In this document: positions 1-34,767 of the stretch, one piece after another
Layout of the letters: each line of letters begins with the position of its first letter
Numbering within the stretch: position 1 is the stretch's first letter
From: Bacteroidales bacterium
GTDB lineage: Bacteria; Bacteroidota; Bacteroidia; Bacteroidales; F082
Direction of reading: 5' to 3'
Assembly: GCA_024400195.1 (NCBI GenBank)
Contig: JAKSNC010000023.1
Span: forward strand, 1-34,767
DNA: 34,767 nt
Made by a program: the position numbers and the translations under genes
Notes under the pieces: model-generated
What the model was told of the DNA's origin: nothing
Database searches by the model: none
What the model saw: the letters and a program-made list of their open reading frames with translations, nothing else

Positions 1-105
1 TGAATTTGAATCAGTTACAGAGAATCTAAATTTAAGCTGTCAAAGTCAGGAAATAGTTCGGAATAGACTTCCCCAAAGGTGATTTCAAAGGATGAATTCA
101 GCAGG

Positions 106-113
106 CAAAGTTA
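106..113 (-). promoter_or_regulatory. Possible -7 promoter element for a leftward gene outside the window
   Basis: Read on the minus strand this is TAACTTTG, which fits the Bacteroidota -7 consensus TAnnTTTG and equals the element ahead of rnfB and ychF in this window. No start codon follows before the left edge, so any gene served lies outside. No convincing -33 TTG was seen. The rest of 1-175 shows no gene. Confidence 0.3.
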
Positions 114-175
114 CAATTTTGAAGTGAACTCTTCTTTTTCGTCCTAAAAAAGTTTTCCCGACAGTCCCTAAATTA

Positions 176-212
176 GATAAAAAAAGCTCAGATTAACGAA
201 CCTGAGCTTTCT
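176..212 (-). terminator. Intrinsic terminator of the rnf operon
   Basis: Arms AAAGCTCAG (183-191) and CTGAGCTTT (202-210) form a perfect 9-bp stem with a 10-nt loop. On the minus strand the stem runs into a tract of T. It lies 22 bases beyond the rnfA stop codon, as expected for a Rho-independent terminator. Confidence 0.85.
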
Positions 213-233
213 TTATTTTATGTAAATGTCTTT

Positions 234-812
234 TTACACGATTCCGGCGAATCCCATGAAGGCCATCGCGAGGATTCCAGCCGTGATGAGCGAAATAGGG
301 GCTCCCTTGAGACCTTTCGGCACCTCCATCATAGCCGTCTGTTCGCGTATTCCGGCAAAGATGACCAGCGCAAGTGCGAATCCTATCGCGTTGGATAACG
401 CGTAAAACGTTCCCTGAATGAGGTCGTAGTCTTTCTGAATCACGAGGATGGCGAGACCGAGAACGCAGCAGTTCGTCGTGATGAGCGGCAAAAACACGCC
501 CAACGCGGCATAAAGCGACGGACTGATCTTCTTTAAGATGATTTCCACCATCTGCACCAACGCGGCGATGACGAGGATGAAGGCTATCGTCTGCATAAAC
601 TCAATGCCGAACGGAACGAGAAGGTACCTCTGAACCAACCATGTCACGATGGTTGCCAACGTTATTACGAAGATGACGGCGGCACCCATGCCGAGCGAGG
701 TCGAGACTTTGTTCGACACGCCGAGGAACGGGCAGATTCCGAGGAACTGCGACAATACGATGTTGTTTACGAATATCGCGGTGATAAAGACTATCAGATA
801 ATTGTATTCCAT
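234..812 (-). CDS. rnfA: Rnf complex integral membrane subunit RnfA
   Basis: RnfA is a roughly six-helix inner-membrane subunit of the Rnf complex, which couples electron transfer between ferredoxin and NAD+ to Na+ or H+ movement. The 192-residue length is normal for the family. The conserved cysteines are present: ICPFLG near residue 27 and TNCCVLG near 115-116. In the RnfA/RnfE (NqrE/NqrD) pair, cysteines at these sites hold a membrane-embedded 2Fe-2S cluster. It is the last gene of rnfBCDGEA, 12 bases after rnfE, and is followed by a strong terminator. The start is the first ATG and gives the typical N-terminus with a hydrophobic first helix. Confidence 0.95.
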   Translation of the reverse strand: MEYNYLIVFITAIFVNNIVLSQFLGICPFLGVSNKVSTSLGMGAAVIFVITLATIVTWLVQRYLLVPFGIEFMQTIAFILVIAALVQMVEIILKKISPSLYAALGVFLPLITTNCCVLGLAILVIQKDYDLIQGTFYALSNAIGFALALVIFAGIREQTAMMEVPKGLKGAPISLITAGILAMAFMGFAGIV

Positions 813-824
813 AGTTAAAATTTA

Positions 825-1418
825 TTAAAGTTGAAACTTCTTTCTGATTACGTTCATAAGTGCGATGAGGTAGCCTAACGCGATGAAGGCGCCGGGTGCG
901 AGCACGAAGATGAGCACGTTGTAGTTTTCGCTGATGATGCGGCTGTCGAACACGGTGCCGTTGCCTAAGATTTCGCGGATGCAGCCGAGAAGCGTCAGGG
1001 CGAAGGCGTAACCGAGTCCCATGCTGAGGCCGTCAACTATTGATGCGCCGACGGGATTCTTCGAGGCGTAGGCCTCGGCACGGCCAAGCACGATGCAGTT
1101 GACCACGATGAGCGGGATGAACAATCCCAAAGTCTCGTAAATCGCCGGAAGATAGGCTTCCATAACAAGCTGAACGACTGTTACAAACGAGGCGATGACC
1201 ACGATAAAGCAGGGTATTCTGACTTTGTCGGGAATGAAGTTCTTGAGCAGCGAGATGCATATATTCGACATTATCAGGACGAACGTCACGGCTAAGCCCA
1301 TTGAAAGTCCGTTGATTGCATTCGTCGTCGTTGCGAGGGTGGGGCAGCATCCCAAAAGAAGAACCAAAATGGGGTTTTCCCTGATGAAGCCCTTTGTCAA
1401 ATTATTCCAGTTAGCCAT
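825..1418 (-). CDS. rnfE: Rnf complex integral membrane subunit RnfE
   Basis: RnfE is the homologous partner of RnfA in the membrane part of the Rnf ferredoxin:NAD+ oxidoreductase. It has 197 residues and about six hydrophobic helices. Key cysteines are in GCCPTLATT (residues 24-25) and VNCIVLGRAEAYA (108); the latter is a typical RnfE/NqrD signature. The two-base gap to the upstream rnfG stop indicates tight co-translation. Minus-strand order is B-C-D-G-E-A, the usual order in Bacteroidota. Nothing appears damaged. Confidence 0.95.
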   Translation of the reverse strand: MANWNNLTKGFIRENPILVLLLGCCPTLATTTNAINGLSMGLAVTFVLIMSNICISLLKNFIPDKVRIPCFIVVIASFVTVVQLVMEAYLPAIYETLGLFIPLIVVNCIVLGRAEAYASKNPVGASIVDGLSMGLGYAFALTLLGCIREILGNGTVFDSRIISENYNVLIFVLAPGAFIALGYLIALMNVIRKKFQL

Positions 1419-1420
1419 GA

Positions 1421-1993
1421 TTATTCTCCTTTCTCTTGTTTGTAATAATTTATCGCGCGATTGACGGCATCGCAGAAGGCACGCGAGCTGATTGTCGCAG
1501 CCGTTATAGCATCAACGTCGCCGCCGTCTTTTTTAACTTTCATCTCGCCGTTCACCTTTTTGCCGTCGAACTGGTCTTTGAAGATGCCGGTCATTTTTGC
1601 GCCGAGGCCTGGCGTCTCAGCTTGTGAAAGCACGCTTATCTTGTTGATTGTCATATCGGGAAGAAGTCCGACCATGAGTTTTACTCTTCCACCGAATCCC
1701 TTGTCGGTGATTGTCTCGATGGCGGTTCCGACAAGCTGTCCGTCTTCGTCATAAGCCTCGCGGAATATAATGGAGTCGCCTTTTTTCAGGTCAGTGGCTT
1801 TAACCGAATATTCCTTCAGGCTGCTGAATGCCGGAAGTACTTCCTTGACGGCGTTTTCCGTCTTTGTCTTTTTCGCGTCTTCGATGGGTTTTTTCGTCAG
1901 CATATATATCTCGCCGAGGACTGCTCCCGACACCAAGGTGATGACGAAAAGCGCAATCAGCATATTTACAAGTGATGATTTCTTCTTTGCCAT
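1421..1993 (-). CDS. rnfG: Rnf complex FMN-binding subunit RnfG
   Basis: RnfG carries a covalently bound FMN on the outer face of the membrane. The 190 residues show an N-terminal anchor helix (about 9-31) and a C-terminal FMN-binding domain with DAITAATISS. Thr167 in this motif is the expected phosphoester attachment site of FMN; the classical form is SGAT, so TAAT is a mild variant. KGFGG and AETPGLGAK are also typical of RnfG/NqrC. It lies 28 bases after rnfD and two before rnfE. Confidence 0.93.
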   Translation of the reverse strand: MAKKKSSLVNMLIALFVITLVSGAVLGEIYMLTKKPIEDAKKTKTENAVKEVLPAFSSLKEYSVKATDLKKGDSIIFREAYDEDGQLVGTAIETITDKGFGGRVKLMVGLLPDMTINKISVLSQAETPGLGAKMTGIFKDQFDGKKVNGEMKVKKDGGDVDAITAATISSRAFCDAVNRAINYYKQEKGE

Positions 1994-2021
1994 AACTATC
2001 TTGTTTATAAGTTAAACTGAA

Positions 2022-3026
2022 CTATTTTATCACTCCGAACCTCTTGGGTTTGAATCCTTTGTTGATGAGCGGCACAAACGCGTTCATGATGAGAATCGCG
2101 AATGACATTCCTTCGGGATATGCGCCCCAGAGACGTATTATTATGGTAAGAAGTCCAATTCCCAAGGCGAAGACGATTTTGCCCGGGATGGTCATCGGCG
2201 ATGTCACCATATCGGTTGCCATAAAGACGGCTCCGAAGAGAAGGCCTCCGTTGAGGATGTGGAACAGCGGGTGAGCGTAGTGCATCGGGTCGATCAGGTA
2301 GAACAATCCGGCGAAGCAGAAGACGGTGGCTGTGATGGTCACAGGTGTCTGCCAGTCGATGACTTTGCGCCAGATGAGGAATATCGCACCTATTATTATA
2401 GCGATGACGCACATCTCACCGAGTGAGCCTCCGCGGTTTCCGAAGAGGGAATCGATATAGGTGTAGTTTTCGGCGAGTTGGTTCATTATCTCTTCTGTCG
2501 TCTTACCGGCTCCGAGGCCTTCCTTCATCACGCCGAGGGTCGTTGGTCCCGTTATGGCGTCGGTGACGGTCTTTTCGGCGAAGATGGCGTGTGCTTTCGG
2601 CCATGTCGTCATTGCTTCGGGGAAGGAGATGAGCATAAAGACGCGTCCGACGAGTGCCGGATTGAACGGGTTTTTGCCGAGTCCTCCGAACGACATTTTC
2701 GCCACTCCTATTGCCACGAAGGCTCCGATGACGAGCATCCACGACGGAAGATTTGCCGGAACGTTGAAGGCTAAGAGGATACCTGTGAGAGCAGCCGAGC
2801 CGTCGCAGATGGTGCAGTCCCCCTTGATGAGGAATTTCTGTATGAGCCATTCGCATAAGACGCAGGCCGCGACGGAGACGAGAGTGATCCTTATGGCATC
2901 CCATCCGAAGAAATAAATGGAGACGAGCAGTGCTGGTATAAGCGCGATGATAACGGTGTACATTATCTTTTTCACGCTTTCATCTCCGTGTACGTGGGGC
3001 GACCCCGATATCGTAAACTGATTCAT
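2022..3026 (-). CDS. rnfD: Rnf complex membrane subunit RnfD
   Basis: RnfD is the NqrB-like multi-helix subunit that binds FMN covalently and probably riboflavin, and forms part of the ion channel. The 334 residues include the family motifs SPHVHG near the N-terminus, CDGSAALTGILLAFNVP (about 74-90), KNPFNPALVGRVF (about 118-130) and DAITGPTTLG (156-165), whose threonines hold the FMN attachment site. It sits between rnfC and rnfG. The 44-base gap after rnfC is the longest inside the operon but shows no promoter or terminator. Confidence 0.95.
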   Translation of the reverse strand: MNQFTISGSPHVHGDESVKKIMYTVIIALIPALLVSIYFFGWDAIRITLVSVAACVLCEWLIQKFLIKGDCTICDGSAALTGILLAFNVPANLPSWMLVIGAFVAIGVAKMSFGGLGKNPFNPALVGRVFMLISFPEAMTTWPKAHAIFAEKTVTDAITGPTTLGVMKEGLGAGKTTEEIMNQLAENYTYIDSLFGNRGGSLGEMCVIAIIIGAIFLIWRKVIDWQTPVTITATVFCFAGLFYLIDPMHYAHPLFHILNGGLLFGAVFMATDMVTSPMTIPGKIVFALGIGLLTIIIRLWGAYPEGMSFAILIMNAFVPLINKGFKPKRFGVIK

Positions 3027-3070
3027 TTGAATTTATTTTTTACAGGATTTGAAATTTTAGTTTTTATTCT

Positions 3071-4414
3071 TTATTTTCTTGCGCGGATGATGGCTCCGGT
3101 CTTGGCTTTGCCGAAACGGATGTAGTCCAAAAGCGGGATGTTGGCGGGGCAGGTGAACTCGCACGAACCGCATTCTATGCAGTCCATGATGTGATGGCTC
3201 TCCGTCTCGTCGAACATATTCAGTTTGGAAGCCTTGTTGAGATAATAAGGCTCTAATCCCATCGGGCAGGCCTGAACGCATTTTCCGCAGCGTATGCAGT
3301 TGCTTACTTTTCGCGGCTGTGCCTCGGCAACGCTCATGAGGAGGATTCCCGATGTTCCTTTGATGACGGGGAAGTCGGTCTGTGATACCGATTTGCCCAT
3401 CATAGGGCCGCCGTTGATGATGTTGGCCGTGTCTTCAGGAAGTCCGCCGGCGGCTTCGATGAGGAGATCCGCCGATGTGCCTATCCTTGTGAGGAAGTTG
3501 GATGGTTTCTTGACTGATTTGCCGGTCACGGTGACGATGCGCGACACGAGAGGCTTGTTTTTCTGTACGGCTTCGTATATCGCATACGTCGATGCGACGT
3601 TTATCACGACGCAGCCTGTCTCAATCGGGAGTTTTCCTGACGGCACTTCGCGTCCCGTTACGGCTTTGATGATTTGTTTTTCGCCGCCTTGCGGATATTT
3701 CGTGACGAGCGGCTGAACTTCGATGCCGGCAAAATACGGGTCTTCTTTGATTGTCTTGTCGAGGAGGTTTGCCGCACTCATCTTGTTTCTCTCTATTCCG
3801 ATGATGCCTTTCGGTGCGTCAACGGCCTTCATCACGACTTTAACGCCGACGAGGAACTCCTTTGTCTTCTCAAGGAGGAGTCTGTTGTCGCATGTTAGAT
3901 AAGGTTCGCATTCGGCTGCGTTGATGATGACGTATTCGGCTTTCTTGTCTGGCGGTATCGACAGTTTGACGTTTGTCGGGAATGTCGCGCCGCCCATGCC
4001 GACGATGCCGAAATCTTTCACTCTCGCGATGATTTCTTCGCGTGTCAGCTTTATCTCTTTCACGAGTGTGTCGCTGTTATCGACGCCATCGACCCATTCA
4101 TCGCCTTCGACATCAATGAAGACGGCCTGTTTGCGGTAGCCGGTGTGGTCCATGACGAGGTCGATTTTGTTCACAGTGCCGCTGACTGACGAGTGTACGT
4201 TGGCGGAGATGAAGCCTTTTGCCGTGCCTATCAGCTGTCCGGCCTTGACTTTGTTGCCTTTTTGCACTATCGGCTCTGCCGGTGCGCCAAGGCACTGTCC
4301 CATCGGGATGATGACGTGCTCCGGAATGGGAAATACCACAATAGGTGAGTCTTTGGAGAGTTTGTTCTCCTCGGGATGGACACCACCTTTATTAAATGTC
4401 TTTATAGGATTCAT
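3071..4414 (-). CDS. rnfC: Rnf complex peripheral subunit RnfC (NADH and FMN binding, two 4Fe-4S)
   Basis: RnfC is the cytoplasmic NAD(H)-side subunit, related to the 51-kDa subunit of complex I. The 447 residues show the N-terminal barrel/biotin-like domain, a Rossmann-like part with GMGGATFPTNVKL, and two C-terminal 4Fe-4S motifs: CIRCGKCVQAC at 373-383 and CIECGSCEFTC at 412-422, each followed by P. The length fits short Bacteroidota forms that lack the long alanine-rich tail of enterobacterial RsxC. It starts six bases after the rnfB stop. Confidence 0.95.
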   Translation of the reverse strand: MNPIKTFNKGGVHPEENKLSKDSPIVVFPIPEHVIIPMGQCLGAPAEPIVQKGNKVKAGQLIGTAKGFISANVHSSVSGTVNKIDLVMDHTGYRKQAVFIDVEGDEWVDGVDNSDTLVKEIKLTREEIIARVKDFGIVGMGGATFPTNVKLSIPPDKKAEYVIINAAECEPYLTCDNRLLLEKTKEFLVGVKVVMKAVDAPKGIIGIERNKMSAANLLDKTIKEDPYFAGIEVQPLVTKYPQGGEKQIIKAVTGREVPSGKLPIETGCVVINVASTYAIYEAVQKNKPLVSRIVTVTGKSVKKPSNFLTRIGTSADLLIEAAGGLPEDTANIINGGPMMGKSVSQTDFPVIKGTSGILLMSVAEAQPRKVSNCIRCGKCVQACPMGLEPYYLNKASKLNMFDETESHHIMDCIECGSCEFTCPANIPLLDYIRFGKAKTGAIIRARK

Positions 4415-4420
4415 ATTTCG

Positions 4421-5293
4421 TTAGTTTTCTGTTTTGTTCTCTTCTGAAGGTGTCTCAACGGGTTTGGCCGGCTTCTGCGGGAAGTTGACTTTTTGGATGG
4501 CGTGTCTCGGGCATTCTTCGACGCATTTTCCGCAGGCCTTGCATTTGGCAGGGTCGATGTAGGCGAGTGTTCCGCGCATTTCGATTGCCTCGAATGGGCA
4601 GACTTTGGAGCATTTCGCACATCCTATACATCCGACGGTGCAGTGCTTCATCGTTATTGCGCCTTTCTCCGTGTTCATGCAGCCGACATAGACGCGGCGG
4701 TTGTTTTTGCCTTTAGGGCGCAACTCGATGATGCCTCTCGGACAAGTTTTCGTGCAGGCTCCGCAACCGACGCATTTGTTCTCGTCAACGACGGGAAGGC
4801 CGCTGTTCGGGTCGATGTGAAGGGCGTCGAAGGCGCATTTCTTAACGCAGTCGCCTAAGCCGAGGCAGCCGTTGGGACAGCCGTTTTCGCCGGCATAAAG
4901 CGTGTTGGCGAAAGCGCAGATGTCGGCACCTTCGTAATGCACTTTGGCCGGAGCTTTGTCGCAACTGCCGCTGCATCTGACGACTGCGATTTTCGGTTCG
5001 GCAGCCTCGACTGTGAGACCGAGGATGTTGGCGACAGTCTGCATATTCGAACCAGCGCAGTTGAGCCCTTCGAGACTCTTTTTCTCTTCGGCTGATTTGA
5101 CACAGGCTTCGGCAAATTTGCGGCATCCGGCAAAACCACAGCCTCCGCAGTTGGCACCCGCCAAAACCGACTCCACTTCGTCGATTTTCGGATTCTCTTC
5201 TACTTTGAATTTTTGGGCTACGATAAACAATATCACGGCTAAGACAGCCCCCAAAATTCCTAATACTAATAAGGAAGATAAAATGATACTCAT
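4421..5293 (-). CDS. rnfB: Rnf complex ferredoxin-accepting subunit RnfB
   Basis: RnfB receives electrons from ferredoxin. The 290-residue form begins with a membrane anchor (MSIILSSLLVLGILGAV), then the A-domain 4Fe-4S motif CGGCGFAGC, then several ferredoxin clusters: CPNGCLGLGDC, CVGCGACTKTC, CIGCAKCSKVC and CKACGKCVEEC. A charged Pro/Glu/Lys-rich tail follows. I chose the ATG at 5293: upstream in-frame codons to 5425 would run through the promoter region and encode nothing like RnfB. This is the first gene of the operon. Confidence 0.94.
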   Translation of the reverse strand: MSIILSSLLVLGILGAVLAVILFIVAQKFKVEENPKIDEVESVLAGANCGGCGFAGCRKFAEACVKSAEEKKSLEGLNCAGSNMQTVANILGLTVEAAEPKIAVVRCSGSCDKAPAKVHYEGADICAFANTLYAGENGCPNGCLGLGDCVKKCAFDALHIDPNSGLPVVDENKCVGCGACTKTCPRGIIELRPKGKNNRRVYVGCMNTEKGAITMKHCTVGCIGCAKCSKVCPFEAIEMRGTLAYIDPAKCKACGKCVEECPRHAIQKVNFPQKPAKPVETPSEENKTEN

Positions 5294-5328
5294 TGTGTTT
5301 TTGGTTTTAATTATTAAACAACACGCGG

Positions 5329-5336
5329 CAAAGTTA
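5329..5336 (-). promoter_or_regulatory. -7 element of the rnf operon promoter
   Basis: On the minus strand the sequence is TAACTTTG, matching TAnnTTTG of sigma-ABfr. It ends 35 bases ahead of the rnfB ATG. A clear -33 TTG at standard spacing was not found, so only the -7 half is supported. Confidence 0.6.
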
Positions 5337-5353
5337 AGAAAAATATAATTAGG

Positions 5354-5382
5354 GTTGAGTACAAAAAAAATAGTTATCTTTG
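5354..5382 (+). promoter_or_regulatory. rseC promoter (TTG, 18 bp, TATCTTTG)
   Basis: TTG at 5354-5356 and TATCTTTG at 5375-5382 fit the Bacteroidota housekeeping consensus. Transcription would begin near 5388, so the in-frame ATG at 5380 cannot be the start of rseC and the ATG at 5404 is used. It overlaps the upstream region of the divergent rnf promoter. Confidence 0.75.
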
Positions 5383-5403
5383 CAACTCTTAATTTTTTTA
5401 TCA

Positions 5404-5829
5404 ATGCCTTCAAACAGCGTTTCACACAGGGGAGTGGTGACGAAAGTCACGGACGGAGAACTTGAGGTGCGGATTCTTTCAAAGAGCGCATGTGCGGCGT
5501 GTCATATCAAGTCGGCATGCAACATAGCGGAGATGCAGGAAAAGATTGTCATTCTGCCAAAACCTGAAGATTCGGATTTCAAGGACGGCGACGAAGTTGA
5601 GATAAATATGACGGTCGCACAAGGCAATAAGGCCGTGCTTTTCGCTTACCTCATACCGGCGGTTCTCGTCATAGCAATGATTTTCATACTTAATGCAATA
5701 AATTTAGAACAAGGGCTTAATGCGCTGATTTCCATCGGAATACTCGTTCCTTACTATTTTGTTGTTTACCTTTTCAGAAACAAGTTGAAGGAGAAATTTC
5801 AGTATAGGATAGAGCATGTGAGTGACTGA
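5404..5829 (+). CDS. rseC: RseC/MucC family protein (SoxR-reducing system)
   Basis: Small inner-membrane protein of 141 residues. It has an N-terminal cytoplasmic part with a cysteine cluster (C30, C33, C39 in SACAACHIKSAC), two adjacent transmembrane helices (about 80-98 and 104-122) and a short basic tail. In Escherichia coli RseC works with the Rsx (Rnf) complex to keep SoxR reduced; in Bacteroidota it commonly lies next to rnf and is thought to serve Rnf assembly or redox function. Divergent placement from rnfB here supports that. The start is set by the promoter at 5354-5382. Confidence 0.88.
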   Translation: MPSNSVSHRGVVTKVTDGELEVRILSKSACAACHIKSACNIAEMQEKIVILPKPEDSDFKDGDEVEINMTVAQGNKAVLFAYLIPAVLVIAMIFILNAINLEQGLNALISIGILVPYYFVVYLFRNKLKEKFQYRIEHVSD

Positions 5830-5861
5830 TAACTTCGTTTTTTTTTAATTTTTTTTGTGTG

Positions 5862-6842
5862 ATGTCAACTGATAAAGAAAAGATAGTTTTCATAGGGAGT
5901 GGTGCTATTGCAACAGCTATCGGCGATGTGCTTGCGGCCACCGGACGTTATGATGTTGTTCTTCTTTCTATTGAAGAATCTGTCGTAAAATCGGTAAATT
6001 CGGAACATTTCAACTATGATTATTTCCCGTATTGCCGTCTTGATGAAAAACTTCGTGCCTCATTAGATAAAGACGAACTACGCAGTGCCGATTTTATATT
6101 CATAGCGATTCCTTCGACTGCTGTATATGGTTATGTTAGCGCAAACAAGGGCTTCTTTAACGAGAAGGCTGTCGTCGTAAATCTCTCCAAAGGATTCGGA
6201 CAAGGCGGACAGATTATTCCGGATTGTCTTACACCATTGATGCACAATACACTTGTATCGCTTAAAGGTCCGTCTTTCGCACGCGAAATCATCAAACGGC
6301 AGGTGACAGGCCTTACGGCGGCGTCTTCCGATGTTGAGGCACGCGAGAAGGTTAGCACTCTCTTCGACGGCACGAATATCAGCACAGATTTTTCAGATGA
6401 TATTACCGGCGTCGAACTTTCAAGTATTTTGAAGAATATTTACGCCATCGCCGTCGGCATAGTGGATGCCAATTTTGAGTCGGCAAACCTTCGTTCAATG
6501 TTTATCTCGCGCTGTATCAATGAGATGCGTCGTTTGGTGCTGATTTTCGGAGGGAAAGAATACACAGTATTCAACTACTGCGGATTCGGCGATTTTACAC
6601 TGACTGCACTTCACGACATGAGCCGCAACCGTACCCTCGGACTTCTGATTGGAAAAGGCTTCTTCACAGCCGGCATTTCTGAAAAAGTGGTACTTGAAGG
6701 TCGTATGGCTGTCGATGTCTTTTATGAAAAAATCAAAGATAGAGGTTTGAATATCAAAGAATTCTTGATTATGAACGAACTGTATCGCATAGTCAACGAC
6801 AGCGACTACAAAATCAAGAAATTCATGAAAAACGTTCTGTAA
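5862..6842 (+). CDS. gpsA: NAD(P)H-dependent glycerol-3-phosphate dehydrogenase
   Basis: It reduces dihydroxyacetone phosphate to sn-glycerol 3-phosphate, the backbone for phospholipids. The 326-residue protein has an N-terminal Rossmann motif IGSGAIATAI (11-20), the family signature LKGPSFAREI, the catalytic-helix segment VELSSILKNIYAIAVGI with its lysine, and the C-terminal GFGDFTLT followed by SRNRTLG (the conserved Arg-Asn that binds NADPH). A GTG at 5859 directly precedes the ATG; I prefer the ATG. A possible weak promoter (TAACTTCG) overlaps the end of rseC. It is followed after 23 bases by a flippase, so it probably heads a four-gene envelope operon. Confidence 0.9.
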   Translation: MSTDKEKIVFIGSGAIATAIGDVLAATGRYDVVLLSIEESVVKSVNSEHFNYDYFPYCRLDEKLRASLDKDELRSADFIFIAIPSTAVYGYVSANKGFFNEKAVVVNLSKGFGQGGQIIPDCLTPLMHNTLVSLKGPSFAREIIKRQVTGLTAASSDVEAREKVSTLFDGTNISTDFSDDITGVELSSILKNIYAIAVGIVDANFESANLRSMFISRCINEMRRLVLIFGGKEYTVFNYCGFGDFTLTALHDMSRNRTLGLLIGKGFFTAGISEKVVLEGRMAVDVFYEKIKDRGLNIKEFLIMNELYRIVNDSDYKIKKFMKNVL

Positions 6843-6865
6843 CAAACAAATAAAACAAAGATGAT

Positions 6866-8395
6866 ATGGGTGTTGTCGTGAGACAGAGCATCAAAGGCAC
6901 GCTGATGACTTACGTCGGCGTCTGTATCGGCTTTGTTACGACGTTTTTCATTGTTACAGAGTTTCTTAGCGTGGAGGAAGTGGGACTCGCCAAAGTCCTC
7001 GTCGATTCGTCCATACTTCTGTCGGGACTTGCTCAACTTGGAACGAACACGTCCGCGATGCGTTATTATCCTTTCTTTAAGGATGCACAACGGCACGACA
7101 ACGGCTTCTTCGGCTGGACTCTGATTGTTCCGCTGATAGGTTTCATTATTTTCGGCTCGCTTTTTCTGCTTTTTCAACAGCCTCTGAGTGTTCATTTCTC
7201 TAAAGAATCGCCACTTTTCGTGAACTACATGTACTTCGTCCTGCCGATGTCGTTCTTCATGCTTTATCTGACGGTTTTCGAGACAAACTCCAATCTGCTT
7301 CTGCGAATCGTGGTGCCTAAGTTTATCCGCGAAGTCGGCATCAGGTTGATGACGATGGCGGCGTATCTTCTTTATGCCTTTGCCGTCGTTGACCTCGACG
7401 GAATGGTGCTGTGCCTGTGCGGAACTTATTTAGTAGCAACGCTTTGTAATGTCGCATATCTTCTCTTCCTGAAACGTGTCTCGTTCAGGATAAATCTTTC
7501 GTTTATCAAGCCTCAACTTCGACGCGACTTCCTTTTATACACCTTGTTTCTCGTGGTCTCATCGTTGACAACCATCATCGCGCCCATGCTTAATACTTTC
7601 TTCATCTCTATAAAAATGGGGCTCGCCTTTACTGGCATCTACACCATCGCGCAATACATCGCGAACATGATGGAGATTCCGTATCGTTCGCTCGGCGCTA
7701 TTTCTCGCCCACATATCTCACAAGCCTTGAAAGACAATGATTTGGCAGGTGCTGAAAGACTTTCCAAAAGCGTCTCGCTGCATCAGTTCCTCGCCTCGAC
7801 ATTCATCTTTTTTCTGATTTGGATAAACATAGACGCCTTTTACGATGTCCTGCCTAACGGTTCGACATACGAAAACGGCAAATGGGTGTTCTTTATACTC
7901 GCTTTGTGCAAAATTCTAAACTCGTCCCTGACTATTGATACGACGATTTTGAGCTATTCCAAATATTATTATTGGTCACTGCTTTTCACCGCAATACTCA
8001 CCGTGTCGGCTATATGGTTGAATATCAGGCTGATACCGCAGTGGGGAATGGTTGGGGCGGCGTTGGCTTCGCTTGTCGCATACGTCGTCTATTTCGCCTT
8101 GGTCGTCTCTTTCGTGAAATGGAAAATCGGTGTGAGAGTGCTGTCTCTTTCAATGCTGAAAATACTGATAATCACTGCTGTTTTGTTTATCTGTAATGAT
8201 TTTATCGTTGTTTTCTTTGATGGCAGAATCGCTGGAATGTTCGAAAACAATACGGTCGGTATCATCTTCGATTCGGCGGTGCGAACTGTTTTGGTCGGAG
8301 TCGTCGGCATTGCCGCAGTTTACTTCTGGAAAGTGTCGCCTTACGTAAATAATATGGTTGATAAATTGATTTTCAAAACAAATAGAGAAAAATGA
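6866..8395 (+). CDS. Wzx-like oligosaccharide flippase (MVF superfamily)
   Basis: A 509-residue polytopic membrane protein with about 12-14 hydrophobic helices. It resembles polysaccharide-biosynthesis flippases that move undecaprenyl-linked oligosaccharides across the inner membrane. The N-terminal MGVVVRQSIKGTLMTYVGV, with an early basic residue and a helix starting near residue 12, is typical of Bacteroidota members. The next gene, a glycosyltransferase, starts inside its stop codon (ATGA overlap), so the two are co-translated. The substrate cannot be told from sequence. It could alternatively be an exporter of another lipid-linked glycan. Confidence 0.85.
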   Translation: MGVVVRQSIKGTLMTYVGVCIGFVTTFFIVTEFLSVEEVGLAKVLVDSSILLSGLAQLGTNTSAMRYYPFFKDAQRHDNGFFGWTLIVPLIGFIIFGSLFLLFQQPLSVHFSKESPLFVNYMYFVLPMSFFMLYLTVFETNSNLLLRIVVPKFIREVGIRLMTMAAYLLYAFAVVDLDGMVLCLCGTYLVATLCNVAYLLFLKRVSFRINLSFIKPQLRRDFLLYTLFLVVSSLTTIIAPMLNTFFISIKMGLAFTGIYTIAQYIANMMEIPYRSLGAISRPHISQALKDNDLAGAERLSKSVSLHQFLASTFIFFLIWINIDAFYDVLPNGSTYENGKWVFFILALCKILNSSLTIDTTILSYSKYYYWSLLFTAILTVSAIWLNIRLIPQWGMVGAALASLVAYVVYFALVVSFVKWKIGVRVLSLSMLKILIITAVLFICNDFIVVFFDGRIAGMFENNTVGIIFDSAVRTVLVGVVGIAAVYFWKVSPYVNNMVDKLIFKTNREK

Positions 8396-9519
8396 AAATA
8401 GTCATCATCGGACCGGCTTATCCTTATCGTGGCGGCATTGCGGCGTTTAACGAGCGGCTTGCACGACAGTTCTCAGCGGAAGGCAATGACGTTGAAATCT
8501 TCACATTTTCATTGCAATATCCGTCTTTTCTTTTCCCCGGAAAGACGCAGTTTTCGACGGAAAAACGTCCTTCCGACCTAAAAATAACGCGTTCTCTCAA
8601 TTCCGTCAATCCTTTTTCATGGATTAAAACGGTCAGGATGATAAAGAAGGTGAATCCAGATCTCGTCGTGTTCGCCCATTGGATGTCGTTTTTCGCGCCT
8701 TGCTATGGCGTTATTGCCCGCAAATTACGTGGTGTTAAGAAGATTGGCTTGATTCACAATATGATACCGCACGAAAAATCTGCCTTCGACAAGATCCTGT
8801 CATCTTATTTCGTGAAGTCGGTGGACTCATTCGTCGCGTTGTCGAAATCGGTGCTTGATGATGTCGCAATGCTTGATAAACAAGACAAACCGAAAATATT
8901 CGTTCCGCATCCGATTTACGACCATTATGGGCCGAAAGAGGGCAGGGAGGAAGCACTTCAGAATCTCGGACTTTCGACGGTTTCGCGCTATATTTTGTTC
9001 TTCGGACTCGTGCGGGCTTATAAGGGACTCGACCTGCTGATAAGCGCGATGGCTGACGAGAGATTGAAAAAATATAACGTGAAACTTCTTGTCGCCGGAG
9101 AGTTTTATGATGACGAAAAAACATATCTCGACAAGATAAAATCATTAAAATTAAATAATTGCGTAATTATTGACAATAAATTTATTCCTGATGTTAAAGT
9201 GAAGGATTACTTTAATGCAGCCGACATCATTGCTCAGCCTTATAGAACGGCTACTCAAAGCGGTGTGACGCAGGTTGGGTTTCATTTTGAGAAGGCAATG
9301 CTCGTGACCGATGTCGGAGGTTTGAAGGAGATAATTCACGATGGCGAATTTGGGTATGTTGTGCAGCCCGAGGCGGAAAAAATAGCCGACGCGCTTGTCG
9401 ATTTTTTTGAAAATAAAAGGAAGCCGCTTTTTGAATCGCGCGTTGCCGAAGAGAAGAAAAAATACTCTTGGGACAGAATTACGACGGCGATAATCAAAAT
9501 CGGCGGGGAGGAGAAATAG
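8392..9519 (+). CDS. GT4-family glycosyltransferase
   Basis: A 375-residue GT-B fold enzyme. The N-terminal acceptor domain opens with MKIVIIGPAYPYRGGIAAFNERLA, where the glycine-rich loop GGIA is diagnostic. The C-terminal nucleotide-sugar domain starts around ILFFGLVRAYKGLDLLISAM and has the E-x7-E-like region FEKAMLVTDVGGLKEII. No signal peptide or membrane segment is seen, so it acts on the cytoplasmic membrane face. It overlaps the flippase by four bases and is followed one base later by a methyltransferase. Donor and acceptor sugars are unknown. Confidence 0.9.
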   Translation: MKIVIIGPAYPYRGGIAAFNERLARQFSAEGNDVEIFTFSLQYPSFLFPGKTQFSTEKRPSDLKITRSLNSVNPFSWIKTVRMIKKVNPDLVVFAHWMSFFAPCYGVIARKLRGVKKIGLIHNMIPHEKSAFDKILSSYFVKSVDSFVALSKSVLDDVAMLDKQDKPKIFVPHPIYDHYGPKEGREEALQNLGLSTVSRYILFFGLVRAYKGLDLLISAMADERLKKYNVKLLVAGEFYDDEKTYLDKIKSLKLNNCVIIDNKFIPDVKVKDYFNAADIIAQPYRTATQSGVTQVGFHFEKAMLVTDVGGLKEIIHDGEFGYVVQPEAEKIADALVDFFENKRKPLFESRVAEEKKKYSWDRITTAIIKIGGEEK

Positions 9520-9520
9520 C

Positions 9521-10294
9521 ATGAAAAAGATAATATCATTGGCAACGAGGCTGTTACCACGGCAGATGCTGATTCGGATGAGTTACATCGTCACGCCGTT
9601 GTTGAGGCCTTTTTATCACGGAAACAATGTAGAATGTCCGGTTTGCGGAAAAAGGTTCCGTAAGTTTTTGCCTTACGGTTATGGCAATGCAGCCGAAAAC
9701 AGAATGTGCCCGAACTGCCTTTCTTTGGAACGTCACCGCCTTTTGTGGCTTTTCCTTGAGAAAAAGACGGATTTCTTCACGGCAAACCTCAAAGTGCTTC
9801 ATTTCGCGCCTGAACAACCGTTCCTCAAACGTTTCAAAGCCCTTGAAAATCTTGATTATACGACAGCCGACATCGATTCTCCCATCGCCGATTTGAAACT
9901 TGACGTCACGGCTATTGATATGCCGGACAACAGTTTCGACGTCGTGATTTGCAATCATGTCCTCGAACACGTCTTCGATGTGGGAAAGGCGTTTTCAGAG
10001 ATTAAGAGAATACTGAAACCGTTGGGATGGGCGATACTTCTCGTACCCATCAATCCTGATGTTGACACTTTTGAGGACCCGACCGTCACCGACCCGAAAG
10101 AAAGGGCGCGTCTGTTCGGACAGTACGACCATGTGAGACAGTTCGGACGCGACTATGAATCAGTCCTATCACAAGCCGGATTCAAAGTCAATGCCGACCG
10201 CCTTTTTTATGAACTTTCCGATAAGGAGAGGGACAGGATGAATCTCGCAAGAAGGGGAGAAGAACTTGTTTATCAAGTGTATAAAGAAGGTTGA
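9521..10294 (+). CDS. Class I SAM-dependent methyltransferase with N-terminal zinc ribbon
   Basis: The 257 residues carry a four-cysteine knuckle (C39-P-V-C42 and C63-P-N-C66), then a methyltransferase-11 type Rossmann domain. In that domain LKVLHFAPEQ is motif I, ADIDSPIADLKLDVT spans motif II, and FDVVICNHVLEHV is motif IV. Proteins with this layout are common in glycan and surface-polysaccharide clusters. Together with the flippase and glycosyltransferase just upstream, it probably decorates a cell-surface glycan. The substrate is unknown. It is the last gene of the gpsA operon; no clear terminator was seen. Confidence 0.85.
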   Translation: MKKIISLATRLLPRQMLIRMSYIVTPLLRPFYHGNNVECPVCGKRFRKFLPYGYGNAAENRMCPNCLSLERHRLLWLFLEKKTDFFTANLKVLHFAPEQPFLKRFKALENLDYTTADIDSPIADLKLDVTAIDMPDNSFDVVICNHVLEHVFDVGKAFSEIKRILKPLGWAILLVPINPDVDTFEDPTVTDPKERARLFGQYDHVRQFGRDYESVLSQAGFKVNADRLFYELSDKERDRMNLARRGEELVYQVYKEG

Positions 10295-10351
10295 CAACGC
10301 GCAATTTCAGTCCGACGCTATGAAATATTTATTTCAGTGCCAGTCATATTA

Positions 10352-10537
10352 AGAAGCTGTTTTGATTTCTTACAATGATAATTATATTGTATGTCATTTC
10401 GATGCGATTTGCATATCTTTCCGGCATCTTTTCCTCGTTTCACTCCTCGAATAGTCCACTATTCTTCGTCGCAAAACAAGAAAAATCTGCTCGAAAATAT
10501 AATGCAAATCCCTATCGAACAAATCAAAACAGCTTCT
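10352..10537 (+). repeat. 186-bp foldback/MITE-like element, complete copy
   Basis: Terminal inverted repeats AGAAGCTGTTTTGATTT (10352-10368) and its exact complement (10521-10537) bound the element. Inside, the left arm (TTTCGATGCGATTTGCAT) and right arm (ATGCAAATCCCTATCGAA) also pair, and the centre GAATAGTCCACTATTC is a near-perfect palindrome. The whole element folds as one long imperfect hairpin. A separate small hairpin (TACAAT...ATTGTA, 10371-10391) branches from the left arm. No open reading frame is present. The first 50 bases recur without mismatch at 34718-34767. It fills most of the 10295-10562 intergenic gap. Confidence 0.85.
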
Positions 10538-10562
10538 AAGTCATCAGTAGGAATTTCCTATC

Positions 10563-10953
10563 TTATTTGAACTTGATCATGTCAGATAGTTGAAGGAAGT
10601 AGTCGTTGGACCAGATGTCGAGTTCATGGCGCTGCTGTAGTCCAATGTAAGGCAATACATCCTGCTTGACATTGTTGATGTCTGTTGTAGCGAGTTTATT
10701 CCGAAGTTGTTCCATGAATTGTTCGCGGCTGACATCTACACCGCTGAATTCCTTGATTCTTGTTTGTAGATGCTTGAGATCGAGCGGCACATTGTAACGT
10801 ACATACCATTCGAAATCAAACCAGTCGCGGCCCTTGACCCTGCGCTGCCAATTGCGATAAACAAGTGCATGCATCTTGCCCGCATAAAGATCAGGCAAGG
10901 TGAAATGTGCCGCTTCCGTTGTATTCGGCAAGCATTGATTCATATACTGTCAT
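10563..10953 (-). pseudogene. abiEii: AbiEii toxin remnant with internal deletion
   Basis: AbiEii is the nucleotidyltransferase toxin of the type IV AbiE system, normally about 250-300 residues. Here a genuine start (ATG at 10953, overlapping the antitoxin stop as ATGA) encodes MTVYESMLAEYN, a typical AbiEii N-terminus, and then runs into a stop after 20 codons. The adjacent +1 frame holds the family C-terminal domain: LPDLYAGKMHALVYRNW, then RVKGRDWFDFEWYVR. The central catalytic part with the GSxxD nucleotidyltransferase motif is missing. So the gene lost its middle and changed frame at the junction. A 126-residue product from the internal ATG at 10943 is possible but would lack the catalytic core. 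Confidence 0.8.
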
Positions 10954-11579
10954 CGTTCAATCAGTTTTACAAGGTTTGTCAATATCTGGGACTTTCGTCC
11001 CGCCTTGGCACATTCCATGATTATCTTTGTGTCCAGTTCCTTCAGGATGTCCATATCAAGCCTCATGTCTTCTTCAAGATAAGTGGAAAGCGCAGTGAGA
11101 GACCGCTGAGGCACAAATCTGTCGTGCTGTATTGTGTCGCAAAGTGCCTTCTCACGGCTTGCCATGAGAAAACTTACGCCGTTTTCTTCAACGGTTTCAA
11201 CGCCTATCGGAAAATAATTGTCTGGAACCTGCATGTAGGAAAATTCGCCTATGGGCGTTTTGAATGAGCGTGAATGCTTCGTGGTAACGCAGGTCATCCG
11301 GAACACCTGCTCAGGAATCATTCCATAGTACCTTAAAGCCCATTGGATTGAGACATACGATGGCCCGTAAATGTGGTTCGCACATAGACGGGTATCAGTG
11401 TCCTTTCCGGTAAGCTCCTTACTGACTATGTAAAGATTGCGCTTCAGACGAATCAGTTCACCCTGTTTCTCCAACGTCTGGATCTTCTTGTCTGGAGATG
11501 CCAGATCAGGAAAGCAGGACTTGATGTCTGATGACGAGACGGGGATACCCGCAAACTGTATCAGTGGATTCTTAAACAT
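10950..11579 (-). CDS. abiEi: AbiEi family antitoxin
   Basis: A 209-residue protein with an N-terminal winged-helix part (SSSDIKSCFPDLASPDKKIQ, then RLKRNLYIV) and the AbiEi C-terminal domain (GPSYVSIQWALRYYGMIPE, FLMASREKALCD). In AbiE systems the antitoxin represses its own operon and neutralises the AbiEii nucleotidyltransferase toxin. The open reading frame is complete although the neighbouring toxin gene is gutted, so this is now an orphan antitoxin. Its promoter contains a 10-bp inverted repeat that could be its operator. Confidence 0.88.
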   Translation of the reverse strand: MFKNPLIQFAGIPVSSSDIKSCFPDLASPDKKIQTLEKQGELIRLKRNLYIVSKELTGKDTDTRLCANHIYGPSYVSIQWALRYYGMIPEQVFRMTCVTTKHSRSFKTPIGEFSYMQVPDNYFPIGVETVEENGVSFLMASREKALCDTIQHDRFVPQRSLTALSTYLEEDMRLDMDILKELDTKIIMECAKAGRKSQILTNLVKLIER

Positions 11580-11602
11580 ACCTTATTGATTTGAATCTGG
11601 CG

Positions 11603-11639
11603 CAAAGATAGTAATAATTCGTACAGTAAACGAATAATT
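11603..11639 (-). promoter_or_regulatory. abiE promoter with candidate AbiEi operator
   Basis: The minus-strand -7 element TATCTTTG is at 11603-11610. Just upstream, AATAATTCGT (11613-11622) and ACGAATAATT (11630-11639) form an inverted repeat with one mismatch and a 7-bp spacer. This covers the -33/-7 spacer, where a repressor would block polymerase. AbiEi antitoxins are known to bind inverted repeats in their own promoters. Confidence 0.55.
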
Positions 11640-11742
11640 TCTTCTTTTTCTGTACTAATTACTGCTGTTTCTTTTAGACCTCTTGATTTATTACCAGTCC
11701 AGTCTGGCTTTTGCACGTTCAGCCATCTTCATATTGCTTCAA

Positions 11743-12645
11743 TTACATTCCTATAAGTTCCTTGAACATACGGACTACGCGGTTGCCCATTTCCGGTGTG
11801 CAACTCTTTTCGTCCATGTCGAAGCAATGGTACGGCATGCACATTTCCGCCACGCATGCGGATTCCAGTTGTTCGAACGTTCTGATAGAATTCCGTTTCT
11901 CCTTACGTAGTTTCACTATCTGATCATACTGGTCAAGCTCACGCTCAGCCTTGTCAAGCAGTTTCTCCAAAATGGATTCCATGTCAGGTTCCGCCTCGGC
12001 ATAGATTTTCCTTGCTATGTCAAGCGACTGTCTGTTCAACGAGGCGATGAGGGCATCATTGAGCTCACCGACCAACTTTTTGACTTTTGCACATAATCTT
12101 GACGTCCTTGTGCGCAAAGCTCCCGGATTGATGTCGAGGATATTCGCTACGTCTCTGTCATCCAAATCGTCATCAGGCCATGAATAGAATCCCATGAAGT
12201 GCTTGTAGGCGCTCCGGAAGAACAGGTAACGGTCTTCGCTTGATTCATGCTGATCGAACCATGCAATGGCGAATCCGACATGCATCAACGTGATGTCAAG
12301 TTGTCTGCCACTATCCGCAGACGCAAGCTGCCTGCGGTATTCGGCCAAAGCGTCCTGCATCTCTGTGAGAATCCTCTTCTCTTCTAACAGGAAGCGTCTG
12401 AATGTCTGGCGCAGCCACGCCGGAGTTGCCTTCTCGTCTTTTATTTGCTGGAGATAGTAGCCCTTGACATCATCAGTGACATACTTGGGCTTTGCCTCAT
12501 ACAGATAAAGGTAGAAGTCCGTCAGATAGTCGTCGAATGTCTTCACCGCCGACAGTTCGGAGTCGCTGAAGAAGACCTGCCGGTAGGTGTTCTCCAGCAG
12601 GTCTCGGTGTGTTACCATCAGCAGATTATATATCTTTTGCTTCAT
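11743..12645 (-). CDS. Sigma-70/ECF-like RNA polymerase sigma factor
   Basis: A 300-residue protein. The first half has a region-2-like helical segment (SAVKTFDDYLTDFYLYLYE). Near residues 160-195 is a region-4-like helix-turn-helix (DDRDVANILDINPGALRTRTSRL, with the usual acidic lead-in and basic recognition helix). A roughly 100-residue charged, helical C-terminal extension follows; it is not part of ordinary ECF factors and may sense or bind a partner. Its ATG overlaps the stop of the upstream VWA gene (ATGA), so the two are coupled. Both transcription units at 12642-15299 share an unusual promoter that this factor could recognise. Domain identity is fairly clear, function inferred. Confidence 0.7.
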   Translation of the reverse strand: MKQKIYNLLMVTHRDLLENTYRQVFFSDSELSAVKTFDDYLTDFYLYLYEAKPKYVTDDVKGYYLQQIKDEKATPAWLRQTFRRFLLEEKRILTEMQDALAEYRRQLASADSGRQLDITLMHVGFAIAWFDQHESSEDRYLFFRSAYKHFMGFYSWPDDDLDDRDVANILDINPGALRTRTSRLCAKVKKLVGELNDALIASLNRQSLDIARKIYAEAEPDMESILEKLLDKAERELDQYDQIVKLRKEKRNSIRTFEQLESACVAEMCMPYHCFDMDEKSCTPEMGNRVVRMFKELIGM

Positions 12646-13340
12646 GATTTTTTGTCTTTTTTGCCGATATTATCGTCAGGATCATCAAAATAGTTGCTGT
12701 TGCAGGCCATTGCAATTCTCGCTTCGCGTGCCATGTCGGAAGTTTCCATCTCGCAGCACATGGCATTCGCTTCGAAATATCTTTCACGGCTTCTGCGTTC
12801 CTTCTCAAACATTGCCTTGGTGCCTTCGTCGTCCTGGACAAAGTTCATGGCATTGGTGATATTGATGGTCATGGCCACACTGACTGCGTCTTGGTTTGCT
12901 CCGATGTAGGTGAACATCCAGCCTTTCTTCTTCAGTTCGTCAATGATTGTGGCAATGGCTTTGCCGCGATATTCCTTGCTGCTGTTCTCCTCACCGTCGG
13001 TGATGATGGTCACTATCACGCTGTCATCGTCAGTCACCGCTTTCCGGATGCTGCTTATGCCGAAGCCGATGGCATCATACAGAGGAGTGCCGCCACAAGG
13101 ATTGTACTCTTCCGGCCTGAGGTCGTTGACTTACTTGATGGAGACCTTGTCACGGAGAAGTCTGATGTTTCCTGTCTCGAAAGGAACGATGCTCACCAAC
13201 TGCTCCTGCTCGGGGAACTTGTCCTGCGCCATGCGAATTGTCTGCAATGTCTCGTTAAGACCGTTAAGAGCCTGACGCTCAATGCAACTCATGCTGCCAC
13301 TCTCATCTAAAATGATCAGATTGAATACTTTTGTTTTCAT
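12642..13340 (-). pseudogene. VWA-domain protein gene interrupted by one in-frame TAA
   Basis: Read through, the frame encodes a 232-codon von Willebrand factor A protein. MIDAS motif 1 is LDESGSM near residue 11, the MIDAS threonine is in CGGTPLYDAIG, and the third acidic site is ITDGEENSS. A TAA at 13131-13133 (codon 70) splits it; the frame is identical on both sides and protein similarity continues directly. A single base change (for example CAA to TAA) explains it. I chose the ATG at 13340 because the leader is conserved with that of the unit at 15233. It is coupled to the sigma factor downstream. Recent nonsense mutation, sequencing error or readthrough are all possible. Confidence 0.8.
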
Positions 13341-13406
13341 ACGAATAATGTTTTGCGTTTGACTTGTTTCGATAATAGGTAGGAAAGAAATGGCGGTTGT
13401 TACATC
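13341..13406 (-). promoter_or_regulatory. Conserved non-canonical promoter/leader, copy A (VWA-sigma unit)
   Basis: On the minus strand: GATGTAACAACC (13406-13395), 12 variable bases, then CTACCTATTATCGAAACAAG (13382-13363), then 22 bases to the ATG. It aligns without gaps to copy B at 15234-15299, with 55 of 66 bases identical. Seven of the 11 differences fall in the 12-base spacer. It has no TAnnTTTG element. The pattern of two fixed blocks around a free spacer is that of a promoter read by an alternative sigma factor. Confidence 0.65.
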
Positions 13407-13477
13407 AAAGGATAAAATATTTTTTGTTACGAAAAACATTTTCTTGGGAATCAACTCATTTTATATGATGTCTGTTA

Positions 13478-13900
13478 TCATATCTTCCGGCAGTGGCTCC
13501 GTAAAATGTTGTAGAACGTTTCAGGCAGATATATGTTGGAAACATGTGTGGCCTCATCGAATAATGGTGCGATTTCTTCGTCTCTGAAGCCGGCTATGCC
13601 GCAGCCGATTCTGGTGACAAGGAATTTCAGTTCCGGATTTGCCTGTGCGAACCTGATGAATTCATCGACGTAAGGCTTGATGGTTTCAACTCCTCCATGC
13701 ATGGTCGGAATAGCATAGGACCGGCCTGTCAGTCCAACGCCGACACCCCATTCTGCGCCGAATTTCATGTTTGCAACCCATGCCGCACCGCCGCCATGCA
13801 TGCCTGCCAGATTGCTTCCGAATACAAAAATTTCATTTTCTTCAAGCATCTCAATCCTGTCTGCCGAGATGTTGGGGTTTTCAGTCCTGTTTTTGCTCAT
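13478..13900 (-). CDS. Macro-domain-like protein (A1S_2505 type)
   Basis: A 140-residue protein. IFVFGSNLAGMHGGGAAWVA resembles the ADP-ribose-binding loop of macro-type folds. GLTGRSYAIPT, FLVTRIGCGIAGF and the closing ...YLPETFYNIL are hallmarks of the phage-associated A1S_2505 family, which I take to be macro-like. It starts inside the end of the 450-residue upstream gene (20-base overlap), so the two are one transcription unit. An ADP-ribose-related ligand is likely from the family; binding or hydrolysis cannot be decided here. Confidence 0.65.
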   Translation of the reverse strand: MSKNRTENPNISADRIEMLEENEIFVFGSNLAGMHGGGAAWVANMKFGAEWGVGVGLTGRSYAIPTMHGGVETIKPYVDEFIRFAQANPELKFLVTRIGCGIAGFRDEEIAPLFDEATHVSNIYLPETFYNILRSHCRKI

Positions 13901-15233
13901 GATTCTTCAATATATTTATAAGTTTATCATATCCGTTATCATTCTTTATGTTGCCCCGCGTGATGTGTTGAGACATTCCCTTATGTCCTTTGGTGATGAG
14001 TCGGCCATTGGCCTCAAGCAGCTCCCACAGTTCTTCGCCTAAGGTGTCCTTCCAGAGTTCTTCTGAACGTAATATAAGGAAAGTCTTGTCTGTCTTGGTG
14101 GCCAGATACTTGATCAGCAGTTTTGTGAATACCATCGAAGGCAGGTGCCTGATTTCGGCTGAATCCTTGAATTTGACCGAGTGGTAGCCGATGAGCTGGA
14201 AAAAGGCGATGTCTTCGTAGATAGGGTGGCAATTTTGGTCGGATGGAATGCCGTATGCATCCATGGCAAGCTTGGCAAAGGCTTTCTCCCAATAGTGGTC
14301 TCCCTGTTCTCTGGAACAATCTGTGTGGTCATATATGCCGTAACCGTCCAAAGTCAGAGCTTTTCTCATCAGATGAAGCAGTTGTTCTTTCTCGCCAGCC
14401 CTCATTTCAAGGCATCTGTCCTTGTTCACCTTTTCAACGTAACCCGGATTCAGAGTGAGCATGACAACCTTTGCCCTGAGCAGATTGCCTGAAAAAGGCA
14501 TCGGAGGCACTTCTGTCCTGTATTGGTACTTAGGCTCATTCTTTTCGTTGAATGCATGGAGAATAGAAGCATCGCCCGGGTATATGCGTTCGTCTTCCTT
14601 CTTGTCGGACCATACGGTGTAACCGAACATCTTGTCGGTAAGCAGTTTCCATCCGTTTTTCAGTCTGATACTGCTTTCATCCACATCAATGTTGCGAAGT
14701 GTTTCCTTCGAAGTGGAAATATACTTGAAGAATTCGCGTTTCGCATTGGGAACATCCTTGAATCGCGCTGCTATCTCATTGTAGTCATAGTGGACGTTAT
14801 CGAAATGGCATTCGACCATATTTGAGTTAATGTTATAATCATAGACAGGCTGCTCCCAGTAACGATAAAGGATTTCTTCTATCAGCAATAGGAACAGTGC
14901 TGAAAAACTCATTTTATCAGGAAGGATAATAGTTGCCAGATTATGTTTGTCGCCCGTACGAAGGATATCAATGTAGCTTGCAATACTCATTTTTGCAGTG
15001 TCTTCATAATCTCCATAAGCAGGATGTTCCATGTGCTGCTTAATGTCTTCGATGAAAATGGGCAAAAGGTCTGCGCCACGCTTCAACCGATAAGCTATTT
15101 CGGCAATCTTGGTGTTATCATCTGCATTATGAAACTCAGATGCACAACTGTCAATGTATGTGCGTGCCGAACGGGGCAGACTCAAATCTTCTGTATTTCT
15201 TAATCTAACCATGTCGAAATGATTTGTTTTCAT
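13881..15233 (-). CDS. Unrecognised 450-residue protein of the sigma/VWA/macro locus
   Basis: I do not recognise this family with certainty. The N-terminal half (about 1-220) is acidic and helical with no motif I can name. The C-terminal half starts with PFSGNLLRAKVVMLTLNPGY and ends with ITKGHKGMSQHITRGN. The LNPG loop early in an alpha/beta domain and the late H...GN segment recall the uracil-DNA-glycosylase-like fold, but only weakly. No signal peptide or membrane segment. I start it at the ATG at 15233 rather than 15242, because the leader matches that of the VWA gene exactly up to ATGAAAACAAA. First gene of the unit with the macro-like protein. Confidence 0.75.
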   Translation of the reverse strand: MKTNHFDMVRLRNTEDLSLPRSARTYIDSCASEFHNADDNTKIAEIAYRLKRGADLLPIFIEDIKQHMEHPAYGDYEDTAKMSIASYIDILRTGDKHNLATIILPDKMSFSALFLLLIEEILYRYWEQPVYDYNINSNMVECHFDNVHYDYNEIAARFKDVPNAKREFFKYISTSKETLRNIDVDESSIRLKNGWKLLTDKMFGYTVWSDKKEDERIYPGDASILHAFNEKNEPKYQYRTEVPPMPFSGNLLRAKVVMLTLNPGYVEKVNKDRCLEMRAGEKEQLLHLMRKALTLDGYGIYDHTDCSREQGDHYWEKAFAKLAMDAYGIPSDQNCHPIYEDIAFFQLIGYHSVKFKDSAEIRHLPSMVFTKLLIKYLATKTDKTFLILRSEELWKDTLGEELWELLEANGRLITKGHKGMSQHITRGNIKNDNGYDKLINILKNHEQKQD

Positions 15234-15299
15234 ATGAATCATGTTTTACGTTTAACTTGTTTCGATAATAGGTAGCTCAAAAACTGAGGTTGTTACATC
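15234..15299 (-). promoter_or_regulatory. Conserved non-canonical promoter/leader, copy B (unknown-macro unit)
   Basis: Minus strand: GATGTAACAACC (15299-15288), a 12-base spacer, CTACCTATTATCGAAACAAG (15275-15256), then 22 bases to ATG. Spacing to the start codon equals that of copy A at 13341-13406. The similarity continues for the first few codons (ATGAAAACAAA). Confidence 0.65.
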
Positions 15300-15319
15300 G
15301 GGGCCAGAATTTTTTGCGT

Positions 15320-16012
15320 TTAAAACTCCAGTTGGAAGCCCTTCTTCTTGAAGAGCTCGTAGTTCTCCTTGTTGAAGGAGTAGAGTAGGGCATCCCGCTT
15401 TGCAGTCGGCCTGACTGTCTCATCAAGCTGGTTCAGTAGCTCGTAATGCATCATCTTCTTTGCAAAGTTGCGGCGGTCGAATTTGACACCCAAGATGGAC
15501 TCGTATAGTATCTGAAGATCCCTCATGGTGAACTTTTCAGGGAGAAGTTCAAATCCTATCGGCTCGAAGTGGATCCTCTCTCTGAGTTTCCTCATTGCAT
15601 CGCGAAGAATCTTGTCGTGGTCAAAGGCAAGCTGCGGAACCTCGTCGATAGGGAACCACTGGGCTTTTGCCGCATCATCGCCTCCTTTTACCTCCTGTAT
15701 GCGCACGAGCGCGTAATGGGCAATGGTGATCACTCTCTCCCTCGGATCGCGGCCCGGGTCCGAATAGGTGTTGAACTGCTCGATATAGGCATTCTTAAGA
15801 CCTGTCTCTTCTTTCAGCTCACGTAAAGCTCCTTCTTTGGCAGTCTCATCCATATTCAGGAATCCACCCGGAAATGCCCATTTCCCTTTGAATGGCTCAA
15901 TGCCTCTTTCGATTAGGAGCACCTGTAATTCGCTACCGTCGAAACCGAATATCACACAGTCTGTAGTGACAGCCGGATGTGGATATTTGTAGCAGTATTT
16001 GTTATTTTCCAT
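15320..16012 (-). CDS. NrtR-like transcriptional regulator (Nudix plus winged helix)
   Basis: A 230-residue protein with an N-terminal Nudix domain and a C-terminal winged-helix domain (FTMRDLQILYESILG, DRRNFAKKMM). The Nudix box GFLNMDETAKEGALRELKEETGL keeps all residues of Gx5Ex7REUxEExGU. Many NrtR regulators lose hydrolase activity, so an intact box leaves hydrolysis possible. NrtR proteins sense ADP-ribose or NAD metabolites; related Bacteroidota regulators such as AraR sense sugars, so the effector is not certain. The start is the ATG at 16012, downstream of a good promoter and a palindromic operator. Confidence 0.85.
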   Translation of the reverse strand: MENNKYCYKYPHPAVTTDCVIFGFDGSELQVLLIERGIEPFKGKWAFPGGFLNMDETAKEGALRELKEETGLKNAYIEQFNTYSDPGRDPRERVITIAHYALVRIQEVKGGDDAAKAQWFPIDEVPQLAFDHDKILRDAMRKLRERIHFEPIGFELLPEKFTMRDLQILYESILGVKFDRRNFAKKMMHYELLNQLDETVRPTAKRDALLYSFNKENYELFKKKGFQLEF

Positions 16013-16023
16013 TTTTTTGATTT

Positions 16024-16071
16024 GTGTAAAATTTACACGGCAAAGATATGACAAAATATTTAATCCTCCAA
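16024..16071 (-). promoter_or_regulatory. nrtR-like gene promoter with palindromic operator
   Basis: Minus-strand TTG (16071-16069), 20 bp, TATCTTTG (16048-16041) is a textbook Bacteroidota promoter. Between it and the ATG lies the 15-bp palindrome GTGTAAAATTTACAC (16024-16038), at the expected transcription start. This is a natural site for autorepression by the Nudix-winged-helix protein. Confidence 0.65.
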
Positions 16072-16136
16072 ACACATTATGTAAAAAAGGGAAATTCGCG
16101 TTGTTTAAAACCAATGTAGCCAGTTTTGATATTTCG

Positions 16137-16144
16137 TATCTTTG
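16137..16144 (+). promoter_or_regulatory. -7 element of the first BspA-family gene
   Basis: TATCTTTG, followed by GC, 34 bases before the ATG at 16179. No -33 TTG at proper spacing was found. Confidence 0.5.
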
Positions 16145-16178
16145 CAGCCGATTTTAAAACGAAACAAAACAGACAACA

Positions 16179-17099
16179 ATGAAAAAAATATTCTTCATCC
16201 TTGCAGCCCTCTGCTGCATGACGGTGGCGAAGGCACAGACACAGCCGAACAACGAAATCTGGTACACATCCTCGGACAACAAGGTGGTAACGCCTTCCAA
16301 CGATAATTTTAACGTCAGCATCGTGAGCAACGATTACAACGACGGCAAGGGCGTAATCAAATTCAGCGGCGAACTGACAAGTATAGGTGAATTTGCATTC
16401 AACGCCAAAACCACTTTGGCTTCAGTAACCATTCCTGCTTTGGTGACAAGCATTGGAAATTCTGCCTTCGGCAATTGCAGTGGCTTGACGACATTGACCT
16501 TCGCGGAAGGTTCGCAGTTGTAAACCATGGGAGAAGGTGCATTCTACCTCACGGGCATCAAAGGAGAACTGACGCATCCAGCTTCGCTGAAAAACATTGG
16601 ACTTCTTGCCTTCGCCGGTTGCCCACTGACCAAGGTCTATATGAGCTCGGAGAATCTGTCCGGTATCTCGAACAAAATTTTTATTGAAAGTGCCGTGATT
16701 ATTGTTCCCTCAGCATTGTATGAGGCGTACAAGAATCATTTTAGCGGCAACAACAAGGTCGAAGTTCCTTTGAATGAATGGAAGGAATACGCGATAGCAA
16801 AAATCGATGCTGCCATGCAGACCGTAAACACACTTTCGGACACGGACAGAAACACTATTGCAACCGGCATCAGCACAATAGAAAATGCAACAACTTTCGA
16901 CGGAACATTAGAAGCTTATTATGCGGCTTTGGCACTTATCGACCAGCAGAAAGCATTTGAGGACAGAGTGAGAAGTGTGCTTGAAGAATGGGGTACCAAG
17001 CAGCCTAGTATTGCGATTGAGATTGAAGGCGAGGATGAAAAGACCATTCAGCTTTACAAGATAAAGAAAGTGAAATTCATCAAGGTAGATGAAGAATAA
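16179..17099 (+). pseudogene. BspA-like LRR surface protein gene with one in-frame TAA
   Basis: A Bacteroidota secreted protein with a signal peptide (MKKIFFILAALCCMTVAKAQ), the segment NEIWYTSSDNKVV shared by the whole family here, and LRR_5 (BspA-type) repeats (LTSIGEFAFN, VTSIGNSAFGNCSGLTTLTF). A TAA at 16521-16523 (codon 115) falls inside an LRR unit. The same frame resumes at once with GEGAFYLTGI and runs to a family-type tail, KTIQLYKIKKVKF. Read through it would be 306 residues. One base change explains the stop. A short secreted fragment could still be made. Confidence 0.8.
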
Positions 17100-17179
17100 G
17101 GGTTTAAAGGGTTCATTGCTAATAGCTAATGGCTGAAAGATATTTCGCTGATTTTTCTTACGTATATGTGAAAATGTTG

Positions 17180-17187
17180 TAATTTTG
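17180..17187 (+). promoter_or_regulatory. -7 element ahead of fic
   Basis: TAATTTTG fits TAnnTTTG, 38 bases before the fic ATG. The preceding stretch (a TGATTTTTC run, then ACGTATATG) resembles the leader of the large BspA gene near 21090-21127. No -33 TTG was found. Confidence 0.45.
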
Positions 17188-17225
17188 CGCTCGCGAACTG
17201 CAAAAGAAAGACACCTACAAGATAG

Positions 17226-18173
17226 ATGGATCAAGCATTATTAAACAAATTGAATCAATGCGAGCAACAGCAACGTGCGTTGTGGGCATATCGTCCTCTT
17301 TCGAAGGAGACTCTCCAATCCTTACGAGAATATTACCGCGTAGGTTTAACTTATACCAGTAATGCTTTAGAAGGCAACAGCCTGACCGAATCAGAAACCA
17401 AGGTAATTATTGAGGACGGATTGACCATTGAGGGGAAGCCTCTGCGCGATGTTTATGAGGCTGTGGGACATGCCAAGGCATACGACTTCCTTTACGAAAT
17501 AAGTCATGAAGCTCCGCTGACGGAAGAAACCATCAAAACCATTCATCGTCTATTTTATCAGCAGATTGACACCGAGCGAGCCGGAATGTATCGTAAGGTG
17601 CCGGTATTCATTAGTGGCAGTCAACATGCAGTCGCGCCCATTGCTGAGATAGATAAAAAGATGCAGCAATTGGTTCGGTGGTATAATAATCAAGAAGGAA
17701 AGATACATCCGGTAGTTTTGGCCGCGGAGTTGCACAAGCGATTTGTGTATATTCATCCGTTTGTAGATGGCAATGGTAGAGTGTCGCGCTTACTGATGAA
17801 CTTATCACTAATGCGTAATGATTATAATATTGCCCTTATTCCGGCGATTTGCCGTTCGGAATATATATCCGCCTTGGAGTCAGGGCACAACAATCCTGAC
17901 ATATTCGCCCACTTTGTGGCTGATAGAGTCATTATGACGCAATCAGACATCCTCCGATTGTTTAAAGAAACCGAAGCGGGACCTCGTCAAGAGGATTTCC
18001 GTAAAGTTTTGTTAGAAACTATTCGCAGACAACCCGGTATGAACGCGCCCTCGCTGGCGAATCGTTTAGACCGCAGTTTGCGCACCACGCAGCGTTATTT
18101 AGGAGTACTTAAAAAAGAAGGACTCATTCGTTTTGAGGGCGTTGCCAAAAAAGGAGGTTATCGTGCCGACTAG
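17226..18173 (+). CDS. Fic/DOC family AMP-transferase with C-terminal winged helix
   Basis: Fic enzymes transfer AMP (or another phosphate group) from a nucleotide to target hydroxyls. The 315-residue protein has the inhibitory motif SNALEG at 45-50 (pattern [S/T]xxxE[G/N]) ahead of the core, making it a class II, self-inhibited Fic. The catalytic loop HPFVDGNGRVSR (177-188) is complete, with His177 and Arg185. A C-terminal winged helix (MNAPSLANRLDRSLRTTQRYL) suggests self-regulation or target recruitment. No antitoxin partner is needed in this class and none is seen. It sits alone between two decayed BspA genes. The target is unknown. Confidence 0.92.
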   Translation: MDQALLNKLNQCEQQQRALWAYRPLSKETLQSLREYYRVGLTYTSNALEGNSLTESETKVIIEDGLTIEGKPLRDVYEAVGHAKAYDFLYEISHEAPLTEETIKTIHRLFYQQIDTERAGMYRKVPVFISGSQHAVAPIAEIDKKMQQLVRWYNNQEGKIHPVVLAAELHKRFVYIHPFVDGNGRVSRLLMNLSLMRNDYNIALIPAICRSEYISALESGHNNPDIFAHFVADRVIMTQSDILRLFKETEAGPRQEDFRKVLLETIRRQPGMNAPSLANRLDRSLRTTQRYLGVLKKEGLIRFEGVAKKGGYRAD

Positions 18174-18177
18174 ATAA

Positions 18178-18233
18178 TGGCGGTGTAAAACAACCTATTT
18201 GGCGGTGTAAAACAACCTGTTTGGCGGTGTAAA
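18178..18233 (+). repeat. 22-bp tandem repeat, 2.5 copies
   Basis: Unit TGGCGGTGTAAAACAACCTR plus TT: 18178-18199, 18200-18221 (one mismatch) and a partial copy 18222-18233. It lies between the fic stop and the next BspA-family start. Confidence 0.85.
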
Positions 18234-18252
18234 TCGTGAAACAATCAATAAT

Positions 18253-19041
18253 ATGCGTAAACTCTTTTTATCAATCATCGCCCTCCTGACATTATTCGCC
18301 CTCCTGACATAAGCACAAGAAACCCCAGAACCTAACACGCTGCCGACACCGGAAAGTAACCAGATTATCTATCGGTCATCTGACCATCAGAAGATAACGC
18401 CGCATAAGACCGATGTCTTTGGCGCGACCTACATTGATGACCAAAGTGTGTACTATGCAGATGCCGATTATGGCGTAATCACCTTTGACGGCAATGTAAC
18501 GACCATTGGGACAGAAGCATTCAGATATTGCGGAAGTTTGACCGAGATGGTTTTTCCAAGCACTGTGACGAGTATTGGAGCTAATGCATTCAGCGGCTGG
18601 CAGAATCTTACCAAACTGACCGTAAAAGCAGGAAGTATCGGATTACGTGTATTCCAAAATTGCACAAACCTCAGCACCATCGATTTGCAAGAAGGTGTAA
18701 CAAATATTGGAGAAAGTGCATTCAACGGTTGCTCCAATGTGACGTCTGTAACATTCTTGGGGGTTGTGGTACTTAATGGTGGTTCTTTTAACTCTATCGG
18801 CACAGCCGAATCTCCCGCCAACCTTAAAATACCTTCCGCTTGGTTGGCAAACGACAAGCCAGTCAACAGCGAGACCCCATGGCACGGTGGATATTTCAAT
18901 TGCACATACGTGGATCCCGTCAAAGAGTTTCTCGGCGAAATGGGAGAACCTTGCGAGGACTGCCCGTCTATCGAAGTGACCAAAGGCGACAAGACGGTCA
19001 AACTTTATAACCCCGAGAAGGTGGAGTTTAAGAAGGAGTAG
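18253..19041 (+). pseudogene. BspA-like LRR protein gene with stop inside the signal peptide
   Basis: The ATG at 18253 encodes MRKLFLSIIALLTLFALLT, then TAA (18310-18312), then in the same frame AQETPEPNTLPTPESNQIIY and LRR_5 units (ITFDGNVTTIGTEAFRYCGSL and others). The family tail is KTVKLYNPEKVEFKKE. The 15-base direct repeat TCGCCCTCCTGACAT at 18278 and 18296 shows an 18-bp slippage duplication in the signal-peptide region; the stop directly follows its second copy. Without the stop it would be 262 residues. Internal starts such as 18448 would give a protein with no signal peptide. Confidence 0.8.
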
Positions 19042-19066
19042 GGTTTAGGGTTTAGGGTTTAGGGTT
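19039..19066 (+). repeat. Heptanucleotide array (TAGGGTT)x4
   Basis: Four perfect copies beginning at the TAG stop codon of the preceding BspA-family pseudogene. It resembles a telomere repeat, but a bacterial microsatellite is the sensible reading. Confidence 0.95.
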
Positions 19067-19120
19067 GAATGTGTAATGTTTAAGGTCTAAAAATTCGTCT
19101 CTCGACTTCTACGGTTTCAC

Positions 19121-19434
19121 TTAGCCGATGGCGCGATAATTCATGAGGCCGTCCGTCGGCGACGGATTGGACTGGTCGCCATCATAAACGACCCGGGAAG
19201 ATGTCATCGTGTCGGGAAACAATCCCTTCAAATAGCGCAGGCCGTCAAAGTACTCCGGACGGTACGTTTGGCCTGACTTTATTTCATACGCCGAGAAAGT
19301 GCCGTCATCCGCCACCGACAGCAAATCGTCGTCTTGCCCGACTGCCGCGGACCAATCATTGTCACGACAGAAAAATAATTGAAAATCCTGTCAATGTTTG
19401 CACATAAGTCTCTGGTTATAAGTTGATAGTTCAT
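19121..19434 (-). pseudogene. DUF4143-type ATPase remnant with internal deletion
   Basis: From the ATG at 19434 the sequence encodes MNYQLITRDLCANIDRIF, then VVTMIGPRQSGKTT, the normal N-terminus and Walker A motif of the AAA+/DUF4143 ATPases common in Bacteroidota (usually near 400 residues). Directly after GKTT the reading frame changes and the family C-terminus appears: DDLLSVADDGTFSAYEIKSG, then YFDGLRYLKGLFP, to a TAA at 19121-19123. The central ATPase and most of DUF4143 are gone. The junction is clean, so this is an internal deletion of the gene and not a partial transfer. Confidence 0.75.
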
Positions 19435-19446
19435 TATTATGACAAA

Positions 19447-19465
19447 TTTAAAGTTCGACTTTAAA
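19447..19465. other. Inverted repeat upstream of the ATPase remnant
   Basis: TTTAAAGT, TCG, ACTTTAAA: a perfect 8-bp stem with a 3-nt loop in AT-rich DNA, extendable with a bulge. It lies 12 bases beyond the ATPase ATG and could be an operator or a structured leader. The rest of 19466-19570 shows nothing I can name. Confidence 0.4.
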
Positions 19466-19570
19466 ATTTATTTTGTATTGCACAAGATACCACTTTTTTC
19501 AAATATGCGCAAATAAATCTTCAAACCTCTCGGCCCTCGACTTTTACAAAAAGAAACCGTATCTTCGTCG

Positions 19571-19732
19571 CTGGCTCGGGGTGAGTACGTGTTCGGCTAT
19601 TGCGAGCAGAGCATGCACGGGATGTTCAGTCGCACTGTGGGTTTTGCGCATAATGCCGTCAGGAACATCCTGACGAGTTTGGTTTACAATATGTTGCGAC
19701 ATGAACAAATTCAAAGGCTGGAAATGAATCAC
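19571..19732 (+). mobile_element. C-terminal remnant of an IS5/IS4-like DDE transposase
   Basis: The frame reads RGEYVFGYCEQSMHGMFSRT, then VGFAHNAVRNILTSLVYNML, then RHEQIQRL. This matches the C-terminal block of IS5/IS1182-like transposases: the (E)HVFGF...S(M)xG region with the catalytic glutamate, then LVYNxxRxEQI. No upstream transposase part or inverted repeats were found, so only a fragment of about 50 residues remains. It lies between the gutted ATPase and the lipoprotein gene. Confidence 0.65.
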
Positions 19733-19805
19733 CTTTTACATAACATGTTTAATATCAACAAATTATCTACCTCCCTGAAAATTTCAAAAAAAGATCACTA
19801 AACTA

Positions 19806-19835
19806 TTGTAGATAAGAGAATAATTTGTAACTTCG
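19806..19835 (+). promoter_or_regulatory. Lipoprotein gene promoter
   Basis: TTG (19806-19808), 19 bp, TAACTTCG (19828-19835), one mismatch from TAnnTTTG. This implies an untranslated leader of about 100 bases before the ATG at 19941. Confidence 0.5.
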
Positions 19836-19940
19836 CGGCGTCGTTGTCTTTTGAGTTTCTGTTTAACGGACCCCGCAAAATTCAAAGACCGACGTGAAAT
19901 GAGTAAAAATAGAGGTCCCCATGCATTTTTTTTATTTTTT

Positions 19941-20486
19941 ATGAAAAAACTATTTTTGGTACTGATGGCTGCAGCCGTCATCGCGTTAGTGGGATGTAAA
20001 AAAAACAATGATCCAGAACCCACTCAAGAACCCACCCCAGAACCTACATCATCCGATACGTTTACGGTGTATTTTATGTCGGATTGCATTACCGATAATG
20101 TCAAGTACACTTATACGGATAATAATGGTGACACCAAAACACTAACAAAAGAGAATTGGGTTGACTTGGATAAGGAAGATGCTACTGATCAAGCGTTTGT
20201 GGAAGATGTAAAAATTCTGTGTGAAGTACATGCTATTGAGTTTACGGACGAAGTTATTGGGCACATAAAGAAGTTCACCGTTCCAAACCAACCACAGATG
20301 CCAGTGATGAAAAACGTAGTCAAAGCAAACAATGCGGAACTGCCCGAAATTGGAGTTTCCATTGTATGTGGTTTGATAACTCCCACGCATCCGAGCAAAT
20401 ATGCAACCGTCTTCAAGCCCATGCCCGATGCGACGGAAGACGAAAAGTGGGAAAAGGTGTTAGACATAGCAAAAAGGATTTTCTAA
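19941..20486 (+). CDS. Secreted lipoprotein of unknown function
   Basis: A 181-residue protein. The signal peptide MKKLFLVLMAAAVIALVGCK carries the lipobox ALVGC, with Cys19 as the lipidation site. A short Pro/Glu/Thr linker with repeated EPT units follows, then a globular part of about 145 residues without motifs I recognise. The signal peptide and lipobox fix the start at 19941; an in-frame ATG-like codon at 19851 would bury the signal. It is flanked by remnants (a transposase piece and a BspA fragment), so it may be a recent arrival or an isolated survivor. Only two cysteines remain after processing. Confidence 0.8.
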   Translation: MKKLFLVLMAAAVIALVGCKKNNDPEPTQEPTPEPTSSDTFTVYFMSDCITDNVKYTYTDNNGDTKTLTKENWVDLDKEDATDQAFVEDVKILCEVHAIEFTDEVIGHIKKFTVPNQPQMPVMKNVVKANNAELPEIGVSIVCGLITPTHPSKYATVFKPMPDATEDEKWEKVLDIAKRIF

Positions 20487-20525
20487 TCACCAATCATGGA
20501 TGGAAAAGACTAACCATTCGCAGTC

Positions 20526-21053
20526 TTGACGCTGGGTGTAAGACCGCTGTTTGCGCAAGAAAACACGGAACTTAACACTTTGCCAACGCCTGACAGCAGT
20601 TTGATTGTGTATCTTTCGGCAATACATAGGAAGATAACGCCGAATAATGTGAATGCTTTTGGCGCAACTTACGATGATGCTGTTAATGTGTATGACGTAG
20701 AAACAGATTATGGCATTATCACTTTTGACGGTAATATGACAGCCATCGGTGAATAGGTATGTTTTCCGGTGAAATGGCCACAAGATGGTGATACGTATCA
20801 TGTTTTTCGGTGAAAATGACTGAAAGATAGTGATACGTATCGTGTTTTCTGTTCCATTTTGCCGCTGTTGTAAACCGACTGTTATGAGCAGGCCTCCACT
20901 CGGAAAGATGCGATTTCTGCTACCCCATACGCAGTGCGGGGCATGAGCATGACCCACGTATATGTTGGATGTCGCCGCTCTCACAAAGTCAAGCAAGGCA
21001 ACAAAACCATCAAACTCTATAACCCGAAAAGCGTGACGTTCAAGAAAGACTAA
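20526..21053 (+). pseudogene. BspA-family remnant: head and tail only
   Basis: The head reads LTLGVRPLFAQEN (end of a signal peptide), NTLPTPDSSLIVYL and ITFDGNMTAIGE, clearly homologous to the gene at 18253, and ends in TAG at 20754-20756. The tail, from about 20973 (RRSHKVKQGNKTIKLYNPKS, then VTFKKD, stop at 21051-21053), matches that gene's C-terminus. The LRR array between is replaced by about 215 bases of non-coding sequence holding two palindromic repeats. The first part of the signal peptide is also out of frame or lost. Confidence 0.75.
20767..20848 (+). repeat. Two 42-bp direct repeats, each with the palindrome GATACGTATC
   Basis: CGGTGAAA...GATGGTGATACGTATCATG (first palindrome at 20790-20799, extended to TGATACGTATCA at 20789-20800) and a diverged second copy with GATACGTATC at 20832-20841. 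The period is 42 bp. It lies inside the BspA remnant where its LRR array should be. Confidence 0.75.
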
Positions 21054-21075
21054 CGACTAAGGACTAAAGACTAAC
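21048..21075 (+). repeat. Heptanucleotide array (GACTAAN)x4
   Basis: GACTAAC, GACTAAG, GACTAAA, GACTAAC in a row. The first copy contains the stop codon of the preceding BspA remnant. Confidence 0.95.
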
Positions 21076-21119
21076 GGAAACATTTTGTTGATTTTTCGTA
21101 AGTATGTGGGGAAAAAAGC

Positions 21120-21127
21120 AGTATCTT
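21120..21127 (+). promoter_or_regulatory. -7 element of the large BspA gene
   Basis: GTATCTTTGCC contains TATCTTTG about 27 bases before the first ATG at 21154. The -33 half is unclear. Confidence 0.55.
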
Positions 21128-21153
21128 TGCCGCCCGAAATTCAACATTAAATC

Positions 21154-24100
21154 ATGAAGAGAATTCATACAAAAATACTCATGAACAGAAACATTCTTAA
21201 ACTCTTACTTTCGGCAGCATTTGTGATGTGCTGCACGTTTTCGGCTCTGGCGCAACTCGGCACGCCGCCAAACGACGAAATCTGGTACACCACGACCGAC
21301 GGGAAGGTGTGTAACCCAAATGAAAATGATGTTTTTGGTGCAGCAATCATTTCCAACACTTATCCCGAAAACGGACATGGAACGATTAAGTTCAACGGGA
21401 AAGTCACAAGCATTGGATGGTGGGCATTTTTCAGATGTGGAAGTTTGGTGTCAATAAACATTCCAAACAGTGTGACGAGCATCGGAGAACGTGCATTCTT
21501 GGATTGTACAAATTTGGTGTCAGTAAACATTCCAAACGGTGTGACGAGCATCGAAGAATGTGCATTCGAAAATACCAGTCTGGCAACAGTAACCATTCCA
21601 AACAGTGTGACAAGCATGGGAAGTTGGACATTCGAGAATTGCAGAGGCTTGATTTCAGCAACCATTGCCTCGCGGTACATTGCATACGCAACATTCAAAA
21701 ACTGTACAAGTTTGGTGTCAGTAACCATTCAAAACAGTGTGACGAGCATCGGGGAAGGTGCATTCAGTGGTTGTAGTGGTTTGACTTCTATTACCATACC
21801 AAGCAGTGTGACGAGCATCGGTGAGGGTGCATTCAGTGAGTGTTACGGCTTGACTTCTGTTACCATTCCCAACAGTGTGACGAGCATCGGGGAAGGTGCA
21901 TTCTTTAGTTGTAGCGGTTTGACTTCTATTACCATACCAAGCAGTGTGACGAGCATCGGGGCAAGTGCATTCTATGGTTGTAAAGGTTTGACTTCTGTTA
22001 CCATACCAAGCAGTGTGACGAGCATCGGGGAACACGCATTTTACAGCTGTGATAATATTCACGAAGTGCTCTATTTAGGGAGTAATAATTATAACTACGA
22101 GTGCTTTGGTTACTTTTTTGGGCCAAAGCCAACCGTCTATGTGAGTGATGATGTGGCAGGATCTTCCGGGACATGGTGTAACTGCCCTGCGCTGCCATGG
22201 CGCTCGGGTGAGGGCGACGGCACAGAGGACAACCCTTATCAGATTGCCACGTTGGAAAACCTGATGCGTTTTACAAGCAATGTGAACTCCGGAGCCGTAT
22301 CTGCATGTGCCGTCCTTGTGGCAGACATCACGATGAACACCGGCGTTTTAGACAGCAACGGCAACCTCAGCGGCGAAGCGTTTGAGCCTTGGATTCCGAT
22401 AGGCGGATGGGGCAACAACGGCTACAGTGGCGAGTTCGACGGCAACGGACACACTATCAGCGGACTTTACTTCAATGATGAAACAACGTCGGCAGTCGGG
22501 CTTTTCGGCATGGCAAACAATTCCGGAAATGTAACTGCCCGCATTCACGACCTCGGTGTCAAAGATAGTTATTTCCGTGGCAAGAGCCATGTGGGCGGCA
22601 TCTGCGGCGACTTCGCAAACGGACGGATGGAAAACTGCTGGAACGCGGCAACCGTTCAGTCTGTTGAGAATACCGCCGGTGGCTTGGTTGGTTCATGCCG
22701 GAAATACGCATCCGTGTCAGGTTGCTACAACATAGGCAAAGTGGCGGAGGGCACAAACTGCGGCGGCATCTGCGGCTCGGTGGCAAAGAACGTCAATGGT
22801 TTCATATCTATTAGCAACTGCGTTTCGCTTGAAGGCAAATGCAGCGTGGCGTACAACCTCTACGACGATGCAGAAATCGACAATGTCCATATAAAGAACG
22901 CCGCAGCCTTCACAAGCGGCGAGGTGTGCTGGATCCTCAACGGAAACTGTAGGTCGGCGGCATGGCGGCAGCACTTGAGAACGGATGATTACCCCATGGT
23001 GACGGGCGACTACGTCGTCTATAAAGATGGCAATGTCTTCCGTAACGAGACGTTGTGCGAGGTGGCAGAAGATCACCTGCATAGTTTCGAGGAATCTGTG
23101 ATGCCACAACTCAGCGGCACTTACATCAACTGTTGGCATTGCACGGAATGCGGAAATAATTATAAGTTAGATGATAAGACCAATGAATTGCCAAAAATAG
23201 AATTTACCGAGCCTTCGGCAGGCGATGGCTCACAAGCCAACCCTTACCAGATCGCCACGTTGGGAAACCTGCTATGGTTCGCAAATCATGTGAACACCGG
23301 AAACGCATCAGTCTGCGCCATCCTGACGGCAGACATCACGATGAACGCGAGTGTGCTTAAATCTTCTGGATATTCTAACGGTGAAGGTTTCGTGGAGTGG
23401 GTTCCGATAGGCGGACATGGCAAAGACTTCGGAGGCGATTTCGACGGCAACGGACACACCATCAGCGGACTGTATCTCAAAAACACCGAGATGAACAACA
23501 TGGGGCTTTTCGGCAAGGCTGTCAACAATGCCCACATCCACGACCTCGGCATCAGCGACAGTTACTTCTACGGCAAAGACCACGTGGGCGGCATCTGCGG
23601 CGACTTCGCAAGCGGACTGATCGAGAACTGCTGGAACGGTGCGACCATCGATGCCAAGGACTGGAATGCCGGTGGCATCTCCGGCTCCTGCTGGATATAT
23701 GCATCCATAAAGGATTGCTACAACATCGGAAGGATAGTTACTAATTATGACAACCCGAGTTACGGCGGCATCTGCGGTGCCGTATATGAGAACACCGGCG
23801 TTGACTATACCATCAGCAACTGCTATACGCTGCAAGGCAAATGTTCAAAAGTGTATGGCTCTTTGGACAATGGCTGCCCTGCATCGAAAATCAACCATTC
23901 ATTCGTGAAGAACGACGATGCTTTCGCTTCCGGCGAGGTATGCTACCAACTCAATCACGGCGTGACGAACGGCAGCCAGAAATGGTATCAGACATTGGAA
24001 ACTGACGAATTTCCTGTTCTGAACAACAGCCACAACACTGTATTCTTCGGCTACGACGGCGACGTGCTGAAATATTCCAACACACCTATAACCGTGGGCG

Positions 24101-25806
24101 CCATCCACCGCAATATTTGCGATGCGACCTGCAGCGTCGGCTACACTATGGAATGTTGGGAAGACACGAGGTCGCGCAGATTCTATGCCGAAGAGGCGTG
24201 CGCCACAGAACTCAATGCGGCGTATGTGGTCACATACTCGCCAGTGACGACTGTGCCTGAATATGGCTGCAGTCTTGCCGCATGGCGATGGGAAATGAAG
24301 GATGAACCCGTGACATACGATGGCGTGACCTTCACAAACGCTTTGGAAAAGAGGTATCCAGAAAGCGCATCCTACGATTACGGAGAATATGTCTGGTTCA
24401 TTGTAAAAGATTCCACGGCAAGGAATGTCCGGCTTAAGTGGCATTTGAATAAAAACACCTTCAATGGTGAGTTGTATTATAAGATAAATAACGGCATCGA
24501 GACGAAGATTGACGTTTCGGGAAATATGTGGGTGCAGAACCTGCCTGACTTGAAGCAAGACGATAAAGTGACAGTTTATTATAGGATTAATTCCATGTGG
24601 GATATAACTCTGAACTCCCCACTGATTTGGACAATGAGTCTGGAATATTGTCCGGGACATTTCCCCGAACTTGTTATGGGAATATTACCGACAGAAACCA
24701 CAGAAGGACGTTATGGGTACTATCGATGCACAAAGTGTGAAAAGAATTACAAGGATGAATCATGTAGCGAAGAGTTGACGGATATGACAGATTTAAATGT
24801 CCCGGAAGCCAATAATAATGAAATCTGGTACACGACAATAGACGACAAGCAGATTGAACATCGCGTTAATTACAAGGAAAACGTATATTCAAGAGGTTTG
24901 GGCAAGATAGTTTTTGCTGATGGCGTGACAGAGATTGCTAATGATGCGTTCAACAGAAATAAGACATTGAAATCGATTTTCATTCCTTCGTCTGTGACAA
25001 AGATTGGCAATTCCTCTTTTTGGGAATGTCCTGCATGGGAATCCGTTTTCTTTGCTTCTCTACCGAATGTTGACCAACATGCTTTTGGGAATTGCTATAA
25101 ACTCTCCACCAAAGTGTTCGACCTCACCGACAGCAACAAGCCGTTCATCGGTACCTCATTGGACAATTATCCATCTGCTGGCTTCACCGAGGCGCATTAC
25201 CACGGCACGTTAGAGCCTAACCAATGGGGAACTATCACTCTTCCTTTCGTGCCTTCAAGCCATCAGGGAATAGTGTTCTTCTCTATCGACAATGTGGATG
25301 CGGCAAACGGCACGCTCACCCTTTCGATAGCCGAGAACATAGAGGCGGGCAAGCCTTATCTGTTCAGGAACCAGACGGATGCTGCCAACTTTACGCTTAC
25401 GGCAACGCCCGCGGCCCCGGCCACAAGCGTCCCCGTCAACATCACGGCATCCGAGCAGACCGTCGGCGACTTCGCGCTGAAAGGCACTTTCCAAACCAAG
25501 GAGCTTACGGAAACAGGCCTTTATCAGCTTGATGGCGACGCATTCGTCAATGTCGAAAGCCTCAGCATTGATCCGTTCCGCGCCTACTTGAAGGACACCG
25601 GCAGCTCTGCCGTGACACGCATCGTGATAAACGGCGGTTTAACATTTGTCGAAATCACCTATCAGGACGACAGCACCATCACCCTCTACGGAGTGAAGGC
25701 TGTGGAGTTCCTCAAAGAAAACGGCACGCCGACCGTTCGCGTGACATACGCCGACGGCAGCACGAAGACGTATGAAAACCCAAAGAAGGTTGACTTCGGG
25801 AAATAA
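21154..25806 (+). CDS. Large BspA-like/GLUG surface protein (1550 residues)
   Basis: This is the only intact member of the local BspA family. Order of parts: signal peptide (cleavage near ALAQ-L, residues 34-35); the family opener NDEIWYTTTDGKV; nine or more 23-residue LRR_5 units (about 80-300), several nearly identical in DNA; two copies of a GLUG-type beta-helix module (about 350-600 and 690-930, each from NPYQIATL to GEVC); Cys pairs in HCTECGNNY and RCTKCEKNY; a second short LRR block (about 1250-1340); and a C-terminal beta domain ending TYENPKKVDFGK. Such proteins are displayed or secreted and bind host or matrix proteins. No canonical T9SS tail was recognised. A second in-frame ATG at 21181 is also possible. 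Confidence 0.88.
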   Translation: MKRIHTKILMNRNILKLLLSAAFVMCCTFSALAQLGTPPNDEIWYTTTDGKVCNPNENDVFGAAIISNTYPENGHGTIKFNGKVTSIGWWAFFRCGSLVSINIPNSVTSIGERAFLDCTNLVSVNIPNGVTSIEECAFENTSLATVTIPNSVTSMGSWTFENCRGLISATIASRYIAYATFKNCTSLVSVTIQNSVTSIGEGAFSGCSGLTSITIPSSVTSIGEGAFSECYGLTSVTIPNSVTSIGEGAFFSCSGLTSITIPSSVTSIGASAFYGCKGLTSVTIPSSVTSIGEHAFYSCDNIHEVLYLGSNNYNYECFGYFFGPKPTVYVSDDVAGSSGTWCNCPALPWRSGEGDGTEDNPYQIATLENLMRFTSNVNSGAVSACAVLVADITMNTGVLDSNGNLSGEAFEPWIPIGGWGNNGYSGEFDGNGHTISGLYFNDETTSAVGLFGMANNSGNVTARIHDLGVKDSYFRGKSHVGGICGDFANGRMENCWNAATVQSVENTAGGLVGSCRKYASVSGCYNIGKVAEGTNCGGICGSVAKNVNGFISISNCVSLEGKCSVAYNLYDDAEIDNVHIKNAAAFTSGEVCWILNGNCRSAAWRQHLRTDDYPMVTGDYVVYKDGNVFRNETLCEVAEDHLHSFEESVMPQLSGTYINCWHCTECGNNYKLDDKTNELPKIEFTEPSAGDGSQANPYQIATLGNLLWFANHVNTGNASVCAILTADITMNASVLKSSGYSNGEGFVEWVPIGGHGKDFGGDFDGNGHTISGLYLKNTEMNNMGLFGKAVNNAHIHDLGISDSYFYGKDHVGGICGDFASGLIENCWNGATIDAKDWNAGGISGSCWIYASIKDCYNIGRIVTNYDNPSYGGICGAVYENTGVDYTISNCYTLQGKCSKVYGSLDNGCPASKINHSFVKNDDAFASGEVCYQLNHGVTNGSQKWYQTLETDEFPVLNNSHNTVFFGYDGDVLKYSNTPITVGAIHRNICDATCSVGYTMECWEDTRSRRFYAEEACATELNAAYVVTYSPVTTVPEYGCSLAAWRWEMKDEPVTYDGVTFTNALEKRYPESASYDYGEYVWFIVKDSTARNVRLKWHLNKNTFNGELYYKINNGIETKIDVSGNMWVQNLPDLKQDDKVTVYYRINSMWDITLNSPLIWTMSLEYCPGHFPELVMGILPTETTEGRYGYYRCTKCEKNYKDESCSEELTDMTDLNVPEANNNEIWYTTIDDKQIEHRVNYKENVYSRGLGKIVFADGVTEIANDAFNRNKTLKSIFIPSSVTKIGNSSFWECPAWESVFFASLPNVDQHAFGNCYKLSTKVFDLTDSNKPFIGTSLDNYPSAGFTEAHYHGTLEPNQWGTITLPFVPSSHQGIVFFSIDNVDAANGTLTLSIAENIEAGKPYLFRNQTDAANFTLTATPAAPATSVPVNITASEQTVGDFALKGTFQTKELTETGLYQLDGDAFVNVESLSIDPFRAYLKDTGSSAVTRIVINGGLTFVEITYQDDSTITLYGVKAVEFLKENGTPTVRVTYADGSTKTYENPKKVDFGK
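21448..22050 (+). repeat. DNA-level LRR repeat array, 69-bp period
   Basis: The segment AGTGTGACGAGCATCGGGGA and its close variants recur about every 69 bases within the BspA gene, with long identical tracts from 21730 to 22030. Such an array can expand or contract by recombination. Confidence 0.85.
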
Positions 25807-25812
25807 AAAAGA

Positions 25813-25843
25813 TTGGAATTTTGCTAAAAAAAATGTACCTTTG
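25813..25843 (+). promoter_or_regulatory. Promoter of the T9SS cargo gene
   Basis: TTG (25813-25815), 20 bp, TACCTTTG (25836-25843) matches the Bacteroidota consensus at ideal spacing, 34 bases before the ATG. Confidence 0.75.
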
Positions 25844-25877
25844 CGACCAATTTAAAACAAGATAATCTTAAAACAAA

Positions 25878-27482
25878 ATGATAAAAAAAACATTAACAGC
25901 CGTCATCGTAACATTGTTTTGCATTACGGCTAACTCGCAGGAAATCAACTCTATTATCACTCGACAAGGCAATGACGACAACAAGAGCCACTATCAACTC
26001 AGCACAACACCAAAATTAGTCGTTGACGGAGAAAGTGTCAAAGTCATGATCAATGAAACAGAAAAAGAGCAGTTTGACATCTCCACCAATGAGCTCAACG
26101 TCTTTTTCGGCTCAGTCATTAGTGACAATGTCGTCGCAGAAAATATCACAGGCAGCTATCCAGTCATTATCGGGGAGAATAGCATACTCACCGTTATAGG
26201 AACGATAACGAATCCAGACCCCGCCAACCTCGTCATTAAAGACGGCGGACAACTTGTCTTCAACGACAGCGGCAAAGATGGTAACAGCGGCGTCAAAGCG
26301 ACGGTGGAGAAAAACATCATACCTTACAGCAGTAAGGGCGATAAAGGTTGGTACTTCCTCGCGGCTCCGATGACAGACTTCGCAGTTACATCGTTTACCA
26401 ATCAAGCCGGCAATGGCGACTACGACCTCTATAGATGGTATATCAAAGACGACGGAACTCCGATATGGTATAACTATAAGGCTCATGATTCTAGTCACGA
26501 CAACGAGTTTGAAACTAACTTCGTCAGCGGAAGAGGCTACCTCGCAGCATACGAAACAACAAACCTCCTAAAAATGCAGGGAACTCTCAATGCCGGTACG
26601 ACATTCGATTTCACCAACGAGCTCAATTCAAATGGCAATTTCACTCTCCTCGGCAACCCGTTCACATACGACCTGAAATGGAGCGACTTCAACAATAAGA
26701 CTGGAATCTATAACGGTTTCGCAGTGGTTGACAGCGAAGACGGAATAATAAAATATGCCGTCGGAGACACTCCAATCAAAGTCGGAACTGGCTTTATGGT
26801 TTATACCGAAGAAGATAATGCTGATTTATCATTCACCAAAGGCAGCGGAAGCGGTAAGAGCAACGACATCCTCGCACTTAACCTGTTCGCGAGCAACGGA
26901 AACGGCGAAGACAACACCATCATAGTCCTTGACGACGAAAACGGCGGTTTCGCCAAAGCCGACAACTTCAACACCAACGTCCCGCAAATCTACACCGAGA
27001 AAAACCAGACCAAATACGGAATCCGTAACTTCAACACCAGCACGAAAGAGTTCAACGTGTCGTTCAAAGCCGCCGGCGAAGGTTCCAACACCATCAGACT
27101 TGAGACCATCGGCGAGTTCGACTACGTGCATCTCTACGACAAACTTCTTGATGTTGATGTCGATATGCTTTTAGAAGGAAGCTACACGTTTGAGGCTTCA
27201 GAAGACGACGACACGCACCGCTTCATAGTAAGAATCGACAAGGGCAACACCGGAATCGACGAAAACGAAACCGAAAACTTCGTGAACGTCTATAACGGCG
27301 AGATACACGTCAGCGGAAGCGGCGAGGTTCAAATCTTCGACGTCATGGGCAGAATAATGCATTCGGAAGTCATAAGCGGAGACGCGACGATTTCGACGGG
27401 CGGTTTCAAGGGCGGAGTTTACGTCGTGAGACTTATCGGAAACGGATGGACTAAGACGGAGAAGATAGTTGTTAGAAGATAA
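25878..27482 (+). CDS. T9SS type A sorting-domain protein (secreted, function unknown)
   Basis: A 534-residue protein. The signal peptide is MIKKTLTAVIVTLFCITANS. A long beta-rich middle carries segments such as KGWYFLAAPMTDF and LLGNPFTYDLKW, seen in many Bacteroidota surface proteins. The C-terminal type IX sorting domain has VQIFDVMGRIMHSE, GGFKGGVYVVRL and the closing KIVVRR. The domain directs export across the outer membrane by the Por/T9SS machinery, so the organism should carry that system. No enzymatic motif is visible. It has its own promoter and is separated from the large BspA gene by 71 bases. Confidence 0.85.
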   Translation: MIKKTLTAVIVTLFCITANSQEINSIITRQGNDDNKSHYQLSTTPKLVVDGESVKVMINETEKEQFDISTNELNVFFGSVISDNVVAENITGSYPVIIGENSILTVIGTITNPDPANLVIKDGGQLVFNDSGKDGNSGVKATVEKNIIPYSSKGDKGWYFLAAPMTDFAVTSFTNQAGNGDYDLYRWYIKDDGTPIWYNYKAHDSSHDNEFETNFVSGRGYLAAYETTNLLKMQGTLNAGTTFDFTNELNSNGNFTLLGNPFTYDLKWSDFNNKTGIYNGFAVVDSEDGIIKYAVGDTPIKVGTGFMVYTEEDNADLSFTKGSGSGKSNDILALNLFASNGNGEDNTIIVLDDENGGFAKADNFNTNVPQIYTEKNQTKYGIRNFNTSTKEFNVSFKAAGEGSNTIRLETIGEFDYVHLYDKLLDVDVDMLLEGSYTFEASEDDDTHRFIVRIDKGNTGIDENETENFVNVYNGEIHVSGSGEVQIFDVMGRIMHSEVISGDATISTGGFKGGVYVVRLIGNGWTKTEKIVVRR

Positions 27483-27490
27483 GGACGAGA

Positions 27491-27601
27491 GGACTAAGGA
27501 CTAAGGTCAAAGGTCGAAGGTCAAAGGTCGAAGGACTAAGGTCGAAGGTCAAAAAGTCAAAAGATCAAATTGTCAAATCGTCAAAAAGTCAAATCGTCAA
27601 A
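27491..27601 (+). repeat. Intergenic array: nine heptamers then six octamers
   Basis: 27491-27553 is nine units of GGACTAA, GGTCAAA or GGTCGAA. 27554-27601 is six octamers of the form NNNTCAAA, mostly NNGTCAAA. The array fills almost the whole gap between the T9SS cargo stop and the next ATG (27606). Confidence 0.95.
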
Positions 27602-27605
27602 AATC

Positions 27606-27875
27606 ATGATAAAGAAATTTTTAATAATAGCCGTTATGGTGTTTGCGTGCGGAACGTTGCATGCTCAGAAGCATGACTTCTTTCAGGGCAACAGCATAAT
27701 AAGAGGGACATCAGGAGGGTCTGGTGATAACCCCGGTTATCCAACCACACCGACAACGCCTGTCACGCCGGGTCACGGTGGAGATGATGACGTGACTCCC
27801 ATCGGAGACGGCATAGTGCTGTTAATCGGCCTCGGAGCCGCATACGCGCTGAAAAACAGAAAGAAAAACGAATAA
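27606..27875 (+). CDS. Small secreted protein with possible C-terminal sorting signal
   Basis: An 89-residue protein: signal peptide MIKKFLIIAVMVFACGTLHA, a short body, a Gly/Pro/Thr-rich linker (GYPTTPTTPVTPGHGG), then VTPIGDGIVLLIGLGAAYAL and a basic tail KNRKKNE. The Pro-Ile-Gly-Asp-Gly motif, one membrane span and a positive end give the layout of a C-terminal sorting or anchoring signal. I have seen similar PxGxG endings in Bacteroidales but cannot name the family. The ATG at 27606 is chosen because the in-frame start at 27570 would begin inside the octamer repeats. It follows a T9SS cargo gene. Confidence 0.7.
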   Translation: MIKKFLIIAVMVFACGTLHAQKHDFFQGNSIIRGTSGGSGDNPGYPTTPTTPVTPGHGGDDDVTPIGDGIVLLIGLGAAYALKNRKKNE

Positions 27876-27879
27876 TCAT

Positions 27880-27907
27880 GTAGAGACGGTGCGTGCACCA
27901 TCTCTGC
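27880..27907. repeat. REP-like palindrome, GTAGAGACGGTGC hairpin
   Basis: AGAGACGGTGC, GT, GCACCATCTCT is an 11-bp stem with one mismatch, extendable to 13. The form GTAGAGACG...CGTCTCTAC is a palindrome I know as widely scattered in Bacteroidota and some cyanobacteria. It may also act as a terminator-like hairpin, but no T-run follows. Confidence 0.7.
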
Positions 27908-27937
27908 AAATAAGAACAGAAATGCGTTACTTCTTCA

Positions 27938-27965
27938 TTCTAAATTCTAAATTCTAAATTCTGAT
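27938..27965 (+). repeat. Heptanucleotide array (TTCTAAA)x3 plus a degenerate copy
   Basis: TTCTAAA three times at 27938-27958, then TTCTGAT. It sits upstream of the yebC promoter. Confidence 0.9.
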
Positions 27966-27979
27966 TTCTATTTTTTTCT

Positions 27980-27987
27980 TACCTTTG
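27980..27987 (+). promoter_or_regulatory. -7 element of yebC
   Basis: TACCTTTG, 29 bases before the yebC ATG. No -33 TTG was seen at normal spacing. Confidence 0.55.
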
Positions 27988-28016
27988 CAGTCCGAAATTT
28001 AAAAAACACCGTATAT

Positions 28017-28742
28017 ATGGGAAGAGCTTTTGAATACCGCAAAGCGGCTAAAATGAAGAGATGGGGTCACATGTCGAGGGTGTTCCCCAAATTAGGAAAG
28101 ATAATCACTATCGCGGCCAAAGAAGGCGGTTCGGATCCTGATATGAACCCGAAACTGCGTCAGGCAATTCAAAATGCGAAGGCTGAAAACATGCCTAAGG
28201 ATAATATCGATGCCGCCATCAAACGCGCGACGGCTAAAGATGCCGCCGATATGGTTGAGGTTGTCTATGAAGGTAAAGGCCCTCACGGAGTCCTCGTCGT
28301 CGTGGAATGCGCAACCGATAACACAACGCGTACAGTTGCCAACGTCCGTTCATATTTCAACAAAAACGGCGGACAGCTTGTCAACTCAGGTTCTTTGGAA
28401 TTTATGTTCTCACGCAAAGCAGTGTTTGAGATTGAACTTCCGGCAGGAATGGATAAGGACGAACTCGAACTCGAACTGATTGACGCCGGATTGGAGGAGA
28501 TCGAATCGGAAACCGATGAAGAAGGCAAGACGACAACGATAGCCTATTCAGATTGGACAGCTTACGGAACAATGCACGACGCTCTCGAAAATAACAAGGT
28601 CAACATTATCAAGGCTAACCTTCAGCGTTTTGCAAACTCGCCCGTCAAATTCAACGACGAGGAGACTGAAAGCATTCTCGCCTTCATCGATAAAGTCGAA
28701 GATGACGAAGACGTTCAGGCTGTTTATACAAACATGGAATAA
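28017..28742 (+). CDS. yebC: YebC/PmpR family regulator
   Basis: A 241-residue protein of the universal YebC/TACO1 family. It opens with MGRAFEYRKAAKMKRWGHMS, a Bacteroidota variant of the family's GHSKW start. It has the signatures NPKLRQAIQNAKAENMPKDN and YEGKGPHGVLVVVE. Members bind DNA or act on ribosomes during synthesis of difficult (proline-rich) peptides. Length and domains are normal. It has its own promoter and a perfect terminator, so it is probably monocistronic. Confidence 0.93.
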   Translation: MGRAFEYRKAAKMKRWGHMSRVFPKLGKIITIAAKEGGSDPDMNPKLRQAIQNAKAENMPKDNIDAAIKRATAKDAADMVEVVYEGKGPHGVLVVVECATDNTTRTVANVRSYFNKNGGQLVNSGSLEFMFSRKAVFEIELPAGMDKDELELELIDAGLEEIESETDEEGKTTTIAYSDWTAYGTMHDALENNKVNIIKANLQRFANSPVKFNDEETESILAFIDKVEDDEDVQAVYTNME

Positions 28743-28767
28743 TGTTCGCAGTATATGTGATGTCAAG

Positions 28768-28801
28768 ATGCGGTTTTCGTACACGAAAACCGCATTTTTT
28801 T
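28768..28801 (+). terminator. Intrinsic terminator of yebC
   Basis: ATGCGGTTTTCGT, AC, ACGAAAACCGCAT: a perfect 13-bp stem with a 2-nt loop followed by T6 (28796-28801). It starts 26 bases after the yebC stop. Confidence 0.92.
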
Positions 28802-28828
28802 GTTAAAAAATATTAACAATTACGCGGC

Positions 28829-30748
28829 ATGAGTGAACAAACGAGACGAGTCCTTGAGCAATACTGGGGATATAAATCGTTCCGCCCGTTGCAGGAAGAC
28901 ATTGTGGATTCCGTCATCGCCGGACGTGACACATTGGCTCTTCTGCCTACAGGCGGCGGCAAGTCGATTTGCTTTCAAGTTCCCGCCATGGCTATGAACG
29001 GAATCTGTATCGTCGTCACTCCGCTCATTTCATTGATGAAAGACCAGGTTCAGCACCTGAAGAAAATCGGAATTGAAGCTGCCGCAATTTATACCGGTCT
29101 GACTAAACGAGAGATAGAATTGGTTTATAATCAGGCTGTTTATGGAAAATTGAAGTTCCTTTACGTCTCTCCGGAACGACTTGTTACCAACAGTTTCCTG
29201 ACGGCCTTGAGAAAAATGACCGTCTGTCTTATCGCTGTTGACGAATCGCACTGCATCTCGCAATGGGGTTACGACTTCCGTCCGCCTTACCTGAAAATCG
29301 CCGATATTCGTCCTTTTCTGCCCGCGACTCCGATTCTCGCTCTCACAGCTACCGCGACTCCGATGGTAGTCAACGACATCCAATTCCGTCTGCAATTCAA
29401 GAAAAAAAACGTCTTTCAGACAAGTTACGAACGTAAAAACGTCATTTACAACGTTCTTCACGAACCTGATAAATACGGCGTTATGTTTAACCTGTTCGAC
29501 AGAATGACGTCGGGGAGCGGCATTGTCTATGTCAGAAGCCGCAAGAGAACCGGCGTTATCGCAGAATGGCTCTCCAACGCAGGCATCACGGCTGCATCGT
29601 ACCACGCCGGACTTGACGCATCGGTCAGAGACGAAAGACAAAGGCAGTGGATGGACGGAAAGACAAAAGTTATGGTGGCTACAAACGCCTTCGGAATGGG
29701 AATCGACAAACCTGATGTGCGACTCGTCGTCCATCTCGACCTTCCCGACAGCCTCGAAGCCTATTTTCAGGAAGCAGGACGCGCCGGACGTGACCTCAAA
29801 CATTCCGAAGCTTATCTACTCGTTTCAGAAAGCGACATAAAACGTCTTCACGATAACTTCGAATCGACTTATCCGCCACTCGAAGATATTAAATTGGTTT
29901 ACAACGCTTTATTTAATTATTTCGGCATAACGGTAGGAGCCGGCGAGGGTTTTCAGGCTCCGTTTGAACTTGACGCGTTCACACAATATTGCGGATTTTC
30001 TCCGCTTAAAGTCTTCAACATTTTGAAACTGCTTGAAAAAGACGGAATCATCTCTATGTCGGAGGCTCTTGAAACACCATCGAAAGTCTATATCACGGCA
30101 AACGACGGCGAAATTCGTAGATTCCGCTCGCAATACGCTGATTATGATATGATTATAGATAATCTTCTTCGCTCTTGTCCGGGAATATGTTCCGATTTTA
30201 CCGTCATCAGAGAGGAAAAAGTTGCGAGAATGACCGGATTAGATGTGAATAAAGTCGTCGAAAACCTGAAAAATCTTGAAAATTACAACGTCCTCGTTTA
30301 TTCCGCAAGATGCGACAAACCGCAGATTCAGTTTTTGTCGGAAAGAGTTGATGCTGATAATCATTTCGTTTTGAGCAACGAAGTTTATGCCGACAGAAAA
30401 AAAGATGCCGAAATGAGAATCAAGGCCGTTGAAGATTTTGTTAGAAATTCGGACGAATGTCGAAGTGTTCAGCTTTTGCGTTATTTCGGTGAGAAAATCG
30501 ACCATACGTGCGGCAAATGCGATGTCTGTATCTCATATTCTGAGAAAAATATATCGAAAAATGATTTTGAAATCATTAGTCGTTCTATTTTAAATAAACT
30601 GAAAACTAATGATTTAGATATGAATGAGTTATCAAAGTTGACGACGGACGTTCTTCCGGAAAAGATTTTCGAAGTGGCAAGGCAGATGATAGACTCTGGA
30701 ATGATTCGCCTCACATCAGATGGTTTCCTTAAAATGACAAAAAAATGA
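28829..30748 (+). CDS. recQ: RecQ-family ATP-dependent DNA helicase
   Basis: A 3'-5' DNA helicase in recombination and repair. The 639 residues show Walker A LPTGGGKS (39-46), the DESH box (138-141) with CISQWGYDFRPPY, motif IV GIVYVRSRKRT, and motifs V-VI (ATNAFGMGIDKPDVR, FQEAGRAGRD). A RecQ C-terminal zinc-binding region has the cysteines C..CGKCDVC. No recognisable HRDC domain follows; the last 80 residues are short and helical. It overlaps the next gene by four bases (ATGA). Many Bacteroidota carry two RecQ forms, so this may be the HRDC-less paralogue. Confidence 0.92.
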   Translation: MSEQTRRVLEQYWGYKSFRPLQEDIVDSVIAGRDTLALLPTGGGKSICFQVPAMAMNGICIVVTPLISLMKDQVQHLKKIGIEAAAIYTGLTKREIELVYNQAVYGKLKFLYVSPERLVTNSFLTALRKMTVCLIAVDESHCISQWGYDFRPPYLKIADIRPFLPATPILALTATATPMVVNDIQFRLQFKKKNVFQTSYERKNVIYNVLHEPDKYGVMFNLFDRMTSGSGIVYVRSRKRTGVIAEWLSNAGITAASYHAGLDASVRDERQRQWMDGKTKVMVATNAFGMGIDKPDVRLVVHLDLPDSLEAYFQEAGRAGRDLKHSEAYLLVSESDIKRLHDNFESTYPPLEDIKLVYNALFNYFGITVGAGEGFQAPFELDAFTQYCGFSPLKVFNILKLLEKDGIISMSEALETPSKVYITANDGEIRRFRSQYADYDMIIDNLLRSCPGICSDFTVIREEKVARMTGLDVNKVVENLKNLENYNVLVYSARCDKPQIQFLSERVDADNHFVLSNEVYADRKKDAEMRIKAVEDFVRNSDECRSVQLLRYFGEKIDHTCGKCDVCISYSEKNISKNDFEIISRSILNKLKTNDLDMNELSKLTTDVLPEKIFEVARQMIDSGMIRLTSDGFLKMTKK

Positions 30749-32526
30749 ATCTGCTATCGGTTGACAACATATCAAAGGCTTTCAGCGACAAAGTGCTGTT
30801 TGAAAATATCAGTTTCGGCATCAGTCAGGGCGAAAAAACGGCTCTCGTCGCTGCAAACGGCACAGGTAAAAGCACGATGATGCGTATCATTGCCGGTGAA
30901 ATCGAACCCGACGGCGGAAAGATTTCATTCAACGAAAATGTGAGATTTGCTTATCTTGAACAACAACCTCATTTTGAGTCTTACTTGACAATCAGTGATA
31001 TAGTGACAGAAGCTTTGTCGAAAATTGATCAGGAAAGGGCTTGGAACTGCGAATTGAAGTTGAAGCAGCTGATAACCACATTCGGCCTTACGGATTGGAA
31101 TCAGAAGATAGGGGAGTTTTCGGGCGGACAAAAGAAACGTCTCGCCATCGCCCTGACGATTTACGACGACCCCGACTTCCTCGTCCTCGACGAACCGACC
31201 AACCATCTTGATATGGAGATGGTCGAATGGCTGGAGAGATACCTCAAACAGGCTAATGTCACGATTCTGATGGTCACGCACGACAGGTATTTCCTCGACA
31301 GGGTTTGCAATAAAATCATCGAACTTTACGACGGCGTCATCTACACGCATAACGGAAACTTCGACTATTATGTCGCCAAGAGCCGCGAACGCGAGGAAAA
31401 CAGGCGCATTGCCGCTGAAAAGGCCGGCCGGCTTATGAAACGCGAGTTGGAATGGATTCGTGCCACGCCTCAGGCGCGCACAGGCAAGTCGAAGGCGCGC
31501 ATCGATGCTTTTTACGATTTGAAGGAACGTGCCAAGCAGCGCCGCGATAACACCGAACTTCAGCTGAATGTCGATATGCGGAGACTCGGCGGTAAGATTC
31601 TCGAGATGGAACACGTGTCGAAATCGTACAACGGAATCAACTATATCCGCGATTTCGACTATGTTTTCAAAAAAGGCGAGCGCATCGGTATAATAGGGAA
31701 GAACGGCATCGGAAAATCAACATTCCTCGATGTCATCACCGGCCGCGAGACTCCCGATGAAGGCCGCGTCTCAGTCGGACAGACGGTCGTTTACGGCTAT
31801 TACACTCAAAATAATTATTTTCTTGATGAGAATAAATCGGTTCTTGACACTATTCGCGACATAGCCGAAATAATTCACTACGGGCAAAACAGAGTCTATT
31901 CAGCCGACAAACTACTCGCGCATTTCATGTTTCCTCATAAGATGCAGCAACAACCCGTCTCACTCCTGAGCGGAGGCGAGAAAAGGCGGCTTTACCTTCT
32001 TACCGTACTCGTGCAAAATCCGAATTTCCTGATTTTGGACGAACCTACTAATGACTTAGACATTCTTACGCTTCAAAAATTAGAAGACTTCCTCAGGAAT
32101 TTTTCGGGATGCCTGATTGTCGTCTCCCACGACCGTTGTTTTCTTGATGAAACCGTTGATCAACTGTTTGTCTTTCAAGGAAATGGCACTATTAAAGGCT
32201 TCATGGGGAACTATTCGCAGTATTATGAATGGCTGCGTACCCAAAACAAGGAAGAACGTGCCAATATCGTTGAAAATAAAAAGAATTTCCGCGACAATAA
32301 ACCGAAAAACACTGAAAAGAAAAAGCGTTCCTTTAAAGAGCAGAAGGAATATGAGGCTCTCGCCGTGGAAATAGAAAATTTAGAAAATGAAAAGCGCGAA
32401 CTTACCGAAAGTTTGAATGATATTACTGATTATCAAAAGATTCAGATTATCGGTGCGCGTCTGACGGAAATAAACGACCTTCTTGACGAGAAGGAAATGC
32501 GCTGGCTTGAACTTGATGAAATATAA
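30745..32526 (+). CDS. ABC-F ATPase, Uup-like
   Basis: A soluble duplicated ABC protein of 593 residues without membrane domains. The first cassette has NGTGKST (38-44), FSGGQKKRLAIA and LVLDEPTNHLD. The second has GKNGIGKSTF, LLSGGEKRRLYLL and LILDEPTNDLD. A linker of about 80 residues joins them, and a charged coiled-coil C-terminus (EKRELTESLNDITDYQKIQI) is typical of the Uup branch. ABC-F proteins act on the ribosome; Uup also affects DNA transposition and branch migration, which fits its coupling to recQ here. Confidence 0.9.
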   Translation: MNLLSVDNISKAFSDKVLFENISFGISQGEKTALVAANGTGKSTMMRIIAGEIEPDGGKISFNENVRFAYLEQQPHFESYLTISDIVTEALSKIDQERAWNCELKLKQLITTFGLTDWNQKIGEFSGGQKKRLAIALTIYDDPDFLVLDEPTNHLDMEMVEWLERYLKQANVTILMVTHDRYFLDRVCNKIIELYDGVIYTHNGNFDYYVAKSREREENRRIAAEKAGRLMKRELEWIRATPQARTGKSKARIDAFYDLKERAKQRRDNTELQLNVDMRRLGGKILEMEHVSKSYNGINYIRDFDYVFKKGERIGIIGKNGIGKSTFLDVITGRETPDEGRVSVGQTVVYGYYTQNNYFLDENKSVLDTIRDIAEIIHYGQNRVYSADKLLAHFMFPHKMQQQPVSLLSGGEKRRLYLLTVLVQNPNFLILDEPTNDLDILTLQKLEDFLRNFSGCLIVVSHDRCFLDETVDQLFVFQGNGTIKGFMGNYSQYYEWLRTQNKEERANIVENKKNFRDNKPKNTEKKKRSFKEQKEYEALAVEIENLENEKRELTESLNDITDYQKIQIIGARLTEINDLLDEKEMRWLELDEI

Positions 32527-32544
32527 TTTTAAGAATACATTATC

Positions 32545-32982
32545 ATGAAAAACGGTGAAGATTTTGTGAACTTCGTGAACGAGGTTAAGGAAAACGGCAA
32601 AATGTGGCTGCTTCAGGCGAAAGACGGACTTTTTGCAATGCTCGAAGACAACAGCGGTAATTCGTATGTTCCTGTCTGGAGCAATGAAGAGTCGGCTTCT
32701 GAATGTGTCAATGACGACTGGACGGATTATTCGCTTACCGCGATGAGCCTTCGCGAACTGATGAAATGGCTGAACGAATTGTCAGAAGACCATATCGGCA
32801 TAGCTGTTTCGCCTGATAAAGACGGCTCGATGTTTCCGATGCGCCCGGAAGACATACGTTCTATCTTTAAAGACAGTGCCAAAAGCGATAAAGAATTGGT
32901 AGGGGATGAGTTCTTCGACGAAAAATGGTCGGATTGGGACGGCGACCTTGATAGTTTGGAAGAAGATGATGACGAAGCCTGA
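32545..32982 (+). CDS. DUF2750 domain protein
   Basis: A 145-residue acidic cytoplasmic protein. The DUF2750 pattern is present: FVNFVNEVKENGKMWLLQ, VPVWSNEESASEC, MSLRELMKWLNEL and IGIAVSPDKDG. The C-terminal 30 residues are almost all Asp/Glu/Ser with Trp pairs (KWSDWDGDLDSLEEDDDEA). Function is unknown for the family. It follows the ABC-F gene by 18 bases and probably belongs to the recQ operon. Confidence 0.75.
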   Translation: MKNGEDFVNFVNEVKENGKMWLLQAKDGLFAMLEDNSGNSYVPVWSNEESASECVNDDWTDYSLTAMSLRELMKWLNELSEDHIGIAVSPDKDGSMFPMRPEDIRSIFKDSAKSDKELVGDEFFDEKWSDWDGDLDSLEEDDDEA

Positions 32983-33005
32983 ACAACATAAACATTGTTT
33001 CAGGC
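32977..33005. terminator. Hairpin between the convergent DUF2750 and idi genes
   Basis: GCCTGAACAA and TTGTTTCAGGC pair with one bulged base. The stem begins at the DUF2750 stop codon. No T-run follows, so it is at best a weak bidirectional terminator. Confidence 0.35.
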
Positions 33006-33039
33006 CTCCATTTAAGCAATCAATTTATTAACTTCGCGT

Positions 33040-33549
33040 TTACAGTCTTTCGCATATTTTAGCGAAGGCAATCTTGAACCATGCCGTGAATTTTTCCGGA
33101 TTTTCCCTTAGTTCGCGCTTGATGGTCTCGATTGACGCGTAACGCCATGATGCTGCTTCGTCTCTGTTTATGACAGGCTTTTCGTCGCTATGTCCGATGA
33201 GGACATGGTCGAGTTCGTGCTCGATAAGTCCTTGAGATACATCGGCTTTGTATATAAATGAAAATATTTCTTCGAGAGGACAAATCATTCCCATTTCCTC
33301 AAACAGACGCCTTGATGCAGCATCGGCAACGGTCTCACCTTTCCTCGGGTGGCTGCAGCACGTGTTGGTCCAAAGTCCGGGCGTGTGATATTTGGTGTAG
33401 GCGCGTTGTTGTAGAAGCATCTCGCCTCTGCTGTTGAAAATGAAAATTGAAAAGGCTCTGTGAAGGACTGCTTCACGGTGTGCCTGCATCTTTTCCATCA
33501 GGCCGATTTCCCTGTCGTTGCTGTCAACGAGAATAACAAAGTCTTCCAT
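33040..33549 (-). CDS. idi: Isopentenyl-diphosphate delta-isomerase, type I
   Basis: It interconverts isopentenyl and dimethylallyl diphosphate for isoprenoid and quinone synthesis. The 169-residue protein has a Nudix-related fold with the metal- and substrate-binding motif TNTCCSHP (61-68, catalytic Cys64 or Cys65 region) and EHELDHV (110-116, catalytic glutamates). The start is the ATG at 33549, whose A is the last base of the ychF stop codon (TGATG). A GTG precedes it in frame and is less likely. It is co-transcribed with ychF on the minus strand. Confidence 0.93.
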   Translation of the reverse strand: MEDFVILVDSNDREIGLMEKMQAHREAVLHRAFSIFIFNSRGEMLLQQRAYTKYHTPGLWTNTCCSHPRKGETVADAASRRLFEEMGMICPLEEIFSFIYKADVSQGLIEHELDHVLIGHSDEKPVINRDEAASWRYASIETIKRELRENPEKFTAWFKIAFAKICERL

Positions 33550-34619
33550 CACACGTTGAATCTGATGTTTAATATATCGCCTTCCTGCACAACGTAGGTC
33601 TTTCCTTCGACGCGGAACCTTCCGGCTTCTTTAACAGCCGCTTCCGAACCGTATTTGAGGAAGTCTTCGACGCTCATAACTTCGGCGCGGATGAAGCCGC
33701 GCTGCAAGTCTGAATGAATCACGCCGGCTGCCTCAGGTGCGGTGTCTCCGACATGTATCGTCCATGCACGCGTCTCATCAGGTCCGGTAGTAAAGAACGA
33801 CTGCAGGTTAAGGGTGTTATATGCAAGACGGACGAGTTTGTTGACTCCTGGCTCCGTCAGGCCGGCATCTTCCATGAACATCGCGCGGTCGTCGGCTTCG
33901 AGTTCGGCAATCTCGGCTTCGAGTTTGCCGGCAATGATAAGCATTTTCTGATTGTCTTTCAATGCGTCTCTTACAGCGTCGGAATATTTGTTGCCCGTCG
34001 TCGCGGAAGCATCGTCAACGTTGCAGACGTACATTATCGGTTTCGCCGTCAGAAGCTGTATGTCCTGAATGTATTTCTTGTCTTCTTCCGACACTTTGGC
34101 ATCGCGGGCATTGCCCATGTTTTCAAGCACTTCCTTGTAAATGCTGAGGACTTCGAAGGCGCGTTTGTTGTCTTTTTCGCCGTTTTTAAGCAGTTTTTCA
34201 ACACGTTGAAGTTTGCGTGTCACAAGGTCGAGGTCACGCACTTGGAGTTCAAGATCAACGAGTTCCATATCGCGCACGGGGTCAATGCTACCTTCGCTGT
34301 GTGGGATGTTGGGGTTGTCGAAGCAGCGAAGCACGTGAATGAGCGCATCGACGGTCTGAACCTCCGCCAAAAGTTTGTTGCCGACTCCCTGGCCACCTTT
34401 GCTTAGTCCCGGCAAATCGACAATCTCGACCGTGGCGTGGACAATTCGTTTGGAATGCGATATGTTGTCGATGAGGTCAAGACGCTCGTCCATAACCTCG
34501 CACATCCCTATATTACTCTTGGAAGCAAAGCCTATCTCAGCTTTAGTGTTTGATATACAATTGAAAATAGTGGTTTTTCCCGTCGAGGTCAAACCGATGA
34601 TTCCGCAGTTTAAAGCCAT
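33549..34619 (-). CDS. ychF: YchF/Ola1 family P-loop ATPase, divergent
   Basis: A 356-residue Obg-related ATPase: G domain (1-280), coiled-coil insert (about 120-170) and C-terminal TGS domain (ending YVVQEGDILNIRFNV). It keeps VHATVEIVDLPGLSKGGQGVGNK and LLTAKPIMYVCNVDD. It departs from the family at several sites: the P-loop is GLTSTGKTT where GLPNVGKST is usual, the NYPFCTIEPN block is replaced by GFASKSNIG, and the specificity motif NVDE/NVNE reads NVDD. It may be a second, Bacteroidota-specific paralogue rather than the housekeeping YchF. It heads an operon with idi. Confidence 0.88.
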   Translation of the reverse strand: MALNCGIIGLTSTGKTTIFNCISNTKAEIGFASKSNIGMCEVMDERLDLIDNISHSKRIVHATVEIVDLPGLSKGGQGVGNKLLAEVQTVDALIHVLRCFDNPNIPHSEGSIDPVRDMELVDLELQVRDLDLVTRKLQRVEKLLKNGEKDNKRAFEVLSIYKEVLENMGNARDAKVSEEDKKYIQDIQLLTAKPIMYVCNVDDASATTGNKYSDAVRDALKDNQKMLIIAGKLEAEIAELEADDRAMFMEDAGLTEPGVNKLVRLAYNTLNLQSFFTTGPDETRAWTIHVGDTAPEAAGVIHSDLQRGFIRAEVMSVEDFLKYGSEAAVKEAGRFRVEGKTYVVQEGDILNIRFNV

Positions 34620-34643
34620 TTCTGATTAAAGTTTTTGTTGGCG

Positions 34644-34651
34644 CAAAGTTA
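34644..34651 (-). promoter_or_regulatory. -7 element of ychF-idi
   Basis: Minus-strand TAACTTTG, identical to the rnfB element, ends 24 bases ahead of the ychF ATG. No -33 TTG was found at normal distance. Confidence 0.55.
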
Positions 34652-34717
34652 ATGATTTTTACAACTCGCCTTGTTTGCGACTTTATTTCTTTTTGAGGAA
34701 AATGCTTCCCGAATTTT

Positions 34718-34767
34718 AGAAGCTGTTTTGATTTCTTACAATGATAATTATATTGTATGTCATTTCG
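34718..34767 (+). repeat. Second copy of the foldback element, cut by the window edge
   Basis: Fifty bases starting AGAAGCTGTTTTGATTT are identical to 10352-10401, including the small TACAAT...ATTGTA hairpin. The remainder lies beyond the window. It sits upstream of the ychF promoter. Confidence 0.9.

What the first reader, a model, noticed from the sequence alone, without database searches (positions are those of the whole stretch)
11743..15299. Sigma factor locus with two copies of its own candidate promoter
Two transcription units (VWA plus sigma; unknown protein plus macro-like) are each preceded by the same 66-bp leader: GATGTAACAACC, exactly 12 free bases, CTACCTATTATCGAAACAAG, and 22 bases to ATG. 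55 of 66 positions agree, and 7 of the 11 differences lie in the 12-base spacer. The blocks lack the TAnnTTTG element found ahead of many other genes here. A sigma-70/ECF-like factor with a long C-terminal extension is encoded in the same locus and coupled to the VWA gene. I infer a self-contained, autoregulated system of sigma, VWA sensor or scaffold, macro-like protein and an unknown protein.
Basis: partly seen in the sequence, partly recalled or inferred. Interest (0 to 1): 0.78.

Follow-up and report, generated by a model that had tools for sequence, protein, structure and literature searches.

The report
Hidden sigma factor with private promoters
A gut-type bacterium carries a little-recognised gene-switch protein whose likely DNA on-switch sits in front of its own genes and of a second gene pair, and the same protein and on-switch occur together in related bacteria, several of them named from horse samples.

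Summary
In detail: two 66-bp leaders, 55/66 identical, 7 of 11 differences in the 12-base spacer; no third copy by these patterns in the 1.84-Mb, 89.67%-complete genome.

The core inference holds up by comparison. The 300-aa protein looks like a cryptic ECF-type sigma factor: no Pfam or NCBIfam model reaches its cut-off, but its predicted fold matches sigma2 and sigma4, modestly. Relatives lie near VWA genes in 13 other genomes, and in 13 of 13 TG[T/C]AAC-N16-CTAC precedes VWA; 0 of 26 VWA loci without the sigma gene have it. A distant sigma subfamily has TGTAACAT-N14-GTACTW: the 6 of 173 genomes with close copies of that sigma are exactly the 6 with four or more sites, one always close before the sigma gene.

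The "unknown" protein has a UDG-like domain; "macro-like" is A1S_2505 family; an NrtR/AraR-family regulator gene adjoins.

Best reading: an autoregulated, ECF41-like sigma driving a private regulon, perhaps for ADP-ribose or base repair. Signal and VWA role are unknown; the VWA gene has an in-frame stop here. There are no transcription data.

The parts
13341..13406 (-). Leader 1: predicted sigma-dependent promoter of the VWA-sigma operon. TGTAACAACC 13395-13404, 12-base spacer 13383-13394, CTACCTATTAT 13372-13382, then leader to the ATG at 13340
15234..15299 (-). Leader 2: second copy, before the UDG-like and A1S_2505 genes. TGTAACAACC 15288-15297, spacer 15276-15287, CTACCTATTAT 15265-15275
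11743..12645 (-). Cryptic ECF-type sigma factor, 300 aa: sigma2-like about 1-100, sigma4-like about 118-196, C-terminal extension about 200-300
12642..13340 (-). VWA-domain gene, 232 codons read with the stop as X; in-frame TAA after codon 69 in this assembly; open in the relatives
   Evidence: homology to VWA genes
13478..13900 (-). A1S_2505-family ('macro-like') protein, 140 aa
   Evidence: NCBIfam NF049995 E 2.4e-43
13881..15233 (-). 450-aa protein; C-terminal about 184-448 with a UDG-superfamily-like fold and invariant NPG (residues 262-264)
   Evidence: weak Brig1 profile match E 0.049
15320..16012 (-). Nudix + winged-helix regulator of the NrtR/AraR family
   Evidence: Pfam NUDIX 4.9e-23, NrtR_WHD 1.4e-21 and AraR_C 1.2e-12, all above cut-off; NCBIfam NF050029 (ADPR-responsive repressor) E 5.3e-44, below its cut-off
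16024..16038 (.). GTGTAAATTTTACAC palindrome before nrtR, the likely operator of that regulator; differs from the leaders

Best explanation
The 300-aa protein is an ECF-type sigma factor with a C-terminal extension. RNA polymerase carrying it reads a dedicated promoter, TGTAAC(AACC)-N16-CTAC(CTATTAT). One copy drives the VWA gene and the sigma gene itself (positive autoregulation), a second drives the UDG-like and A1S_2505 genes. No anti-sigma gene was recognised; activity is probably gated by the C-terminal extension, perhaps with the VWA protein (inferred). The outputs, the neighbouring NrtR/AraR-family gene and the ADP-ribosylglycohydrolase genes seen in two relatives point to removal or repair of ADP-ribose or base modifications (inferred, weaker). 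Shown by comparison: motif, exact spacing, pairing with the sigma gene, second copy. Not shown: transcription start, binding, signal, function.
For: 16 aligned leaders from 14 genomes: TG[T/C]AAC and CTAC kept and exactly 16 apart in 16 of 16; the 12 spacer positions vary (0.24-1.33 bits). The long motif (<=2 mismatches) occurs once in each of 10 relatives' genomes and twice in the own one, reversed controls 0. Among 393 order genomes 37 have the VWA and 4 the sigma; all 4 have sigma and VWA adjacent or one gene apart. In L095 (convergent) and L096 (sigma upstream) the motif stays with VWA though it cannot transcribe sigma. Second subfamily: the 6 of 173 genomes with >=59%-identical sigma are exactly the 6 with >=4 TGTAACAT-N14-GTACTW sites (8, 5, 5, 4, 4, 6; the other 167 have 0-2), one site beginning 82-124 bases before the sigma match in 6 of 6. 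Fold: sigma2 and sigma4. ECF41 has a similar promoter, TGTCACA-n16-CGTC (passages); ours is one base shorter.
Confidence: 0.78

Rival explanations
1. The leaders are operators of the neighbouring NrtR/AraR-family repressor, not sigma-specific promoters.
For: nrtR lies directly upstream of leader 2 here and upstream of the leader in L042 and L044; 6 of 29 VWA loci outside the own genome have nrtR near, all six without sigma.
Against: nrtR has its own palindrome GTGTAAWTTTTACAC in the window, L044, L066 and L069, with one base different in L042; L061 and L063 do not show it. The leaders do not contain it. Two genomes with the motif (G562, completeness not told, and G193, 99% complete) have no relative of this NrtR at E<=1e-10. 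VWA loci with nrtR but no sigma lack the motif.
Confidence: 0.06
2. The leaders are ordinary housekeeping (TTTG/TAnnTTTG) promoters or conserved 5' untranslated elements, alike because one was duplicated recently.
For: Identity of the two leaders extends into the untranslated part and first codons; TAAATTTG overlaps the block in 5 of 16 leaders, a sixth has one farther upstream; 3 of 14 second-subfamily sites overlap TATATTTG.
Against: Both window leaders and 8 further ones lack TAnnTTTG in the stretch read. Across the most distant loci only TGYAAC-N16-CTAC and a few nearby positions survive, not the untranslated part. The motif tracks the sigma gene.
Confidence: 0.1
3. The leaders are sigma-dependent but read by another ECF sigma factor of the cell; the 300-aa protein is another kind of regulator.
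Against: Motif and gene family co-occur in two subfamilies with subfamily-specific sequence; sub-threshold matches to the C-terminal part of sigma models in several members (TIGR02983, TIGR02937).
Confidence: 0.06

Closest known systems
ECF41 sigma factors (PMC3426412; passages read)
   Same: ECF with a C-terminal extension, no obvious anti-sigma gene, a single target transcript in the organisms tested, highly conserved dedicated promoter with an AC-containing -35 (TGTCACA-n16-CGTC).
   Different: Extension gives no Pfam match above cut-off; -10 is CTAC and the spacing one base shorter; partner is a VWA gene, not a carboxymuconolactone decarboxylase, oxidoreductase or epimerase; a second target operon.
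ARG-centred systems with Nudix-HTH (NrtR-like) regulator, vWA and Macro genes, proposed to counter viral ADP-ribosylation (PMC9503650; section 3.8 read in full, passages elsewhere)
   Same: Nudix-HTH regulator, vWA gene, a macro-like gene; ADP-ribosylglycohydrolase in two relatives (L044, L148).
   Different: 'sigma' does not occur in the paper's main text; it names lineages including actinobacteria, planctomycetes and proteobacteria and gives a repressor as the switch. None of eight window proteins scanned is an ADP-ribosylglycohydrolase; the rest of the genome was not searched for one.
CorE-type (ECF238) sigma factors with cysteine-rich C-terminal domain (PMC8999054; passages)
   Same: Regulatory C-terminal extension; the tail has 1-5 cysteines in the 13 members with an extension.
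   Different: CxC in the tail in only 5 of 13, and one member has a single cysteine there: no conserved metal site.
UDG superfamily / Brig1
   Same: UDG-like fold and NPG motif of the 450-aa protein.
   Different: Match to the Brig1 model far below cut-off (13.1 against 230 bits); N-terminal part of about 180 residues unknown.

Membership tests
ECF (group IV) sigma factors | sigma2 and sigma4 domains without sigma3 | tested here: met
ECF (group IV) sigma factors | recognisable by curated sigma-70 family models | tested here: inconclusive
   No Pfam sigma model in any of 11 members; NCBIfam matches only below cut-off. Being caught by a model is not itself a defining trait.
ECF (group IV) sigma factors | AAC-type -35 and short -10 box about 16-17 apart, autoregulation | tested here: met
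   TGTAAC-N16-CTAC or -GTAC before the sigma or VWA-sigma genes; sequence only; not autoregulatory in L095 and L096.
ECF (group IV) sigma factors | directs transcription with core polymerase | not testable with these tools
   needs in vitro transcription
ECF41 | TGTCACA-n16-CGTC promoter; SnoaL-like extension (the latter recalled) | tested here: not met
   Promoter is TGTAAC-N16-CTAC; no Pfam match above cut-off in the extension.
ECF238/CorE | cysteine-rich C-terminal domain | tested here: not met
   1-5 cysteines, no conserved set.
ARG-centred ADP-ribosylation countering systems | ADP-ribosylglycohydrolase core gene | tested here: inconclusive
   Present in L044 and L148; none of eight window proteins matches.
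ARG-centred ADP-ribosylation countering systems | Nudix-HTH regulator, vWA and macro-type genes | tested here: inconclusive
   Nudix-HTH and vWA present; the macro fold of A1S_2505 was not tested, and the regulator could be AraR-like.
UDG superfamily | UDG alpha/beta fold with NPG-type motif | tested here: met
NrtR operator | leaders contain the palindrome found before nrtR | tested here: not met
   palindrome lies before nrtR, not in the leaders.

The most novel reading that the evidence does not exclude
A previously unrecognised family of ECF sigma factors in Bacteroidales, invisible to current domain libraries, whose subfamilies read paired promoter dialects (CTAC or GTAC at -10). One subfamily has been wired to vWA, UDG-like, A1S_2505 and ADP-ribosylglycohydrolase genes to form a sigma-switched, possibly antiviral, response to ADP-ribosylation or base damage, spread horizontally among animal-gut bacteria.
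Probability: 0.4. Interest if true: 0.85.

Novelty: new variant of a known kind. Interest (0 to 1): 0.7.

Why it matters
Two sigma subfamilies come with predicted promoters specific enough to read off their regulons, and one would link an ADP-ribose-type gene set to a dedicated sigma factor, a control not mentioned in the one survey of such systems that I read in part (PMC9503650). The family is missed by Pfam and NCBIfam, so its members are likely annotated as hypothetical (inferred). If confirmed, the sigma-promoter pairs could serve as orthogonal switches in gut Bacteroidales.

Tried and rejected
NrtR operator: rejected (own palindrome; motif in two genomes without a relative of this NrtR). 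CorE-like metal-sensing tail: cysteines not conserved. Detached C-terminal extension in L096 (144-aa neighbour): no similarity to the sigma profile. Phage or plasmid origin: no match to the sigma protein in plasmids, phages or viral contigs (the last reaches close relatives only). Loose motif TGTAAC-N16-STACYW: not enriched over control in 17 genomes. Sites in G564 and G569 before a housekeeping-type sigma gene carry TACTTTTG and were not counted; one-mismatch sites in G566:C5 and G381:C30 were not examined. Sigma beyond the order: of 395 genomes drawn from the phylum, only the own one at E<=1e-8. Rfam and tRNA scans of the window: nothing. Solved relatives by sequence: none credible for sigma, A1S_2505 or the 450-aa protein. 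One search gave 40 VWA matches and 30 loci; the 10 matches without a locus were not examined. The distant relative in L033 (G045) dropped out of the neighbourhood tables because the profile search missed it; G045 came back.

Papers: searches for a Bacteroidetes ECF promoter TGTAAC and for at least four of ADP-ribosylglycohydrolase, sigma factor, NrtR, Bacteroidetes and anti-phage listed nothing; the library lacks most subscription papers. One flavobacterial start-site study (PMC9723704, passages) reports an ECF-type motif with a CGT box, not this one.
Full report
Observation. On the minus strand the window reads nrtR (16012-15320), leader 2 (15299-15234), a 450-aa gene (15233-13881), an A1S_2505-family gene (13900-13478), leader 1 (13406-13341), a VWA gene (13340-12642) and the 300-aa sigma-like gene (12645-11743). 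The leaders agree at 55 of 66 positions, 7 of 11 differences being in the 12-base spacer; upstream of them blocks of ten agree at 0-5 positions, and the identity ends 10 bases inside the genes. In the genome (1,839,057 bases, 54 contigs, 89.67% complete) the pattern occurs only at these two places, control 0.

Relatives. A genome-contig scan gave 10 loci, all Bacteroidales-type MAGs; some titles name horses, and the RUG names point to rumen (recalled). In 10 of 10 a VWA gene lies just upstream of sigma and TGTAACAACC-N12-CTAC lies before the VWA gene. In 393 order genomes 37 have the VWA (40 matches, E<=1e-10) and 4 the sigma (E<=1e-6): own, G462, G381 and G193; G462 has a second, weak match elsewhere. 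All four have sigma and VWA adjacent or one gene apart and TG[T/C]AAC-N16-CTAC before VWA (for the three; for the window). In G381 (L095) the genes converge, and in G193 (L096) sigma lies upstream with a 144-aa gene between; the motif stays with VWA, so VWA is a target in its own right. In a sample of 395 phylum genomes only the own one has the sigma at E<=1e-8. In the own family it is in 1 of 173 at high identity; 15 further genomes have relatives at 22-34% identity.

The promoter. Sixteen leaders aligned on the motif (two own, L042-L051, L053, L095, L096 and the second G569 site) keep TG[T/C]AAC and CTAC in 16 of 16, always 16 apart (they were aligned on this pattern); AACC is kept in 14 of 16; the 12 spacer positions carry 0.24-1.33 bits, being T-rich in the middle, and an A/T-rich stretch lies about ten bases upstream. 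Base-shuffled upstream regions have it in 22 of 58,000. One more match, in L061, lies inside nrtR about 430 bases from its VWA start. With at most 2 mismatches the long pattern is found once in each of the 10 relatives' genomes and twice in the own one, controls 0. A shorter pattern with 1 mismatch allowed gave 16 sites in 14 genomes, 13 of them exact (the known leaders) and 3 with a mismatch, against 10 control hits; one of the 3 is the second G569 site.

A second subfamily as a test. The distant relatives L029-L031 showed TGTAAC-N16-GTAC before their own sigma gene. I then searched 173 family genomes for TGTAACAT-N14-GTACTW and for that sigma. The six genomes with >=59%-identical sigma (G045, G085, G086, G087, G088, G092) have 8, 5, 5, 4, 4 and 6 sites. 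Of the other 167, G068 and G107 have two, five have one (the own genome's lies inside an open reading frame), 160 none. A further 24 genomes with 32-44% identical sigma (G068 and G107 among them) do not have three or more, so the dialect goes with the close subfamily only. In 6 of 6 a site begins 82-124 bases before the start of the sigma match. The chance of 6 of 6 against 0 of 167 is 2.9e-11. The pattern was drawn from G087, G088 and G092; for the three held-out genomes alone it is 1.2e-6. Relatedness of the six is not corrected for. In 3 of 14 of these sites read, an ordinary TATATTTG box overlaps the -10. The loose joint pattern was not enriched in 17 genomes: only the subfamily-specific forms are informative.

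Mechanism. Most likely the sigma factor is held inactive until a signal acts on its C-terminal extension, as proposed for ECF41 (PMC3426412, passages); then it transcribes its own operon and the UDG-like/A1S_2505 operon. The NrtR/AraR-family protein may add a second layer through its own palindrome, which follows a TATCTTTG box before nrtR. The VWA role is open: in this assembly its gene has an in-frame TAA (a real lesion or a consensus error; intact copies exist), so it may be dispensable or the system may be decaying here. Sigma copies 78-83% identical in MAGs labelled Bacteroidaceae, Rikenellaceae and Egerieousia, and nrtR copies 93-95% identical between the window genome, G561 and G563, suggest horizontal transfer.

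Verdict. The pattern is real, the sigma-promoter link is well supported by comparison but untested at the bench, and the function is a reasoned guess.

Noticed in passing
window 12642-13340: The VWA gene carries an in-frame TAA after codon 69 in this assembly; relatives are open.
   Followed up: partly
window 16179-17099: A gene with leucine-rich-repeat-like sequence also appears split by an in-frame TAA near 16521.
   Followed up: no
window 10563-11579: AbiEi antitoxin gene (PADLOC E 1.2e-70) followed by an AbiEii gene matching only the C-terminal part of its family model (residues 152-269 of 270).
   Followed up: no
L029, L030, L031, L151-L161: A distant ECF subfamily in the same genus has several TGTAACAT-N14-GTACTW sites per genome; similar downstream genes (a glycosidase-like protein, a TonB-like protein, a small protein a few genes before dnaA; names are my reading) recur in two or three genomes.
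   Followed up: partly
L148: In G569 a second promoter-like copy precedes a 129-aa protein, a leucine-rich-repeat-like protein, a VWA-A1S_2505 fusion and an ADP-ribosylglycohydrolase.
   Followed up: partly
window 16024-16038; L042, L044, L066, L069: GTGTAAWTTTTACAC palindromes before nrtR (one base different in L042), a likely operator of this NrtR clade.
   Followed up: partly
L095, L096: Sigma is convergent with VWA (L095), or lacks the extension and is followed by an unrelated 144-aa overlapping gene (L096): possible anti-sigma or detached regulator.
   Followed up: partly
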